A stretch of 64,000 bases of DNA, taken from the NCBI RefSeq assembly GCF_036059255.1, contig NZ_CP107947.1:496001-560000 (forward strand), in the 5' to 3' direction. Of the stretch, positions 1-64,000 are shown in pieces (the first letter of the stretch is position 1; the number at the start of each line of letters is the position of its first letter). Under the pieces are notes generated by a model. The model was not told the origin of the DNA and did not search any database. It saw nothing but the letters and a program-made list of their open reading frames with translations. Source of the stretch: Micromonospora sp. NBC_00389. Lineage in GTDB: Bacteria > Actinomycetota > Actinomycetes > Mycobacteriales > Micromonosporaceae. The translations under genes and the position numbers were made by a program.

Positions 1-1953
1 TGCCCGGGTGATGCCCACGTACGCCAGCCGACGCTCCTCCTCCAGCTCGCGGGTGTCGCCCAACGAGCGCAGGTGCGGGAAGACGCCGTCCTCCAGCCCG
101 GTCAGGAAGACCACCGGGAACTCCAAGCCCTTGGCGGTGTGCAGCGTCATCAGGGTGACCACGCCCTGATGGTCGGGGTCGTCGGAGGGAATCTGGTCGG
201 CGTCGGCGACCAGCGCGACCTGCTCCAGGAAGCCCGCCAGAGTGGCCCGCTCCCCCTCCTCGCCCAACGCCTCGATCCGCTCGGTGTACTCCCGGGCGAC
301 GCTGACCAGCTCCTGGAGGTTGTCCACCCGGCCGGCGTCCTGCGGGTCGAGGCTCTCCTCCAACTCGGTGAGGTAACCCGAGCGGGTCAGCAGCGCCTCC
401 AGCACCTCCTCCGGGGTGCCGGTCTCGGCCAGCGTGCGGGCGTCGTCGAGCAGCGCCACGAAGTCGGCGATGCCGTTGGCCGCCCGGCTGGAGATGCCCG
501 GCGCCTCCCGGGCCCGGCGCAGCGCGGCGCCGAACGAGATCCGGTCGCGGCTGGAGAGCGCTTCGACGCACGCCTCCGCACGGTCGCCGATCCCCCGGCG
601 CGGGGTGTTCAGCACCCGCCGCAGGCTCACCGTGTCGTCGTCGTTGACCACCGACCGCAGGTACGCGAGCGCGTCGCGGACCTCCTTGCGCTCGTAGAAG
701 CGCACCCCGCCGACCACCTTGTAGGGCAGGCCGACCCGGATGAACACCTCCTCGAAGACCCGGGACTGGGCGTTGGTGCGGTAGAAGACGGCGACGTCAC
801 CGGGACGGGTCTCGTCGGCGTCGACCAGCCGGTCGATCTCCCGGGCCGCCCAGTCCGCCTCGGCGTGCTCGGTGTCGGCCACGTAGCCGACGATCCGCTC
901 GCCGGCGCCGGCCTCGCTCCACAGCCGCTTCGGCTTGCGGGAGGTGTTCCGGTCGATCACCGCGTTGGCCGCGTTGAGGATGGTCTGGGTCGAGCGGTAG
1001 TTCTGCTCCAGCAGGATCGTCCGCGCGTTGCTGAAGTCCCGCTCGAACTCCAGGATGTTGCGGATCGTCGCGCCCCGGAACGCGTAGATCGACTGGTCGG
1101 CGTCGCCGACCACGCACAGCTCGGCCGGGTCCAGCCCCTCGGTGCCGGAGACCAGCTCCTTGATCAGCGTGTACTGCGCGTGGTTGGTGTCCTGGTACTC
1201 GTCGACCAGGACGTGCCGGAACCGGCGGCGGTAGCTCTCCGCGACGTGCGGGTGGGACTGGAGCAGGTGCACGGTGGTCATGATCAGGTCGTCGAAGTCC
1301 AGTGCGTGCGCCTCGCGCAGCCGCCGCTGGTAGAGCGTGTACGCCTCGGCCAGCGCCCGCTCGTTGGGCCCCTTGGCCCCCGCCGCGAACTGCTCCGGGT
1401 CGACCAGCTCGTTCTTCAGGTTGGAGACCTGGGCGGCCAGCCCACGCGCCGGGTAGCGCTTCGGGTCCAGGTCCAGCTCGCGGGCGACCAACTGCATCAG
1501 CCGGCGGGAGTCGTCCGCGTCGTAGATCGAGAACGTGGACTTGAGGCCGGCGTGCTCGTGCTCGGCGCGCAGGATCCGGACACACGCGGAGTGGAACGTC
1601 GACACCCACATCAGCCGGGCCCGCGGGCCGACCAGCGCGGCCACCCGCTCCTTCATCTCGCCAGCGGCCTTGTTGGTGAAGGTGATCGCGATGATCTCCC
1701 CGGGGTGCACGTCCCGCGCGGCGAGCAGGTAGGCGATCCGGTGGGTGAGCACCCGGGTCTTGCCGGAACCGGCGCCCGCCACGATCAACAGCGGCGAGCC
1801 GGCATGAGTGACCGCGTCGCGCTGCGGCCCGTTCAGCCCGGCGAGCAGCTGCTGCGGATCGAGGCGTACGGCGGACGGCCGGGGCCGGTCCGGGCGAGCC
1901 GGCGCGGACTCCGGCGCAGGCGGGGACGCGGGGATGTCGAAGAGAGGATGCAT
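1..1953 (-). CDS. pcrA: ATP-dependent DNA helicase PcrA/UvrD1 (3' end cut by window edge)
   Basis: Superfamily 1A 3'-5' DNA helicase acting in nucleotide excision repair and removal of protein roadblocks. The first 651 codons are present; the C-terminus lies left of the window. The Q motif (NGPQRDAV, about residues 41-48) is followed by Walker A GAGSGKT at 60-66 and TFTNKAAGEM at 91-100. The DEXQ-box motif appears as VDEYQDTN near base 1195. The ATG at 1953 is the only sensible start because an in-frame TAG lies a few codons upstream. The first 35 residues are a Pro/Ala/Arg-rich extension. In mycobacteria uvrD1 also lies next to an AroQ-delta chorismate mutase, which supports orthology. What cannot be seen is the C-terminal tail that binds Ku or RNA polymerase in relatives. 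A long antisense reading frame here is only a GC-bias shadow. Confidence 0.95.
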   Translation of the reverse strand, partial: MHPLFDIPASPPAPESAPARPDRPRPSAVRLDPQQLLAGLNGPQRDAVTHAGSPLLIVAGAGSGKTRVLTHRIAYLLAARDVHPGEIIAITFTNKAAGEMKERVAALVGPRARLMWVSTFHSACVRILRAEHEHAGLKSTFSIYDADDSRRLMQLVARELDLDPKRYPARGLAAQVSNLKNELVDPEQFAAGAKGPNERALAEAYTLYQRRLREAHALDFDDLIMTTVHLLQSHPHVAESYRRRFRHVLVDEYQDTNHAQYTLIKELVSGTEGLDPAELCVVGDADQSIYAFRGATIRNILEFERDFSNARTILLEQNYRSTQTILNAANAVIDRNTSRKPKRLWSEAGAGERIVGYVADTEHAEADWAAREIDRLVDADETRPGDVAVFYRTNAQSRVFEEVFIRVGLPYKVVGGVRFYERKEVRDALAYLRSVVNDDDTVSLRRVLNTPRRGIGDRAEACVEALSSRDRISFGAALRRAREAPGISSRAANGIADFVALLDDARTLAETGTPEEVLEALLTRSGYLTELEESLDPQDAGRVDNLQELVSVAREYTERIEALGEEGERATLAGFLEQVALVADADQIPSDDPDHQGVVTLMTLHTAKGLEFPVVFLTGLEDGVFPHLRSLGDTRELEEERRLAYVGITRA

Positions 1954-2056
1954 CGCCCAGCAAGTCTATGCCGCCGGGCAGACACTTCCCGACCGCGCGG
2001 TGTCGTGGCTCGCGCCGTCTCCCCCGTCGCCGCACCGTGCCGTCCGATCGAACCGC

Positions 2057-2086
2057 TTGCGCACGGGCGGGCGGCATGGGCATACT
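2057..2086 (+). promoter_or_regulatory. Promoter of the chorismate mutase attenuator
   Basis: TTGCGC at 2057-2062 and CATACT at 2081-2086 are separated by 18 bp, a good sigma-70-like arrangement. The expected transcription start, about 7 nt downstream, falls on or next to the GTG at 2094, so the leader peptide would be read from a leaderless transcript. The start site is inferred, not seen. Confidence 0.6.
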
Positions 2087-2093
2087 CGACGGC

Positions 2094-2159
2094 GTGTTCG
2101 CTCAGCGCTACTACTTTTACTACGGCACCGGGAGTCCGGCAGCCGTAGGTCGCGCCTGA
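2094..2159 (+). CDS. Aromatic-rich attenuator leader peptide (21 aa)
   Basis: Small reading frame GTG...TGA of 21 codons with no Shine-Dalgarno, placed exactly where transcription should start. It carries the run YYFYY (codons 6-10, bases 2109-2123) plus an early Phe. The single TTT codon in this high-GC genome is notable. Codons 13-15 (GGG AGT CCG) encode part of the peptide and also form the antiterminator strand. The peptide itself probably has no function; its translation would report charged Tyr- and Phe-tRNA to the downstream chorismate mutase gene, as leader peptides do in the pheA and trp operons. It is too short for routine gene callers. Confidence 0.75.
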   Translation: MFAQRYYFYYGTGSPAAVGRA

Positions 2160-2208
2160 TCGATCAGACCTGCAAAAAGCCCCGGGCTCCTGGAGTCCGG
2201 GGCTTTTT
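2131..2208 (+). promoter_or_regulatory. Tyr/Phe-responsive transcription attenuator
   Basis: The sequence GGAGTCCGG occurs twice: inside the leader peptide gene (2131-2139) and as the 3' arm of the terminator (2192-2200). Both can pair with the same strand, CCCCGGGCTCC (2180-2190). A ribosome stalled on the Tyr/Phe run would leave the upstream copy free to pair with 2180-2190 (antitermination). A ribosome that reaches the stop codon at 2157-2159 would cover it, so the terminator forms. The layout is read directly from sequence; the response to Tyr or Phe is inferred from the codons. Confidence 0.7.
2174..2208 (+). terminator. Intrinsic terminator inside the attenuator
   Basis: Arms 2174-2190 and 2192-2208 pair over about 17 positions with a single G:U and end in TTTTT. 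The innermost pairs must open to make a loop. This is one of the few hairpins in the window with a real T-tract. It lies 47 nt before the chorismate mutase ATG. Confidence 0.85.
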
Positions 2209-2254
2209 CGTCCCGGGATCCGGGCACCGGGCACCACAGTGCGAGGGGTACCCG

Positions 2255-2668
2255 ATGATGACAGACGTGGCGGAGCAGAACGGCGGCCCGACCCGACCGG
2301 GGGCGGAGCAGCCCCCGGCGAACGGGAGCGAGCCGGTGGCGGCGACGACGCCGCCGGCCGAGGACGCCGGGGTCGCCGAGGACGGCGGGCCGGCCGAGGC
2401 ACGGACCGGCACCGCGGAGCCGGCCGCCGCCGCGCGGATCGTGCAGATCAGGGAACGGATCGACGAGATCGACCACGCGTTGATCGCGCTGTGGCACGAG
2501 CGGGCCACGCTGTCCCAGGAGGTCGGCGCGACCCGGATGGCCTCCGGCGGCACCCGCCTGGTGCTCTCCCGGGAACGGGAGATCCTGGAGCGCTTCCGGA
2601 TCGCACTCGGCGCCGACGGCACCCAACTGGCGCTGCTGCTGCTCCGCGCGGGCCGCGGCCCGCTGTGA
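2255..2668 (+). CDS. Chorismate mutase, AroQ-delta type
   Basis: Converts chorismate to prephenate at the branch point to Phe and Tyr; cytoplasmic. The product is 137 aa, with an acidic Pro/Ala-rich N-terminal stretch of about 60 residues. The all-helical CM_2 domain follows (IRERIDEIDHALIAL...). The MASGGTRLV segment and the C-terminal LLLLRAGRGPL closely resemble the intracellular mycobacterial enzyme (Rv0948c), which is activated by docking onto DAHP synthase through this tail. That activation is family knowledge, not shown here. GAGGGG lies 6 nt before the first of two adjacent ATGs (2255, 2258); either could be used. The Tyr/Phe attenuator lies directly upstream. Neighbour pcrA is divergent, as in mycobacteria. 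Confidence 0.92.
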   Translation: MMTDVAEQNGGPTRPGAEQPPANGSEPVAATTPPAEDAGVAEDGGPAEARTGTAEPAAAARIVQIRERIDEIDHALIALWHERATLSQEVGATRMASGGTRLVLSREREILERFRIALGADGTQLALLLLRAGRGPL

Positions 2669-2762
2669 GCCGCTCCGGCGGCCCACCGGGCGCCGGACCG
2701 GCCCGATACCCCCGCCGGCCCGCCGGCGCGGGAGCGGCCCGATCAGGGCCACGGACAAACGA

Positions 2763-2801
2763 AACCGCCTGCCGTCGTCGTGGTGACGTCGGCAGGCGGT
2801 T
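2763..2801. terminator. Bidirectional terminator, chorismate mutase / peptide transporter
   Basis: Perfect 12-bp arms AACCGCCTGCCG (2763-2774) and its complement (2790-2801) lie between two convergent genes. It ends in TTCC on one side and GTTTCG on the other. It ends the peptide importer operon on the minus strand. Confidence 0.75.
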
Positions 2802-2809
2802 CCGGTGAC

Positions 2810-3823
2810 TCACGCCTCGTGAGTGGCGACGATCTCGCGCCGCTCCGCGAAGTGGCAGGCGCTCGGGTGGTCCGAGGTCTGCCGGATCTCCAGCAGCGGG
2901 ACCTGCTCGGCGCAGACGTCCTGCGCCTTCCAGCAGCGGGTCCGGAACCGGCAGCCCGAGGGCGGGCTGATCGGCGACGGCACGTCACCCGTGAGCCGGA
3001 TGATCGTCTTGTTGTTCCGCTGCGTCGGGTCCGGCACCGGCACCGCGGAGAGCAGCGCCTGGGTGTACGGGTGGGTCGGCCGCTCGTAGATCTCGTCCTC
3101 GGTGCCGATCTCGACGACCTTGCCGAGGTACATCACCGCGACCCGGTCCGAGAGGTGGCGGACCACCGACAGGTCGTGCGCGATGAAGATGTACGAGAGC
3201 CCGAACTCGGTCTGCAGTTGCTCCAGCAGGTTCATCACCTGGGCCTGGATGGACACGTCCAGCGCCGACACCGGCTCGTCGCAGACGATCACCTCGGGCC
3301 GCAGGGCGAGCGCGCGGGCGATCCCGATGCGCTGGCGCTGACCGCCGGAGAACTGGTGCGGGTACCGGTTGATGTGCTCCGGGTTGAGCCCGACCAGGTC
3401 GAGCAGCTCCTTGACCTTGCCCCGACGGCTGCCCTTCGGCGCCACCTCGGGGTGGATCTCGAACGGCTCACCGATCAGGTCACCGACCGTCATCCGCGGG
3501 TTCAGCGAGGTGTACGGGTCCTGCATCACCAGCTGGATCTGCCGACGGAGCCGCCGCAGCGCACCACCGGAGAGCTTGGAGATGTCCTGGCCCTTGTAGA
3601 CCACGCTGCCGGCGGTCGGCTTCTCCAGGTTCATCAGGACCCGGGCGAGGGTCGACTTGCCGCAGCCGGACTCACCGACCACGCCGAGCGTCTCACCGGC
3701 ACGCAGACCGAACGAGACCCCGTCGACCGCCTTGACCTGACCGACGGTCTTCTTGAACACCACACCCTGGGTGACGGGGTAGTGCTTGACCAGGTCATGG
3801 ACCTCGATGATGTTCTCAGACAC
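2810..3823 (-). CDS. Oligopeptide/dipeptide ABC transporter ATP-binding protein (OppF/DppF type)
   Basis: Second ATPase of a peptide importer, cytoplasmic face of the membrane, 337 aa. Walker [10 protein letters not shown] is at residues 50-58, followed by the [10 protein letters not shown] signature, Walker [13 protein letters not shown] and the H-loop IAHDLSVV. The C-terminal oligo_HPY domain carries the Cys cluster CRFRTRC...C...ACHF typical of this subfamily. The ATG at 3823 overlaps the end of the OppD-type gene by 8 bp, indicating translational coupling. It is the last gene of the five-gene operon and runs into the hairpin at 2763-2801. The substrate could be oligopeptides or dipeptides; sequence alone does not decide. 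Confidence 0.93.
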
Positions 3824-4859
3824 GGTTCACCAGCTCCTCGGCGAAGTGGCAGGCGCTGGCCCGGGCGTGACCCACCTGCAGCAGCGGCGGGACCTTCTCC
3901 CGGCACACCGGCTGAGCCATGGGGCAGCGCGGGTTGAACGGGCAGCCCGGCGGGATGTTCATCAGGTTCGGCGGAAGGCCCTTGATCGTCCGGAGCTGCT
4001 GCCCCTTCTCGTCCATCCGCGGGATGGAGTCGATCAGGCCCATCGTGTACGGGTGCGCCGGCTTGGCGTACAGGTCGTACACGTCGGCTTCCTCGACGAT
4101 CCGGCCCGCGTACATGACCGCGATCCGGTCCGCGACGTCGGCGACCACGCCGAGGTCGTGGGTGATCAGGATCATGCCCATCTGCCGCTCACGCTGGAGC
4201 TCGGCGAGCAGGTCCATGATCTGGGCCTGCACGGTCACGTCGAGCGCGGTGGTCGGCTCGTCCGCGATCAGCACCTCCGGGTCGAGCGCCAGCGACATCG
4301 CGATCATCGCGCGCTGCCGCATACCGCCGGAGAACTGGTGCGGATAGTTGTTGAACCGGCCCTTGGCGTTCGGGATCTTGACCTGGTCGAGCATCTCGAT
4401 CGCACGCTTCTTGGCGTCCGCGCGACCCATGCCCCGCCGGACCCGGAACTGCTCGGCGATCTGGAACCCGACGGTGAAGACCGGGTTCAGCGCGGAGAGC
4501 GCGTCCTGGAAGATCATCGCGATGCCCTCACCGCGAATGCGGCGCCGCTCCTCTTCGGACATGCGGAGCATGTCCTTGCCGTGGAAGCGGACCTGCCCGC
4601 CGGTGACGAACCCGGGCGGGGTGTCGAGGATGCCCATGATGGTCTGCGCCGTGACGCTCTTACCGGAGCCGGACTCGCCGAGCACGGCGAGGGTCTCCCC
4701 CGCGTCGACGTGGTACGTGACCCCGTTGATGACCTTGGCGACGCCGTCCCGGGTACGGAACTCCACCCGCAGGTCGTCGACCTCGAGCAGCCGGCCAGAG
4801 GGACGTCCGGACCCGCCGGTTCCCGGCGCGGACTGCTCGGACACGAGAATGTCGGACAA
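3816..4859 (-). CDS. Oligopeptide/dipeptide ABC transporter ATP-binding protein (OppD/DppD type)
   Basis: First ATPase of the importer, 347 aa. About 25 disordered residues come first, then the ABC domain: Walker A GESGSGKS, signature FSGGMRQRAM (the OppD-type GM variant), Walker B VLIADEPTTALD and H-loop ITHDLGVV. The C-terminal Cys-rich tail (CPFNPRC...C...ACHF) matches the oligo_HPY domain. It pairs with the downstream OppF-type ATPase to drive the two permeases. It begins 11 bp after the OppC-type gene ends, within the same minus-strand operon. Confidence 0.93.
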   Translation of the reverse strand: MSDILVSEQSAPGTGGSGRPSGRLLEVDDLRVEFRTRDGVAKVINGVTYHVDAGETLAVLGESGSGKSVTAQTIMGILDTPPGFVTGGQVRFHGKDMLRMSEEERRRIRGEGIAMIFQDALSALNPVFTVGFQIAEQFRVRRGMGRADAKKRAIEMLDQVKIPNAKGRFNNYPHQFSGGMRQRAMIAMSLALDPEVLIADEPTTALDVTVQAQIMDLLAELQRERQMGMILITHDLGVVADVADRIAVMYAGRIVEEADVYDLYAKPAHPYTMGLIDSIPRMDEKGQQLRTIKGLPPNLMNIPPGCPFNPRCPMAQPVCREKVPPLLQVGHARASACHFAEELVNRV

Positions 4860-4870
4860 CTGGATCTCCC

Positions 4871-5836
4871 CTAGCGGAGTTTCGGATCGAGGGCCTCGCG
4901 GACCGCCTCACCGAGCATCACGAAGCTCAGCACAGCGGTGACGAGGAACGCGGCGGGGAAGAACACCAGCCCCGGCGCGACCCGGATGAACTGCTGCCCG
5001 TCGCTGATCATGATGCCCCAGGACACCACCGGCGACTTCAGGCCGACGCCCAGGAACGACAGGGTGGCCTCGGCACCGATGAACGAACCGACCATGATCG
5101 TGCCGTAGACCAGCAGCGGGGCCAGGCAGTTCGGCAGCAGGTGCTTGAGGATGATCCGGCCGGTGCCGGCACCCAACGCGCGGGCCGCGACGATGTAGTC
5201 GGCCTCCTTGGTGGCGAGCACCGAGGAGCGCATCAGCCGCATCACGACCGGCCAGCTCAGCACGATCAGGGAGGCGATCACCAGGCCCATGATCTGGGCC
5301 TTGCTGTTGCCGGAGCCCGAGCCGTTGAACGTGGTCAGGATGACGATCGCGCCGAGCACGAAGGGCAGGCCGAAGAAGACATCGGCGATCCGGCTGAGCA
5401 GACCGTCCACCCAGCCACCGCGGTAGCCGGAGATGATGCCCATGGCGCCGCCGACCAGCAGGGTGCCGATCACGGAGAGCACGGCGACCACGATGGAGGC
5501 GCGCGCACCGTAGATGACCCGGGCGTAGACGTCCCGGCCCTGCACGTCGTAACCGAACCAGCCCTCGGCGGACGGCTTGTTGAGGCTCCGGGACAGCGTG
5601 CCGTTGACCGCGTCGCCCGGGGCGAACAGCTGCGGGAAGGCCGCCATCAGGAGGAAGATCACGATCAGCGTGGCCGAGATCCAGAACAGCGGCTTGCGCC
5701 GCAGGTCCCGCCACGCGTCACCGAGCAGGCCACGCGGCTTCTCGTTGCTCTGCGGCAGGCCCGTCCCGGTGGGGGCGACGACGTCGGCCTGGGCGGGAGG
5801 GGTGCTGACGATCGATGCGGTACTCGGGTCACTCAT
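4871..5836 (-). CDS. Oligopeptide/dipeptide ABC transporter permease (OppC/DppC type)
   Basis: Inner-membrane permease of the peptide importer. The start chosen is the ATG at 5836 (MSDPSTAS...), because AAGGA lies 7 nt upstream and the ATG overlaps the previous stop as ATGAGTGA; a longer frame beginning 13 codons upstream lacks this. The product is 321 aa with a cytoplasmic N-tail of about 45 residues, a first membrane segment (FWISATLIVIFLLMAAF), a periplasmic loop (GYDVQGRDVYARVIYGAR, typical of OppC) and five further segments. The EAA loop (ARALGAGTGRIILKHLLPN) contacts the ATPases. Confidence 0.92.
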   Translation of the reverse strand: MSDPSTASIVSTPPAQADVVAPTGTGLPQSNEKPRGLLGDAWRDLRRKPLFWISATLIVIFLLMAAFPQLFAPGDAVNGTLSRSLNKPSAEGWFGYDVQGRDVYARVIYGARASIVVAVLSVIGTLLVGGAMGIISGYRGGWVDGLLSRIADVFFGLPFVLGAIVILTTFNGSGSGNSKAQIMGLVIASLIVLSWPVVMRLMRSSVLATKEADYIVAARALGAGTGRIILKHLLPNCLAPLLVYGTIMVGSFIGAEATLSFLGVGLKSPVVSWGIMISDGQQFIRVAPGLVFFPAAFLVTAVLSFVMLGEAVREALDPKLR

Positions 5837-6755
5837 AGCGGATCCTTGGGTCCAGGGCGGCGTAGAGCAGGTCAACCACCAGGTTCATCACGAGATAGAC
5901 CAGCACCAGGACGACGACGATCCCTACCACGGTAGCGCTTTCCTTGGTGACGATCGCGCGGAAGACCTGGCGGCCGATTCCGTTGATGCCGAAGATGCCC
6001 TCGGTGACGATCGCGCCGCCCATCAGGGCACCGAGGTCGGTGCCGAGCAGGGTGACCACCGGGATGAGCGAGTTGCGCAGCAGGTGCACGCCCACCACCC
6101 GGCGCATCGGCAGGCCCTTGGCGATGGCGGTACGCACGTAGTCGGCGCGGCGGTTCTCCGCGATGCTCGTTCGCGCCACTCGGGCGATGTACGCCACTGA
6201 CGCGCTACCGAGCACGAAGCCCGGCACGATCAGCTCGGAGATCCGCATCTCGGACGAGACGGTCGGCGTGATGATGCCCCACTGCACGCCCAGCAGCCAC
6301 TGGAGCACGAAGCCGACGACGAAGACCGGCAATGCGATGAGGAAGAGGGTGGAGACCAGGACCAGGTTGTCCAGGAAGCCGTTGCGGCGCAGACCGGTCA
6401 GCACGCCGGCGCCGAGGCCGATCACGGCCTCGATGGTGAGCGCCACCAGAGCCAGCTTCAGGGTGTTCGGGTACGACGTCATGATGATGTCGCTGATCTC
6501 GCGCTGCGAGAACGTCTGACCGAAGTCGCCCTGGAGAAGGTTCTTCATGTAGTTGGCGTACTGCACGAAGACGTTCTGGTCCAGGTGGTACTTCTCGGTC
6601 ATGAACGCGATGTACTGGTCCGGGCAGCGGCGCTCACCGCACTTGCCGGCGAACGGATCGCCCGGGACGGCCCAGACGAGGGCGTAGATCAGGAACGTCG
6701 TGCCGATGAAGACCGGCACGAGTTGGAGCAGCCGTCTCAACAGATAACGGCCCAT
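5829..6755 (-). CDS. Oligopeptide/dipeptide ABC transporter permease (OppB/DppB type)
   Basis: Partner permease of the importer, 308 aa. The start is placed at the ATG at 6755 (MGRYLLRRLLQLVPVF), the usual N-terminus of OppB proteins, with GGAGGA 7 nt upstream. The open frame extends 26 codons further but that part looks non-coding. Six membrane segments are visible, with the EAA loop AIAKGLPMRRVVGVHLLRN. A pair of Cys (CGERRC) in the first external loop could form a disulphide. Its stop overlaps the OppC-type start by 8 bp. A strong hairpin separates it from the binding-protein gene upstream. Confidence 0.92.
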   Translation of the reverse strand: MGRYLLRRLLQLVPVFIGTTFLIYALVWAVPGDPFAGKCGERRCPDQYIAFMTEKYHLDQNVFVQYANYMKNLLQGDFGQTFSQREISDIIMTSYPNTLKLALVALTIEAVIGLGAGVLTGLRRNGFLDNLVLVSTLFLIALPVFVVGFVLQWLLGVQWGIITPTVSSEMRISELIVPGFVLGSASVAYIARVARTSIAENRRADYVRTAIAKGLPMRRVVGVHLLRNSLIPVVTLLGTDLGALMGGAIVTEGIFGINGIGRQVFRAIVTKESATVVGIVVVLVLVYLVMNLVVDLLYAALDPRIRYE

Positions 6756-6848
6756 GGGGTGGTCCTCCAGACAGGGGGCGCGTCGGACGGCCGACACGGT
6801 GGTGACAACGTGGCGAGTGGAGTGTTGTAACACCCACTCGCGGAACGG

Positions 6849-6890
6849 CCCCGGGTCGGGCTCACCGGATGTGGCGAGCCCGACCCGGGG
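6849..6890 (-). terminator. Intercistronic hairpin between binding protein and permease genes
   Basis: Perfect 15-bp arms CCCCGGGTCGGGCTC (6849-6863) and GAGCCCGACCCGGGG (6876-6890) with a 12-nt loop, about 15 bp after the binding-protein stop and before the permease gene. There is no T-tract. In such transporter operons a hairpin here often terminates partially or stabilises the upstream mRNA, which would give an excess of binding protein. That role is inferred. Confidence 0.65.
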
Positions 6891-6904
6891 TCAGACCGTT
6901 CGGA

Positions 6905-8542
6905 TCAGAGCTCGACCGAGGTGATGTCGAGTTCGCCGACGTTGTTCAGCTCGAGCTTCTTGATCTTCTCCGAGTGGCCGGACTGCTGGCCGTAGAAGTA
7001 GATCGGGATGCTCGGGACGTCCTGGTCGACAAGCTCAACCGCCTTGGAGAACGCCTCGTGCGAGGCCTCCAGGCTCGGAGCGGCGCTGGCCTGCTTCGCC
7101 AGGGCGTCGACCTCCTTGTTGCTGTACAGACCGTCGTTCGAGGAGCCACCAGTCACGTAGAGCGGGTTGACCCAGTTCTCCACGTCCGGGTAGTCCTGCT
7201 GCCAGGCGGCACGGTACGGGCCGGTCATCTTGTGGGCGTTGATGTTCTGGCGGAAGACCGCGAAGGTCGGCACGCCCTCGGCGCGAGCCTCGATGCCGAG
7301 GTTGGTCTTGACCTGCTGCGCAACGGCGTCCATCCAGTCCTTGTGGCTGGAGTCGGCGTTGTAGTAGAAGACCATCTCACCGGTGAAGCCACCGGCCTCG
7401 GCCAGCAGCTGCTTGGCCGCAGCGGCGTCGAACTTGCAGGCGGTGCAGTTGCCCGGCTTGGCGCCCGGGGTCAGCGGGTTCGCCCAGCTGTCGGCCGGCT
7501 TGCGGGTACCGAAGAAGATCTTGTCCGAGATCTCCTGCCGGTTGATCGACAGCGACACGGCACGACGCAGCTTCGGGTTCTGGAAGCGCTTGTCGTAGGT
7601 CGGGAACGCGATCAGCGCGGTCGACGGCGTCACGGTCGACAGGCCCCGCTCGCCGAGGTCGGTCTTCCACTTGTCACCGGCGAGCGCCGAGGTGGGGACA
7701 ACCTCCATGAAGTCGAGGTTGTTGCCCAGCAGATCGGCGTAGGCAGCCGACTCGTCCTGGTACAGCTTGACGTCGACGTCCTTGAGCTTCATCTTGTCGC
7801 GCAGGCTGTAGTCGTCGAAGCGCGTCAGCTTGATGAGGACGTTGTCCTCCCACGACACGAACTTCACCGGGCCGTTGCCGACCGGCTTCTTGCCGAACTC
7901 TTCGGGCTTCTGGGTGAAGAACACGTCCGGCAGCGGCATGAAGGCGCTGTAGCCGAGCTTGGTCGGGAAGACCGCGGTCGGCGCGGCGAGGGTGACCTCG
8001 AAGGTCTGGTCGTCGACGACCTTCAGACCGGACATCTTCTCGGCCGTCGGCGCCGGGGCCTTCTGCGGGCCCTCGCCGTCCGGGTCCGAGGTGTAGGTCT
8101 GGTCGAAGCCAGCGATGTCCGAGAAGAAGGTGCCGTTCTGCGCGCCGTTCGGCGAGTAGGCGGCCCAGTTCCAGGCGTCGACGAAGTTCTTCGCCTTCAC
8201 CTCGGTACCGTCGTGGAACTTGGTACCCTTCTTGATCTTGATCGTGAAGACCTTGGAGTCCTTGGTGTCGATGGACTCCGCCAGCGCGTTGCGCGGGGCC
8301 CCACCGTCGTTGGGGTACTCGACCAGGCCGGTCCACAGCCAGTCGATGACCTTGCCGCCGCCGGTCTCCGTGGTGTTCGACGGGACCAGCGGGTTCTCCG
8401 GCTGGACGCCGTGGATGACGATCGAGCCGTCCGTGCTGGTGGCGGCGTCGCCGTCACCGTCACCGCTCGAGCAACCGCTCGCGACAAGCACGGCAGCCGC
8501 GCTGAGCGCGATTGCGCTCGTCGCCCGCTTCGAGACTCTCAT
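6905..8542 (-). CDS. Peptide ABC transporter substrate-binding lipoprotein (SBP family 5)
   Basis: Extracellular solute receptor of the importer, 545 aa. The start is the ATG at 8542 (MRVSKRATSA...) with AGGAGG about 11 nt upstream; 26 more codons are open upstream but lack support. A lipoprotein signal ends in LVASGC, so Cys24 would be lipidated and anchored to the outer face of the membrane. The mature part shows the OppA/DppA fold: an early region with the IVIHGVQPENPL strand, then KKGTKFHDGTEVKAKNF, a hallmark of family 5 receptors. It is the first gene of the operon, transcribed from the 8.5-9.0 kb region. Confidence 0.93.
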   Translation of the reverse strand: MRVSKRATSAIALSAAAVLVASGCSSGDGDGDAATSTDGSIVIHGVQPENPLVPSNTTETGGGKVIDWLWTGLVEYPNDGGAPRNALAESIDTKDSKVFTIKIKKGTKFHDGTEVKAKNFVDAWNWAAYSPNGAQNGTFFSDIAGFDQTYTSDPDGEGPQKAPAPTAEKMSGLKVVDDQTFEVTLAAPTAVFPTKLGYSAFMPLPDVFFTQKPEEFGKKPVGNGPVKFVSWEDNVLIKLTRFDDYSLRDKMKLKDVDVKLYQDESAAYADLLGNNLDFMEVVPTSALAGDKWKTDLGERGLSTVTPSTALIAFPTYDKRFQNPKLRRAVSLSINRQEISDKIFFGTRKPADSWANPLTPGAKPGNCTACKFDAAAAKQLLAEAGGFTGEMVFYYNADSSHKDWMDAVAQQVKTNLGIEARAEGVPTFAVFRQNINAHKMTGPYRAAWQQDYPDVENWVNPLYVTGGSSNDGLYSNKEVDALAKQASAAPSLEASHEAFSKAVELVDQDVPSIPIYFYGQQSGHSEKIKKLELNNVGELDITSVEL

Positions 8543-8974
8543 TCCGAGGGGCCTCCTCTTTCTAAGACCTGGTTCCGTCGTGGGTTTCACGCACGTCTGG
8601 GGGTGACACCGCCCGACCACCCCGGGGCGCGGGTCGCCGGGACCACAGGGAAGTTGGAGACACCCCTGATGTTCCGATCCGCCGGGCTCCCCACCCGGCG
8701 AGGCGCAACCCTACGCAGGCGACACAGCCACGGACCGCCGCGAAATAGCGGAGGGCGTGGTCGTGGGCCGTACGGAGTGCCACACACCGAGGGTGAGGTG
8801 TTGCCACTGTGACACTCACTGGCCGCTTCCGTGAAGGTGCCGTTATCAAGACGTTAGTTGCCCGCCACGTTGCCGATACTTGAAAAATGATCATAAAGCG
8901 GTCGGGTGGGGTGGCTCTGAGCAGGGAAGACGTGGCCCAGCCGGACCACGGCGGTCCGCGTTGGGTCGGGTTCT
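8543..8974. other. Intergenic region upstream of the peptide importer
   Basis: About 430 bp without a convincing gene. It should hold the importer promoter on the minus strand. The stretch 8838-8905 is locally AT-richer than its surroundings and is the likeliest promoter zone, but I see no clean -35/-10 pair. No tRNA, riboswitch or repeat is recognisable. Confidence 0.5.
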
Positions 8975-9232
8975 GTGAGCTTTCCCCAGTCCGCTCCCGT
9001 GCTTCCCGACGTCCGTCGAGGGCTCGCCGTCTTTGCCCATCCGGACGATGTCGACCTCGGCTGCGCGGCCACCATCACCGGCTGGGTGGATGAGGGCATC
9101 GAGGTCGGCTCTCTGATCATCACCCGGGTGACGCGCGCGATTTCGACGACACCGCGCGAGCCGAAATGCCCCGTTTGCGCATGGCGGAACAGCGAGTCGT
9201 TGGCTAAAGCCATGGATGGCCCGACGGTCTGA
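8975..9232 (+). pseudogene. LmbE/PIG-L family deacetylase remnant (frameshifted, truncated)
   Basis: The first 47 or so codons read like the start of a PIG-L/LmbE zinc-dependent N-acetylglucosaminyl deacetylase. They include the metal-binding AHPDD motif (VFAHPDDVDLGCAATI) and WVDEGIEVGSLIITR. After ...IITR the family sequence continues in another frame (GDARDFDDTARAEMPRLRM), one base off, and that frame stops at ...RVVG. The tail AKAMDGPTV returns to the first frame. So there are at least two frameshifts, and the remaining ~150 residues are missing. No RBS is obvious. An intact ancestor would have been a mycothiol-type or sugar deacetylase. A sequencing error could explain one shift but not the missing C-terminus. 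Confidence 0.75.
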
Positions 9233-9259
9233 CACGCCGGCCTGGGGGCCAGACGGCAT

Positions 9260-9294
9260 CGGCCCCGGCACCGCGTGGGGCGGGGCCGGGGCCG
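9260..9294 (-). terminator. Hairpin downstream of the thioester surface protein gene
   Basis: Arms CGGCCCCGGC (9260-9269) and GCCGGGGCCG (9285-9294) form a 10-bp stem just beyond the stop at 9314. There is no T-tract, as is common for terminators in this window. Confidence 0.5.
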
Positions 9295-9313
9295 ACGGTG
9301 AAACCGAAGCGGA

Positions 9314-10480
9314 TCAGGCGGTGAAGCGCACCTTCCGGCGACGGACCATCAGGACCGTCACCGCACCCGCGGCGAGCAGCAGTACGCCAGCGGTCGCCGC
9401 CGTCGCGATCGGCGAACCGGTCAGCGGCAGGCCGCCGCCGTTGCTCGCCGGCGAGGTGGACGGGGCCGGGCTGGCCGGCGACGAGTCCGACGGGGTGGCC
9501 GACGGAGTCGACGGAGTCGCGCTCGGGGTCGGGGCCGGCGTCGAGGGGGTCGCGGACGGCGTCGGGGCGGCGGTGAACCCGGCCTCGGCCTTGGCGGTGA
9601 CGGTGGCACCGGTGCTGCCGCCGAGGATCAGCTTCTGCGCCTTCTTGGTGCCGGTGAACAGGAACACCCGGCCGAAGGAGACCGAGTCCTGCGCGGTCAG
9701 CGTCACGTTGACCGTGCCGGCACCCTCGGCGGTCAGCCAGAACTGCCCACCGTTGGTGGTCTTGGTGACCGGCTTGCCCTCGGCGTCGACGGCCGCGCCG
9801 CCGGTGGCCGCGACGGTGATGTCACCGGCCGGACCCTTGACCGTGAACGGGCCGGCCTTGCCGCCGACCGTCGCGGTGGCGCTGGCCGGGTCGACGGACA
9901 GCTCGGCCCGCGGCTCCGGCTGGTCGGTGGCGTTCTTGACCAGGTAGTCACGGACCTTCTTGATCACGTCGTACTGCTGCTGCGCGAGCAGGCCCTTCTC
10001 CCAGTCGCCCAGCTTGATCCCGTCGCTGAAGTGCCAGACGGCGGTCTGCGTGCCGAAGTAGAGCAGCGTGTCCAGCCGCTTCTTCTCGATCTTCGCCGGA
10101 GCGGTGGCGCCGGCAGCCGCGAGCAGCGCGGTGGAGTCGGCGTTCGGGTAGCCGTGGGTGAGCACCCACTGCACCTTGCCGAGGTTCTTCACCTGGGACT
10201 TGTCCCAGGTGCCCTCCTCGTACTTCCCGTCCAGCTTCACGCTGGTGTGGTAGTCGATGCAGAACGCCGGCACCAGCTTGCCGTCAATCTGCAGCGCGAG
10301 CGCGGACGTTTCGCGGGCCTTGCCATCGAGCTTCAGGATCACCTTGGTGCCGTCGACCGCCTTGGCCACACCGGTGGCCGGGGCCGCGGCGGCCGGGCCG
10401 GCGATGCCGAGCGCCAGCGTGCCACCGGCGACGGTCGCCAGCGCGATCCGCGCCCAGCGTCGTCCTCGTTGTCCGAACAT
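9314..10480 (-). CDS. Thioester (TQXA) domain surface protein with LPXTG-like anchor
   Basis: Secreted, cell-wall-anchored protein, 388 aa. A signal peptide (residues 1-33) is followed by a TQXA-type thioester domain. The FCIDYHT motif supplies the reactive Cys (about residue 74) and TQTAVWHFSDG supplies the Gln (about 145). In Gram-positive adhesins these form an internal thioester that couples covalently to host or surface amines. An immunoglobulin-like middle and a Pro/Ser/Thr stalk of repeated PTPSATPST units follow. LPLTG, a membrane segment and RRRK at the C-terminus mark it as a sortase substrate. The ATG at 10480 has GAGAGG about 13 nt upstream; a TTG one codon earlier is also possible. 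It is monocistronic. The target of the thioester is unknown. Confidence 0.88.
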   Translation of the reverse strand: MFGQRGRRWARIALATVAGGTLALGIAGPAAAAPATGVAKAVDGTKVILKLDGKARETSALALQIDGKLVPAFCIDYHTSVKLDGKYEEGTWDKSQVKNLGKVQWVLTHGYPNADSTALLAAAGATAPAKIEKKRLDTLLYFGTQTAVWHFSDGIKLGDWEKGLLAQQQYDVIKKVRDYLVKNATDQPEPRAELSVDPASATATVGGKAGPFTVKGPAGDITVAATGGAAVDAEGKPVTKTTNGGQFWLTAEGAGTVNVTLTAQDSVSFGRVFLFTGTKKAQKLILGGSTGATVTAKAEAGFTAAPTPSATPSTPAPTPSATPSTPSATPSDSSPASPAPSTSPASNGGGLPLTGSPIATAATAGVLLLAAGAVTVLMVRRRKVRFTA

Positions 10481-10586
10481 CAAGATTCGTGCACCTCTCC
10501 CCAGGGGTGACCCGCAAACGCGGGCACGCGTGAGTCACTGCCTCCACGGGATGCGCAGCACCCGCGCGCGGAGACGGGACCGAGGC

Positions 10587-10616
10587 ATTATGTGACGACG
10601 GTTGATCATTTGTCAG
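10587..10616 (-). promoter_or_regulatory. Promoter of the thioester surface protein gene
   Basis: On the minus strand CTGACA (10611-10616) and CATAAT (10587-10592) are separated by 18 bp. Transcription would start near 10580, leaving a 5' leader of about 100 nt that contains a small hairpin (CCCGC...GCGGG). Confidence 0.55.
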
Positions 10617-10671
10617 CCCCGAGCGGCGGCATCCGTCGCATGTGACCCAATTGTCGGGGAGGAGGAATAGG

Positions 10672-11364
10672 TCACACGAGTCGGCGGTCCGCCGCCCATC
10701 GGGAGAGCTCGTACCGGTTGGACATCTGAAGCTTGCGCAGCACGTTCGACACGTGCGTCTCCACCGTCTTGATGGAGATGAACAGCTCCTTCGCGATCTC
10801 CTTGTACGCGTACCCTCGGGCGAGCAGCCGCAGCACCTCCCGCTCCCGGTTGGTGAGCTGGTCCAGCTCCGGATCGGCCACCGGCGCGTCCGGCCGGGCC
10901 GCGAAGGCGTCCAGCACGAACCCGGCCAGCCGAGGACTGAAAACCGCGTCACCGTCGGCGACCCGGCGGATCGCCGCGGCCAACTCGTCCGGGGAGATGG
11001 TCTTGGTGACGTACCCCCGGGCACCGGCACGGATCAGCCCGATCACGTCCTCCGCCGCGTCGGAGACGCTCAGTGCCAGGAACTTGACCTGCGGGTGGCT
11101 GCGCCGCATCGCCTCCAGCACCGCACGACCGCCGCCGTCGGGCATGTGCACGTCGAGCAGCACCACGTCCGGCCCGGTGGCCGCGATCCGGGTGACCGCC
11201 TCGGCCACCGTGCTCGCCTCGCCCACCACCTCGACGTGGGCGCCCAGCTCGGCGCGTACTCCGGCCCGGAACATGGCATGGTCGTCCACCAGGAACACCC
11301 GCAGCCGCTCGGGGCGGGCGTCCGCCGGGTCGAGGTGCTCCATCGACTGCTCGGCCATGGTCAT
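10672..11364 (-). CDS. NarL/FixJ-family response regulator
   Basis: DNA-binding output protein of a two-component system, 230 aa. The receiver domain starts at LRVFLVDDHAMF; the phosphoacceptor is Asp71 (VVLLDVHMPDGG), the conserved Ser is in ALSVSD, and Lys is in VTKTI. The C-terminal LuxR helix-turn-helix (LTNREREVLRLLARGYAYKEIAKEL then KTVETHVSNVLRKL) binds DNA as a dimer. The ATG at 11364 overlaps the kinase stop by 4 bp (ATGA), so both are made from one transcript. With a PspC-containing kinase and divergent PspC proteins next door, the pair probably senses cell-envelope stress. The target genes are not evident, though the divergent PspC operon is the first candidate. Confidence 0.93.
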   Translation of the reverse strand: MTMAEQSMEHLDPADARPERLRVFLVDDHAMFRAGVRAELGAHVEVVGEASTVAEAVTRIAATGPDVVLLDVHMPDGGGRAVLEAMRRSHPQVKFLALSVSDAAEDVIGLIRAGARGYVTKTISPDELAAAIRRVADGDAVFSPRLAGFVLDAFAARPDAPVADPELDQLTNREREVLRLLARGYAYKEIAKELFISIKTVETHVSNVLRKLQMSNRYELSRWAADRRLV

Positions 11365-12596
11365 CTGTTCCTCTCCGCTGCGGACGAGTCCCGGGAGATC
11401 GGCAGGATCAACCGGACCTCGGTTCCGTCCCCCGGTCCGGACCGGATCTCGGCCCGTCCGTCGTGCCGCTTCATCCGCCCGATGATCGAGCCGCGTACGC
11501 CGTGCCGGTGGTCCTCCACGGTATCCGGGTCGAAGCCCTTTCCCCGGTCTCGGACGAAGACGCTGATCTGATCCGGCTCCACCTCGGCGTAGAGCGACAC
11601 GGTCTGCACCCCGGCGTGCCGGGCCGCGTTCACCAGCGCCTCCCGCGCGGCGGCGACCAGCGCGCCGACCCGCTCATCGGTCTCCCGGTCACCGACCACC
11701 ACCGCCTCCACCGTGATCGCGAAGGTGTCCTCGACCTCGGCCGCGGCCTGCTCCAGGGCCGCGGCGAAGCGCTCGTTGGGCGACGCGGTGGGCTTGTAGA
11801 GCCAGTTGCGCAGCGAACGCTCCTGCCCGCGGGCCAGCCGCTGGACCGTCTTGACATCGGTGGCGTTGCGCTGGATCAGGGCCAACGTGTGCAGCACCTG
11901 GTCGTGCACCATCGCGGCCAGCTCGGCCCGCTCCTGCTCGCGGATGCGCCCCTCGCGCTCCGAACGGAGCTGGTTGTACGTCCGCCAGAGCACCGGCGCG
12001 GCGACCACGCCGACCCCGGCCAGCCCCACCAGCGCGAAGATCACGCCGTTGATCACCGCGTCGAAGTTCTGCGCCGGCGAGTAGACCGCCGCGACGCCGA
12101 TGATGCCGACCGCGACCAGCACCCCGCCGCCGATGAACCGGAGCACGAAGGCTCGCCGGTCGCTCTCCTCGACGACCGCGCCGAGCCAGGGCACCGGCGT
12201 GTCGCCCCACCGCCGCCGCCGCTCGGGCGCGGACTGGTGCCAGATGACACCGGCACCGACCGCGATGATGGCCACCAGCCAGCCGGCGGTGCCCGCCGCG
12301 CCGACCGAGTCGAAGACCATCACCTGGATCAGCAGGACCCCGAGCCCGATCCCCACGAACGGCAGGAGCTGGGCCACGTCCCGGCGGGGCGGCACCGCGG
12401 TGTCACCGGGCCGCAGCGGCACCACCGCCCAGAAGGCCGCATAGAGCAGCAGGCCGAGCCCGCTCAGCCCGAGCAGCACCATGAACGCGACCCGCACGCG
12501 CAGCACCGAGATGCCGAGGTGGTCGGCGATGCCGGCGGCGACGCCCGCGGCCATCCGGTGCTCGGGGGCGCGGTACAGGCGCGGAGGCGGGGTCAC
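11361..12596 (-). CDS. PspC-domain sensor histidine kinase
   Basis: Membrane sensor of the two-component pair, 411 aa, GTG start at 12596. An N-terminal PspC domain (residues 5-62, RAPEHRMAAGVAAGIADHLG plus a membrane helix) is followed by about four more membrane segments (74-205). The HisKA_3 dimerisation domain has the phosphorylated His at about 231 (AAMVHDQVLHTL). The HATPase_c domain (EALVNAARHAG N-box, DRGKGFD G1 box, GDGTEVRL) completes it. The start is placed upstream of the PspC domain because an internal Met at 15 would truncate it. GGGGAG lies rather far upstream (15 nt). PspC domains in actinobacterial kinases usually accompany envelope-stress or antibiotic responses; the signal here is unknown. 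Confidence 0.92.
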   Translation of the reverse strand: MTPPPRLYRAPEHRMAAGVAAGIADHLGISVLRVRVAFMVLLGLSGLGLLLYAAFWAVVPLRPGDTAVPPRRDVAQLLPFVGIGLGVLLIQVMVFDSVGAAGTAGWLVAIIAVGAGVIWHQSAPERRRRWGDTPVPWLGAVVEESDRRAFVLRFIGGGVLVAVGIIGVAAVYSPAQNFDAVINGVIFALVGLAGVGVVAAPVLWRTYNQLRSEREGRIREQERAELAAMVHDQVLHTLALIQRNATDVKTVQRLARGQERSLRNWLYKPTASPNERFAAALEQAAAEVEDTFAITVEAVVVGDRETDERVGALVAAAREALVNAARHAGVQTVSLYAEVEPDQISVFVRDRGKGFDPDTVEDHRHGVRGSIIGRMKRHDGRAEIRSGPGDGTEVRLILPISRDSSAAERNR

Positions 12597-12782
12597 GATG
12601 CTGATCGGAGGCTCCCCTGGTCACGGTTTCGGGCTGGTCGGGTTCGGTGGATCCGATCGTCACACGCTGCGGTGTCCCGCGACCACGGGGACGCCCCCGA
12701 CATTCCGGCCGCCAGGATCTCAGGGTGGGGTCAGGGTCGGGTCCTGAGGTCGTTCGGGCGGACCTGGCAGCAGGATCGAGGC

Positions 12783-14717
12783 ATGACCGAGGAAGCTGCC
12801 CCGCCGCCCCGTCCCGGGTCGGCACAGCCGGGTGGTGCATCGCCGCCCGCACCAGCCGCGACACCCGCCGGCTGGACCGAGCCCAGCACGTTCGGCCCGC
12901 CCACCGGCGCCGCCACCGGGTTCGGCACCGGCCCGGCCGCCGAGCACGCACCGGGCGACCCGGCCGGCGCGGGCTACGGGCCCGGCAGCACGGGCTACGG
13001 ACCGGGCGGCGCGGGCTACGGGCCTGGTGCCGGCTTCGCGGCCGGCACCGGCTACGGGGCGAGCGGGGCCGGGGGTACGCCACCCGGGCCGGGTGGTCCC
13101 GGTCCGGCCGCGCCGCCACCGCCGCTGGGCGGCGCCGGCTTCACCTCGCGGTACGGGCTGGTCCGGCCGCGCGACGGGCGGTACCTGGCCGGGGTCTGCG
13201 CGGCGATCGGACGAGCCACCAACACCGACCCGGTGCTCTGGCGGGTGCTGCTCGCGGTGCTCGGGTTCTTCGGCGGCATCGGCATCCTGGTGTACGTCGC
13301 CGCCTGGCTGATCATCCCGAACGAGGGCGACACCGCGTCCCCGGTGGAGTCCATGCTCGGGCGTGGCCGGTCCAGCATGTCGCCGGTGACCGTGATCATC
13401 CTGGGCATCCTGGTGGCGGCCAGCTTCGGCTACATCGTCACCGACGCCTTCCGCGCGGTGCTGCTCGGCGCGGCGATCCTGATCGGCGGCGCGCTGCTGC
13501 TCAACCGGGACAGCCGAGGGCCACAGCCCGGTACGCCGGGCGGGCCGGTGCCGTCCGGGCCGATCGGTACGCCACCCGGGCCGGTCCCGCCGGTCGCCTG
13601 GCCGGCGCCGACGTACGGCACCGTGCCGCCCGCCGGCCCGCTGCCGACCGCGCCGCTGGCCGGTGGCGATCCGGCGTACGCCACCACGGGTGGGTCGCCG
13701 ACCGCGCCCGCCCCGGTCGTCGGCGCACAGTCGGCCGCCGCTCCGCAGCAGTTCGCCAGCGCGCAGCCGGTGTCCGGAGCGGGTCCGGTCTCCGGGGTCG
13801 GTCCGGTGTCCGGGCAACCGGCCGGGATGGCTGTTCCGCAGGCCGGCTGGCCCGCGCCCGCCCCCGCCGCCCCGGGCTGGCCGAGCACTGACCTGCCCAG
13901 CACCGGCATGCCCAGCGCCGACTGGCCGTCGGCACCGGTGACCGGTGCTCCTGCTGCCGGTGTCCCGTCCGACTACCCGGTCACGCCGCCGCCACCGGCC
14001 GGATACCGCCCCCCGTTCGCGCCACACGGCCCGTACGCCTCGCCGGCTCCGGCCGCGTACCCCCCGCCGAAGCCGCCAAAGCCACCGAAGCCGCCGAAGC
14101 GACCCCGGGAGCGTTCACCGCTCGGCGCGGTGACCTTCTCGCTGATCTTCCTGGTCCTCGGCGTGGTCGCCCTGCTCGACCTGCTGAACGTCTTCGACGT
14201 CGGCGCGTCGGCGTACTTCGCGGCCGCGTTGGCCACGATCGCGCTGGGTCTGCTGGTCGGCACCTGGTTCGGCCGGGCCCGCTGGCTGATCGCGCTCGGC
14301 CTGGTGACCGCCGCCGCGCTGGGAACGGCCACGATCGCCGAGTCGTACGACCGGATCCGGGGCGTCGACGGCGCGGTCACCTGGGCGCCCACCGACTACC
14401 GCGACCTCGCCAACCGGTACGAGAACAGCTTCGGCGACGCCGTGCTCGACCTCCGCTCGATCGACTTCTCCAATCGGGAGAGCCAGGTGACCGTAGCGAT
14501 CAACTTCGGCAAGGGGACCGTGGTCGTTCCGCCGAACGTGGACGTCACCACGGTGGCCGACGTCAACGCGGGCGACGCCACCGTCTTCGGCAACCGATCC
14601 GGCGGGTTTGACGGCAGCCTGCGGGAGACCACCGACCTCGGCGCGGACGGGCCCGGGGGCGGGAAGCTGCGCCTGTACATCCATGTCAATGCCGGCAACC
14701 TGGAGGTGACCCGGTGA
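12783..14717 (+). CDS. PspC / LiaF-like membrane protein with long Pro-rich linker
   Basis: Membrane protein of 644 aa, divergent from the kinase. An N-terminal Pro/Gly/Ala-rich disordered region (about 1-115, with repeated GYGPG units) leads to a PspC domain (about 118-175, RPRDGRYLAGVCAAIGR). Two more membrane segments follow, then a very Pro/Ala-rich linker (about 250-445) ending in a PPKPPK repeat and a basic stretch. The four-helix membrane domain and C-terminal beta-domain (FGDAVLDLRSIDF...VDVTTVADVNAGDATVFG) resemble the LiaF-type domain that restrains kinases of envelope-stress systems. AGGA lies 7 nt before the ATG. A role as accessory sensor or inhibitor for the neighbouring kinase is inferred. 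The stop overlaps the next gene as GTGA. Confidence 0.85.
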   Translation: MTEEAAPPPRPGSAQPGGASPPAPAATPAGWTEPSTFGPPTGAATGFGTGPAAEHAPGDPAGAGYGPGSTGYGPGGAGYGPGAGFAAGTGYGASGAGGTPPGPGGPGPAAPPPPLGGAGFTSRYGLVRPRDGRYLAGVCAAIGRATNTDPVLWRVLLAVLGFFGGIGILVYVAAWLIIPNEGDTASPVESMLGRGRSSMSPVTVIILGILVAASFGYIVTDAFRAVLLGAAILIGGALLLNRDSRGPQPGTPGGPVPSGPIGTPPGPVPPVAWPAPTYGTVPPAGPLPTAPLAGGDPAYATTGGSPTAPAPVVGAQSAAAPQQFASAQPVSGAGPVSGVGPVSGQPAGMAVPQAGWPAPAPAAPGWPSTDLPSTGMPSADWPSAPVTGAPAAGVPSDYPVTPPPPAGYRPPFAPHGPYASPAPAAYPPPKPPKPPKPPKRPRERSPLGAVTFSLIFLVLGVVALLDLLNVFDVGASAYFAAALATIALGLLVGTWFGRARWLIALGLVTAAALGTATIAESYDRIRGVDGAVTWAPTDYRDLANRYENSFGDAVLDLRSIDFSNRESQVTVAINFGKGTVVVPPNVDVTTVADVNAGDATVFGNRSGGFDGSLRETTDLGADGPGGGKLRLYIHVNAGNLEVTR

Positions 14718-15367
14718 AGGCCCACCGTACGGACCTGGTGTCGTTCGCCTTCGGGCTGGTGTTCCTGGCGCTGTCGGCCTGGTGGCTGCTCGCCCAACTG
14801 CTCGGGCTCGCGCTGCCGCCGGTCGGCTGGTTCCTGGCCGGCGCGCTCATCCTGATCGGGGTCTTCGGGCTGGTCGGCGCGCTGCGCTCCGGCCGGCCGG
14901 CCCGGCCCGAGCCGACCGACCAGGCCGTCGCCACCGAGCCCATCGCGCCGGTCTCCGGGGCGACCGCACCCGTCTCCGTCGCCGCCGCACCGCTTTCCGG
15001 GGCGACCGCACCGGTCTCCGGCGCCGCACCGACGTCCGGCGCGGGTCTGGCGGCCTGGGACGCCGAACACTCCACCTGGGACGCTCCCGGGCCGGGACCG
15101 GCATCGGAGGCAATCACGGAGGTACGGGTACCGGAGGCTCCGACCGCAGACGTGATCCACCCGGCCTGGCTGGCCCACTCGCCGTCGGAGCCGGAGACCG
15201 CGCCGATCTCCGGTCAGCCCGCCGACGGGAATGACGAGCCGACCACCGGGAGCCTCGCCCGACCGGCCGCCGTGGAGGCCGACGAGCCGACCCTGGTCGA
15301 CCATCCGGTCGAGCGCATCGACGACCACCCGGCGGACGAGCGGGAGGGGCAGCGGCGGGAGTCCTGA
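14714..15367 (+). CDS. Small membrane protein with acidic repetitive tail
   Basis: 217 aa, GTG start overlapping the previous stop by 4 bp, so it is translationally coupled to the PspC/LiaF-like gene. Two membrane helices (about residues 8-28 and 36-57) with a short hairpin between them anchor a long cytoplasmic-looking tail rich in Ala, Pro, Glu and Thr. The tail contains three imperfect APVSGAT-type units (about 75-105). I recognise no catalytic motif. The coupling suggests it works with the PspC module. Such two-helix proteins are commonly annotated as hypothetical in this family of genomes. Confidence 0.8.
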   Translation: MKAHRTDLVSFAFGLVFLALSAWWLLAQLLGLALPPVGWFLAGALILIGVFGLVGALRSGRPARPEPTDQAVATEPIAPVSGATAPVSVAAAPLSGATAPVSGAAPTSGAGLAAWDAEHSTWDAPGPGPASEAITEVRVPEAPTADVIHPAWLAHSPSEPETAPISGQPADGNDEPTTGSLARPAAVEADEPTLVDHPVERIDDHPADEREGQRRES

Positions 15368-15532
15368 CCCTGCGCCTGCCGGCGCGGTCTTCTCGACCGC
15401 TGGGGCGGTGCGGCAGGCGCGGGCAGGCGCATATGCTGGCCGGTGGAGATTTCGCCTCCGCCGGCCGGCCCGTCCCGCCATGGCGGTCCCGCCGCGATTC
15501 CCGTCTCTACCCCCGTCAGGAGCCCGTCCGAC

Positions 15533-16786
15533 ATGACCCAGTCCCCCGCCGTGCGTTCCACCGGTCGGTCCGGTCCGGTCCGCATCGGCGAGCGAGCCGC
15601 CCGTACCCTCGTCACCGAGCTGGCCCGGATCAACGATCCCAAGGCCGCCCTGCTGGTCGGCGCGAGCCCGCAGTCCGCGGTGCTGGCCGCGGCGATCGAG
15701 GCGCTGCTCCCCGGCGACCGGCTCACCGTGGTGGCCGCCGAGTCGTCCAGCGCCACCGCGCTCCGCGAGCACGTCACCGCCCAGGGTCGGTGGGTCGCCG
15801 ACCGGGTGCGCGTGGTCGACTCGCTGGCCGAGGCTGAGGCCGCCGGGGTGGTCATCGCTGGCGAGGCGTTCACCGGCACCGCCGAGGAGACCCGCAGCGG
15901 CATCGAGGACATGGCCAAGTACCTGGCCGACGGCGCGGTGCTGAGCGTGGCCACCACCGCCACGCCCGGCCGGACCACCGGTGCCGCCGCCGAGTTGGCC
16001 CGGCAGGACGCCCTTTACGGCGTCGGCGCCGACCTGGTGCTGCGCAACTCGCCGCCGGTACGGGTCTACCGGCTGCGGTTCACTCCGGCCAGCCCGGCCG
16101 CGGCCGACCGGCTGGCGCCCGCGTACCGGCCGTCGAGCGTGCCGCTGACCCGGGGCATGCACATCGACTCCAACGGGGTGGCCGCGGCGGGCATCACGCT
16201 GGGCCTGGCCGCGCTGGCCCGGGTGGCGCGTCCCTCGTCGAAGCTCTGGCTGCTGCCGGCGCTGGCCGCCGGACCGGTCGCCGCGTTCTTCCGGGACCCG
16301 GAGCGGGACGTGCCGGAGGACCCGAACGCCGTGGTCGCCAGCGCGGACGGGCAGGTCCTGTCCGTGCAGCGCCTGCACGACGAGCGTTTCGGCGACGGCG
16401 AGTGGCTACGGATCGCGGTCTTCCTGTCGGTGCTGGACGTGCACGTCAACCGAGCCCCGGTCGCCGGCAAGGTGGTGGACTACTTCGTCGCCGATGGCGG
16501 CTTCGTCAACGCCATGAAGCCGGACGCCGAGCACAACGTGGCCGCGTACACCGTGCTGGACACCTCCCGCGGCCCGGTGGTGGTCGCGCAGCGGACCGGG
16601 CTGATCGCCCGGCGGATCGTGCAGCGCGCGCCGATCGGCGCGCTGCTGGCGAAGGGCGAGCGCTTCGGGCTGATCCGGTTCGGCTCACGGACCGACGTCT
16701 ACCTGCCGGCCGAGGCTGCCGAGCCGCTGGTCGGGCCGGGCGACAAGGTCGTCGGCGGCTCAACGGTCATCGCCCGCTGGCACTGA
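15533..16786 (+). CDS. psd: Phosphatidylserine decarboxylase with N-terminal methyltransferase-like domain
   Basis: Makes phosphatidylethanolamine from phosphatidylserine at the membrane, 417 aa. The C-terminal half (about 195-417) is a pyruvoyl-dependent Psd: FFRDPERDVPEDPNAVV, the FLSVLDVHVNRAPV block with the conserved His, and GGST near the C-terminus, where cleavage before Ser creates the pyruvoyl group and a very short alpha chain. The N-terminal half (about 20-185) looks like a Rossmann domain (AALLVGASPQSAVLAAAI, VRVVDSLAEAEAAGVVIAGEAF). I read it as methyltransferase-like but see no clear SAM motif. CAGGAG precedes the ATG at 15533; the frame is open 30 codons upstream. It converges with pssA, the preceding pathway step. 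Confidence 0.9.
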   Translation: MTQSPAVRSTGRSGPVRIGERAARTLVTELARINDPKAALLVGASPQSAVLAAAIEALLPGDRLTVVAAESSSATALREHVTAQGRWVADRVRVVDSLAEAEAAGVVIAGEAFTGTAEETRSGIEDMAKYLADGAVLSVATTATPGRTTGAAAELARQDALYGVGADLVLRNSPPVRVYRLRFTPASPAAADRLAPAYRPSSVPLTRGMHIDSNGVAAAGITLGLAALARVARPSSKLWLLPALAAGPVAAFFRDPERDVPEDPNAVVASADGQVLSVQRLHDERFGDGEWLRIAVFLSVLDVHVNRAPVAGKVVDYFVADGGFVNAMKPDAEHNVAAYTVLDTSRGPVVVAQRTGLIARRIVQRAPIGALLAKGERFGLIRFGSRTDVYLPAEAAEPLVGPGDKVVGGSTVIARWH

Positions 16787-16801
16787 CCCCGCGCAACAGA
16801 G

Positions 16802-16832
16802 AACGGGGCGCCGCTGATCGCGGCGCCCCGTT
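16802..16832. terminator. Bidirectional terminator between psd and pssA
   Basis: AACGGGGCGCCG (16802-16813) and CGGCGCCCCGTT (16821-16832) form a perfect 12-bp stem with a 7-nt loop, followed by TTCGCTT. It serves both convergent phospholipid genes. Confidence 0.8.
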
Positions 16833-16845
16833 TCGCTTGCGTGGA

Positions 16846-17868
16846 TCAGGCGGTACGACGCTGGCGCAGCCAGAGCACCGGCCCGCTGACCAGGTAGCCC
16901 ACCACAATCAGGGCGAACGTGAGCCGGATGTCGACCAGCGCGCCGATGATCGGGGCCAGCCAGAGCCACGGCGGCAGCTTGACCAGCCGGGCGAGCTTGG
17001 CGTACGGGAAGCTGGAGACCATCGCGAAGGCGAGCAGTGCCACCCCGGCGACCAGCACGGGGCCGGGCACCGGAAGGCCGATCGCGACAGTCACGGCGAG
17101 CACCGCGGCCGCCATGGTGGTCGGCACCCCGCAGAAGAAGCGGCCGTCCTTGGGCGAGACGTTGAAGCGGGCCAGCCGGATCGCGGCACACGCCGCGACC
17201 AGTGCGCAGGCGACCGCCGCCGCAGCCGTCGAGACCGAGCCGGCGAGCGAGGCGTAGACCACGACCGGTGCGGCGAGGCCGAACGAGCACATGTCGGCCA
17301 GCGAGTCCATCTGCGCGCCGAACGGGCTGGCCACGCCGAGCCGGCGGGCCAGCGCGCCGTCCAGGCCGTCGAAGGCGACGCAGGCGATCAGGCAGAGCGC
17401 GGCGATGCGCACCTCACCCTGCATGGCCTGGAAGATGGCCAGCATGCCGAGCATGAGGCTGGCCAGGGTGCACGCGTTGACCAGGCCGAACTTCATCCGG
17501 CGGGCGACCGTGCGCTCGCCGGGGAGCAGCGGGATCGACCCGGGCGAAACCTCGTCGGCGTGTGCCATCGGCGGCAGCGCCGGGCTGACCGGCATGACCG
17601 CCTCGATCTCCGCCCGACCCAGGTTGAGCGACTGCCGGCCGAGCCGGTCCAGCCGGTCCAGGCCGTAGCGGCGGCGCTGCCGCTCGGCGTACCGGTGCTC
17701 GGGCAGCGCCACGTCGGCGGTGTGCAGGTCGCCGTCGCGGCGACCCACCCGGACCAGCAGCACCTGGCGGGCGAACGTGCTGCTGCGGCGCAACCGGCCC
17801 GCCCAGCGACGCCCAGCGGGGCGCGGACTGTCAGTCGTACGACGCCGGCGCCATGGGGCTCTCGGCAC
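16846..17868 (-). CDS. pssA: CDP-diacylglycerol--serine O-phosphatidyltransferase
   Basis: Forms phosphatidylserine from CDP-diacylglycerol and L-serine; integral membrane enzyme, 340 aa. The CDP-alcohol phosphatidyltransferase signature is complete: DGLDGALAR, eight residues, then GAQMDSLAD, giving the metal-binding Asp set. About eight membrane segments follow from residue 125 on. The GTG at 17868 is chosen because GGAGGA lies 3 nt before it. It gives an Arg-rich N-tail of about 95 residues that is longer than usual; an internal start at MPVSPALPP would give a more typical enzyme. The product is the substrate of the convergent psd. Confidence 0.9.
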   Translation of the reverse strand: MPRAPWRRRRTTDSPRPAGRRWAGRLRRSSTFARQVLLVRVGRRDGDLHTADVALPEHRYAERQRRRYGLDRLDRLGRQSLNLGRAEIEAVMPVSPALPPMAHADEVSPGSIPLLPGERTVARRMKFGLVNACTLASLMLGMLAIFQAMQGEVRIAALCLIACVAFDGLDGALARRLGVASPFGAQMDSLADMCSFGLAAPVVVYASLAGSVSTAAAAVACALVAACAAIRLARFNVSPKDGRFFCGVPTTMAAAVLAVTVAIGLPVPGPVLVAGVALLAFAMVSSFPYAKLARLVKLPPWLWLAPIIGALVDIRLTFALIVVGYLVSGPVLWLRQRRTA

Positions 17869-18137
17869 GTTTCCTCCATCACCGGATCAGCTGACCGCCG
17901 TGGGCGGGTGTCCGGCTGTCTCGTGCCGGACCTTGCTTGGCCCGGCAGCCGTTTTGCGGAGTACACCATCGCATAAGGGAACAGGACTTGGCGATAGCTG
18001 CCGGCGGTACTTATATCTGGCCTAAACCGCGCGAACCGCTCTCTTATTCCCATGCCGGGCTTCATCGCCCGTTTCCTCCATCATTCCCGCCTTTGACTGT
18101 ACCGGAGGGTCACCATCTCGGCTCACCGAGCGGAGGG

Positions 18138-19028
18138 CTATCGGCCCAGCTGTCCGATTGCCGAGGCAGCGATCCCGGTCAACAGCAGGTCGGCGGCCTG
18201 CGACGGGGTGAACCAGCCGGCCCGCGCCGTCGAGCCGCCAGCGGATTCGGTGACCACCGCGTCAGTAGGTACGTCCACCAGCACCCGATAGATCACCCGT
18301 ACGCCGTGCCAGTCCAGCGGGCGCCCCTCCGGGCCGAGCGCGGCGGGGTTGTGCAGATTGTCCACGCCGAGCAGCTCCACCACCCGGCCCAACTGGCCGC
18401 CCTCCTCGACCAGCTCACGGAGCAGCCCGGTGGTCGGCTGCTCGCCGTGATCGGTGCCGCCACCGGGCAGGTGCCACATGCCGGCCCCCGGATAGCCGTC
18501 GGCGATCTGGGTGAGCAGGATCCGCCCGGCCGGGTCGGTGACCAGCCCGTACGCGCCGAAGCGCAACCGGCGGTCCGGGTGCACCGGCGGGAACGGCTCA
18601 CCGGGCCGGTGCGCTCCGGTCGGGAGCGGGGTGACCGGCAGGCCGAGCAGTTCGGCGCTGAACGGTGCCAGCGGCAGGCGGGCCACCTCGGCCGGGGCGA
18701 GCCAGCGGGCCCGGTCGGTCGGGCCGTCCACGGCGTCGCGCAGGGCACCGCCACGCACACTCAAGTCGAACGCCAACCGGTCGGTGTGCAGCGCGACGTC
18801 GTCCTCCGGGTAGGTGGTCACGTCGGCAACCACCGCCCGCAGCCGGTCCACCGCCACGGTCAGCCCGGTCTGCCGGGAGACCTCGCGGACCACGGCGTGC
18901 TCCGGATGCTCGGCGTGCGCCACCGCACCCCCCGCCAGCCGCCAAACCCCCAAGCTCCTGTCCCGAACAACCAAAACCCGACCCGATTCCCACAAAACCC
19001 CATAAACCCCCACGCGCCGCATTTCCAT
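18138..19028 (-). CDS. Tandem Nudix-domain hydrolase
   Basis: Two Nudix folds in one chain, 296 aa. The C-terminal box is intact (GGTDHGE, seven residues, RELVEEGG), so this half should bind Mg2+ and cleave a nucleoside-diphosphate derivative. The N-terminal box is degenerate: where REUxEExGU is expected it reads REVSRQTGL, losing both catalytic Glu, so it is probably structural or substrate-binding. The ATG at 19028 has GGGGAG 4 nt upstream; the second ATG, two codons on, has better spacing. The first ~100 bases are T/G-rich compared with the rest. The neighbour at 19152-20102 is a full-length paralogue. The substrate cannot be told from sequence. Confidence 0.88.
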   Translation of the reverse strand: MEMRRVGVYGVLWESGRVLVVRDRSLGVWRLAGGAVAHAEHPEHAVVREVSRQTGLTVAVDRLRAVVADVTTYPEDDVALHTDRLAFDLSVRGGALRDAVDGPTDRARWLAPAEVARLPLAPFSAELLGLPVTPLPTGAHRPGEPFPPVHPDRRLRFGAYGLVTDPAGRILLTQIADGYPGAGMWHLPGGGTDHGEQPTTGLLRELVEEGGQLGRVVELLGVDNLHNPAALGPEGRPLDWHGVRVIYRVLVDVPTDAVVTESAGGSTARAGWFTPSQAADLLLTGIAASAIGQLGR

Positions 19029-19058
19029 CCCGCTCCCCGCCCCCGGTTGTCACCCGTC

Positions 19059-19113
19059 GATCATGAAGTTATCGCCGTCCATCTCGGCGCGTCCTGACAA
19101 TAACTTCATGATC
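19059..19113. repeat. Intergenic palindrome (14-bp arms), candidate interspersed repeat
   Basis: GATCATGAAGTTAT (19059-19072) and its exact complement (19100-19113) flank 27 bp that contain a smaller CGCCG/CGGCG stem. Its base composition (AT-rich arms) is unlike the surrounding coding DNA. The design suggests a dispersed extragenic palindrome; its copy number cannot be judged from one window. Confidence 0.7.
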
Positions 19114-19123
19114 AACGCGGAGA

Positions 19124-19151
19124 GGGGGGTTGGGGGGTGGGGGTGGGGGGG
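19124..19151 (+). other. G-quadruplex-capable tract
   Basis: Four G-runs on the plus strand, G6-TT-G6-T-G5-T-G7, end exactly at the stop codon of the second Nudix gene. The very short loops favour a stable parallel quadruplex in the template strand just past that gene. The motif is seen in the sequence; any effect on transcription is inferred. Confidence 0.7.
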
Positions 19152-20102
19152 TTAGGTGAGTTGGGCGGCTTGGACTGCTTCGGCGGTTACCTCGGTGAGG
19201 TGGTGGGTGGGGAGGGCGCCCAGCTCCTCGCGGGCGAACCAGCGGGCCTCACAGGTGGAGCCGCCCACGTCGGCCACGGTCAACGGGTCGGGCTTGTCGA
19301 CCACCACGCGGTAGAAGGCGCGTACGCCGTGCCAGTCGATCGGGTAGCCCTCCGGGCCGAGCGAGGCGGCGTCACGGTGGCTGGCCACCCCGAGCAGCTC
19401 GACCAGGCGGCCGGTCTGCCCGGTCTCCTCGACCAGCTCCCGGATCAGCGCCGCGCCGGGCTGCTCGCCGTAGTCCGTGCCGCCGCCGGGCAGGTGCCAG
19501 CAGCCGGCGCCCGGGTAGCCGGCGGAGACCCGGGTGAGCAGCACCCGGCCGGCCGGGTCGGTGCACACCGCGTACGCGGCGAAGCGCTGCGCCCGGTGCA
19601 GCCCGTCCGGGCCGGGCACCGCGTAGAAGGAGGGGAACTCGGGCACCTCGTCGGGCACCACGTCGGCCGAGGAGGCGGGCAGCCCGAGGGCGCGCGCGGT
19701 GAACGAGCGCAGCGGCAGCTCGCGCGCCTCGTCGAGGGTGTACCAGCGAGCCAGGTCGGTGGGGCGGTCGCCCACCCGGTCGGCCAGCGTGCCGCCGCGC
19801 ACCGCCACCCGGTAGATCAGCCGGTCGGTGTGGATGGTGATGCCGCGCTCCGGCAGTGCCCGCATGTCGGCGAGCACGTCGGCCAGACCCGAGACGGCGA
19901 CCGAGAGACCCGTCTCGGTGGCGGTCTCCCGGACCACCGTGTGGTTCGGGTCCTCGCCGTGGTCGACCGCCCCGCCGGGCAGCGACCACACACCGGGTGT
20001 GCCGGAGCGCTCCGATGCGCGGACCAGCAAGAATCGGCCGTCTGAGTCAGCACAAACTGCGTATGCCGCGATCCTGCGGAGCGGCTCCAGCAAGGTGGTC
20101 AC
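19152..20102 (-). CDS. Tandem Nudix-domain hydrolase (paralogue)
   Basis: 316 aa, two Nudix domains in the same order as the gene at 18138-19028. They share many stretches (LPGGGTD.GEQP, RELVEE, GYPGAG.WHLPGG), so the pair arose by gene duplication. The C-terminal box is good (GGTDYGE...RELVEETGQ). The N-terminal box reads RETATETGL and has lost one catalytic Glu, less decayed than in its neighbour. Each half is followed by a conserved region ending in a W-[YF]-[ATS]-type motif. The start is ATG at 20102 (MTTLLEPLRR). The two genes are separated by a palindrome and a G-quadruplex tract, so they are probably expressed independently. The substrate is unknown. Confidence 0.88.
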   Translation of the reverse strand: MTTLLEPLRRIAAYAVCADSDGRFLLVRASERSGTPGVWSLPGGAVDHGEDPNHTVVRETATETGLSVAVSGLADVLADMRALPERGITIHTDRLIYRVAVRGGTLADRVGDRPTDLARWYTLDEARELPLRSFTARALGLPASSADVVPDEVPEFPSFYAVPGPDGLHRAQRFAAYAVCTDPAGRVLLTRVSAGYPGAGCWHLPGGGTDYGEQPGAALIRELVEETGQTGRLVELLGVASHRDAASLGPEGYPIDWHGVRAFYRVVVDKPDPLTVADVGGSTCEARWFAREELGALPTHHLTEVTAEAVQAAQLT

Positions 20103-20245
20103 GGGAGCAAATTCTCCCCGGGCAGGGTTACCGGAACGGAAAAGAGTCAGATTCCTGACTGTCTGACCCCGATCAGGGGCTGGTCAGGGTAAGGATCCGG
20201 GCGGTCACCGAGGCCGGGAGGGACAGCGGCGCGGACTGTGGAGAC

Positions 20246-20632
20246 ATGACACCCACCACCGCTCCCCGCGCTCCGTACAAGCAGCTCCGGCGACCCACCA
20301 CCGACCGCATGGTGGCCGGGGTCGCCAGCGGTCTCGGCCGCTACTTCGCCGTCGACCCCACCCTGGTCCGGGTGATCTTCGCGGTCACCGGCCTGCTCAC
20401 CGGCGGGCTCGCGCTGTTCACGTACCCGATCATGTGGTTCCTGATGCCCGAGGAGCCCAGCGGCGCGCCGGCCTGGCCGCACGGGGCGGGCACCGCGCCG
20501 CAGACCGGTCCGCCGCCCACCGCCGGGCCCGCGCCCGGCGGGCCATGGCCGGGGTACGCCCCGACGCCGCCCTACCCGTCGGCGAGCCCGCCCAGCACAC
20601 GACCGGCGGACGAGGCGCCTCCGGCCGCGTGA
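20246..20632 (+). CDS. Small PspC-domain protein
   Basis: 128 aa. The N-terminal 65 residues are a PspC domain (QLRRPTTDRMVAGVASGLGRYF, then a membrane helix FAVTGLLTGGLALFTYPIMWFL). The remainder is a Pro/Gly-rich cytoplasmic tail. It is the third PspC-containing protein in the window, after the kinase and the LiaF-like protein at 11-15 kb, and probably belongs to the same envelope-stress response. GGAG lies only 2 nt before the ATG, so the RBS is weak and a leaderless or different start is possible. It converges with guaA, ending 8 bp from it with no room for a separate terminator. Confidence 0.85.
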   Translation: MTPTTAPRAPYKQLRRPTTDRMVAGVASGLGRYFAVDPTLVRVIFAVTGLLTGGLALFTYPIMWFLMPEEPSGAPAWPHGAGTAPQTGPPPTAGPAPGGPWPGYAPTPPYPSASPPSTRPADEAPPAA

Positions 20633-20636
20633 GGTG

Positions 20637-22196
<1,560 letters not shown>

Positions 22197-22344
22197 GTGC
22201 ACAAAGCCTACCGACAGTCACGGCCGCTCCCGCCCCGCCCCGCCGCCCCCGCACCCTCCCTTCCAAGATCCAGCACTGACTACCTCGCCAAACAGGACAT
22301 ATAACCCGTAGCGGCGAACCCGCCCGCGAGATCGCCGAGGTGAG

Positions 22345-24042
22345 TCAGGGGCGCAGGGCGGCCGGCGCCTCGGGTGGGACGGCCGGGGCTCGGGGTGGGA
22401 CCGGGTCCAGGCGGCGGTAGGGGGTGCCGAGTGGGGGGCGCGGGTCCGGGTCGTTCTTGTTGGGCCAGAGGGACATGGCGCGTTCGGCCTGGGCCGTGAT
22501 GGTCAACGATGGGTTGACGCCCAGGTTGGCCGAGACCGCGGCTCCGTCCACCACGTGCAGCCCGGGGTGCCCGTACACCCGGTGGTAGGGATCGATCACC
22601 CCGTCGGCCGGGGTGGCCCCGATCGCCGCCCCGCCCAGGATGTGCGCGGTCATCGGGATGTCGAAGGGCTCGGTGAGCGAGCCGCCGGGCGTACCGCCGA
22701 TCTCCTCGGCGAGCAGCCGGGCCGCGGTGTTGCCGGCCGGGATCCAGGTCGGGCTCGGCGTGCCGTGGCCCGGGCCGGTGACCAGCCGACGGCCGAACAC
22801 GCCGCGCCGCCACCGGGTGGTCAGCGAGTTGTCCAGCGACTGCATCACCAGGGCGATCACCGTCCGCTCCGACCAGCCGCGCACCGACAGCATCCGGGCG
22901 GCCAGCCCGGGCTGCCGCACGATGCTGCCCAGCCAGCGCCGGACCCGGTGCGGACCACCGTCGACCAGCAGCGACTGGAGCAGCCCCATCGCGTTCGAGC
23001 CGCGCCCGTAGCGGACCGGCTCGATGTGCGTCTGCGGGTCGGGATGGAACGAGCTGGTGATGGCCACCCCCTCGCTGAAGTCCAACCGCTCGGCCCGGGC
23101 CCGCTGGCGCGCCACCGAGGCGCCGAGGATCGCCTCCGAGTTGGTCCGGGTCAGCTCGCCGAGGCGGGACGAGAGCCCGGCCAGCGCACCGTCGGCCTTC
23201 ATCTCGTGCAGCAGCCGTTGGGTGCCGAGCGCCCCCGCGGCGAAGACCACCTGGTCGGCGTGGATCACCTGGCGGCGGTGACGCAGCCAGGCGCCGGTGC
23301 GGACCGTGTGCACCTCGTACCCGCCGTCGGCGGCCGGTTTGACGGCGGTCACCGTGGTCAGCGGATGCACCGTGGCGCCCAGCCGCTCGGCGAGCCAGAG
23401 ATAGTTCTTGACCAGTGTGTTCTTCGCCCCGTGCCGGCAGCCGGTCATGCACGAGCCGCAGTGCAGACAGCCGGTGCGCTCCGGGCCGGCGCCGCCGAAG
23501 TACGGGTCGGCGACCCGCTCGCCGGGGCGGCCGATGTGCACGCCCACCGGAGTGGCGTGGAAGGTGTGCCCCACCCCCATCCGGTCGGCCACCGCCCGCA
23601 TGGCCCGGTCCGCGCCGGTGTTCAGCGGGTACGTGGTGACACCGAGCATCCGCTTCGCCTGGTCGTAGTGACGGGCCAACTCGTCACGCCAGTCGGTGAT
23701 GTCCCGCCACTGCGGGTCGGTGTAGAAGGCCGGCAGCGGCTCGTAGAGGGTGTTCGCATAGACCAGCGAGCCGCCGCCCACCCCCGCTCCGGAGAGCACC
23801 AGCACGCCGCCACCCGATCGCCGGTCGGCCGGGCGGAGCAGGGTGAGCCGCTGGATGCCGTAGCAGCCCAGCTTCGGTGCCCACAGGAACCGACGGGCCC
23901 GCCAGGACGTCTGCGGGAACTCGTCGTCGGCGAAGCGTCGGCCGGCTTCCAGCACGCCGACCGAATAGCCCTTCTCGGCCAGCCGGAGCGCGGTGACGCT
24001 GCCGCCGAAGCCGGACCCGATGACGACCACGTCGTACTGCAT
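22345..24042 (-). CDS. choD: GMC-family FAD oxidoreductase, ChoD-type
   Basis: 565 aa. The FAD-binding Rossmann motif is at the very N-terminus (VVIGSGFGGSVTALRLAEKG). The family Cys cluster (TGCLHCGSCMTGCRHGAKNT) and the C-terminal GMC signature region (NLGVNPSLTITAQAERA) follow. It matches the mycobacterial protein long annotated as cholesterol oxidase ChoD almost end to end, including MSLWPNKND near the C-terminus, and it lies between guaA and guaB3 as there. Whether this subfamily truly oxidises sterols is unsettled, so only flavin-dependent alcohol or sterol oxidation is safe. ATG at 24042 is chosen since the glycine-rich motif starts right after it; the RBS is weak. No signal peptide is seen. 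Confidence 0.88.
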   Translation of the reverse strand: MQYDVVVIGSGFGGSVTALRLAEKGYSVGVLEAGRRFADDEFPQTSWRARRFLWAPKLGCYGIQRLTLLRPADRRSGGGVLVLSGAGVGGGSLVYANTLYEPLPAFYTDPQWRDITDWRDELARHYDQAKRMLGVTTYPLNTGADRAMRAVADRMGVGHTFHATPVGVHIGRPGERVADPYFGGAGPERTGCLHCGSCMTGCRHGAKNTLVKNYLWLAERLGATVHPLTTVTAVKPAADGGYEVHTVRTGAWLRHRRQVIHADQVVFAAGALGTQRLLHEMKADGALAGLSSRLGELTRTNSEAILGASVARQRARAERLDFSEGVAITSSFHPDPQTHIEPVRYGRGSNAMGLLQSLLVDGGPHRVRRWLGSIVRQPGLAARMLSVRGWSERTVIALVMQSLDNSLTTRWRRGVFGRRLVTGPGHGTPSPTWIPAGNTAARLLAEEIGGTPGGSLTEPFDIPMTAHILGGAAIGATPADGVIDPYHRVYGHPGLHVVDGAAVSANLGVNPSLTITAQAERAMSLWPNKNDPDPRPPLGTPYRRLDPVPPRAPAVPPEAPAALRP

Positions 24043-24188
24043 GGACGCATCATTACTCGCGAGTAGCGCTCGCGCCAGCGCCCGTTTTCGCGCGATCATG
24101 CACCGGCCGACCGACCCGGCGCCTCCCGGCCGCAACCTGGAGCACTCGTCGGGGCGTTGTTCGGATACGGGTGGGAAGGACGTCCAAC

Positions 24189-25310
24189 ATGAACCTCGCG
24201 TCGATGGCGTCGCGTCGACGGTGGCTGCTGCTGGGGCTGGCGGCCCTCGCCGTCGTCGCGCTGGTCGCGGCCGGGGCAGTGGTGATCACCCGGCTGACCG
24301 GCAACGACACGCCCGACCGAACGGCACCGGTGGCCGGCTCACCGAGCGCCACGCCGGCCGGTACGCCCACCCCCAGCCCGTCCGGGCCGCCGCCGGGCGC
24401 CAACATCACCGGTCCGCTGAACCTGCTGCTGGTCGGGGTGGACACCCGGGTCAGCGTGCCCGGCTGGGAGCCGCACGCCGACGCCGTGCTCGTGCTGCAC
24501 GTACCCAAGGGGCTGGGCCGGGCGTACCTCTTCTCCCTCCCCCGCGACCTGCTGGTGGACATCCCGGCGTTCCCGAAGGCCGGCTACGCCGGTGGCAAGA
24601 CCAAACTCACCCACGCGATGAGCTACGGCAGCCGGGTGCCGGGCAAGCCCAAACAGCCGAGCACAGCCCAGGGGTACGAACTGCTGCGCAGCACGGTCAG
24701 CGGGTACACCGGGCTCCGCATCGACGCCGGCGCGGTGCTCACCTTCACCGGGTTCGACCGGCTGGTGAACGCCCTGGGCGGGGTGGACGTCTACATCGAC
24801 CAGCGGGTCGCCTCGCTGCACCGCCGGCCGGACGGTAAGCACCGGGAGAGTGTGCCCGGCGGCTACACCGGGCCGCAGATGGTCTACGAGAAGGGCGAGC
24901 GGCACCTCAACGGCTGGCAGGCGCTGGACTACGCACGGCAGCGCTACATCACCGGCGGCGACTATGCCCGGCAGCGCCACCAGCAGCAGCTGATCCGGGC
25001 GTTGACCCGCAAGATCCTGGACGAGGGCCTGGCCCGGCAGCCGGAGCGGGTCGACCAGGTGGTCGCCGCGCTGGGCGACACCCTGATCTACGTCGGTGGC
25101 CGCCGGATCGTCGACCTGGCGTACGCGTTGGGTGGGGTGCCGGAGGACCGGTTCGTGCTGGTCGGCCTGCCCGGCTCGGGCGTCGGCAAGGGCAGCGCCT
25201 ATCGCGGCGAACAGCTCACCAGTGTCGGCCAGAAGTTCATCACCGAACTCCGTGCCGGCCGCGCCGACGCCTACCTGTCCGCCCACCCCACCCTACGCAT
25301 CAAAACCTGA
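24189..25310 (+). CDS. LytR-CpsA-Psr (LCP) family protein
   Basis: Membrane-anchored phosphotransferase that links polymers such as arabinogalactan, teichoic acid or capsule to peptidoglycan; 373 aa. A short cytoplasmic tail and one membrane helix (about 13-34) precede a Pro/Ser/Thr linker. The LCP domain runs from about 76 to 310: NLLLVGVDTR, DAVLVLHVPKG, LFSLPRDLLVDI (metal and phosphate-binding Asp/Arg), KLTHAMSYG, and LDYARQRYITGGDYARQRHQQQ. GGAAGGA lies 8 nt before the ATG. It is divergent from the ChoD-type gene and followed by a strong hairpin, hence monocistronic. The polymer cannot be assigned from sequence. Confidence 0.92.
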   Translation: MNLASMASRRRWLLLGLAALAVVALVAAGAVVITRLTGNDTPDRTAPVAGSPSATPAGTPTPSPSGPPPGANITGPLNLLLVGVDTRVSVPGWEPHADAVLVLHVPKGLGRAYLFSLPRDLLVDIPAFPKAGYAGGKTKLTHAMSYGSRVPGKPKQPSTAQGYELLRSTVSGYTGLRIDAGAVLTFTGFDRLVNALGGVDVYIDQRVASLHRRPDGKHRESVPGGYTGPQMVYEKGERHLNGWQALDYARQRYITGGDYARQRHQQQLIRALTRKILDEGLARQPERVDQVVAALGDTLIYVGGRRIVDLAYALGGVPEDRFVLVGLPGSGVGKGSAYRGEQLTSVGQKFITELRAGRADAYLSAHPTLRIKT

Positions 25311-25365
25311 CCCCCTCCCCGCCGCGGTCTTGAGCTTTCGGTCCCCGATTCGCGGCGGGAAGGGG
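25311..25365. terminator. Bidirectional terminator, LCP gene / M1 peptidase
   Basis: CCCCCTCCCCGCCGCG (25311-25326) pairs with CGCGGCGGGAAGGGG (25351-25365) with one mismatch or bulge and a 24-nt loop. It separates two convergent genes. Confidence 0.65.
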
Positions 25366-25373
25366 ATGTGTCG

Positions 25374-26831
25374 TCAGAGGGCTTTGGGGGTTGAGGGCTT
25401 CTTGGTGCCGTAGAGCCAGGCGTCGAAGAGAGCGTCGAGCTGCTTGCCGGAGATGCGCTCGGCGAGGGCCACGAACTCGGCGGTGGTGGCGGTGCCGTTG
25501 CGCTTCTCCGCCGCCCAGGTCTTGACGATCTCGAAGAACGCCTTGTCGCCGACGGCCACCCGCAGCGCGTGCAGGGTCATCCCGCCGCGCTGGTAGACCG
25601 ACTCGCTGAACAACTCCTTCGCCCCCGGCTTGCCCGGCGGCGTCTTCCACACCTGGGCCGGCACCTGGGCGTACCGGATGTCGAACGCCTGCTTGGCGGT
25701 GTACTCCTTGGTGTGCTCGGCCCAGAGCCACTCCGCGTACGTCGCGAAGCCCTCGTTGAGCCAGATGTCCTCCCACTTGGCCAGCGCCACACTGTCGCCG
25801 AACCACTGGTGGGCCAGCTCGTGGGCGACCACCTCGGTGTTCTCGCCGCGCCGGAAGAAGCCGGCGGAGTAGACCGGACGGCTCTGCGTCTCCAGCGCGT
25901 ACGCGATGCGACTGTCGGAGACCACCACGCCGCCGTACGCGTCGAACGGGTACGGCCCGAACACGCTCTCCAGGTAGTCGGCCACCTTGACGGTCTGGGC
26001 GATCGACGCGTCCGCGGCGCCCTTGGCCACCGTGGTGGTGACCGCGTTGTACACCGGCCGTCCCTTGTGCTCGGCGGTGGTGATCCGGAACTTGCCGATC
26101 ACCAGCGTGCTCAGGTAACTGGCCATCGGCGACTTCTCCGACCACTTCCAGGTGGTCCAGCCGTCCGTGCTGGCCTTGCCGCCCGGCACACCGTTGCTGA
26201 CCGCGGTGAGGCCGTCCGGGACGGTGATCTCGAAGTCGTACGCCGCCTTGTCGGACGGGTGGTCGTTGACCGGGAACCAGGTGCTCGCCGACTCGGGCTG
26301 GCCCAGCGCGATGGCACCGTCGGAGGTGTGCAGGAAACCGCCCTCGCCAAGCACCTCGTTCTTCAGCGGCTTCGGCACCCCCTCGTAGGCGATCTCGGCG
26401 ACGAAGCCGTTGCCCGTGATCAGCCCGGCCGCCGGCTTGATCACCAGCTCGTTCTTCTCCCGGGTGTGGGTGGCCGGTGCGCCGTCCACGGTGACCGTCT
26501 TGACGGTCAGGCCGGCCAGGTCGAGGTTGAACGTCGACAGGTCGGCCGTCGCGGTGGCCTGCACGGTGGCCGTGCCGGTCAGCCGATCCTTCGCCGGGTC
26601 GTAGCGCACCTTGACGGTGTACCGCCCGACGTCGTAGCCGCCGTTGCCGTAGCTCGGGAAGTAGGCGTCGCCGACCCCGGCCGCGCCCGCGGTGAAGGTC
26701 CGCGACGGCGTCGGGGACGCACTCGGCGACGGCGCCGCCTCCGGGGCGGCCGAGTTGCATCCGGACAGTGCGAGCGCCCCGGTCACCAGCAGACCGACAC
26801 CAACCCGCAACCTGCGCCTCGTCACCCGCAT
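25374..26831 (-). CDS. M1-family zinc metallopeptidase lipoprotein
   Basis: Secreted aminopeptidase-like enzyme, 485 aa. A lipoprotein signal ends LALSGC (Cys near 25). The N-terminal beta domain leads to the catalytic domain with the zinc site HELAHQW (337-343) and the third ligand Glu at 360 (WLNEGFATYAEWLW). The family's exopeptidase motif GxMEN appears here as AYALETQSRP, typical of this short subfamily. The C-terminal helical domain of classical aminopeptidase N is reduced, consistent with the length. The ATG at 26831 has GGAGG at 6 nt; a GTG one codon earlier is too close. It is about 60% alike by eye to the gene immediately upstream, a tandem duplicate. It is likely to trim peptides outside the cell. 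Confidence 0.92.
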   Translation of the reverse strand: MRVTRRRLRVGVGLLVTGALALSGCNSAAPEAAPSPSASPTPSRTFTAGAAGVGDAYFPSYGNGGYDVGRYTVKVRYDPAKDRLTGTATVQATATADLSTFNLDLAGLTVKTVTVDGAPATHTREKNELVIKPAAGLITGNGFVAEIAYEGVPKPLKNEVLGEGGFLHTSDGAIALGQPESASTWFPVNDHPSDKAAYDFEITVPDGLTAVSNGVPGGKASTDGWTTWKWSEKSPMASYLSTLVIGKFRITTAEHKGRPVYNAVTTTVAKGAADASIAQTVKVADYLESVFGPYPFDAYGGVVVSDSRIAYALETQSRPVYSAGFFRRGENTEVVAHELAHQWFGDSVALAKWEDIWLNEGFATYAEWLWAEHTKEYTAKQAFDIRYAQVPAQVWKTPPGKPGAKELFSESVYQRGGMTLHALRVAVGDKAFFEIVKTWAAEKRNGTATTAEFVALAERISGKQLDALFDAWLYGTKKPSTPKAL

Positions 26832-26939
26832 CACGTGCCTCCCCCGTACGGTGGCGGAGGCGGCCTCCGCCGCTCCGCGCGAGCGGCAACTCCCGGCCGA
26901 TCGCAGGCGGCAGCCTATCGATCGGTCATCACGGCCCCG

Positions 26940-28364
26940 TCACGGCAGGGTGGGCGGCGCGCCACCCACCAACCAGGCGTCGAACAGCGGGCGTAGCTGC
27001 CGGTCGGCCACCCGCTCGGCCAGCGCGACGAAGTCCGCGGTGGTGCCGCTGCCCGCCGCCCGCTCGGTGGTCCAGGTGTGCAGGATGCGGAAGAACGTGG
27101 CGTCGCCGACGGTCCGACGCAGGGCGTGCACGGCGAGCGCGCCACGCTTGTAGACGGCGGCGCCGAACATCCGCTCCCGGCCCGGCTCGACCGATGGTTG
27201 CGACCAGTCGGTCGCCGCGTACTGGAGTTCGAAGTTGCGCTGCGCGGTCCGGCCGCCGTCGTGCTCCTCCCACAGCCACTCGGCGTAGCTGGCGAAGCCC
27301 TCGTTGAGCCAGATGTCCCCCCACCTGGTGAGCGACACGCTGTCGCCGAACCACTGGTGGGCCAGCTCGTGCGCGACCACGCCCGGGTTGGGCCGGTCGT
27401 CGGCGAAGAAGGCGGGCCCGTAGACGGGCCGGGACTGGGTCTCCAGCGCGTAGGCGACCCGGTCGTCGGCGACGACGATCCCGCCGTACGACTCGAACGG
27501 GTACGGGCCGAAGCGGCTGGCCAGGAAGTCGACGATCTCTCCGGTGCGGGCCAGCGAGCCGGCTGCGCCACCGGTCGCCGGCAGGCTCGCCGCCACCGCG
27601 GTGATCATCGGCTGGCCGGCGTGACTGCCGGTCACCACCCGGTAGTCGCCGATCACCAGGGTGCTCAGGTAGCTGGCCATCGGGGTGCGCTCCGACCAGC
27701 GCCAGGTGGTCCAGCCGTCGGCGCTGCTCTTCGGCCCGGGCACCCCGTTGCTCAGCGCGGAGAGACCGTCCGGGACGGTCACCGCCAGTTCGTAGCTGGC
27801 CTTGTCCGACGGGTGGTCGTTGACCGGGAACCAGGTGGCGGCGGAGTCGGGCTGGCCGAGCGCGACCGCGCCGTCGGCGGTGTGCAGGAAACCGCCGCTG
27901 CCCAGCGCCCCGTCTCTGACGGCGGTGGGTACGCCGGCGTAGTCGACCGCCACGGTGAACGGCCGGCCGCGTGACAGCCCGTCGGGCGGGGTCACCACCA
28001 GCTCGCCGTCGTCGCGGCGGTGTTCGGCCCGGGTGCCGTTGACGGTGACCGCGCCGACCTGCAGACCGACCAGGTCCAGGTTGAACCGGGACAGGTCCTG
28101 GGTTGCCGTCGCCGTGATGGTGGCCCGGCCGGTCAGCCGGTCGGTCGCCGGGTCGTAGCGGACGTCCAGGTGGTAGTTCTTGACGTCGTACCCGCCGTTG
28201 CCGTGGCCTGGAACGTACGGGTCTCCGGCGTCGGCGGCACCCGGCCGGAACATGTCGCGGTCGGCGCCCGTGCAGCCGGCCGCGCCCAGCGCGATCGCGC
28301 TGGTCAGCGCGGTGACGGCGACGGCCACCCGGCGCCGGGGCGGTCTCCGTCCGGTCAGGACCAT
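26940..28364 (-). CDS. M1-family zinc metallopeptidase lipoprotein (paralogue)
   Basis: 474 aa, upstream partner of the peptidase at 25374-26831 with the same layout: lipobox LGAAGC, a GNGGYDVKNYHLDVRYDP strand, the zinc site HELAHQWFGD and WLNEGFASYAEWLW with the third ligand. LETQSRPVYG replaces GxMEN. ATG at 28364 with GGAGGAG 5 nt upstream is preferred over a GTG ten codons earlier. The 108-bp gap to the next gene has no strong hairpin, so both may share a transcript. The divergent sugar operon begins about 390 bp away on the other strand. Substrates are unknown. Confidence 0.92.
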   Translation of the reverse strand: MVLTGRRPPRRRVAVAVTALTSAIALGAAGCTGADRDMFRPGAADAGDPYVPGHGNGGYDVKNYHLDVRYDPATDRLTGRATITATATQDLSRFNLDLVGLQVGAVTVNGTRAEHRRDDGELVVTPPDGLSRGRPFTVAVDYAGVPTAVRDGALGSGGFLHTADGAVALGQPDSAATWFPVNDHPSDKASYELAVTVPDGLSALSNGVPGPKSSADGWTTWRWSERTPMASYLSTLVIGDYRVVTGSHAGQPMITAVAASLPATGGAAGSLARTGEIVDFLASRFGPYPFESYGGIVVADDRVAYALETQSRPVYGPAFFADDRPNPGVVAHELAHQWFGDSVSLTRWGDIWLNEGFASYAEWLWEEHDGGRTAQRNFELQYAATDWSQPSVEPGRERMFGAAVYKRGALAVHALRRTVGDATFFRILHTWTTERAAGSGTTADFVALAERVADRQLRPLFDAWLVGGAPPTLP

Positions 28365-28448
28365 GCACACTCCTCCTGCGACGTCCCCGGTCACGACGAG
28401 CGTAGCCAGCGCAGGCGGGCGCGAGGTCGGTATCGACGACCATCAGTG

Positions 28449-28517
28449 ACTTTCGTCGATCCAAACAAAAGTTGGTGCTGATCGATACTTTCTTTTGGCT
28501 TCGACCGACGTTAGTGT
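28449..28517 (+). promoter_or_regulatory. Phased ACTTT/AAAGT half-sites upstream of the secreted sugar module
   Basis: Three half-sites, ACTTT (28449-28453), AAAGT (28468-28472) and ACTTT (28487-28491), start exactly 19 bp apart. The last two are the core of a larger imperfect inverted repeat (CCAAACAAAAGT and ACTTTCTTTTGG). A weak promoter TTTCTT - 17 bp - TAGTGT (28489-28517) would overlap the third half-site. This looks like an operator for a dimeric sugar-responsive repressor; no regulator gene lies beside it. The rest of the 28365-28756 gap shows no gene. Confidence 0.5.
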
Positions 28518-28756
28518 CTGTCTCCAAGATGTAACGCGTTCGGAACATTCACGCCGACCGCTACCGGAGACGGGGCCTCGTCCCGGCTCGACACGCCGTG
28601 GCGGCGGCGTGGACCTGCCCCTTCAACTTCGCGGCACCGCGCAGTCCCGGTCCACCGGGAGCGCGGAACGGGCGCTCGGCGGCGCCCCGCGACCTACCCT
28701 CTCGCACCTCTGCTGATCGTTATCGACGGCAAACCGCCGTCGCGAAAGGTGGAACA

Positions 28757-29884
28757 ATGCCAGACCAGATCGCACCCGACGCCTCTTCTGCCGGCCGGCT
28801 CAGCCGCCGGTCACTGCTCGCCGCGTCCGCCGGCGCCGCCGCCGCGCTCGGCGCGGCCGGCCTGCCGGTGCTCGCCACCGGCACCCCCGCACTCGCCCAC
28901 TCCAAGGACAGGGACAAGGGAAAGAGCAAGCTGCGGGTCGAGCCGCTGATCCCGTCGAAGAACCGCGGCATCATCCTCTACAGCGTCCGGGACCGGATCA
29001 CCGCGGCGCCCGACGACAGCGGCGTGCCGTACGGCTTCGAGCGGGTCCTCGCCCGGCTCGCCGAGATCGGCTACAAGGAGATCGAGTTCGCCGGCTACAC
29101 CCAGAACACCGCGATCCTCGGCCGGCAGATCACCCCGACCGAGATCCGCAAGATCCTCGACGACAACGGCCTGGTGGCCAACGGCACCCATGCCTCGATC
29201 CAGGCGGCCACCTTCCAGCAGCAGCTGGACATCGCCGAGGAACTCGGCATGAAGAACATCGGCACCGGCAGCGACCCGACCAACAGCGCGTACAAGGCCG
29301 ACTGGGACGCCGCTGCCGACACCTGGAACGAGCTGGGCCGGCAGGCCCGGGCCCGGGGCATGCGGCTCTACACGCACAACCACGACGCCGCGTACAGCTT
29401 CCTGCTCGACTCCGGGCCCCTGGACGACCAGGGCCGCCCCACCCGCTCCTCCGGCGTCCGGCGGCTGGAGTACTTCTTCGGCAAGACGGACCCCCGGTAC
29501 GTCTACTTCGAGCTCGACATCTACTGGGCCTACGTGGCCCGGTACAAGCACCAGAAGTACATCGACCCGACCGGCCGCGAGGTGACCGACCTGTTCGACC
29601 CGATCCTCACCGTGGCCGACCGGACCACCCGGTTCCCGCTCTTCCACGCCAAGGACGGCGACCGGGACACCAGCGTGCCCAACGGCCACCAGATGACCCC
29701 GCTGGGCGAGGGCGACCTCAACTTCCAGCAGTTCTTCCAGACCATCGGCGAGCGGGACTTCCACCACGCCAACTGGGAGATGGACACCGCCCCCGGTGGC
29801 ACCGCCAACCGGGCCCAGTCGCTCGACTTCGCGGCGCTCAGCTACCGCAACATGTCCGACCTGACCATCTACCTCAAGAAGTGA
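28757..29884 (+). CDS. Tat-exported sugar-phosphate isomerase/epimerase-like TIM barrel
   Basis: 375 aa, xylose-isomerase-like TIM-barrel family (AP endonuclease 2 superfamily). The N-terminus carries a twin-arginine signal (LSRRSLLAASAG, then an Ala-rich hydrophobic stretch ending near LAHS), so it is folded before export. Barrel features include ILYSVRDR at the first strand, EIEFAGYT, a THNHDAAY segment with likely metal His, YFELDIYWAY and LFHAKDGD. AAAGGTGGAA precedes the ATG at 28757. A terminator-like hairpin and about 200 bp separate it from the ThuA/dehydrogenase gene on the same strand. Together they suggest extracellular metabolism of an unusual, possibly keto-, sugar. The exact reaction is not predictable. 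Confidence 0.88.
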   Translation: MPDQIAPDASSAGRLSRRSLLAASAGAAAALGAAGLPVLATGTPALAHSKDRDKGKSKLRVEPLIPSKNRGIILYSVRDRITAAPDDSGVPYGFERVLARLAEIGYKEIEFAGYTQNTAILGRQITPTEIRKILDDNGLVANGTHASIQAATFQQQLDIAEELGMKNIGTGSDPTNSAYKADWDAAADTWNELGRQARARGMRLYTHNHDAAYSFLLDSGPLDDQGRPTRSSGVRRLEYFFGKTDPRYVYFELDIYWAYVARYKHQKYIDPTGREVTDLFDPILTVADRTTRFPLFHAKDGDRDTSVPNGHQMTPLGEGDLNFQQFFQTIGERDFHHANWEMDTAPGGTANRAQSLDFAALSYRNMSDLTIYLKK

Positions 29885-29889
29885 CCCCC

Positions 29890-29924
29890 GGCGTGGCCGG
29901 CGTCCCTCCGACGCCGGCCACGCC
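29890..29924 (+). terminator. Hairpin after the TIM-barrel gene
   Basis: Perfect 15-bp arms GGCGTGGCCGGCGTC (29890-29904) and GACGCCGGCCACGCC (29910-29924) with a 5-nt loop, 6 bp past the stop. There is no T-tract; it could terminate or attenuate transcription into the next gene. Confidence 0.65.
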
Positions 29925-30098
29925 GCACCTCGCCGGCGACGCCGCCGGCGGCCGGTGACCGAACGGTCGACCACCGGCCCGGTCACACCGCGCCTCCCGT
30001 ACGGCGACGGGACGCGCCCGGTCCCATCCCCCACGCAGTCGCGCTGCCGGCCCCAACAGGCCGGGGATGCCGCGCGCCTGCCGACCACCGGAGGAACG

Positions 30099-33000
30099 AT
30101 GACCCGACCGACCGGACGACGATGGCTAGCCGTCGCCGCTGGACTCATCCTCACCATCCCCCTCACCTCCGCCGTCCCCGCCGCCGCCGCACCGACCGAC
30201 GACGCGCCCCCGAGCACGCCGGCCGTCGTGGAGAACGGGCCGGCCGCGCTCCGCTCCGCCGCCCGCGCACCGCAGACCTACCGGGTGCTGGTGTTCACCA
30301 AGACCGCCGGTGAGCGCCGGGCATCCATCACCGACGGCGTCGACACCATCCGGAAGCTGGCCCAGGCGAACGACTTCAAGGTCACGGTGAGCCGGGACGC
30401 CGCCGTGTTCACCGCCGCCGAGCTCGCGAAGTACCGGGCGGTGGTCTTCCTCAACACCACCGGTGACGTGCTCAACGCCAGCCAGGAGGCGGCCTTCGAG
30501 TCGTACGTCAAGGCCGGCGGCGGCTACGTCGGCGTGCACGCGGCGGCGGAGACCGAGCCGGACTGGGCCTTCTACCAGGACCTGGTCGGCGCGAAGGTGG
30601 CCGGTGCCTCGCCGGTCGTCCGGGGCGTGGTGGACGTGGCCGACCGGGCCCACCCGGCGACCGAGACGCTGCCGCGCACACTCACCCTCACCGAGGAGTG
30701 GTACAACTTCAACCGCAACGTCCGGGGCACCGCGCACGTCCTGGGCACGGTGGACGAGAAAACCTACACCGGTGGCGCGATGGGGTATGACCACCCGGTC
30801 ACCTGGTGCAAGGACTACCAGGGCGGCCGATCCTTCTACACCGGCCTCGGGCACAGCATCGAGACGTACCGCTCGGCGAAGTTCCGCGAGCACCTGCTCG
30901 GCGGCATCCAGTGGTCCGCCGGCGTGATCGAGGGCGACTGTGGCGCCACGGTGCTCGGCAACTACGAGAAGGTCACCCTCAACGACGACCCCGGCGAGCC
31001 GATGTCGCTGGCCGTGCTCCCGGACGGCCGGGTGCTGCACAACACCCGCGGCGGCGAGGTGCGGCTCTACGACCCGGCCACCGGTGCCAGCCCGGTGATC
31101 ACCACCGTCGACGTGTACCAGCACGACGAGGACGGCCTCCAGTCGGTGGCGATCGACCCGGACTTCGCGACCAACAAGTGGGTCTACATCTACTATGCGC
31201 CGAAGCTGAACACCCCGGTCGACAACCCGGCCACCCCGGGCGTCAACGAGGGCGACGCGCCGGCCACCTCCACCGACCCGACGGTCTGGGACAAGTTCAA
31301 GGGCTACAACCAGCTCTCCCGGGTCAAGCTGGTGGACTCCCCCACCCCGCACCTGGACATGAGCACCGAGCAGCAGATTCTCCGCGTCGACGTGGACCGC
31401 GGCATCTGCTGCCACGTGGCCGGTGAGATCAAGTTCGACGGTAATGGGCTGCTCTACCTGATCACCGGGGACGACACCAACGCCGGCGGCTCCGACGGGT
31501 ACACCCCGATCAACGAGTCGCCGACCCAGGGCCCCGGCTACGACGCGCAGCGTTCCTCCGCCAACACCAACGACCTGCGCGGCAAGCTGCTGCGGATCAA
31601 GGTGCGGGCCAACGGCACGTACACCGTCCCCAAGGGCAACCTCTTCCCGGAGGAACAGGACACCGCCGGGAAGACGCGGCCGGAGATCTTCCTGATGGGG
31701 CTGCGCAACCCGTTCCGCTACGACGTGGACGCCCGGGGCATGGTCTACGTCGGCGACTACTCGCCGGACTCCCGTGTCCCCAGCGCCACCCGCGGGCCGG
31801 ACGGCACCGGCCGCTGGTTCGCCACCAACAAGGCCGGCAACTACGGCTGGCCGTACTGCTACTCGCCGAGCCTGCCGTACATCGACTTCGACTTCGTCAC
31901 CCGGACCTCCGGCGCCCCGTTCAACTGCGGCGCCCCGGTCAACAACTCGCCGCGTAACACCGGCCTGCGGGTGCTGCCGAAGGTCGAGCAGCCGCAGTTC
32001 TGGTACACGTTCGACGGACGCACCCCGTGTGCCGGCTCGTACCTGGAGAACCCGCCGGTCGGCTGCGACTTCAAGTGGCCGGTGATCGGCACCGGCGGCG
32101 TCGGCCCGATGGGCGGCCCGATCTACTCGTACGACCCGGCGTCGACCTCGGAGGTGAAGTTCCCCGAGTACTACCAGAACGCGGTGGTGTTCGGTGAGTT
32201 CACCCGGGACAAGATCTTCATGATGCGGACCGACGGCAAGGGCACCCTGACCGGGGTCGAGCAGTTCCTGCCGGGCGTCGTCTTCGACAACCCGATGGAC
32301 ATGGAGTTCGGCCCGGACGGCTCGCTCTACCTGCTGGAGTACGGCGACGGCTTCTTCCGGGCCAACCCGGACGCACAGCTGTCGGTGATCCGGTACGTCA
32401 AGGGCCAGCGGTCGCCGGTGGCGAAGCTCGACGCCACCCCGACCTCGGGGACGGCACCGCTGACCGTGCAGTTCTCCTCGGCCGGCAGCTACGACCCGGA
32501 CCCGGGCGAGTCCATCTCGTACGCCTGGGACTTCACCAGTGACGGCACGGTCGACTCGGCCGACCCGAGCCCGTCGTTCACCTACACCGCGAACGGGACG
32601 TACACCGCCAAGCTGACGGTGACCGACTCCAGCGGACGGACCGCGGTGCTCACCAAGGAGATCGTGGTCGGCAACACCGCGCCCACGGTGACCGTCACCT
32701 CCCCGGTGGCCGGCAGCTTCTTCACCTGGGGTGAGAGCGTGCCGTTCACCGTCACGGTGACCGACCCGGAGGACGGGCCGGTGGACTGCTCGCGGGTGAC
32801 CGTGACCTTCGTCCTCGGCCATGACAGCCACGGCCACCCGGACAGCTCCACCACCGGCTGCACCGGCACCCTCGCCACCCCGGCCGACGGCGGTGACCAC
32901 GCCGGCGGGTACCTGTACGGCGGGATCAGCGCCTCGTACACCGACCTCGGTGGCGGCGGCCAGGCCGCACTCACCACGGTCGGCCAGGCGATCATCCAGG

Positions 33001-33416
33001 CGCCCCGACAGCAGGCCGAGAACGCCCAGGTGAAGCAGGGCGTCGAGGTGGCCAACACCGGCGACACCGGCGGCGGGCAGCACGTCAGCGGGATCGACCC
33101 GGGCGACCACGTCGCCTTCGACCCGATCAACCTGGGCGGGGTGACCACCGTGACGCTGCGGCACTCGGGAGGCTCGGCGGCCACCGCGGGCACCGCCCGG
33201 GCCGGGGTTGAGCTGCGGCTCGACTCGCCGACCGGCCCGGTGGTCGCCACGGCGACGCTGAACGCGACCACCGGCAACGGGGCCTTCACCAGCACCACGG
33301 TGCCGGTGGACCAGCCCGCCGGGGCGCACCGGCTCTACCTGGTCTTCAGCGCCGTACCCGGCGGCCCGACCAGCGGCCTGGTCAACCTGAACTGGGTCGA
33401 GTTCACCGAGGGCTGA
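30099..33416 (+). CDS. Secreted ThuA / glucose-sorbosone dehydrogenase / PKD multidomain protein
   Basis: 1105 aa, exported by an N-terminal Sec-type signal (residues 1-31). Domains in order: a ThuA-like, trehalose-utilisation class glutamine-amidotransferase fold (about 45-270; VLVFTKTAGERRASI, GGGYVGVHAAAE); a glucose/sorbosone dehydrogenase six-blade propeller (about 285-770; DDPGEPMSLAVLPDG, LRGKLLRIKV, PEIFLMGLRNPFRYDV), probably PQQ-dependent; a PKD domain (about 780-865); a short Ig-like piece; and a C-terminal beta-sandwich like family 6 carbohydrate-binding modules (HVSGIDPGDHVAFDPI, near 985-1105). GGAGGA lies 3 nt before the ATG; the frame is open 48 codons further upstream. Likely it oxidises a polysaccharide-derived sugar outside the cell. 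Family context only; the substrate is unknown. Confidence 0.9.
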   Translation: MTRPTGRRWLAVAAGLILTIPLTSAVPAAAAPTDDAPPSTPAVVENGPAALRSAARAPQTYRVLVFTKTAGERRASITDGVDTIRKLAQANDFKVTVSRDAAVFTAAELAKYRAVVFLNTTGDVLNASQEAAFESYVKAGGGYVGVHAAAETEPDWAFYQDLVGAKVAGASPVVRGVVDVADRAHPATETLPRTLTLTEEWYNFNRNVRGTAHVLGTVDEKTYTGGAMGYDHPVTWCKDYQGGRSFYTGLGHSIETYRSAKFREHLLGGIQWSAGVIEGDCGATVLGNYEKVTLNDDPGEPMSLAVLPDGRVLHNTRGGEVRLYDPATGASPVITTVDVYQHDEDGLQSVAIDPDFATNKWVYIYYAPKLNTPVDNPATPGVNEGDAPATSTDPTVWDKFKGYNQLSRVKLVDSPTPHLDMSTEQQILRVDVDRGICCHVAGEIKFDGNGLLYLITGDDTNAGGSDGYTPINESPTQGPGYDAQRSSANTNDLRGKLLRIKVRANGTYTVPKGNLFPEEQDTAGKTRPEIFLMGLRNPFRYDVDARGMVYVGDYSPDSRVPSATRGPDGTGRWFATNKAGNYGWPYCYSPSLPYIDFDFVTRTSGAPFNCGAPVNNSPRNTGLRVLPKVEQPQFWYTFDGRTPCAGSYLENPPVGCDFKWPVIGTGGVGPMGGPIYSYDPASTSEVKFPEYYQNAVVFGEFTRDKIFMMRTDGKGTLTGVEQFLPGVVFDNPMDMEFGPDGSLYLLEYGDGFFRANPDAQLSVIRYVKGQRSPVAKLDATPTSGTAPLTVQFSSAGSYDPDPGESISYAWDFTSDGTVDSADPSPSFTYTANGTYTAKLTVTDSSGRTAVLTKEIVVGNTAPTVTVTSPVAGSFFTWGESVPFTVTVTDPEDGPVDCSRVTVTFVLGHDSHGHPDSSTTGCTGTLATPADGGDHAGGYLYGGISASYTDLGGGGQAALTTVGQAIIQAPRQQAENAQVKQGVEVANTGDTGGGQHVSGIDPGDHVAFDPINLGGVTTVTLRHSGGSAATAGTARAGVELRLDSPTGPVVATATLNATTGNGAFTSTTVPVDQPAGAHRLYLVFSAVPGGPTSGLVNLNWVEFTEG

Positions 33417-33433
33417 CGCCCCCGGTACGACGG

Positions 33434-33465
33434 AGGCCGGCCCCGCAGCGTGGCGGGGCCGGCCT
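33434..33465. terminator. Bidirectional terminator, ThuA protein / guaB3
   Basis: AGGCCGGCCCCGC (33434-33446) pairs perfectly with 33453-33465; a few flanking bases (CCCCGGTACG and CGTACGGGG) extend the pairing. It lies between convergent genes. Confidence 0.75.
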
Positions 33466-33484
33466 TCCGGCGTACGGGGACGGG

Positions 33485-34603
33485 TCAGCGGTCGAGGACC
33501 AGGCCGACCTTTTGGAACTCCTTGAGGTCGCGGTAGCCGCACTTGGCCATCGCGCGGCGCAGCCCGCCGAACAGGTTGAGCTGGCCGTCGGCCTCGTCGG
33601 CCGGGCCGAAGAGCAGCTGCTCCATCGACCCGATCGGGTCGCCGGAGACCTCGAACGCGCCCCGGGGCAGCGACGGGTGGCTGGCCGCCGAGTGCCACCA
33701 GGCACCACCGGCGGGTGCCTCGTCGCAGAGCGACAGCGGCTCGCCGAGCATCACCGCGTCCGCGCCGCAGCCGAGCGCCTTGGCGATGTCACCCGAGGTC
33801 TGGATGTCACCGTCGGCGATCAGGTGCACGTACCGGCCGCCGGTCTCGTCGAGGTAATCCCGGCGGGCCGCTGCGGCGTCGGCGATCGCGGTGGCCATCG
33901 GCACCCGGATGCCCAGCACCGACTCGGTGGTCGACCACTCGTCGCCGCCGATGCCCACGATCACGCCGGCCGCGCCGGTGCGCATCAGGTGCAGCGCGGT
34001 CTTGTAGTCCGTGCAGCCGCCGACGATCACCGGCAGGTCGAGGTCGGCGATGAACTCCTTGAGGTTCAGCGGCTCGTCGGTGGTCGAGACGTGCTCGGCC
34101 GAGACGATGGTGCCCTGGATGACGAGGATGTCCACCCCGGCGTCCAGGATCACCGGGGCCAGCGCCAGGGTGTGCTGCGGGGAGACCCGCACCGCCACAG
34201 TGCTGCCACCGGCGCGCAACTCGCGGACCCGCTCCGCGATCAGGTCGGGGCGGATCGGCTCGGCGTACACCTCCTGGAGCCGCTTGGTGGCGCGGGCGTC
34301 CTCGTCGAGGCCGGCCAGCTCCTCCAGCACCTTGGTCGGGTTCTCGTAGCGGGTCCACAACCCCTCGACGTTGAGCACGCCGAGGCCGCCGAGCTCACCG
34401 AGCCGAACCGCCGACGACGGGCTCATCGTGGCGTCGGAGGGGTGCCCGACGCACGGGATGCCGAACGGGTACGCGTCGAGCTGCCAGGCGGTGGAGACGT
34501 CGTCGACGTCCCGGGTCCGGCGGCTCGGCACGATGGCGATGTCGTCCAGGTGGTAACCGCGCTGCGCGGTCTTGCCCAGCCCGATCTCGACCACGTCACG
34601 CAT
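33485..34603 (-). CDS. guaB3: GuaB3 family IMP dehydrogenase-related protein
   Basis: 372 aa TIM barrel of the IMP dehydrogenase/GMP reductase superfamily, without CBS domains. In true IMP dehydrogenases the catalytic Cys sits in [11 protein letters not shown]; the equivalent loop here (about 216-229) reads VGIGGDEWSTTESV and has no Cys. The phosphate-binding loop region ([17 protein letters not shown]) is kept. So it may bind a purine nucleotide but probably does not use the standard covalent mechanism. The gene lies 27 bp downstream of guaB2 on the same strand, the conserved actinobacterial pair. Its role is unsettled: possible dehydrogenase, reductase or regulatory partner of GuaB2. The start is ATG at 34603. 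Confidence 0.93.
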   Translation of the reverse strand: MRDVVEIGLGKTAQRGYHLDDIAIVPSRRTRDVDDVSTAWQLDAYPFGIPCVGHPSDATMSPSSAVRLGELGGLGVLNVEGLWTRYENPTKVLEELAGLDEDARATKRLQEVYAEPIRPDLIAERVRELRAGGSTVAVRVSPQHTLALAPVILDAGVDILVIQGTIVSAEHVSTTDEPLNLKEFIADLDLPVIVGGCTDYKTALHLMRTGAAGVIVGIGGDEWSTTESVLGIRVPMATAIADAAAARRDYLDETGGRYVHLIADGDIQTSGDIAKALGCGADAVMLGEPLSLCDEAPAGGAWWHSAASHPSLPRGAFEVSGDPIGSMEQLLFGPADEADGQLNLFGGLRRAMAKCGYRDLKEFQKVGLVLDR

Positions 34604-34630
34604 GGGGGACTCCAGGTTGTTGGGGGATGG

Positions 34631-36223
<1,593 letters not shown>

Positions 36224-36379
36224 TCAGCGAGGTGGCGCGGGCGGGCACCGGAACATGCCACGGTGCCGGCACGTCGTCCCATCGTACCCAGTGAGCTGGG
36301 CGACCTCTGCCGGTGGCGGGCCGGCCCGGCGCGGTGCCGGGGGCGGACGTCCCCGCCGCGTTGGGTCTACGGTGAGGGG

Positions 36380-36799
36380 GTGCACGACGAGCCCATCGAC
36401 CCGTTCAACGGCGACCCGGCCGACCCGACCGCGGGGCTGGACGATCCGGGCGACGACGCGACGCCGGATCCGCTGACCGACGTCGAGCGGCAGGATGTGC
36501 TGGAGGACCTCGCCGACCTGGAGATCTACCAGGCGCTGCTGGCGCCGATCGGGGTCCGCGGGCTGGTCATCGAATGCGAAGACTGCCGCGAGCCGCACTA
36601 CTTCGACTGGGATCTGCTCCGGGGCAACCTGCGCCACCTGCTCAACTCGGGCCGTCCCCGGGTGCACGAGCCGGCGTACGACCCGGACCCGGACCACTAC
36701 GTGACCTGGGACTATGCCCGCGGGTACGCCGACGGGGTGCACGACACCCTGACCGAGGGCACCGAGGACGAGCCGGGCGCTTCCCCCTCCACCGACTGA
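36380..36799 (+). CDS. DUF5319 family protein
   Basis: 139 aa, acidic, conserved in actinobacteria and always found divergent from guaB2, as here. The core carries a CxxC pair (IECEDCREPHYFDWDLLR) that could hold a metal, followed by the conserved YDPDPDHYVTWDYARGYADG block. There is no signal or membrane segment. The GTG at 36380 has only a poor RBS; TACGGT at 36368-36373 sits 6 nt upstream like a -10 box, so translation is probably leaderless. Function is unknown; the constant link to IMP dehydrogenase is the only clue. Confidence 0.9.
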   Translation: MHDEPIDPFNGDPADPTAGLDDPGDDATPDPLTDVERQDVLEDLADLEIYQALLAPIGVRGLVIECEDCREPHYFDWDLLRGNLRHLLNSGRPRVHEPAYDPDPDHYVTWDYARGYADGVHDTLTEGTEDEPGASPSTD

Positions 36800-36835
36800 C
36801 CCCCGTCCTGACCCCGCCGGCGTTCGCGCCGGCAA

Positions 36836-36907
36836 GATCGTGCTGCGACAAGGAAACAGTGGCCTCCCGGTTCGGGGAGGCCACTGCATCCTGGATCGAG
36901 CACGATC
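36836..36907. terminator. Nested double-stem palindrome, DUF5319 / BldM-like regulator
   Basis: The inner stem CAGTGGCCTCCC (36857-36868) pairs with 36875-36886 over 12 bp around a 6-nt loop. The outer stem GATCGTGCT (36836-36844) pairs perfectly with AGCACGATC (36899-36907). It lies between convergent genes and is probably a bidirectional terminator; the outer stem is unusual for one. Confidence 0.7.
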
Positions 36908-36926
36908 AGGCACGTGGGTGGGTGGG

Positions 36927-37748
36927 TCAGGCGACCAGGCCGGCGCGGAACCCGGCGGCCACCGCGTGGGCGCGATCCCGGGCGCCGAGCTTGCGGAACA
37001 GCCGGCGGGCGTGGGTCTTGACGGTGTCCTCCGAGACGAACAACTCCCGGCCGATCTCCGCGTTGCTCTTGCCCTCGGCCATGCCCAGCAGCACCTGAAG
37101 CTCCCGCTCGGTGAGCCCGATCGACGCCCGGGCGGGCCGGGCAGCCGGGTTGGGACGGGGCGGGTCGCTCTGCTGGTCGGTCGCCGACTCACCGGTCGCC
37201 GGCTCAGGCTCGTCGTCGCCCCGCTGCACCGGCACCGACGGCACACCCGCCGGCCCCTCGCCGGGCGCGGCGGCCCAGCCCGGCTCGGCCGACCCGCGCA
37301 GCGACGGCGCGGAGCGGGCGGAACCGCCGACCGCCGCCGTGTCCCGGGCCGGATCGGTGGCCCGTTGCCGGGTGGCCCGGCCGGGCGCGGTGAGCAGCAG
37401 CAGCGCCTTGGCCACCGCGCTGGTCAGGTCGTGGTCGGCGTTCTGGATGAGGCCCCGGGCGCCGGCGCTGATGGTGGCCGCCGCCGCCTCGGACTCCTCA
37501 GCGCCGAGCAGCAGCACCGCGGCCTGCGGCGCGCGGGCCAGCACCCGGCGCACGAAGCCGGCGCTGTCCGGCCGGGTGAGGGCCGTGTCGGCCAGCACCA
37601 CGTCGGCCGGCCGCTCGGCCAGCCGCAGCATCACCTCGGGATCGGAGACGGCGGTACGAACGATCGCGGACAACCCCAGCCGCGCGGCCGCGGAAGTCAG
37701 GTGCTGGGCCGCGAGTGGTGTCCGAACGCACACAAGAACGGTACGCAC
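36927..37748 (-). CDS. BldM-like orphan response regulator (LuxR output domain)
   Basis: 273 aa. The C-terminal LuxR domain (LTERELQVLLGMAEGKSNAE...SEDTVKTHARRLFRKLGA) is close to that of Streptomyces BldM. The locus (beside guaB, whiB-type and groES/groEL genes) also recalls the bldM region. The receiver-like domain (1-118) keeps one Asp at 54 (VVLADTAL) but lacks the usual paired acidic residues near the start (VLVCVRT instead of VLVVDD). It is therefore probably an atypical, unphosphorylated regulator. A ~90-residue Ala/Pro/Gly-rich linker joins the halves and makes the protein longer than BldM. The GTG at 37748 is set by GAGGAG at 7 nt; the frame is open well upstream. No kinase gene is adjacent. 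It is divergent from the WhiB gene. Confidence 0.85.
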   Translation of the reverse strand: MRTVLVCVRTPLAAQHLTSAAARLGLSAIVRTAVSDPEVMLRLAERPADVVLADTALTRPDSAGFVRRVLARAPQAAVLLLGAEESEAAAATISAGARGLIQNADHDLTSAVAKALLLLTAPGRATRQRATDPARDTAAVGGSARSAPSLRGSAEPGWAAAPGEGPAGVPSVPVQRGDDEPEPATGESATDQQSDPPRPNPAARPARASIGLTERELQVLLGMAEGKSNAEIGRELFVSEDTVKTHARRLFRKLGARDRAHAVAAGFRAGLVA

Positions 37749-38000
37749 TGTGATCTCCTCTCCGACCACGAGCAGACCATGACGGGGTCGGCCGGGGAGG
37801 GGGTTCCCGGCAATCCTCCGAACTTTTCCGACAGATGGGGCAAAAGCCGCAAGTTCCGGGGCGTTCTCGATCACAGAAGTGTGAGCCGGGGACAGCCCGG
37901 GTACCGAGAAATCCAGGCCGGAAACGGTGCGCCTGCGCGGCCCGCCGCCCGGAAGCCGGCCACAAGGATCTCGCGGTGCCGCGCGGGAGGAGGGGTGCTG

Positions 38001-38384
38001 ATGTCGAACGTACGTAGACTGCCCGGACCCATCGTCGATCTCTGGGACTGGCAGCGTCTCGGTGCCTGCCGTGGGCGGGACAGCGCTCAGTTCTTCCACC
38101 CCGACGGCGAGCGGGGCTCCTCCCGGTTGCGTCGGGAGTCCTCCGCCAAGGCGGTCTGCCGTGCCTGCCCGGTCCGTGCCGAGTGCGCCGCACACGCGCT
38201 GTCGGTCCGCGAGCCGTACGGCGTGTGGGGTGGCTTCAGCGAGTCGGAGCGGCTACGCCTGCTCGCCGTCGGCTGGGAGGACCTGGCGGACCGCCGGCAG
38301 GCCCGGGTCGACGTGACCCGACTGGAGGCCCGACTGGGCCACCCGCACAAGTCGACCGTCCCGGCCCAGCGCAACGTCGCCTGA
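38001..38384 (+). CDS. WhiB-family iron-sulphur transcription factor
   Basis: 127 aa. Four Cys ligands of the [4Fe-4S] cluster are present at 23, 53, 56 and 62 in the usual C-x29-CxxC-x5-C pattern. The G[VI]WGG turn follows (GVWGGFSESERLRLL) before a basic C-terminus. The strong RBS GGAGGAGG before the ATG at 38001 fixes the start. Position beside groEL corresponds to whiB3 in mycobacteria, but the C-terminal 40 residues differ and I do not assign a class. WhiB proteins bind the primary sigma factor and adjust gene expression to redox or developmental signals. The 250-bp divergent region shared with the BldM-like gene contains the small inverted repeat TCACAGAAGTGTGA (near 37872). Confidence 0.92.
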   Translation: MSNVRRLPGPIVDLWDWQRLGACRGRDSAQFFHPDGERGSSRLRRESSAKAVCRACPVRAECAAHALSVREPYGVWGGFSESERLRLLAVGWEDLADRRQARVDVTRLEARLGHPHKSTVPAQRNVA

Positions 38385-38409
38385 CCCGGCACTCCCCCGC
38401 GACACCGCG

Positions 38410-38440
38410 AACCGCGCCCCCACCCGCTGGGGGCGCGGTT
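38410..38440 (+). terminator. Terminator of the whiB-type gene
   Basis: AACCGCGCCCCC (38410-38421) pairs perfectly with GGGGGCGCGGTT (38429-38440) around a 7-nt loop, 26 bp after the stop and before the palindrome hit by the insertion sequence. Confidence 0.8.
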
Positions 38441-38467
38441 TCCGCGCCTTCCGGGTCGGAGCGCACG

Positions 38468-38497
38468 GATCTTGGACAGTTTCCGTTAGCACGGAGC
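38468..38497 (+). repeat. Left half of a split palindrome plus left target duplication
   Basis: The arm GATCTTGGACAGTTTCCG (38468-38485) is the exact complement of 39829-39846. The 13-bp direct repeat GTTAGCACGGAGC occupies 38485-38497 and recurs at 39817-39829. Removing the insertion sequence and one copy of the repeat restores an uninterrupted hairpin with an 18-bp stem and an 11-nt loop. Confidence 0.9.
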
Positions 38498-39816
38498 TGT
38501 TCAGTCCCATGACCTCTGTCGCAGTTCATGTCCCGGTTCCTGTGTCACAAGATCAGCTTTGTAGGTGGGGGTGCGTTGTCGGGCTTGACTGCAAGCCATG
38601 GCGACTCGGCGTCAGGTCATGAGCGCGGTGGATGCCCTGCTCACCGCAGGGGTGAAAATCGATAACGTGCAGCAGTGGTGTCGTGACAACGGGGTCAACC
38701 CGCGCACGTTCTACCGACACCGGGCGCGGATCGAGGCCGAGGGTGCGTGGCGACCCCGATCGAGCCGGCCGCACCACAGCCCGGGCCAGGCCCCGCCGGA
38801 ACTGGACGCCTGGATCTGCAAGCTGCGCGCCGAGTTGGGCGTGGACAACGGCGCGGACCACATCCACGACGAACTGGTGCGCATCCACGCCGAGACCAGC
38901 CCCGCGTGGTCGGTGCCGTCACGATCCACGATCAACCGGGTGCTGTCGCGCCATGACCTGCTGCACCGCAACCCTGCCAAGAGGCCCCGCTGTTCCTGGC
39001 GCCGCTTCGCCTACGCCCAACCCCGCGACTGCTACCAGATCGACGCGACCATGATCACTCTCACCGACGGTCGTCTCGTCGCCGTGTTCGACGTCATCGA
39101 CGACCGCACCCGCATGCTCGTGACCTGCCACGCCGCCACCGCCGAAACCGCCACCGCCGCGATCGCCGCCATCGGCCACGCCATCACCAACCACGGCGCA
39201 CCCGCGATCGTCTTGTCCGACAACGGCGCCGCATTCACCAGCCGCCATCGCCACGACAACGCCGGCCCATCACGCTTCGCCCAAACCCTGCACCAACACG
39301 GCACCCGACTGATCCACTCCACCCCCTACCACCCACAGACCTGCGGCAAAGTCGAGCGCCACCACCAGACCCTGAAGAAATGGCTCACCGCGCAACCCCA
39401 CCAACCCCGCACCCTGGGGCAACTGCAACGACTGCTCGACACCTACCGCGAGCACTACAACCACCGCCGCCACAGCGCCCTACCCGGCCGGACAACCCCA
39501 CACCACACCTGGCACACCGCGCCACACCACGGCGGACCCCAAGCCCTACCGATCCAAACCGACGCCACCATCCACCGACCCCGCGTCTCCGACACCGGAA
39601 CCATCCGCGTCGGCCCCGCCCGCATCGGCATCGGCTGCGCCTGGCGCGGACACCACCTCACCGCCATCCGCGACCACCACCACATCACCGTCTACACCGC
39701 GGACGGCCACCCCATCGGCCATGCCACCACCAACGACACCCGCTACGTCCGCCTCACCCCCACCCCATGACACACGTCCCGGGACACACGTTTGACACAC
39801 CTCCCGCGACATGACA
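38498..39816 (+). mobile_element. IS481-family insertion sequence, complete (1319 bp)
   Basis: The element begins TGT (38498) and ends ACA (39816), the usual IS481 tips. The ends are related inverted repeats (TGTTCAGTCCCATGAC against TGTCATGTCGCGGGAG, read inwards). It is flanked by a perfect 13-bp direct repeat. It carries one intact transposase and no passenger gene. It sits between the whiB-type gene and the molybdopterin oxidoreductase, breaking no gene but splitting a palindrome. Intact ORF and perfect target duplication suggest a recent insertion. Confidence 0.88.
38598..39770 (+). CDS. IS481-family transposase
   Basis: DDE recombinase, 390 aa. An N-terminal helix-turn-helix (RRQVMSAVDALLTAG...WCRDNGVNPRTFYRH) is followed by an integrase core (rve) with Asp149 (YQIDATMI), Asp208 (VLSDNGAAF) and Glu253 (CGKVERHHQTLKKW). 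The C-terminal domain is His/Arg/Thr-rich. Codon use at the 3' half (many CAC, ACC, CCA) differs from host genes. The ATG at 38598 lies 100 bp inside the left end; no strong RBS is seen. The protein catalyses cut and insertion of the surrounding element. All catalytic residues are intact. Confidence 0.92.
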   Translation: MATRRQVMSAVDALLTAGVKIDNVQQWCRDNGVNPRTFYRHRARIEAEGAWRPRSSRPHHSPGQAPPELDAWICKLRAELGVDNGADHIHDELVRIHAETSPAWSVPSRSTINRVLSRHDLLHRNPAKRPRCSWRRFAYAQPRDCYQIDATMITLTDGRLVAVFDVIDDRTRMLVTCHAATAETATAAIAAIGHAITNHGAPAIVLSDNGAAFTSRHRHDNAGPSRFAQTLHQHGTRLIHSTPYHPQTCGKVERHHQTLKKWLTAQPHQPRTLGQLQRLLDTYREHYNHRRHSALPGRTTPHHTWHTAPHHGGPQALPIQTDATIHRPRVSDTGTIRVGPARIGIGCAWRGHHLTAIRDHHHITVYTADGHPIGHATTNDTRYVRLTPTP

Positions 39817-39846
39817 GTTAGCACGGAGCGGAAACTGTCCAAGATC
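39817..39846 (+). repeat. Right target duplication plus right half of the split palindrome
   Basis: GTTAGCACGGAGC (39817-39829) repeats 38485-38497 exactly, and CGGAAACTGTCCAAGATC (39829-39846) is the complement of the left arm at 38468-38485. Confidence 0.9.
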
Positions 39847-39881
39847 TCCACGGGAAACCCCGCACCGCCGCCGGCTCGCGG

Positions 39882-41546
39882 TCAGCGGACGTTGACGGTG
39901 ACCGTGTGCCAGCCGGTGGCACCGTCCGGGACCACACCCTGCTCGCGCTCGGTCTGGGTTTCCCCGGTCGCGTCGGTCGCCCGGACCTGGAGCCGGTGCT
40001 CGCCCGGCGTGGCGTCCCAGCGCCACGACCACTGCACCCAGGTGTCCACCGACACCGTCGGGGCCAGCTCCGCCTCCTGCCAGGGGTCGCCGTCGACGCG
40101 CACCTCGACCCGGCGGATGCCCCGGTGCTGCGCCCAGGCCACCCCGGCCACCGTCACCGGGCCGGCGGTCAGCCGGTTGCGCGAGCGCGGCGCGTCGATC
40201 CGCGACTGGGTCTTGATCGGCCCCTGGACGGACCAGCCCCGCGGCACCCAGTACGCGTCGAAGTCGGCGAACCGGGTCAGCTCCAGCTCGGTCACCCACT
40301 TGCACGCCGACACGTAGCCGTACAGGCCGGGCACCACCATGCGGACCGGGAAGCCGTGCTCGACCGGCAGCGGCTCCCCGTTCATGCCGATCGCCAGTAG
40401 CGCGTCCCGCCCGTCGCGCAGCGCGGCGGTGGGGGTGCCGCAGGTCCAGCCGTCGACCGACCGGCCGACTACCTGGTCTGCGTCCGCGTCCGGCTGGACC
40501 TCGTCCAGCAGTTCACGCAGGGGTACGCCGAGCCACCGGGCGTTGCCGATCAGGTCCCCGCCCACCTCGTTGGAGACGCAGGCCAGCGTGACGTACCGCT
40601 CGACCAACGGCCGGGCGAGCAGGTCGGCGTAGGTGTAGGTGCGCTCGGTGCCGACCCGCCCGTGGATCCGCAGCCGCCAGGTCGCCGGGTCCACCTGCGG
40701 CACCACCAGCGCGGTGTCGATCCGGTAAAACCCGAAGTTCGGGGTGACGTACGGTGCGAGCTGGGCCAGCGAGAGGTCGGCGCCCGCCGGCAGGGCCGGT
40801 GCGGGGGCGACCGGCGCGGGCAGCCGGATCGCGTCCCGGGCCGCGGACACGCCGCGCCGCCCGGCCAGCCAGCGCCCGCCGAGTCCGGCCACCGTGGCCG
40901 TACCCAGCAACACCCCGGCGCCGGTGAGGAATCTCCGCCGCGACTCCGGGTTGACCCCGTCGTCCGACGCCCGCCCGACGGGCACCGGCGGCGCGGCCGG
41001 CGTCACCGGGACCGGCAAGCCGTCCGAGCCCACCGAGCCCGCCGGCGCGGCCGGCGCGGGTGGAGTGGGTGGGGACCAGGGCCACGGGTCCAGCTCCAGC
41101 GGACCGGCGATGAACATCCACAGCACCAGGGCGCCGAGGCCGCCGCCGACCAGCGACGGCAGCGCGTCGGCGGCGTCCGCGCCGGGACGGGTCAGCGCGG
41201 CGGCCACGCCGACGGCGGCGAACGCCGCGATGCCGGCCAGGCCGAGGGCCAACCGGCGCACCGCCAGCACTCCCAGCAGCGCGGCGAACGCTCCCAGCAG
41301 CAGCGCGGTGCCGACCAGGAGGGCGATCTTGTCGGCGGTGCCGAAGAGGTCGATGGCGAGCTGCTTCAGCGACTCCGGGACGGCGTCGACGACCACCCCG
41401 CCGACCGCGACCAGCGGTGCCGACCGGGGCCCGGTCAGCACCGCCACCGGTTCCGCGAACCCGATCGCGACGGCGGCGGCTGTGACTCCGGCCAGCGCGG
41501 CGTACCGCCGCGACATGGTGCTCATCGGCCCAGTGTGCGCGGTCAT
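39882..41546 (-). CDS. Membrane-anchored molybdopterin oxidoreductase (sulfite oxidase family)
   Basis: 554 aa. An N-terminal membrane domain with about four helices (15-150) is followed by a Pro-rich linker. An internal Tat-like motif (ESRRRFLTGAGVLLGTATVAG, residues 201-221) precedes the soluble part. The oxidoreductase molybdopterin domain (about 270-430) has the molybdenum-ligating Cys323 (TLACVSNEVGG) and HGFPVRMVVPGLYG. The C-terminal Mo-co dimerisation domain (about 455-554) is Ig-like (GVAWAQHRGIRRVEVRVDG). The catalytic part would face outside. It probably oxidises sulfite or reduces an oxidised sulphur or nitrogen compound; partner electron carriers are not nearby. The start may be 41546 or the Met at 41525. 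Confidence 0.9.
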   Translation of the reverse strand: MTAHTGPMSTMSRRYAALAGVTAAAVAIGFAEPVAVLTGPRSAPLVAVGGVVVDAVPESLKQLAIDLFGTADKIALLVGTALLLGAFAALLGVLAVRRLALGLAGIAAFAAVGVAAALTRPGADAADALPSLVGGGLGALVLWMFIAGPLELDPWPWSPPTPPAPAAPAGSVGSDGLPVPVTPAAPPVPVGRASDDGVNPESRRRFLTGAGVLLGTATVAGLGGRWLAGRRGVSAARDAIRLPAPVAPAPALPAGADLSLAQLAPYVTPNFGFYRIDTALVVPQVDPATWRLRIHGRVGTERTYTYADLLARPLVERYVTLACVSNEVGGDLIGNARWLGVPLRELLDEVQPDADADQVVGRSVDGWTCGTPTAALRDGRDALLAIGMNGEPLPVEHGFPVRMVVPGLYGYVSACKWVTELELTRFADFDAYWVPRGWSVQGPIKTQSRIDAPRSRNRLTAGPVTVAGVAWAQHRGIRRVEVRVDGDPWQEAELAPTVSVDTWVQWSWRWDATPGEHRLQVRATDATGETQTEREQGVVPDGATGWHTVTVNVR

Positions 41547-41597
41547 CTCGCCCGGTCGCCAACCACGTCAGCGCTCGGTGCTGACCCCGGACACGGA

Positions 41598-41630
41598 CCG
41601 GGGCACACCGTCGTCGACGGTGTGCCCCGG
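41598..41630 (-). terminator. Terminator of the groS-groL operon
   Basis: CCGGGGCACACCGTCG (41598-41613) and its exact complement (41615-41630) form a 16-bp palindrome with a single central base, 18 bp after groL. In RNA the inner pairs would open into a loop. Confidence 0.75.
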
Positions 41631-41648
41631 GAAGGTACCGCTACCGGG

Positions 41649-43668
<2,020 letters not shown>

Positions 43669-43810
43669 GGGCATACCCTCCTGGGGTACTGGTTTCGTTG
43701 CCGGTCGGCGAGGCCAACCAGCGTCAATCTGCCTCATGCCACCGGGCGGGGCCGTCGTCGCGGGTGCCGGTCCGCCTGGCGTTTCGCACCCGGGTCGTGA
43801 GACCCGGGAG

Positions 43811-43837
43811 CTGGCACCCTCAGGGTGAGAGTGCTAA
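43811..43837 (-). promoter_or_regulatory. CIRCE operator 2 (downstream copy)
   Basis: CTGGCACCC - 9 bp - GAGTGCTAA matches the CIRCE consensus (TTAGCACTC-N9-GAGTGCTAA) in one arm perfectly and in the other with changes. It would cover the transcription start of groS, so HrcA bound here should block initiation. Confidence 0.8.
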
Positions 43838-43841
43838 TCGC

Positions 43842-43870
43842 AGGTTATTCCGTGGCTAGCACTCCGTCAA
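43842..43870 (-). promoter_or_regulatory. groS-groL promoter
   Basis: On the minus strand TTGACG (43865-43870), 17 bp, TAACCT (43842-43847). The -35 hexamer lies wholly inside the spacer of the upstream CIRCE and the start point falls at the edge of the downstream CIRCE, giving double HrcA control. Confidence 0.8.
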
Positions 43871-43882
43871 GGAGAGTGCCAA
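43856..43882 (-). promoter_or_regulatory. CIRCE operator 1 (upstream copy)
   Basis: CTAGCACTC - cgtcaagga - GAGTGCCAA: 9-bp arms with 9-bp spacing, two differences from the CIRCE consensus. The -35 box is in its spacer. HrcA, the heat-shock repressor, is the expected ligand; no hrcA gene is in the window. Confidence 0.9.
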
Positions 43883-44009
43883 CGCACCCTCCGCCGTGTC
43901 GCCACAGTTCCGCCAGTCGTTACCGCAACACGCCGGGAGCACCTCGCCGCACCGTGGCCATCTCCCTACCGTCGGTTGCCACCACCGGATGCCGACGAAG
44001 GGGAGCCGA

Positions 44010-44810
44010 GTGACCCGGATACCGACCCTGACGTTCCTGCACGAACAGCTACGCCGGGCACGCCAGGCGCGCGGGCTCAGCCAGGAGGAGCTGGGCAAGC
44101 TGGTCAACTACTCATCGTCGTACGTGAGTGCGGTCGAGATCGGGCAGAGCTCGGTCAAGCCGGACTACCTGGCCCGCATCGACTCAATCCTGGACACCGG
44201 CGGTCTCTTCGTCGGCATGCTGGAGCTGGTCCGCTTCCACGCCGCACCCGACTGGTTCCGCCCGTGGGACGAGATCGAGCGGGAGGCGGCTGCGCTGCGC
44301 TGGTACGACCCGACGGTGATCCCCGGCCTGCTCCAGTCCGAGGGGTACGCGCGGGCGATGCTCGGCGTGGGCGGCGAGCTGACCGCCGAAGAGGTGGAGA
44401 CGCGGGTGGTGGCCCGGCTCGCCCGGCAGTCGCTGCTGACCGCCGACCCGCGTCCGCAGCTCGTCGCGGTGCTGGAGGAGCACACGCTGCGCCGGCAACT
44501 CGGCGACCGGGAGACCATGCGCGACCAGCTACAGCACCTGCTGGCCGTGGGCACCGCACCGAACGTGCAGGTCCGGGTCGTGCCGGCCGACGCCCCCTGG
44601 CATGTCGGGCTCAACGGCCCGTTCATCCTGGCCCGGCTTGAGAGCGGTGCCGAGCTGGTCCACCTGGACAACCAGCTCCGGGGGCAGACCGTGGACAGCC
44701 CGAACGACGTTGCCGCCCTGGAGCGGCGCTGGGAGACTGTGACCGGCGAGGCACTGCCATGCCGGCAGTCCGCCCGGCTGATCGAGGAAGTGGTGCAGAC
44801 ATGGACCTGA
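44010..44810 (+). CDS. XRE-family regulator with DUF5753 ligand domain
   Basis: 266 aa. An N-terminal helix-turn-helix (LHEQLRRARQARGLSQEELGKLV...SSYVSAVEIGQSS) is followed by DUF5753 (about 95-260; WYDPTVIPGLLQSEGYARAML, HTLRRQLGD, VRVVPADAPWHVGLNGPFILAR). The family includes Streptomyces WhiJ-like regulators, which pair with small DUF397 proteins. The GTG at 44010 is favoured by GGGGAG 4 nt upstream; an ATG seven codons earlier is possible. The stop overlaps the DUF397 start by 10 bp, so the two are coupled. Such pairs control development or antibiotic synthesis and are among the most duplicated families in these bacteria. Its own target is probably its promoter near 43.9 kb, next to the divergent groS promoter. 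Confidence 0.9.
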   Translation: MTRIPTLTFLHEQLRRARQARGLSQEELGKLVNYSSSYVSAVEIGQSSVKPDYLARIDSILDTGGLFVGMLELVRFHAAPDWFRPWDEIEREAAALRWYDPTVIPGLLQSEGYARAMLGVGGELTAEEVETRVVARLARQSLLTADPRPQLVAVLEEHTLRRQLGDRETMRDQLQHLLAVGTAPNVQVRVVPADAPWHVGLNGPFILARLESGAELVHLDNQLRGQTVDSPNDVAALERRWETVTGEALPCRQSARLIEEVVQTWT

Positions 44811-44989
44811 CCCACGCCACCTGGCGCAAGGCCTCCCGCAGCAACAGCAACGGCGGTGCCTGCGTCGAGGTCGCCGACAACCTGCCCGGCGTGGTCGCCG
44901 TGCGCGACAGCAAGGACCCGACCGGGCCGGCGCTCACCTTCACCCCGGCGAGCTGGCGGGCCTTCGTCGCCGCCACGCCCACCGACTGA
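44801..44989 (+). CDS. DUF397 protein, partner of the XRE regulator
   Basis: 62 aa. The start is ATG at 44801 (MDLTHATWRKASRSN), which overlaps the regulator stop; a longer frame exists but breaks family length. It has the family core WRKASRSNSNGGACVEVAD, VAVRDSKDPTGPAL and F.PASWRAFV. DUF397 proteins bind the WhiJ-type XRE regulators and may titrate or activate them; the mechanism is not established. The fixed pairing with the upstream gene supports that. Confidence 0.92.
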   Translation: MDLTHATWRKASRSNSNGGACVEVADNLPGVVAVRDSKDPTGPALTFTPASWRAFVAATPTD

Positions 44990-45032
44990 CACCACCGTCC
45001 AGCCAGCCCGGCCGGCCCGGGACAATGACCGG

Positions 45033-46235
45033 GTGGATCTCGACCAGCTCGCGGCGCTGCGTACCCCCGAGGGGTCGGCCGCGCTCGCGGCGGCGGCCGT
45101 GCTGGCCGGCGGTGACCCGCTGGCCGCGGCGTCGGCCCTGCGCGCGACCGGCGTGCCGCCGGCACTGGCCTCGGCGGCACTGACCCAGGCCGAGCTGCGC
45201 CACCGGGCGGTCGGCAAGTTCGGCCCGGCCGCCGCCGGGATGTTCCTCACCCGCGCCGGGCTGGAGCAGGCCACCCGCCGGGTGGTCGCCGACCGCCGCG
45301 CCGCCCGGCTGCGCGCGGCCGGCGTGCGCACCCTGGCCGACCTCGGGTGCGGGCTCGGTGCCGACGCGCTCGCCGCCGCCCGCGCCGACATCCGGGTGTA
45401 CGGGGTGGAGGCCGACCCGGTGACCGCCGCCATGGCCGCCGCCAACGCCGCCGCTGCGGGGCTGGCCGAGCTGTTCACGGTCGAGTGCGGCGACGCCACC
45501 ACCTTCGACGTCTCCGGCGTCGACGGCGTCTTCTGCGACCCGGCCCGACGCCGCGCGGGCACCGGGCGACGGATCTTCGACCCGCGCGCCTACTCGCCGC
45601 CGTGGGACTTCGTCACCGGGCTGGCCGAGCGGGTGCCGCGCACCGTGGTGAAGGTCGCGCCGGGGTTGGACCACGCGCTCATCCCGACCGGCGCGGAGGC
45701 GGAGTGGGTCAGCGTGGACGGCGATCTGGTCGAGGCGGCGCTCTGGTGCGGTGAGCTGGCCGAGGTGACCCGCCGCGCCACCCTGTACCGGCAGGAGGCG
45801 GCCGGTGACGGGGTCCGCTGCCACCAGCTCACCGGCTCGGGTGCCGCCGAGGCGCCGGTCGGGCCGCCACGCCGCTACCTGTACGACCCGGATCCGGCGG
45901 TGGTCCGCGCGCACCTCGTCGCCGAGCTGGCCGGCGAACTGGACGCCACCCTCGGCGACCCGAGCATCGCCTACCTCTACGCCGACCGCCCGACCCGCAC
46001 CCCGTACGCGCGCTGCCTGGAGATCACCGATGTGCTGCCGTTCTCGCTGAAGCGGCTGCGGACGCTGCTGCGCGACCGCCGGGTGGGCCGGGTGGAGATC
46101 CTCAAGCGGGGTTCCGCGCTCACTCCGGAGCAGCTCCGGCGGGACCTGCGGCTGGCCGGTGACACGGCGGCGAGTCTGGTGCTCACCCGGGTCGCCGGGG
46201 CACCGACCGTGCTGATCTGCCGCCCGGTCGACTAG
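45033..46235 (+). CDS. Class I SAM-dependent methyltransferase with THUMP-like domain
   Basis: 400 aa. The N-terminal helical region (1-85) precedes the SAM-binding motif LADLGCGLGADALAAA (about 103-118) and acidic loop YGVEADPVTA. The catalytic-type motif DGVFCDPARRRAG resembles DPPR-type N-methyltransferases. The C-terminal region (about 290-400; PYARCLEITDVLPFSLKRLR, VGRVEILKRGSAL) is the actinobacterial THUMP-like domain, so RNA is a likely substrate, though none is known. The GTG at 45033 has no RBS; GACAAT (45021-45026) is placed 6 nt upstream, pointing to a leaderless mRNA. The next gene begins 10 bp after its stop. Confidence 0.88.
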   Translation: MDLDQLAALRTPEGSAALAAAAVLAGGDPLAAASALRATGVPPALASAALTQAELRHRAVGKFGPAAAGMFLTRAGLEQATRRVVADRRAARLRAAGVRTLADLGCGLGADALAAARADIRVYGVEADPVTAAMAAANAAAAGLAELFTVECGDATTFDVSGVDGVFCDPARRRAGTGRRIFDPRAYSPPWDFVTGLAERVPRTVVKVAPGLDHALIPTGAEAEWVSVDGDLVEAALWCGELAEVTRRATLYRQEAAGDGVRCHQLTGSGAAEAPVGPPRRYLYDPDPAVVRAHLVAELAGELDATLGDPSIAYLYADRPTRTPYARCLEITDVLPFSLKRLRTLLRDRRVGRVEILKRGSALTPEQLRRDLRLAGDTAASLVLTRVAGAPTVLICRPVD

Positions 46236-46245
46236 GTTCCAGAGT

Positions 46246-46725
46246 GTGGCGGGACAGGGCACTCCGGCGACAGCACTGCTGACCAAGCGCGGCATCGCGC
46301 ACCGCACGCACCCGTACCGGGTGGCGCCGGACGCGCCGAACTACGGCGCGCTGGTCGCGGCGGCTCTCGGCGTACCGCCGGAGCGCGTGTTCAAGTCCCT
46401 TGTGACCGACGTCGACGGCGCGCTCACCGTGGCGGTCGTCCCGGTCACCGGCGAGCTGGACCTCAAGGCGCTCGCCGCAGCGGTCGGCGGCAAGCGGGCC
46501 GCGCTGGCCGACCGGACGGTCGCCGAGCGGGCCACCGGCTACGTACGGGGCGGAATCAGCCCGCTCGGGCAGCGCCGACGGCTGCCCACCGTGCTGGACG
46601 ACTCCGCGCTGGACCTGCCGACGATCTACGTCTCCGCTGGCCGGCGTGGTCTTGAGCTTGAGTTGGCCGCCGCGGATCTGGTGGCGCTGACCGAAGCCCG
46701 GACCGCTCCGCTCCAGGCCCACTGA
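46246..46725 (+). CDS. YbaK/EbsC-type aminoacyl-tRNA deacylase
   Basis: 159 aa, single YbaK domain. It hydrolyses mischarged aminoacyl-tRNA, typically Cys-tRNA(Pro), as a translation quality-control step. The catalytic Lys is in VFKSLV (about residue 50), and GGISPLGQRRRLPTVLD is the conserved C-terminal block. The GTG at 46246 lacks an RBS; TAGGTT (46233-46238), overlapping the upstream gene's TAG stop, lies 7 nt before it, a leaderless arrangement that would let it be expressed apart from the methyltransferase gene. Substrate specificity is inferred from the family. Confidence 0.92.
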   Translation: MAGQGTPATALLTKRGIAHRTHPYRVAPDAPNYGALVAAALGVPPERVFKSLVTDVDGALTVAVVPVTGELDLKALAAAVGGKRAALADRTVAERATGYVRGGISPLGQRRRLPTVLDDSALDLPTIYVSAGRRGLELELAAADLVALTEARTAPLQAH

Positions 46726-46837
46726 CCGCTCGGTCCAGGGAGGCCGACAGCGCCCACGTCCGCGCCAGATGATCACCGGGTGACGGCCGCGTTGCCGAAC
46801 TGTTACCCCGACGAACGAAGTCCCCGCCCCGGCAGTC

Positions 46838-46866
46838 TTGTGGACGCGGCGACAGCGCCATACGTT
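46838..46866 (+). promoter_or_regulatory. Promoter of the sugar ABC transporter operon
   Basis: TTGTGG (46838-46843), 17 bp, TACGTT (46861-46866). The 5' leader of about 45 nt contains ACAACAAACACC, low in G and a plausible operator region for the downstream ROK regulator. Confidence 0.55.
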
Positions 46867-46916
46867 GCCGGGCACAACAAACACCACACTCCCCACCCCC
46901 GGAAAGGACCCTGCAC

Positions 46917-48014
46917 ATGCGTAAGGGGCTCCTCACCTTCGCCACCGCGGGCCTGCTGGCCACCGGCGGCACGGCGGCCTGTGGCGACACGTTCGGCGGA
47001 GTCGACCAGGCTGGCTCCGCCAAGACCCCGAAGATCGGCGTGATCCTGCCGGACAGCAAGTCCTCGGCGCGCTGGGAGGGCGCCGACCGCAGGTTCCTGG
47101 AGGAGGCGTTCCAGCGCGCGGGGGTCAAGTACGACATCCAGAACGCCCAGGGTGACAAGAGTCAGTTCCAGACCATCGCCGAACAGATGATCACCAACGG
47201 CGTCACCACCCTGATGATCGTGAACCTGGACTCCGGCACCGGCAAGGCCGTACTCGACAAGGCGAGGTCACAGGGGGTCGCCACCATCGACTACGACCGG
47301 CTCACCGTGGGCGGCTCGGCGCTCTACTACGTCAGCTTCGACAACGAGGCGGTCGGCAAACTCCAGGGTGAGGGCCTGGTGAAGTGCCTGGCCGACAAGG
47401 GCGTGCGGAAGCCGGCCGTGTCCTATCTGAACGGTGCACCGACCGACAACAACGCCAGTCAGTTGAAGAGCGGCTACAACTCGGTGCTCCAGCCGAAGTT
47501 CGACGCGGGCGAGTACACCCAGGGACCGATGGACGCGGTGCCGGACTGGGACAACGCCCAGGCCGCCACGATCTTCGAGCAGCAACTGACCCAGGCCGAC
47601 GGCCGCATCGACGGGGTGATCGCCGCCAACGACGGCGTCGCCAACGCTGTCATCTCTGTGCTGAAGAAGAACAAGCTCAACGGCAGGGTGCCGGTCACCG
47701 GCCAGGACGCTGACCCACAGGGCCTGCAGAACGTCCTCGCCGGCGACCAGTGCATGACGGTCTACAAAGCAATCAAGGAGGAGGCCGAGGCCGCGTCCGA
47801 CCTCGCCGTCGCGGTGGCCCGGGGCAGGACCAAGGACACCGGGCAGACGGTCCGCGACCCGGAGACCGGCCGGGCCGTCCCCGCGGTCCTGCTGACCCCC
47901 CGGGCCGTCTACCGGGAGGACATCGCGGACGTCATCGCGGACGACTTCGTCACCCGGGACGAGGTCTGCTCCGGTGGATACGCCAAACTCTGCGCCGAAG
48001 CCGGCGTCCGCTGA
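46917..48014 (+). CDS. Sugar-binding lipoprotein of a xylose-type ABC importer
   Basis: Extracellular receptor, 365 aa, periplasmic-binding-protein family 4 resembling XylF. The lipobox GGTAAC gives a lipidated Cys22. It has KIGVILPDSKSSARWEGADRRFLEEAF, the DNASQLKSGYNSVL region and AANDGVANAVISVL, all characteristic of the xylose/multiple-sugar binders. GGAAAGGA lies 8 nt before the ATG. First gene of an operon with a single-domain ATPase and one permease, followed by a ROK regulator. D-xylose is the best guess; arabinose or another pentose is possible. Confidence 0.92.
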   Translation: MRKGLLTFATAGLLATGGTAACGDTFGGVDQAGSAKTPKIGVILPDSKSSARWEGADRRFLEEAFQRAGVKYDIQNAQGDKSQFQTIAEQMITNGVTTLMIVNLDSGTGKAVLDKARSQGVATIDYDRLTVGGSALYYVSFDNEAVGKLQGEGLVKCLADKGVRKPAVSYLNGAPTDNNASQLKSGYNSVLQPKFDAGEYTQGPMDAVPDWDNAQAATIFEQQLTQADGRIDGVIAANDGVANAVISVLKKNKLNGRVPVTGQDADPQGLQNVLAGDQCMTVYKAIKEEAEAASDLAVAVARGRTKDTGQTVRDPETGRAVPAVLLTPRAVYREDIADVIADDFVTRDEVCSGGYAKLCAEAGVR

Positions 48015-48121
48015 TCGGCGTCCAGGCGACTCCGCCGACCGGCACGGCAGCAGACCTCCGCGCCGGACGGTGCCCGCCGGGCGCGTCCCAGAGCATCCCC
48101 TCCATCCGAAGGAGACCCCCC

Positions 48122-48946
48122 GTGTCCGGGAGACCCCTGCTGGAACTCCGTGGGATCGACAAGAGCTTCGGTCCCGTCCAGGTGCTGCGCGACGTGGCCT
48201 TCTCGGCCCATCCGGGTGAGGTGACCGCGCTGGTCGGCGACAACGGCGCCGGCAAGTCGACCCTGGTCAAGTGCATCAGCGGTATCCACCCCACCGATGC
48301 CGGCGAGTTCCTCTTCAACGGCGAGCCGGTGACCATCAGCAGCCCCCGGGACGCCGCCGCCCTCGGCATCGAGATCGTCTACCAGGACCTCGCGCTCTGC
48401 GAGAACCTCGACATCGTGCAGAACATGTTCCTCGGCCGGGAGAAACGCAACGGCATCGTGCTGGACGAGGCGACCATGGAGCAGATGGCCGCCGAGACGC
48501 TCGCCGGGCTCTCCGTCCGCAGCGTCACGTCGCTGCGCCAGCACGTCTCCAGCCTCTCCGGCGGGCAACGCCAGACCGTGGCCATCGCCAAGGCGGTGCT
48601 GTGGAACAACCGGCTGGTCATCCTCGACGAGCCGACCGCCGCCCTCGGCGTGGCGCAGACCGCCCAGGTCCTCGAACTGGTCCGCCGGCTGGCCGACAAC
48701 GGCCTCGCCGTGGTGCTCATCTCGCACAACATGAACGACGTCTTCGCCATCTCCGACCGGATCGCCGCGCTGTACCTCGGCCAGATGGTCGCCCAGGTGA
48801 GGACCACCGAGATCACCCACGCCCAGGTGGTCGAGCTGATCACCTCCGGCCGCTCGGGCGGCTTCGGGCTCGCCGCCGACCCGGCCCCGGGCGGCACCGA
48901 CAACGGCCTGTGGCCGGCCGATGTGAGCACAGGAGGCGTCCGATGA
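48122..48946 (+). CDS. Sugar ABC transporter ATP-binding protein
   Basis: 274 aa, one ABC domain only, whereas E. coli XylG has two fused; it presumably works as a homodimer. Walker A GDNGAGKST; signature LSGGQRQTVAIAKAV; Walker B LVILDEPTAALG, in which the D-loop Asp is replaced by Gly (ALGV instead of ALDV); H-loop ISHNMNDV. The GTG at 48122 is preceded by AAGGAG at 7 nt; the frame is open far upstream in noncoding sequence. Its stop overlaps the permease start by 4 bp (ATGA). Confidence 0.93.
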   Translation: MSGRPLLELRGIDKSFGPVQVLRDVAFSAHPGEVTALVGDNGAGKSTLVKCISGIHPTDAGEFLFNGEPVTISSPRDAAALGIEIVYQDLALCENLDIVQNMFLGREKRNGIVLDEATMEQMAAETLAGLSVRSVTSLRQHVSSLSGGQRQTVAIAKAVLWNNRLVILDEPTAALGVAQTAQVLELVRRLADNGLAVVLISHNMNDVFAISDRIAALYLGQMVAQVRTTEITHAQVVELITSGRSGGFGLAADPAPGGTDNGLWPADVSTGGVR

Positions 48947-50202
48947 CCACCACCGCCGTACGCCGGGATGACTCCCCGGCCGTGCCCGAGGTGCCGACCA
49001 TCGGCAGTCACCTGCGCACCTACCTGAGCAGGGTCCGCGGTGGTGACGTCGGTGGCCTACCGGCCGTCCTGGGGCTGGTCGTCCTCGGCACGGTCTTCTC
49101 GATCATGCGGCCGTCGTTCCTGTCGGCCGGCAACTTCGCCAACCTGTTCACGCAGGGCGCGGCGGTCACGCTGATCGCCATGGGCCTGGTCTTCGTCCTG
49201 CTGCTCGGTGAGATCGACCTCTCCGCCGGCTTCGCCAGCGGCGTATGCGCCGCAGTACTGGCCAACGTGGCCTCCGTGCTCGGCTACCCGTGGTGGGTCG
49301 CGGTGCTCGCCGCGATCGTCACCGGGGTGCTCATCGGCACCACCCTCGGTTTCCTGGTCACGAAGATCGGCATTCCGTCCTTCGTGGTCACCCTCGCCGG
49401 CTTCCTCGCCTTCCAGGGCATCGTGCTGATGCTGATGAAGGAGGGCCGGAACATCTCGGTCCGCGACGACGTGCTGCTCGCCATCGCCAACCGCACCCTC
49501 AGCCCGGCCGCCGGTTGGCTGCTGGCCGCCGTGGCGATCACCGGCTTCGCGGCGGCGCAACTGCTGCGGCACCGCAACCGGGCCGCTCGCGGGCTCGTCA
49601 CCGACCCGTTCGCGGTGGTCGTCGCGCGCATCGCCGGGCTCGCACTCCTGCTGGGCGTGGCGGTGTTCATCCTCAACCTGGAGCGCAGCCGCAACGTGCC
49701 GGCCGTCTCGCTGCGAGGCGTACCGGTGGTGGTGCCGATCATGGCGGCGCTGCTCGTACTGCTGACCTTTGTGCTGCAACGCACCAGCTACGGCCGGCAC
49801 GTCTACGCGGTCGGCGGCAACAAGGAGGCGGCCCGCCGTGCCGGCATCGACGTCGACCGCATCCGCATCTCGGTCTTCGTGATCTGCTCGTCGATGGCTG
49901 CGGTCGGCGGCATCGTCGCGGCCAGCCGGGCCAACTCCGTCGATCCGAACACCGGGGGCAGTAACGTACTGCTCTATGCCGTCGGCGCGGCGGTGATCGG
50001 CGGCACCAGCCTCTTCGGCGGCAAGGGCCGCATCCTCGACGCCGTGCTCGGTGGGGCGGTGGTCGCGGTCATCGACAACGGGATGGGCCTGATGGGGTAC
50101 AGCGCGGGGGTCAAGTACGTGGTCACCGGCGTGGTGCTGCTGCTCGCCGCCAGCGTCGACGCCTTCTCCCGTCGCCGCTCGGCCACGACCGGCACCCGCT
50201 GA
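48943..50202 (+). CDS. Sugar ABC transporter permease (XylH type)
   Basis: 419 aa inner-membrane permease of the BPD_transp_2 family, about ten helices. Typical features: LLLGEIDLSAGFASG near the first third, GTTLGFLVTKIGIPSFVVTLAG, the YAVGGNKEAARRAGID loop that contacts the ATPase, and GGTSLFGGKGRI. ATG at 48943 with GGAGG at 6 nt, overlapping the ATPase stop. Partner of the two preceding genes. Confidence 0.94.
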   Translation: MTTTAVRRDDSPAVPEVPTIGSHLRTYLSRVRGGDVGGLPAVLGLVVLGTVFSIMRPSFLSAGNFANLFTQGAAVTLIAMGLVFVLLLGEIDLSAGFASGVCAAVLANVASVLGYPWWVAVLAAIVTGVLIGTTLGFLVTKIGIPSFVVTLAGFLAFQGIVLMLMKEGRNISVRDDVLLAIANRTLSPAAGWLLAAVAITGFAAAQLLRHRNRAARGLVTDPFAVVVARIAGLALLLGVAVFILNLERSRNVPAVSLRGVPVVVPIMAALLVLLTFVLQRTSYGRHVYAVGGNKEAARRAGIDVDRIRISVFVICSSMAAVGGIVAASRANSVDPNTGGSNVLLYAVGAAVIGGTSLFGGKGRILDAVLGGAVVAVIDNGMGLMGYSAGVKYVVTGVVLLLAASVDAFSRRRSATTGTR

Positions 50203-50216
50203 CGGCGGGCATCGCG

Positions 50217-51410
50217 GTGTCGTCGACCATGCGCACCGGGCCGAGTCAGGACGAGATCCGCCGGCAGAATCTCGGTGCCCTGCTGCGCCACGTGCACGTC
50301 CATGGGGCGACCACCCGCGCCGAGCTGACCACCACGCTGGGGTTGAACCGCAGCACCATCGGCGCGTTGACCGCCGACCTGGCCGGTGCCGGGCTGGTCA
50401 CCGAGGCGACGCCGAAGCAGACCAGGCGTGCCGGCCGACCGTCCCTGGAGGTCCGGCCCGAGTCGGTCCGGGTCTACGCGTACGCGTACTCCATTGAGGT
50501 GGACCGGCTGCGGGCCGCCCGGGTCGGTCTCGGTGGCGCGGTGCTGGACCGCCGGGAGCTGGACCGGCCCCGGGGGTTGCTGGCCGCGGAGGCCGCGCCG
50601 CTGCTGGCCGGGGCGGCCAAGGAGATGCAGCAGGCGGTGCCAGCCGGCGCGATGTGCGTCGGCACCGGCGTCGCCGTCTGCGGGATGGTGCGCCGCGACG
50701 ACGGCCTGGCGCTGCTCGCGCCGACCAGCGGTTGGGTGGACGAGCCGATCGGCGCGGCGCTCAGCGCGGAGCTGGGCCTGGACCAGCCGATCACCGTGGG
50801 CAACGTGGCCGACGTGGCCGCCGTCGCCGAGCACGCCCGGGGAGTGGCAGCCGGCTGCGACGACGTCATCTACCTGTACGGCGACGTCGGGGTGGGAGCC
50901 GGGATCATCGCCGGCGGGCGCCGGTTGACCGGGCACGGCGGGTACGGCGGCGAGGTCGGCCACATGAAGGTGGTCCGCGAGGGCGAGCCCTGCGAGTGCG
51001 GCTCCCGGGGCTGCTGGCAGACCGTGATCGGTGAGTACGGCCTGTTCCGTGCCGCCAGCCGGCCGGACGCCCGCGGCCGGGACGCGCTGCTGGCGCTCTT
51101 CGACGCCGCCGGCCGGGGCGACGCCCGCGCCCAGACGGCGGTCCGCCAGGCGGGTGACTGGCTCGGCTTCGGCGTGGCCAACCTGGTGAACATCTTCAAC
51201 CCGGAGATGGTCATCTTCGGTGGCACCATCCGCGACCTGTACCTCGCCTCGGCGGCCCAGGTACGCAGCCGGCTGAACTCCAACGCGCTCGGTGCCTGCC
51301 TGGAGCACGTCCGCCTGCGGACGCCCAAGCTGGGTCAGGACGCGGCCCTGATCGGTGCGGCCGAGCTGGCGTTCGAGCGGCTGCTCGCGGACCCGCTCGA
51401 CGCCGGCTGA
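50217..51410 (+). CDS. ROK-family transcriptional regulator (XylR-like)
   Basis: 397 aa. An N-terminal winged helix (RAELTTTLGLNRSTIGALTADLAGAGLV) is followed by a ROK sugar-kinase-like fold with the Zn motif CECGSRGCWQT, the EVGHMKVV segment and GVGAGIIAGGR. It lies 14 bp after the sugar permease gene, so it is the likely local repressor, released by the imported sugar. GTG at 50217 and ATG at 50229 are both possible starts; neither has a strong RBS. Loss of kinase activity cannot be judged, though the ROK signature is kept. Confidence 0.9.
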   Translation: MSSTMRTGPSQDEIRRQNLGALLRHVHVHGATTRAELTTTLGLNRSTIGALTADLAGAGLVTEATPKQTRRAGRPSLEVRPESVRVYAYAYSIEVDRLRAARVGLGGAVLDRRELDRPRGLLAAEAAPLLAGAAKEMQQAVPAGAMCVGTGVAVCGMVRRDDGLALLAPTSGWVDEPIGAALSAELGLDQPITVGNVADVAAVAEHARGVAAGCDDVIYLYGDVGVGAGIIAGGRRLTGHGGYGGEVGHMKVVREGEPCECGSRGCWQTVIGEYGLFRAASRPDARGRDALLALFDAAGRGDARAQTAVRQAGDWLGFGVANLVNIFNPEMVIFGGTIRDLYLASAAQVRSRLNSNALGACLEHVRLRTPKLGQDAALIGAAELAFERLLADPLDAG

Positions 51411-51428
51411 GCGCGTACCCTGTCCGGC

Positions 51429-51737
51429 GTGGATGTCGAGCTGCGCGCCTCCGACGACGACCGCAACCGGGTGGTCGCCGAGCTGCACCGGCACACCACG
51501 GCGGGCCGGCTCACCCTGGACGAGTTCTCCGACCGGGTCGGTGCGGTGTGGACCGCACGCACCCTCGGTGACCTGGCCGCGCTCACCCGCGACCTGCCGG
51601 TCCTGCCCGACCCGTCCGCCAACGCGACGGCCGACGGCGACCACGCCGGGCAAGGCCGTCGAGAGCTGCTGGTGCTCTTCGCCGTCGCCGCGCTGACCCT
51701 GCTGCTGCTCGGCGGGTTCCTCGCCGTCACCCGCTGA
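51429..51737 (+). CDS. DUF1707 protein with one membrane helix
   Basis: 102 aa. The DUF1707 domain (1-53; VELRASDDDRNRVVAELHRH, GRLTLDEFSDRV) is followed by a short linker and a C-terminal membrane helix (about 78-99). Function unknown; these proteins are common in actinobacterial envelopes and often sit by regulators. The GTG at 51429 has no RBS; TACCCT (51416-51421) sits 7 nt upstream, so translation is probably leaderless. A decayed copy of its first ~55 bases, including the upstream TCCGGC, is found at 55384 on the other side of the Mau-like operon. Confidence 0.88.
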   Translation: MDVELRASDDDRNRVVAELHRHTTAGRLTLDEFSDRVGAVWTARTLGDLAALTRDLPVLPDPSANATADGDHAGQGRRELLVLFAVAALTLLLLGGFLAVTR

Positions 51738-51750
51738 CCCGGGCCACCGC

Positions 51751-51778
51751 CGGGTGGGGCTCGGTCGCGCCCCACCCG
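51751..51778. terminator. Bidirectional terminator, DUF1707 / Mau-like operon
   Basis: CGGGTGGGGC (51751-51760) and GCCCCACCCG (51769-51778), a perfect 10-bp stem with an 8-nt loop, between convergent genes. Confidence 0.75.
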
Positions 51779-51790
51779 ACAGCCCGCCGG

Positions 51791-52048
51791 TCAGCTGTGG
51801 GAGCTGACCCGCTTGATGTTGACCACACCCTCCTCGTCGAACACTTCGAGGATCTGGGTGGAGAAGCTACGCCGACCACGCCGGGTGAGGTCCACCCCGT
51901 CGTGGATCTTCACCCGGTCGGCGCCGTTGTGCTCGGCGAAGACGTCGACGGCCTGGCCGTTCCTGATGTCGGCACAGACCTTGACGGTCCGGGTGCCGTC
52001 GGCCTCCTCGTCCACAACGACGAGGCCCCGGTCGATGGGAAGTTTCAC
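51791..52048 (-). CDS. Small protein of unknown function at the end of the Mau-like operon
   Basis: 85 aa, soluble, mixed charge (VVVDEEADGTRTVKVCADI, LTRRGRRSFSTQILEVFDEEG). No signal peptide, membrane helix or known motif; a single Cys. GTG at 52048 with GAGGGG 7 nt upstream. It lies 73 bp after the Tat-exported Cys-rich gene on the same strand, so it may be its last cotranscribed gene or an independent neighbour. I do not recognise the family. The pattern of short beta-strands separated by turns suggests a small barrel. Confidence 0.7.
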   Translation of the reverse strand: MKLPIDRGLVVVDEEADGTRTVKVCADIRNGQAVDVFAEHNGADRVKIHDGVDLTRRGRRSFSTQILEVFDEEGVVNIKRVSSHS

Positions 52049-52121
52049 TGCACGACCCCTCTCTGGTCTCAGTGGCGGTGCTGGAATCTCGGACGTTGCT
52101 GGCTCTGTCGAGCGCGGACGA

Positions 52122-52445
52122 TCAGCCGTACTGGCAGGACGCGGCCGAAGCGACGGTCACGCCGCCGGACTTCTTCTCGCAGCACTGGCACCAGAGGAAG
52201 CCGCCGGAGGTCGTACACGACCAGGTGTAGTTCGTGGCCGCCCGGCACGAACTGAAACTGATGAACTTGCTGCTGGGCGGCGGGAAGACCAGGTTGCAGC
52301 ACTGGTAGTTGGCCGCCATCGCCGGCGTGGATCGGGCGAACACCGCGCCCGAGGTGACCAGGCCGATCGCGCCCAACTTGGCGAGGAACCCACGCCGGGT
52401 CCCGCCTCCACGAGACCGGGGGGCCTCGTGTTCGTCGTTGCTCAT
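52122..52445 (-). CDS. Tat-exported small Cys/Trp-rich protein (candidate MauA-like substrate)
   Basis: 107 aa. A twin-arginine signal (TRRGFLAKLGAIG, residues 16-28) ends at AMA near residue 44. The mature ~63 residues hold eight Cys (49, 50, 67, 77, 86, 88, 89, 104) and exactly two Trp (75, 85), each next to a Cys (WSC, LWCQCCE). Folded export of a disulphide-dense protein, made with a MauE-like and two MauD-like proteins, recalls the methylamine dehydrogenase light chain. That protein also has a Tat signal, six disulphides and two Trp that become tryptophan tryptophylquinone. The resemblance is of layout, not of alignable sequence, and no heavy chain or MauG is here. The ATG overlaps the previous stop by 4 bp. 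Confidence 0.82.
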   Translation of the reverse strand: MSNDEHEAPRSRGGGTRRGFLAKLGAIGLVTSGAVFARSTPAMAANYQCCNLVFPPPSSKFISFSSCRAATNYTWSCTTSGGFLWCQCCEKKSGGVTVASAASCQYG

Positions 52446-52984
52446 ACCGCCTCCTTCGTTGCCTGCACCGCGGCACGGACTGCCGCGACATCGGTGAACA
52501 ACAATGCGGAAACCAGCCGTCCGTCCTTGACGACCGCGGCGGACGGGCTGATCTTGACGCCGAACTCGGTGGAGACCCAGGCCGCGCCCTCGTCGATGAG
52601 GTACGGCAACCGGGCGAGGCCATGACGCTGGACGAACTCGACCGCGTCGCCGAACGTGGCAGAGGTGACGACGACACCGACATCGCCGGTGTCGGGTTGA
52701 TCAGCGAGCTGCGCCGCGACGTCCTCGCAGCTCGCACAACTCGTGCTGAGCACCAGGAGCAGGTACGGCCCGCCGGTGCCGAACCGGGCGAACGGCTCCG
52801 GCCACGTGCCCGGCCGGGAGCCGAACCGGGCGCCTTCAAGCGGTCGTACCCCGGTGCCGCCGGGGGTTGACTCGGGCGAGCCCTCCAGTCCGCCGGTCCG
52901 GGCGTACATCTCGCCGGCCATGGCGAACAGCAGCACGACGGCACCCGCCACGAGCAGCATCACGATGATGGTCAGGTAGTTCAT
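52442..52984 (-). CDS. MauD-like membrane-anchored thioredoxin-fold protein (copy 2)
   Basis: 180 aa. An N-terminal membrane helix (about 3-22), a Gly/Pro-rich linker, then a thioredoxin fold with the active-site CASC (Cys83, Cys86) in LLLVLSTSCASCEDV. A cis-Pro equivalent follows (KISPSAAVV), where TlpA/MauD proteins have ..PxxxV. It is a paralogue of the protein at 54111-54635. Active site outside the membrane; likely forms or isomerises disulphides in the Cys-rich protein encoded next, with which it overlaps by 4 bp. ATG at 52984 with AAGG upstream. Confidence 0.85.
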   Translation of the reverse strand: MNYLTIIVMLLVAGAVVLLFAMAGEMYARTGGLEGSPESTPGGTGVRPLEGARFGSRPGTWPEPFARFGTGGPYLLLVLSTSCASCEDVAAQLADQPDTGDVGVVVTSATFGDAVEFVQRHGLARLPYLIDEGAAWVSTEFGVKISPSAAVVKDGRLVSALLFTDVAAVRAAVQATKEAV

Positions 52985-52997
52985 CGAGGCCCTTCCT

Positions 52998-53426
52998 TCA
53001 TGCGGTCGAGGTGTCGGCCGGTCGTGGCTCGGGCTCGGGAGCCGGGGCCGGCGGATGCAGCGGCGAGGTGGCCCGGGTGGATCCGCCGAACATGACCCGC
53101 GTCCATTCGCCGGCGTAGCAGAAGACGCCGCAGGTGGTGGTGATGCCGAACCGGCCGGGGGCCCGCGACGCGCCCACGTGTCGTGGGATGCCGCCCATCG
53201 AGTAGACGCTGTCCAGGTCCTGCCAGAGCGAGATGCTGAGCACCACCCGCTGCCGCCAGTCGACCAGCACCTTGATGCCGAGGTATCCCTTGGCGGCCCG
53301 TCGGACGTGCCGTTTCAGGCGTAGGTGCAGCACCAGGATCAGCAGCACCTTGGGCCGGCTGCCGCAGTTGAACCGGGTCACCACGACCTGCCCCTTGGCG
53401 GGGTCCGGCTCCAGTACCGGGGTCAT
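52998..53426 (-). CDS. Alpha-beta barrel-like protein in the Mau-like operon
   Basis: 142 aa. The start is ATG at 53426, overlapping the preceding membrane-protein stop (ATGA). There is no signal peptide. The core VVLSISLWQDLDSVYSMGG followed by H and a G...TTTCGVFCYAGEW strand resembles dimeric alpha-beta barrel (ABM / CrtA-like) proteins, whose members bind haem or act as monooxygenases. This is a weak fold-level guess. Three Cys (in FNCG, TTCG and FCYAG) and two Trp in the core are notable. The C-terminal 25 residues are a Pro-rich tail. In the operon it could modify the small substrate protein. Confidence 0.65.
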   Translation of the reverse strand: MTPVLEPDPAKGQVVVTRFNCGSRPKVLLILVLHLRLKRHVRRAAKGYLGIKVLVDWRQRVVLSISLWQDLDSVYSMGGIPRHVGASRAPGRFGITTTCGVFCYAGEWTRVMFGGSTRATSPLHPPAPAPEPEPRPADTSTA

Positions 53427-53995
53427 GTCTGGACGACCGTCGCGACGAGGGACAGCGCGACGGCCAGGATCGTCACGCCTGAGACGCGCCGTGCCCGGAC
53501 CACCCATTTCCGACTCCTCTTCTCCGGTAGGTCGGCATACCTGGTGAGGCTCCACAGCGACACCAGCAGGCTGGCGACGAGGACGACGCAGAAGAGCACC
53601 AACGGCGCCGACCCGGCGTCCACCAGCAGGACGGCAGCGAGCGAGAGCCAGATCAGCGACACCGTCTTCTGTGTGGTGAAGAGCAGTCCCAGGTCAATGC
53701 CCCAGACCACGCCGAGCGTCCCGCCCGGCAGGGTGCGGACCAGCCGCTGCGGGACCTGCCGCCAGATGTGCGGGGTACGGTCGCGCACATCGGACACGCC
53801 CAGCCACCCGGCGACTGCCGCCAACAGCACCAGCCGTAGCCACTCGGGCAGCGCCTGCTGGAGCAGGGAGCCCGCGAAATACACCGGAACCGCGAGGATC
53901 ACACCGGCGATCAGCCCGCCGACCGCGAGGCCGACGAGGAACCGGACGCCCTCGAACGCGTTCCGCCGCAACATGGGACCGGCGACCCCGGCCAT
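53423..53995 (-). CDS. Polytopic membrane protein in the Mau-like operon
   Basis: 190 aa, five or six predicted membrane segments (about 17-40, 52-66, 92-115, 120-140, 145-160 and 170-190) with a basic loop PEKRSRKWVVRARR before the last. It has a single Cys, so it is not a CcdA/DsbD-type electron conduit. I find no transporter signature. ATG at 53995 with GAGG 7 nt upstream is preferred to a GTG two codons earlier. The stop overlaps the next gene. Its constant membrane topology inside a maturation operon suggests a scaffold or exporter, but nothing in the sequence proves it. Confidence 0.75.
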   Translation of the reverse strand: MAGVAGPMLRRNAFEGVRFLVGLAVGGLIAGVILAVPVYFAGSLLQQALPEWLRLVLLAAVAGWLGVSDVRDRTPHIWRQVPQRLVRTLPGGTLGVVWGIDLGLLFTTQKTVSLIWLSLAAVLLVDAGSAPLVLFCVVLVASLLVSLWSLTRYADLPEKRSRKWVVRARRVSGVTILAVALSLVATVVQT

Positions 53996-54004
53996 GGACA
54001 CGCC

Positions 54005-54064
54005 TCAAGGGCTGAGGGCCTGCAGCATGGCTCCGGTTATGCCGAGGACGACCCAGAGGACCAT
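54005..54064 (-). CDS. 19-residue hydrophobic micropeptide
   Basis: Short frame ATG (54064) to TGA (54005) in the gap between the thioredoxin-fold gene and the polytopic membrane gene. The excellent RBS GGAAGGAG lies 6 nt upstream. The product (MVLWVVLGITGAM then LQALSP) is one hydrophobic helix. Its stop lies 9 bp before the next start, as expected for a coupled gene. It could be a membrane micropeptide that assembles with its neighbours, or only a device for translational coupling. It is too short for gene callers. Confidence 0.5.
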   Translation of the reverse strand: MVLWVVLGITGAMLQALSP

Positions 54065-54110
54065 GGCGGACTCCTTCCCGGTTGGCGGCGGGTGCGACGG
54101 AGGGTTGGTC

Positions 54111-54635
54111 CTACACGCGCTGGCGGGTCGGCGAGACCGTCGACCGCAGCATGGTGAAGTCGGTGAACGCCAGGGCGGAGATCAGCATCCCGTCCCGGAA
54201 CACGAGGGCGGCCGGGCTGACCGCGATGCCGAACTCGCCGGCAACCCAGTCACCGCCCTCGTCGACGTGGTGCGGCAGCCTGGCCAGCCCGTTCGTGGCG
54301 ACGAACTCCGCTCCGGCGGCGGCATCCGCGGTGGAGACGGCTACGGCGATGTCCGCCACGTCGGCATGGTCGGCGAGTTGGCCGGCCACCGTACGGCAAC
54401 TGGAGCAGGCCGTGCTGAGCACCAGGACGATCCGTAGCGGCCCGTCGCCGAATCCGGCCAGACCGGCGGGCCAGGCGGCCGGCACCCGGCCGACGTGGGC
54501 CTCCTCCAGCAGTCGGATACCGCTGCCCTGGGTCGGGGTGACGCCCGCGCGGTCGGCGAGCTGACCGAGCATCGCGAAGAGGACCACCACGCCCCCGGCG
54601 AGGACCAGAAGGGCGATCCCGAACACGTACGTCAT
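54111..54635 (-). CDS. MauD-like membrane-anchored thioredoxin-fold protein (copy 1)
   Basis: 174 aa, the same plan as copy 2: membrane helix (3-22), linker with RLLEEAHVGRVPAAWPAGL, thioredoxin active site CSSC (Cys77, Cys80) in LVLSTACSSCRTV, and a cis-Pro region AVSPAALVF. ATG at 54635 with GAGGAG 6 nt upstream; the frame is open 18 codons further. It follows the MauE-like gene by 10 bp. In methylamine dehydrogenase operons MauE and MauD are both needed for light-chain folding; the same division of labour is inferred here, with two different MauD-like proteins perhaps giving oxidase and isomerase roles. Confidence 0.87.
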   Translation of the reverse strand: MTYVFGIALLVLAGGVVVLFAMLGQLADRAGVTPTQGSGIRLLEEAHVGRVPAAWPAGLAGFGDGPLRIVLVLSTACSSCRTVAGQLADHADVADIAVAVSTADAAAGAEFVATNGLARLPHHVDEGGDWVAGEFGIAVSPAALVFRDGMLISALAFTDFTMLRSTVSPTRQRV

Positions 54636-54645
54636 GGCGCACTCC

Positions 54646-55185
54646 TCAGTCGTGTGTGGCGGCCGTCGGCCGGGGGCGGACCAGCTCACGAACCATGTCC
54701 CGCCAGATCCAGACGGCGAGCAGCACCATCAGGCCGGCGACGCCGATCGGGAGCAGGTCGGGGCGGGGGACGGCGTCCGCGCCGCCGCGGAGCACGACGA
54801 GCGCCCCGGCACCGAGAGCGAGCCCGACGAGCACCGACCGGAGGCCCAGCGGGCGACTGTCGCGTTGCCCGAAGCAACCGCACGGCGTGGCGAGGCCGCG
54901 TGCCCGGCCGACCAGCCCGGCTCCGGCGAAGAGCAGGCCGAGCACGCCGGCGACCGCCGCTCCGGCGGTGCGCAGGTCGGGAACGATGAGGGCGATGCCG
55001 GTGAGCGTCTCCACCACGGCCAGCAGGCGTACCGCTCGCTGCGCGCTGGGCTCGGGCAGCCGGAGCAGCGCCGCTACCGCTGCCCGGCTCGCTTCGGGAG
55101 CCGCCAGCTTGCCGAGCCCGGCGGAGACGAAGACGGCGGTGGTTCCGCAGATGATCAGGCCCACAGCGAGGGCGGATCCGGTCAT
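54646..55185 (-). CDS. MauE/DoxX-like redox membrane protein
   Basis: 179 aa, four membrane segments. The diagnostic motif PCGCFG (Cys102, Cys104, with Gly after) lies between helices, as in MauE proteins, which pass electrons or oxidising equivalents to partner thioredoxin-like proteins across the membrane. N-terminal helix LIICGTTAVFVSAGLGKLA is typical of the family. First gene of the operon: ATG at 55185 with CGGAGC upstream, and a good promoter 110-150 bp away. The family assignment is firm; the partner and substrate are inferred from operon content. Confidence 0.9.
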   Translation of the reverse strand: MTGSALAVGLIICGTTAVFVSAGLGKLAAPEASRAAVAALLRLPEPSAQRAVRLLAVVETLTGIALIVPDLRTAGAAVAGVLGLLFAGAGLVGRARGLATPCGCFGQRDSRPLGLRSVLVGLALGAGALVVLRGGADAVPRPDLLPIGVAGLMVLLAVWIWRDMVRELVRPRPTAATHD

Positions 55186-55301
55186 GCTCCGCTCACCCGT
55201 GTCCGGGCATAGGTCATCGACACCGCGCCACCCCCGTGTTGACCGGCCTTCCCCCTGAGGGATTCACATTCGCCGATCGATCGTCGCTCTGCGAGACCCA
55301 A

Positions 55302-55330
55302 TTCTTACGGTGCGCATCGATGAGCGTCAA
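55302..55330 (-). promoter_or_regulatory. Promoter of the Mau-like operon
   Basis: On the minus strand TTGACG (55325-55330), 17 bp, TAAGAA (55302-55307), followed by a leader of about 110 nt to the MauE-like ATG. This is the clearest sigma-70-like promoter of the accessory regions. Confidence 0.7.
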
Positions 55331-55383
55331 GGTTCACGGGAAGGCTTATTTGCTGTGGTCGATTCCTCTGGCCGCCCATCCCA

Positions 55384-55500
55384 TCCGGCGTGGATGTCGC
55401 GCCGCGCGCCTTCGACGACAACCACAACCGGGTCGCCCGGCGGCTCCCACACCACACCCGCCGAGCCGGGCCGTCCGATGAACTAATCGGGCGGTCAGTC
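55384..55500 (+). pseudogene. Decayed copy of the DUF1707 gene start
   Basis: TCCGGCGTGGATGTCG is identical to the bases around the start of the DUF1707 gene at 51429. Similarity continues with few changes through GACGAC.ACC.CAACCGGGT, then fades. Translated: MDVAPRAFDDNHNRV against MDVELRASDDDRNRV, then remnants of the H-T...G...D-E pattern. No membrane helix follows and the -10 box is lost. It lies in the 400-bp gap before the DUF4142 gene, which otherwise holds only the Mau-like promoter. Confidence 0.75.
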
Positions 55501-55587
55501 CGTACCAGTGGACGGACGGGCAGCCGGCAGGGGTGCGGCTGCCCGGTCCAGACGCGTATCGGTCGGGACCGAGGAGGCACCGCAGAC

Positions 55588-56328
55588 ATGGCACCGCTCA
55601 GATCCGCCCGTCGCCGGCTGGGCAACCGGACCCACCGGGCGGCGATGTTGCTCATCGCCATCGTCGCGGGGGTCGGTGTCCTGCCCGGCGTGGCCGTCGC
55701 CGCGCCCGCCGGCGGGCAGCAGCTCAACGCCGCCGACATGACCCTGCTCAACGGCGTACGGCTGGCCGGACTGTGGGAGATGCCGGCCGGTCAGATGGCC
55801 GCCGAGAAGGGGCAGTCGGCCAAGGTCCGGGAGATCGGCGCGGGCATCGCCAACGAGCACCAGGAACTCGACCAGCTCGTCGTGAACGCCGCCAACAAGC
55901 TGGGCGCGACCATCCCGAGCGAGCCGACCGCCGAGCAGAAGGGCTGGCTGTCGGAGATGCAGAAGGCCTCCGGCGCCCGGTTCGACCAGATCTTCGTCAC
56001 CCGGCTCCGAGTGGCTCACGGCAAGATCTTCCCGGTGATCGGCGCGGTACGGGCCAGCACCCGGGACGCCACCGTCCGCAAGCTCTGCGACGACGCCAAC
56101 GGGTTCGTGATGCACCACATGCAGATGCTGGAGAGCACCGGGCTGGTCCGCTGGCCCGAGCTGCCACCGGCGGCGCTGCCCGCCCCCGGCAACGACGGCC
56201 TGCTCGCCGCCGCCGCGGCGAACACCGGCCCACAGGTCGGCGTCAGCAGCACCGTCGTCTGGCTGGTCTTCCTCGCCGCGCTGGGCACCGGCGGGATCGC
56301 CACCTACCGGATGCTGCGCCGCACCTGA
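55588..56328 (+). CDS. Secreted DUF4142 (ferritin-like) membrane-tethered protein
   Basis: 246 aa. A signal peptide (about 1-38, ending AVAAPAG) precedes a four-helix DUF4142 domain (about 45-185) with NADMTLLNGVRLAGLWE-type first helix, KVREIGAGIANEHQELD and VMHHMQMLES. Several His/Glu in these helices suggest a ferritin-like bundle, but metal binding is unproven. A membrane helix near the C-terminus (about 222-241) anchors it outside. GAGGAGG lies 10 nt before the ATG at 55588. It is divergent from the Mau-like operon and convergent with the ABC exporter, ending 3 bp from it. Function unknown. Confidence 0.88.
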   Translation: MAPLRSARRRLGNRTHRAAMLLIAIVAGVGVLPGVAVAAPAGGQQLNAADMTLLNGVRLAGLWEMPAGQMAAEKGQSAKVREIGAGIANEHQELDQLVVNAANKLGATIPSEPTAEQKGWLSEMQKASGARFDQIFVTRLRVAHGKIFPVIGAVRASTRDATVRKLCDDANGFVMHHMQMLESTGLVRWPELPPAALPAPGNDGLLAAAAANTGPQVGVSSTVVWLVFLAALGTGGIATYRMLRRT

Positions 56329-56331
56329 CCA

Positions 56332-58137
56332 CTAGTCGCGGGCTGGGCCGGCGGCCGGATCGGTGCCGGGCTGGTGCCAGGAGCGCCACAGCGCGGCGTA
56401 CGAACCGCCGGCCGCCACCAGCTCCTCGTGCGGGCCCAGCTCGGTGATCCGGCCGTCCTCCACCACCGCCACCCGGTCGGCGTCGTGCGCCGAGAAGAGC
56501 CGGTGCGCGATGGCGATCACGGTACGGCCGGCCAGCACGGCGGCCAGGGAGCGTTCCAGCTCCCGGGCCGCGCGCGGGTCGATCAGTGAGGTCGCCTCGT
56601 CCAGCACCAGGGTGTGCGGGTCAGCCAGCACCAGCCGGGCCAGCGCCACCTGCTGCGCCTGCGCCGGGGAGAGCGGGTGGCCACCGGCACCGACCACGGT
56701 GTCCAGCCCGTCGGGCAGCGCCTCGGCCCACTCCAGGGCGGCCACCGCGGCGAGCGCCGCCCGCACCTGCGCCGGGTCGGCGCCCGGACGGACCATGGCC
56801 ACGTTCTCGCGCAGCGGCCCGATGAAGACGTGGTGCTCCTGGGTGACCAGCGCGACGTGCGAACGCAGCTCGTCCAACGGCAGCTCGTCCAGCCGACGAC
56901 CGGCCACGGTCACCGAGCCGCTGCGCGGGGCGTGCACCCCGGCCAGCAGCCGACCCAGGGTGGACTTGCCGGCGCCGGACGGCCCGACCATGGCCAGCTT
57001 CTCCCCCGGCCGCGGCACCAGGGTCACGCCGTGCAGGACGTCCCGTCCCGTCCGGTACGCGTACCGGACGTCCCGGGCGACGAGCTGCTCCGGGCCGGCG
57101 TCGGAGGACGCGGTCCGAGCCGGCGCGCCGCCGTCGGCCGGCGCGGCAGTGGGAGTCTCACCGGTGCGGACCACCCCGAGCAGGCGGGCCATCGAGGCGC
57201 CGCCCACCTGGAGCTCGTCCAACCAGGAGAGCAGCCGGTCGACCGGGTCCACCAACTGCTGCACGTAGAGAGTGGCAGCGGTGACCTGACCGAGGCTGGC
57301 CCAGCCCCGCAGGTAGAACCAGCCGCCGATCAGCAGCGTGGCGACCACCGGCACCACGTACCCGATCTCGGCCACCGGGAAGAAGACGGTCCGCAGGTAG
57401 AGGGTGTACCGCTCGGCCCCGTACGACCGGCGGATGTCCGCGTCGGTGCGGGCCCGGCGGCGCGCCTGCTGCCGCAGTGCCTCGGTGGTCCGCGAACCCT
57501 CGACGGTCTCGCTGATCCCGTCGGTGATGTCCGAGTAGGCGGCGTTCTCCCGCAGGTAGCCGGCGGGGGCGCGGCGCAGGTACCAGCGGGTGCCGGCCAA
57601 GAGCAGCGGCACCGCCAGCAGGCAGGGCAACGCGAGCAGCGGACCGATCAGCAGCAGCGCGCCGACGATGAAGCCGGAGGTGACCACCGCGATCAACGTT
57701 TCGGGCACCGCCAGGCGCACGGTACGGGACAGCGCGGAGACGTCCCGGGACGTCCGGGTGAGCAGATCCCCGGTGCCGGCTCGTTCGACTGTGGCCAGCG
57801 GCAGGTCGAGGATCCGGTCCACGAACTCCTCGCGCAGCTCGGCGAGGACGCGCTCACCGAGCCGGGACGACGCCAGGTGGGCGAACCGGACCAGCACCGA
57901 CTGAGCCAGCACGAACCCGGCGATCAGCAGCGCGATCCGGTCCACGGTGGACTGCACGACACCCTGGGAGATGCCCTGCACCAGGTCGCCGAGCAGCCGT
58001 GGGGCGACCAGCCCGGCGGCGGCGGCCAGCGCGTGCAGGCCGAGCGCGAGGGCCAGCGCGCGCGGGTGCCGGCGGACCAGCGTCCGCGCGTACCGGCGGA
58101 CCTGCCGCGCGTCGGCGACCGGCAGTGCGGTGGCCAT
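56332..58137 (-). CDS. ABC exporter half-transporter with active Walker A
   Basis: 601 aa: six-helix exporter domain (about 20-315) fused to a nucleotide-binding domain (about 355-585). Walker A GPSGAGKST and Walker B LVLDEATSLID with catalytic Glu are intact; H-loop AIAHR. The signature loop is degenerate: LSPAQ instead of LSGGQ. Start ATG at 58137 overlaps the previous gene's stop by 1 bp (TGATG). It dimerises with the product of 58137-59837, whose nucleotide domain has complementary defects. Cargo unknown; peptides, lipids or drugs are all handled by this family. Confidence 0.93.
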   Translation of the reverse strand: MATALPVADARQVRRYARTLVRRHPRALALALGLHALAAAAGLVAPRLLGDLVQGISQGVVQSTVDRIALLIAGFVLAQSVLVRFAHLASSRLGERVLAELREEFVDRILDLPLATVERAGTGDLLTRTSRDVSALSRTVRLAVPETLIAVVTSGFIVGALLLIGPLLALPCLLAVPLLLAGTRWYLRRAPAGYLRENAAYSDITDGISETVEGSRTTEALRQQARRRARTDADIRRSYGAERYTLYLRTVFFPVAEIGYVVPVVATLLIGGWFYLRGWASLGQVTAATLYVQQLVDPVDRLLSWLDELQVGGASMARLLGVVRTGETPTAAPADGGAPARTASSDAGPEQLVARDVRYAYRTGRDVLHGVTLVPRPGEKLAMVGPSGAGKSTLGRLLAGVHAPRSGSVTVAGRRLDELPLDELRSHVALVTQEHHVFIGPLRENVAMVRPGADPAQVRAALAAVAALEWAEALPDGLDTVVGAGGHPLSPAQAQQVALARLVLADPHTLVLDEATSLIDPRAARELERSLAAVLAGRTVIAIAHRLFSAHDADRVAVVEDGRITELGPHEELVAAGGSYAALWRSWHQPGTDPAAGPARD

Positions 58138-59837
58138 CAGTCCTCCTCCCGGCTGACCGTCGCCCGGTAGCGCGGCTCGCCGTCCAGCAGCTCGGCGTGT
58201 GTCCCCTCGGCCACCACCTTGCCGTCCTCCACGAAGATCACCCGGTCGGCCCGGCCGAGCACCAGCGGGCTGGTGGTGCAGACCAGGGTGGTCCGGCCCG
58301 CGCGGGCCGGACCCAGCCGCTGCGCGATCCGGGCCTCGGTGTGCGCGTCGACCGCGCTGGTCGGTTCGACCAGCAGCAGCGTCTCCGGGTCGGCGACCAG
58401 CGCACGGGCCAACCGCAGCCGCTGCCGCTGCCCGCCGGAGAACTCCCGGCCGCGCTCGGCCACCGCACTGTCCAGCCCGTCCGGCAGCGCCTCGACGATG
58501 TCCGTCGCGCTCGCTGCGGCCAGCGCCGCGCCGAGCACCGCGTCGTCGCCCCGATCGTGCGGGTCCAGCTCCGCCCGGAGCGGGCCGGTGAACAGATGTG
58601 CGTCGTTGTCGGCCACCAGGATCCGCCCGCGCACCGTCGCCAGTGCCAGCGCCCGCAGCGGTACGCCGTGCAGCGTGGCATCCGAATCGGTGTACCGGCC
58701 GAGCCGGTCCACGATCGCCACCGCGTCCTCGGGGGCGGCGGTCGCCAACGCGGTGAACCGCCCCGGCCGCAGCACCACCCCGGACTCTGGATCGGCCAGC
58801 TCACCCGGCCCGTCCGGCAGCGCCACCGGCCGCGCCGGGTCGACCAGCTCCGGGGTGAGCTGCAGCAACCGGACCACCCGGCGGGCCGACACGTGCCCCC
58901 GGGTCAGCTTGTCGACCGCCTCGGTCAGGTTGCGCAGCGGGCTGACGAGGAACGCGGTGTAGCCGTAGAAGGCCACCAGTTGCCCGGCGCTGATCTGGCC
59001 CTGCAACGCGAACCGCGCACCCAGCCAGGTCACCAGCACCAGGAAGGCCCCGGGCAGCAGCACCTGCGCCGCCTCCAACAGCGACTCCACCCGGGCCACC
59101 CGCAGGCCGCGCGTACGCAACTCCTGCGACCGGGTCCGGTAGTGGGCGGAGAGCACCGGCTCGCCGCCGACACCCCGCAGCACCCGCAGCCCGGAGACGA
59201 TGTCGCCGGCCCGGGTGGTCAGCGCCCCCTCCGCATCCCGGTACGCCTGCTGCTGGCGGTGCAGCGGCCGGATGAGCAGCGCCACCACCGCCATCAGCAC
59301 CGGTACGCCGAGCACCACGACCAGCCCGAGCGGCACCGAGGCGTTCAACAGGATCACCGCGACGGTGACGATCGCGACCAGCGATCCGGTGCCTCGGGCG
59401 GTGATGTCGATGGCGCTCCCGATCTGGCCGATGTCGGCCGTGCCGATGCTCACCACCTCGCCGGCGGCCACCCGACGGGGCAGCGCGGCGCCGAGCCGGT
59501 TCGCCGCCCCCACGGTCAACTGCACCGTCCGGAACGCCCCGGCCAGCCAGTTGTGCACCGCGAAACGATGCCGCAGGATCCCGGCGACCGCCTGAAGCAC
59601 GCCCAGCCCGAACAGCACGAGACCCCAGGTGAGCAAAGAGCCCTCGTCGCGGTGGGCAAGCCCGTCGACAGCACGACCGACGGCGGCCGGCATCAGCGCC
59701 TGGGCCACCATCCACACCACACCGAGTGCGATGCCGCCGGTGAACAGCCGCTTGTGCCGGCTGGCCAACCAGATCAGGTAGCGGGTCGGCGACCGGGAAT
59801 CGGGTACGCCGGGTTCGCCGGCCAGTGAGAAGCGCAT
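58137..59837 (-). CDS. ABC exporter half-transporter with degenerate Walker A
   Basis: 566 aa: exporter membrane domain (about 20-310) and nucleotide-binding domain (about 340-560). The expected Walker A is replaced by ALATAAPEDAVAI, with no GKS/T. Walker B reads LLLVEPTSAVD (Val for the Asp before Glu). The signature [15 protein letters not shown] is perfect. It therefore should supply the signature to a competent ATP site formed with the partner's Walker A, while the other site is dead. First gene of the pair; weak RBS, with TAGCGT 9 nt before the ATG as a possible -10. Confidence 0.93.
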   Translation of the reverse strand: MRFSLAGEPGVPDSRSPTRYLIWLASRHKRLFTGGIALGVVWMVAQALMPAAVGRAVDGLAHRDEGSLLTWGLVLFGLGVLQAVAGILRHRFAVHNWLAGAFRTVQLTVGAANRLGAALPRRVAAGEVVSIGTADIGQIGSAIDITARGTGSLVAIVTVAVILLNASVPLGLVVVLGVPVLMAVVALLIRPLHRQQQAYRDAEGALTTRAGDIVSGLRVLRGVGGEPVLSAHYRTRSQELRTRGLRVARVESLLEAAQVLLPGAFLVLVTWLGARFALQGQISAGQLVAFYGYTAFLVSPLRNLTEAVDKLTRGHVSARRVVRLLQLTPELVDPARPVALPDGPGELADPESGVVLRPGRFTALATAAPEDAVAIVDRLGRYTDSDATLHGVPLRALALATVRGRILVADNDAHLFTGPLRAELDPHDRGDDAVLGAALAAASATDIVEALPDGLDSAVAERGREFSGGQRQRLRLARALVADPETLLLVEPTSAVDAHTEARIAQRLGPARAGRTTLVCTTSPLVLGRADRVIFVEDGKVVAEGTHAELLDGEPRYRATVSREED

Positions 59838-59930
59838 AGCGGCTTGACGCTAGGCGGCCGGCAGCGGACCGGCGAACCAATTACCGCCCGGAGGTGCCGC
59901 GGCTCACGGCTGACACCGAGCCCGACGGGG

Positions 59931-60185
59931 TCAGCGGTCGACCTGGGTGAAGTCCCAGGAGTGCGGGGCGCGGGCCACCAGCAACGCGGGCGGCTCGGGC
60001 AGTGGGCGCGGGTTGCTGCGCCACTTGGAGATGACCACCACCCGGTGGTCGGTGGAGGAGAAGACCTCGCTGGACACGTACAGCGGGTCGTGCTCCAACT
60101 CGGGCAGGGCGGTGTCACACACCCAGGTGATCAGGTCGGCGACGCCGTACGCCTCCGCGCGTGCCTCCCACATCCGCACGATCAT
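59931..60185 (-). CDS. Small ABM-like (dimeric alpha-beta barrel) protein
   Basis: 84 aa from ATG at 60185 (MIVRMWEARAEAYGVADLITWV), a typical N-terminus of the antibiotic-biosynthesis-monooxygenase fold; strand VVVISKWRS follows. A GTG at 60203 overlapping the tsaD stop (GTGA) would add six residues and couple it to tsaD. No active-site signature is obvious. It sits downstream of tsaD on the same strand, possibly as the last gene of the tsaB-rimI-tsaD run. Function unknown. Confidence 0.75.
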   Translation of the reverse strand: MIVRMWEARAEAYGVADLITWVCDTALPELEHDPLYVSSEVFSSTDHRVVVISKWRSNPRPLPEPPALLVARAPHSWDFTQVDR

Positions 60186-60199
60186 GTCCCTCGCCCCCG

Positions 60200-61246
60200 T
60201 CACACGCTGACCGTGGTGAGCGGCAGCGCCGAATCAGCCGGCAGGTCCAGCCGGCTCGGGGCGACCCCCGCAGCGACCAGGTGCGAACCGAGCGCGGCCA
60301 CCATCGCCCCGTTGTCGGTGCACAGCTTCGGCCGAGGCACCCGGACCCGGATGCCGTACTTCTCGGCCCGCTGTTCGGCCATCGCCCGCAGCCGCGAATT
60401 GGCCGCCACTCCCCCACCGATCACCAGGGTCTCGATCCCGTTCGCCCGGCAGGCGGCGAGCGCCTTGGTGGTCAGCACGTCGCAGACCGCCTCCTGGAAC
60501 GACGCGGCCACGTCGGGCACCGGCACCGACTCACCGGCGCGCTGCCGCGCCTCGACCCAGCGGGCCACCGCCGTCTTCAGCCCCGAGAACGAGAAGTCGT
60601 ACCGATGCGCGGCGAGATCCTTCGCGGCGGTCAGGCCACGCGGGAAGGCGATCGCGGCGGCGTCCCCGGCCCGCGCCTCGCGGTCGATGGGCGGGCCGCC
60701 CGGAAACGGCAGCCCGAGCAGCCGGGCGACCTTGTCGAACGCCTCACCGGCCGCGTCGTCGATGGTGGCGCCGAGCGGGGTGACGCCCCGGGCCAGGTCG
60801 TCGATCAGCAGGAGAGACGAGTGCCCGCCGGAGACCAGCAGCGCGATTGCGGGTTCGGGCAGCGGGCCGTGCTCCAGGGTGTCCACCGCGACGTGCGCGG
60901 CGAGGTGGTTGACGCCGTACACCGGCTTCTCGGCGGCGAGCGCGTACCCCTTGGCGGCGGCGACGCCGACCAGCAGCGCGCCGGCCAGCCCGGGGCCGGA
61001 GGTGACCGCGATCGCGTCGATGTCGGCCAGGGTGACCCCGGCTTCGCGCAGTGCCCGGTCCATGGTCGGCACGATGGCCTCCAGGTGGGCCCGGCTGGCC
61101 ACCTCGGGCACCACTCCCCCGAACCGGGCGTGCTCCTCGACGCTGGAGGCGAGCGCGTCGGCCAGCAGGGTGTGCCCCCGCACGATGCCGACGCCGGTCT
61201 CGTCGCAGGAGGTCTCGATGCCCAGGATCAGCGGTTCGTCAGCCAT
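60200..61246 (-). CDS. tsaD: tRNA N6-adenosine threonylcarbamoyltransferase TsaD
   Basis: Transfers the threonylcarbamoyl group to A37 of ANN-decoding tRNAs, with TsaB as partner; cytoplasmic, 348 aa. ASKHA fold: [13 protein letters not shown] at the N-terminus, the metal-binding pair His114/His118 (NHLAAH), the phosphate loop [27 protein letters not shown], and [14 protein letters not shown] at 61246 overlaps the rimI stop by 8 bp. The tsaB-rimI-tsaD order is conserved across actinobacteria. Confidence 0.97.
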
Positions 61247-61721
61247 GGTCGTGTGGTCCGTCCCCGGTCGGCTCGGCGACGCGCTGCATGACCAACGCGT
61301 CGGTGTTGCTCGGTTGGTAGTAGCCGCGCCGCACCCCGATCGGCTCGAACCCGTACGTCGCGTAGAGCCGCTGGGCGGGGGCGTTGTCCACGGCGACCTC
61401 CAGCAGGGTGCTGCGCACACCGCGCCGGGCGGCCTCGGCGAGCAACTCCTCCAGCAGGGCACGGCCGACGCCGCGCCGCTGGGCGTCGCGGCGGACCGCG
61501 ATGTTCTGCACCCACACCTCGTCCGGCGGAGCCCCGGCGAGCCCGGCGTAGCCGAGCACCGTGCCGTCGGCATCAATGGCTACCCGGTAGTGGTGCCGGT
61601 TGGCCAGCTCGTTCCAGAACATCGCCGGCGACCACTGCTCAGCGCCGAAGAGGTCCGCCTCGATCGGCAGCACCTGGTCGATGTGCCACCAGCGGAACCG
61701 CTCCAGCCGCACCGCCGTCAC
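61239..61721 (-). CDS. rimI: Ribosomal protein alanine N-acetyltransferase
   Basis: GNAT acetyltransferase, 160 aa, expected to acetylate the N-terminal Ala of ribosomal protein S18 and possibly other proteins. Acetyl-CoA-binding motif [19 protein letters not shown]; substrate region [25 protein letters not shown] at 61721 with GAGGG 7 nt upstream. Sits between tsaB and tsaD and overlaps tsaD by 8 bp. Confidence 0.95.
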
Positions 61722-61776
61722 GGTGTGCCCTCGGTTCGCGACTGCGGGGCTCGCAACCCCGGCTCACTCCTCGCGC

Positions 61777-62454
61777 TCACGGGAGGACCGGTTTGTGGCT
61801 GGTCGCCGCCACGGCGTCCGGGCGGCGCAGGTAGAGCGGGGTGAGCCGCTCGGTGGGCGCCCCGGCCCGGATCCGCTCGGCGGCGAGCAGCGCCAGCACG
61901 GTGGCGTCCGGGTAGCGCGGCTCCACCCGGACCGGCAGACCGAGCGTGTCCGCGTACCGGTGGGCACCATCACCCACCGCAACCGTCGCCCCCAGCTCCC
62001 GGGCGCGGGCGGCGGCGACCGCCGGCGCGGACACCTCGGGTCCGACGATCCGCTGGCCAGCGCCGTCGTAGACGGCCCAGTAGAGCTCCTTGCGGCGAGC
62101 GTCGCTGGCGGCCAGCACCGGCTCGCCGGCCGCCGCCGGGTAGCCGATCCCATCCAGGGAGCAGACGCCGTACGTGGGGATGCCGAGCACCTGGCCCATG
62201 GTGGCGGCGGTGACCAGGCCGACCCGCAGCCCGGTGAACGGCCCCGGGCCGAGCCCGGTGACAATCGCACCCAGGTCGCGCGGGCGCGCGTCAACATCGG
62301 CGAGGACCGCGTCAACCTGAGGCGCGAGCAGTTCGCCGTGGGCGCGGGCGTCGACCGTGCACCGGTGCGCTCGGGACGCCACACCGTCCGCCGAGACCTC
62401 CACCAGCGCCGCGGTCACCGCGGGGGTCGAGCTGTCCACCACGAGTACGAGCAC
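61777..62454 (-). CDS. tsaB: tRNA threonylcarbamoyladenosine biosynthesis protein TsaB
   Basis: 225 aa paralogue and partner of TsaD in t6A formation. LVVDSSTPAVTAALV and the conserved GLGPGPFTGLRVGLVTA motif are present; the metal-binding His residues of TsaD are absent, as expected. GTG at 62454 lacks an RBS; TAGGCT (62463-62468 on the minus strand) lies 8 nt upstream, so a leaderless start is likely. First gene of the tsaB-rimI-tsaD run. Confidence 0.95.
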   Translation of the reverse strand: MLVLVVDSSTPAVTAALVEVSADGVASRAHRCTVDARAHGELLAPQVDAVLADVDARPRDLGAIVTGLGPGPFTGLRVGLVTAATMGQVLGIPTYGVCSLDGIGYPAAAGEPVLAASDARRKELYWAVYDGAGQRIVGPEVSAPAVAAARARELGATVAVGDGAHRYADTLGLPVRVEPRYPDATVLALLAAERIRAGAPTERLTPLYLRRPDAVAATSHKPVLP

Positions 62455-62686
62455 GGTATGCCAGCCTAGCCGCCCCGCCCGCCGCCCCGGTCACGCCCCG
62501 CCCCGCACACAGCACCGCCCCGGCCCGACCACCGCCCCGACTACCGACGCGGCCGGGCGCGGTTCAGCGTGGGCCGGCGACGGCGTACCCGGCCGGCAGC
62601 ACATCCGCCGATGAGCGTGATACCTGTGAGTCATATTTATGGGTCTTGTGTCGTGTTAGTGGGTGGTGGTGGGGGCTGGTGACGGC

Positions 62687-62757
62687 GCATGCCGTTGTTC
62701 CGTTGGAGTTTTCGACCTGCGAAAGTGCGAAAACTTGGTGACGGAGCAACGGCATGC
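62687..62757 (+). promoter_or_regulatory. Hairpin masking the transposase RBS and start codon
   Basis: 62687-62714 (GCATGCCGTTG...GTTTTCG) pairs with 62728-62757, a nearly perfect long stem with a small internal asymmetry. The right arm contains the GGAG (62743-62746) and the ATG (62754). If transcription enters from outside, the arm would fold and block translation, a known way for insertion sequences to limit transposase. Confidence 0.7.
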
Positions 62758-64000
62758 GTTCTGCCAGGGTATGGGCTGTGCTGTTCGGGGTCGAGCAGGC
62801 GGTTGTTGAGGGTGTCGAGTTCGATCAGGCTGAGTCGTTGTTGGTGGCTCGGGTGCGGGTGTGTCGGGGTGCGCGGCGGCGGTGTCCGCATTGCGGGCGG
62901 CGGTGTGTCGGCTATGACGCTGGTGCCCGGCGGCGGTGGCGGGCGTTGGATCTGGGTGCGGTGCGGGCGGTGGTTGAGGCCGACGCGCCGCGGGTGTCGT
63001 GTCCGGATCATGGTGTGGTGGTCGCGGCGGTGCCGTGGGCTCGTCATGGGGCGGGGCATACGCGGGCGTTCGACGCGACGGTGGCGTGGTTGGCGGTGCA
63101 TACGGCGAAGTCCGCGGTGTCGCGGCTGATGCGGATCGGGTGGCGCACGGTCGGGGCGATCGTGGCCCGGGTATGGGCCGACACCGGTGCCGTGACGGAT
63201 CGCTATGACGGGTTACGCCGGATCGGTATTGATGAGGTCAGTTACAAGAAGGGCCACCGGTATCTGACGGTGGTCGTCGATCATGACAGCGGTCGGCTGG
63301 TCTGGGCCGCGCCCGGCAAGAGCGCGGCCACGTTGCACGCGTTCTTCGACCTGCTCGGTCCCGGCCGCGCCGCCGCGATCACTCATGTGTCCGCTGACGG
63401 CGCCGATTGGATCACCACGGTGGTCCGGCGCCGGTGCCCCCGAGCAGTCCGATGCGCTGACCCGTTCCACGTGGTCGCCTGGGCCAGCGACGCCGTGGAC
63501 CGGGTCCGCCGTCAGGTCTGGAACGAAGCCGCAGGTCGAGGGGCCGGTCGTCGCGGCGTCGCCGTTGGTGAGGCCCGGATGTTGAAGAACACCCGTTGGG
63601 CGTTGTGGAAAAACCCGCAGAACCTCACCGACGCCCAGCAGGCCAAACTCGCCTGGATCGCCAAGACCCACCCCCGCCTGCACCGAGCATGGGCGTTGAA
63701 GGAAGGCCTACGACTGGTGTTCACCCTGGCCAAGACCAGCCCGACCGCCGCGGTCGAAGCCCTCGACCGGTGGATCGGATGGGCCCGCCGCAGCCGCATC
63801 GACATCTTCATCGACCTGCAACGACGCATCACACGACACCGCGACGCCATCATCGCGTCCATCGAACACGGCCTGTCCAACGGCCGCATCGAATCCGTCA
63901 ACGCCAAGATCCGCCTGATCACCCGGATGGCCTTCGGATTCCACTCACCCGACGCCCTCATCGCCCTGGCCATGCTCAGCCTCGGCGGCCACCGACCCGA
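62754..64000 (+). CDS. ISL3-family transposase (3' end cut by window edge)
   Basis: At least 415 codons, open to the window edge. Begins ATG at 62754 with GGAG 7 nt upstream. The N-terminal zinc finger CPHCGRRC...VSCPDHG binds the ends. The DDE core begins with RRIGIDEVSYKKGHRYLTVVV (first Asp), then the second Asp in VSADGADW; the final Glu is expected near the SNGRIESVNAKI segment (about 63880). That last block is close to the family's C-terminus, so only a few residues should be missing. No stop or frameshift is seen, so the gene looks functional. Confidence 0.9.
   Translation, partial: MRSARVWAVLFGVEQAVVEGVEFDQAESLLVARVRVCRGARRRCPHCGRRCVGYDAGARRRWRALDLGAVRAVVEADAPRVSCPDHGVVVAAVPWARHGAGHTRAFDATVAWLAVHTAKSAVSRLMRIGWRTVGAIVARVWADTGAVTDRYDGLRRIGIDEVSYKKGHRYLTVVVDHDSGRLVWAAPGKSAATLHAFFDLLGPGRAAAITHVSADGADWITTVVRRRCPRAVRCADPFHVVAWASDAVDRVRRQVWNEAAGRGAGRRGVAVGEARMLKNTRWALWKNPQNLTDAQQAKLAWIAKTHPRLHRAWALKEGLRLVFTLAKTSPTAAVEALDRWIGWARRSRIDIFIDLQRRITRHRDAIIASIEHGLSNGRIESVNAKIRLITRMAFGFHSPDALIALAMLSLGGHRP

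Follow-up and report, generated by a model that had tools for sequence, protein, structure and literature searches.

Membrane redox proteins accompany a Cys-rich protein in the mau maturation set of Paracoccus, which comprises MauE, MauD and the MauA light chain. The light chain of methylamine dehydrogenase has two conserved Trp and 12 Cys. CcdA/DsbD plus TlpA serves as a model for passing electrons across the membrane, and the Tat pathway is a frequent exporter of cofactor-loaded proteins. In Streptomyces, MauE genes (once with a MauD gene) adjoining precursors with at least eight Cys have been named candidate RiPP clusters by decRiPPter, according to the excerpt of PMC7794033. Catalogued prokaryotic selenoproteins include a TsoB rhodanese/DsbD fusion-like protein and a YeeE/YedE protein with GUxSG (PMC13188914 Table 1).

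We analyzed a window of 64,000 nucleotides from the soil actinobacterium Micromonospora sp. NBC_00389. It carries a gene set that shares with the mau set a MauE-family membrane protein, a membrane thioredoxin-like partner and a Tat-type Cys-rich client (described in part in the excerpt of PMC7794033). As one of its membrane proteins is predicted to contain selenocysteine, the set appears to be a redox system that depends on selenium and has not been described before.

Layout and distribution of the gene set

Neighboring genes on the minus strand are tightly packed, with 4-nt overlaps or gaps of 10–73 nt.

54646..55185, minus strand: MauE-like membrane protein, 179 aa, PCGCFG; PF07291 match; present in 19/19 loci
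54111..54635, minus strand: MauD-like membrane-anchored thioredoxin-like protein 1, 174 aa, CSSC; invariant CxxC Cys; weak PDB matches
53423..54064, minus strand: predicted selenoprotein gene, 213 aa, Sec20, S-P-U-G-x-S motif; former micropeptide and membrane protein joined
54005..54007, minus strand: in-frame TGA, read from sequence as selenocysteine; in 19/19 loci and four divergent loci
53977..53993, minus strand: SECIS-type hairpin, 6-bp stem, 5-nt loop, 17 nt past the UGA; pairing conserved
52998..53426, minus strand: 142-aa protein, weak likeness to ABM/af470-like monooxygenase folds; 19/19 loci
52442..52984, minus strand: MauD-like protein 2, 180 aa, CASC; 46% identity to MauD-like protein 1
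52122..52445, minus strand: Tat-signal Cys-rich protein, 107 aa, 8 Cys in the mature part, likely client
51791..52048, minus strand: 85-aa protein, last gene of the set; 19/19 loci; no family match

A sequence-only reading had listed the MauE, the two thioredoxin-like and the Tat genes, which stand, and a micropeptide and a membrane protein as separate genes, which do not. The 85-aa gene (51791-52048) also belongs to the set. Six genes were found as a unit in 19 loci, from Micromonosporaceae, one other family and a Streptomyces plasmid, and this recurrence places the operon grouping above chance. The plasmid was the only carrier record in a plasmid search, and the membrane-protein profile had no match among viral contigs.

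The reading had also proposed that a MauE/MauD-type set accompanies a Tat-exported Cys-rich protein. This was borne out: the membrane gene occurs in 15 of 250 family genomes, 14 of which also carry the 107-aa family, and the fifteenth, G240, encodes a divergent Tat protein with 11 Cys instead. A single Tat protein query at E<=0.01 matched 26 family genomes; 12 weak ones were left out of the counts, and one of these (G017) was checked and had no operon gene. The Tat profile matched seven class genomes, five of them partially. Scanning 286 class genomes with a DNA pattern returned four matches (G000, G317, G455 and G483). Those in G000 and G317 were real, and the G455 match was rejected, as its printed match contained further in-frame stops. 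G317 was the only positive among the eight genomes of its family.

An in-frame UGA in the membrane-protein gene

The supposed micropeptide (54008-54064) and polytopic membrane protein (53423-53995) are in the same frame, interrupted by a single TGA, and form one gene, with AAGGAG 6 nt upstream of its ATG at 54064. The motif L-Q-x-x-S-P-U-G-x-S spans the UGA in 19/19 loci, and TGA is also found at the corresponding position in four divergent loci (L084, L098, L099 and L100). Coding sequence is conserved on both sides of the UGA. Codon-phased change persists past it (GGN-NNN-TCN), with invariant GG and TC columns and third positions that differ at 0.53 and 0.57.

The bSECIS model describes a stem of 4–16 bp and a loop of 3–9 nt with G among its first two positions, located 16–37 nt after the UGA (PMC13188914 section 5). 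All 19 loci agree with it, having a 6-bp stem and a 5-nt loop with G at position 1 or 2, at a distance of 17 nt. Pairing was kept in 108/108 stem cells, with double changes at three of the six pairs (C-G/U-A, G-C/A-U), whereas slid controls were 16–65% paired. The minimum-energy fold favors a different pairing in 3 of 19 rows. L084 lacks the conserved stem and fits the model only through an unconserved hairpin. The hairpin region had no Rfam match at E<=1.

The selenocysteine machinery comprises tRNA-Sec, SelA, SelB and SelD. In four distant loci, selD, tRNA-Sec, selA and selB lie 0–10 kb from the operon: all four adjoin it in L083/L101, and they are 0.7 kb away in L099, 4 kb in L098 and about 10 kb in G240 (L084/L102). 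No formate dehydrogenase was matched in these sel-gene stretches (L083/L101, L099, L098 and G240). The complete set of tRNA-Sec, selA, selB and selD was found in L098, L099, L101, L102, L104 and L105. The genome of the window itself has tRNA-Sec, selA and selB, and selD was absent from the 17 kb around its selA/selB that the search covered. G058 (L087) has tRNA-Sec, and tblastn of the surroundings matched no sel gene; selA was unmatched in L088 and L089, and no tRNA-Sec scored above the cut-off in G025, a carrier genome that is 80% complete.

Judged from sequence, the membrane protein at 53423-54064 almost certainly contains selenocysteine, which is the point that the earlier reading missed. 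In the predicted protein, the lone Sec lies at the end of the first hydrophobic segment, and no Cys is invariant. The family had no match in NCBIfam 20; Pfam SfLAP matched 2 of its 17 members (best E=3.8e-4), and no such family is named in the 119-row selenoprotein catalogue of 2026 (PMC13188914 Table 1). It is likely a new selenoprotein family, truncated by annotation; the gene table of the Streptomyces plasmid lists only the post-UGA part. By sequence comparison, MauE, a MauD-like thioredoxin, the Cys-rich client and the predicted selenoprotein are co-inherited.

Partner proteins

The MauE-like gene with PCGCFG was upheld by PF07291 (E=1.1e-17; 65 bits against a cut-off of 27). MauE is present in 19/19 loci, 17 in one search and L063 and L083 in another. 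CSSC and CASC were confirmed in the two thioredoxin-like proteins, each of which is anchored in the membrane: both Cys of the CxxC are invariant in 18/18 aligned MauD-like proteins, an N-terminal anchor is present, and weak PDB profile matches to thioredoxins and TlpA were obtained. The MauD model TIGR02661 did not match the MauD-like proteins of the window, and gave E=0.038 with one Streptomyces-type protein. Among the 19 loci, the MauD-like pair occurs only in the window, L036 and L037. In L098/L099, tblastn with the proteins of other loci matched neither the MauE gene nor the MauD-like gene.

The 142-aa protein occurs in 19/19 loci (17 in one search, L063 and L083 in another), with weak Pfam matches (E 0.015–0.067, in 1–2 of 14 members). 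The 85-aa protein was detected across 19/19 loci, 14 by the protein of the window and five by those of relatives. Neither was found in three divergent loci; thus, both are probably accessory. The 142-aa gene has a possible alternative upstream start at 53507, and a PDB profile match of its product (E=0.06) was taken as chance.

The 107-aa protein does have the RR Tat-type signal and eight Cys attributed to it. It has an RR motif, a hydrophobic stretch and an AxA site; R17, R18, A42 and A44 are invariant in 18/18 sequences, and the Tat profile match scored 13.2 bits, short of the cut-off of 16.7. The number of Cys is even (8, 10, 12 or 14) in 23 of 24 homologues, the exception being the divergent L084 client with 11. 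C86 and C104 change jointly, both being lost in three related sequences. Given the even number and this joint change, the Tat protein is probably disulphide-bonded. A DMBT1 match of the family (PDB profile, E=0.04) was taken as chance.

Alternative explanations

Read as two genes, the locus would encode a 19-aa micropeptide that stops at the TGA, with TGAGG as a mere ribosome-binding site for a membrane protein beginning at the ATG 9 nt past the TGA. That ATG does occur in 19/19 loci with GAGG 7 nt upstream. However, a codon-phased G-x-S is conserved between the TGA and the ATG, the double changes in the hairpin preserve pairing, and sel genes adjoin or are near the operon in distant genomes. 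Moreover, three divergent homologues (L098, L099 and L100) have no start within the first 21 codons past the UGA, the first ATG/GTG/TTG being at codon 22 or 25. In L084 the conserved ATG is missing, but GTG at codon 2 and ATG at codon 7 are in frame. We regard two genes as highly improbable. The same low weight is given to a Trp-derived or Trp-crosslinked cofactor protein resembling the methylamine dehydrogenase light chain, as the earlier reading had suggested. The MauE common to the mau set and W75, which is next to C77 and invariant in 21/21 homologues, are in its favor, but W85 is Trp in only 4/21, making a Trp-Trp cofactor unlikely. No kinship to the light chain was detected either: the eight-Cys protein had no Pfam match to PF02975 and an hhalign probability of 0.3% (7.3% with the Streptomyces-type domain, which is more distant), and Me-amine-dh_L was above the cut-off in 0/119 phylum genomes, including that of the window, with two below it.

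It is unlikely, though less so, that the redox genes mature a secreted disulphide-rich RiPP or antimicrobial peptide as their client; this would be compatible with a thiol-redox pathway. In its favor, MauE/MauD clusters whose precursors have eight or more Cys have been named candidate RiPPs (excerpt of PMC7794033), and the client has two divergent copies in L048 and L050. Against it, no gene in the conserved set resembles a protease, export or immunity gene of RiPP clusters, the export signal is of the Tat type, and the Streptomyces-type client bears two peptidoglycan-binding domains, suggesting a wall protein. We consider it rather improbable that peroxide, metal or selenium is what the selenoprotein acts on, with the Cys-rich protein being a metal binder instead of a disulphide carrier. 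Tat export is common for cofactor-loaded proteins, but even Cys numbers in 23/24 and the paired loss suit disulphides better, and no metal-protein family was matched. U-G-x-S does resemble the U-x-x-T of glutathione peroxidase-like selenoproteins (PMC13188914 Table 1).

Proposed pathway

Our favored explanation, which we hold to be reasonably likely, is that the operon is a dedicated extracytoplasmic thiol-redox pathway with a membrane selenoprotein, serving one Tat-exported Cys-rich protein. MauE, a MauD-like protein and the selenoprotein would form a membrane relay that makes or edits disulphides in the client. Sec may bond briefly, as a selenenyl-sulphide, to a Cys in either the MauD-like protein or MauE, which would let the MauD-like CxxC introduce or rearrange the client's four to seven disulphides outside the membrane. 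If CcdA/DsbD plus TlpA is a guide, electron exchange with the MauD-like protein across the membrane, in one direction or the other, would be the most likely role of the selenoprotein.

The chances are about even for a more specific proposal, selenium-dependent oxidative folding, in which a selenoprotein of an undescribed family, with MauE and MauD-like proteins, would form or proofread the disulphides of Tat-exported Cys-rich proteins. Under this proposal, the system rather than formate dehydrogenase would be what retains the Sec machinery in one plasmid and a number of Streptomyces-type genomes. Selenocysteine would thereby be tied to extracellular protein maturation, with a possible reason for sel genes in actinobacterial loci where no adjoining formate dehydrogenase was found. 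The operon offers a genetic system for asking why a small Tat client would depend on selenium for its oxidative folding.

Comparison with known systems

We compared the selenoprotein with three CcdA-like sequences by hhalign. The S-P-C ending TM1 of CcdA/DsbD (PF02683) aligned with S-P-U in a single alignment of 6% probability, but the family lacks a second conserved Cys, and its 17 members gave no Pfam DsbD match. AlphaFold models of two proteins of the set, from the window sequence and two relatives, were poor (mean pLDDT 50 and 49); thus, the CcdA-like idea has no fold support. Like some catalogued membrane thiol or sulphur selenoproteins, that of the window is predicted to have Sec and has a bSECIS-type element (PMC13188914), whereas MauE or SPUGxS appears in no row of the catalogue, some rows of which give no motif (PMC13188914 Table 1). 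The decRiPPter clusters resemble the window in having mauE, mauD in one family and a precursor with at least eight Cys, but the excerpt of PMC7794033 describes neither selenium nor a membrane partner, and the likeness is one of description. Compared with the mau set, the conserved genes of the window include no heavy chain and no MauG, its client is unmatched to MauA and its MauD-like proteins to the MauD model, and the gene set further contains a predicted selenoprotein and two uncharacterized proteins.

Gene content of the operon

All genes of the operon lie on the minus strand of the window.

54646-55185, minus strand, MauE
54111-54635, minus strand, MauD-like thioredoxin, first copy
53423-54064, minus strand, membrane protein (putative selenoprotein, 213 aa), between the first MauD-like gene and the 142-aa gene
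52998-53426, minus strand, 142-aa protein
52442-52984, minus strand, MauD-like protein, second copy
52122-52445, minus strand, 107-aa Tat protein
51791-52048, minus strand, 85-aa protein

In family profile searches with the window operon, no gene except MauE had a match over the cut-off. Judged by the Tat protein, the closest named relatives were Micromonospora costi (93% identical) and M. rubida (86%).

The in-frame UGA of the membrane protein gene

The stretch 54008-54064 translates as MVLWVVLGITGAMLQALSP, followed by TGA and GVSMAGVAGPM..., in one frame with the membrane protein. The separate "micropeptide" gene proposed by the sequence-only reading was not borne out, because the frame continues across the TGA and LQxxSP-TGA-GxS was found in the same frame in all 19 loci carrying the set. 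Mean pairwise differences in the codons upstream of the TGA were 0.25, 0.24 and 0.48, mostly third-position change. Between the TGA and the ATG, GG and TC columns were invariant, while their third positions differed at 0.53 and 0.57; a GAGG ribosome-binding site would leave the conserved TCN unexplained. No Cys version was found among 23 loci (these 19 plus L084, L098, L099 and L100). Decoding of the TGA as selenocysteine (Sec20) is very likely. A pattern match at G483:C23:39626-39654 (L092) reads QLQCP-TGA-GCS and may be due to chance.

A stem with a 5-nt loop, located 17 nt after the UGA, was paired in 108 of 108 cells (columns 30-35/41-46 of alignment A6; 19 rows, 18 distinct), and slid control stems were only 16-65% paired. 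Both-sided changes occurred in three of the six stem pairs, related rows being counted repeatedly and some changes being coding-constrained. Stem, loop and spacing fit the bacterial SECIS model as quoted in PMC13188914. Minimum-energy folds of 42 nt ranged from -10.4 to -23.1 kcal/mol across the 19 loci, and in L040, L044 and L047 they favoured a pairing different from the conserved stem.

In NCBIfam 20, the selenoprotein of the window had no match up to E=1, and four relatives had none near a cut-off. Of the 119 families tabulated in PMC13188914, no row names MauE or an S-P-U-G-x-S motif, although some rows list no motif; none of the nine new families in PMC12013277 corresponds to this protein by name. 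A link between MauE and selenoproteins was not found in the open-access literature among the matches listed.

Distribution and divergent versions

With the Tat protein of the window as query, 26 of 250 family genomes matched at E≤0.01, 14 of them at E<5e-6; the membrane-protein profile matched 15 of 250, namely the same 14 and, weakly, G240. At class level, the Tat profile matched 7 of 246 genomes (full-length in two, the own genome and G317), and the membrane-protein profile 2 of 296, again these two. A Streptomyces anthocyanicus plasmid also has the whole set. The MauE, MauD-like, Tat, membrane, 142-aa and 85-aa genes occurred together in 19 loci (the window, L036-L051, L063 and L083). The MauD-like gene is duplicated in just three of them: the window, L036 and L037. 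Two divergent client (Tat) genes lie in one operon in L048 (9173-9454 and 10164-10469) and in L050 (8581-8874 and 7572-7874). L052 (G017), a weak Tat match, had none of the operon's genes.

G240 (L084) has genes for MauE, a MauD-like protein and an 11-Cys Tat protein, and its membrane protein reads FSP-TGA-GVSFVG; the conserved ATG is missing, with an in-frame GTG at codon 2 and ATG at codon 7 past the TGA. Its client (5040-5432) has an odd Cys number and a terminus reading Cys-TGA, where the TGA may be a stop. A second type, SLSGSV-TGA-TRNSA, was found in three of 169 genomes of genus g65, probably Streptomyces, with the earliest start codon past the TGA at codon 22 or 25 and a hairpin further downstream. 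In the two of these loci with a long stretch, the Tat proteins (306 and 307 aa) have 12 Cys and two peptidoglycan-binding domains.

L098 7872-8792, minus strand, Tat protein with two peptidoglycan-binding domains joined to a 12-Cys domain
L099 6399-7322, plus strand, Tat protein with two peptidoglycan-binding domains joined to a 12-Cys domain

These domains suggest a wall-bound product. The fused genes adjoin a selenoprotein gene and redox genes of the type seen in the other loci; MauE of L099 is above the Pfam cut-off, and its MauD-like gene is so named from a CRTC motif and its position. Since tblastn of L084, L098 and L099 gave no match to either the 142-aa or the 85-aa gene, the core set is probably MauE, MauD-like protein, selenoprotein and Tat-exported Cys-rich client.

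Selenium machinery

tRNA-Sec was found in 164 of 250 family genomes (E<1e-10, counted by hand) and in 14 of 15 family carriers of the operon (hypergeometric p=0.014, kinship ignored). The one carrier with no match at this threshold, G025, is an 80% complete genome. All three g65 carriers had tRNA-Sec (70-74 bits), and none of six operon-free g65 genomes had it over the cut-off.

tRNA-Sec, selA, selB and selD adjoin the operon on the S. anthocyanicus plasmid (L083/L101) and lie 0.7 kb from it in G697 (L099), about 4 kb in G714 (L098) and about 10 kb in G240 (L084/L102); a tblastn search of these stretches gave no formate dehydrogenase match. In the own genome, G223, G035 and G002, tRNA-Sec is near formate dehydrogenase genes. 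The own genome has the following cluster, and selD was not matched within 17 kb around it.

L085 3071-11309 (C1, about 5.658-5.666 Mb), formate dehydrogenase alpha and beta, tRNA-Sec, selA and selB

In the tRNA-Sec stretch, G317 (L104) and G055 (L105) have all four sel genes, accompanied by a formate dehydrogenase fragment in the former and by no formate dehydrogenase match in the latter; G122 (L106) has selA and selB there, and G058 (L087) has only tRNA-Sec.

Conserved residues of the client

We compared 21 client sequences, excluding L084, L098 and L099 as too divergent. W75, Y73, C49, C50, C67, C77, C88, C89 and E90 were invariant. W85 was Trp in only four of 21, and three related sequences have Tyr in place of both C86 and C104. 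Because the Cys count was even in 23 of 24 clients (8, 10, 12 or 14; L084 has 11) and C86 and C104 were replaced together, the sequences fit disulphide formation, with C86-C104 a predicted pair.

Proposed maturation and comparison with known systems

Apart from Met, Sec20 is the sole invariant chalcogen residue of the membrane protein; therefore, its partner is probably a Cys in a different protein. MauE (PCGCFG) and the MauD-like protein (CxxC) could supply such partners, and a relay of the three proteins may form or edit client disulphides outside the membrane. Overall, a redox pathway devoted to maturing the Tat client is likely.

A CcdA-like fold of the selenoprotein is a lead only: SfLAP matched two of 17 members (best E=3.8e-4), hhalign against CcdA gave 6% probability with Sec placed on the CcdA Cys, and predicted structure models were too poor to inform the fold. 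PF02683 (CcdA/DsbD) had no match at E≤1e-10 in nine genomes (own and eight same-genus), of which only the own genome is a known selenoprotein carrier.

In hhalign against five light chains of the methylamine or aralkylamine dehydrogenase type, the client gave a probability of 0.3% and the Streptomyces-type domain 7.3%. On Thermomicrobium roseum plasmid NC_011961 (L112, about 4001-4300), a Cys-rich ORF that is missing from the annotation resembles the light chain and carries a Tat-like leader; it adjoins an annotated MauE/DoxX protein, and no dehydrogenase is named among the seven genes shown. According to PMC7794033, methylamine metabolism in Paracoccus requires MauE and MauD, MauE has a proposed role in forming the light-chain disulphides, and mauE/mauD clusters with Cys-rich precursors are candidate RiPPs.
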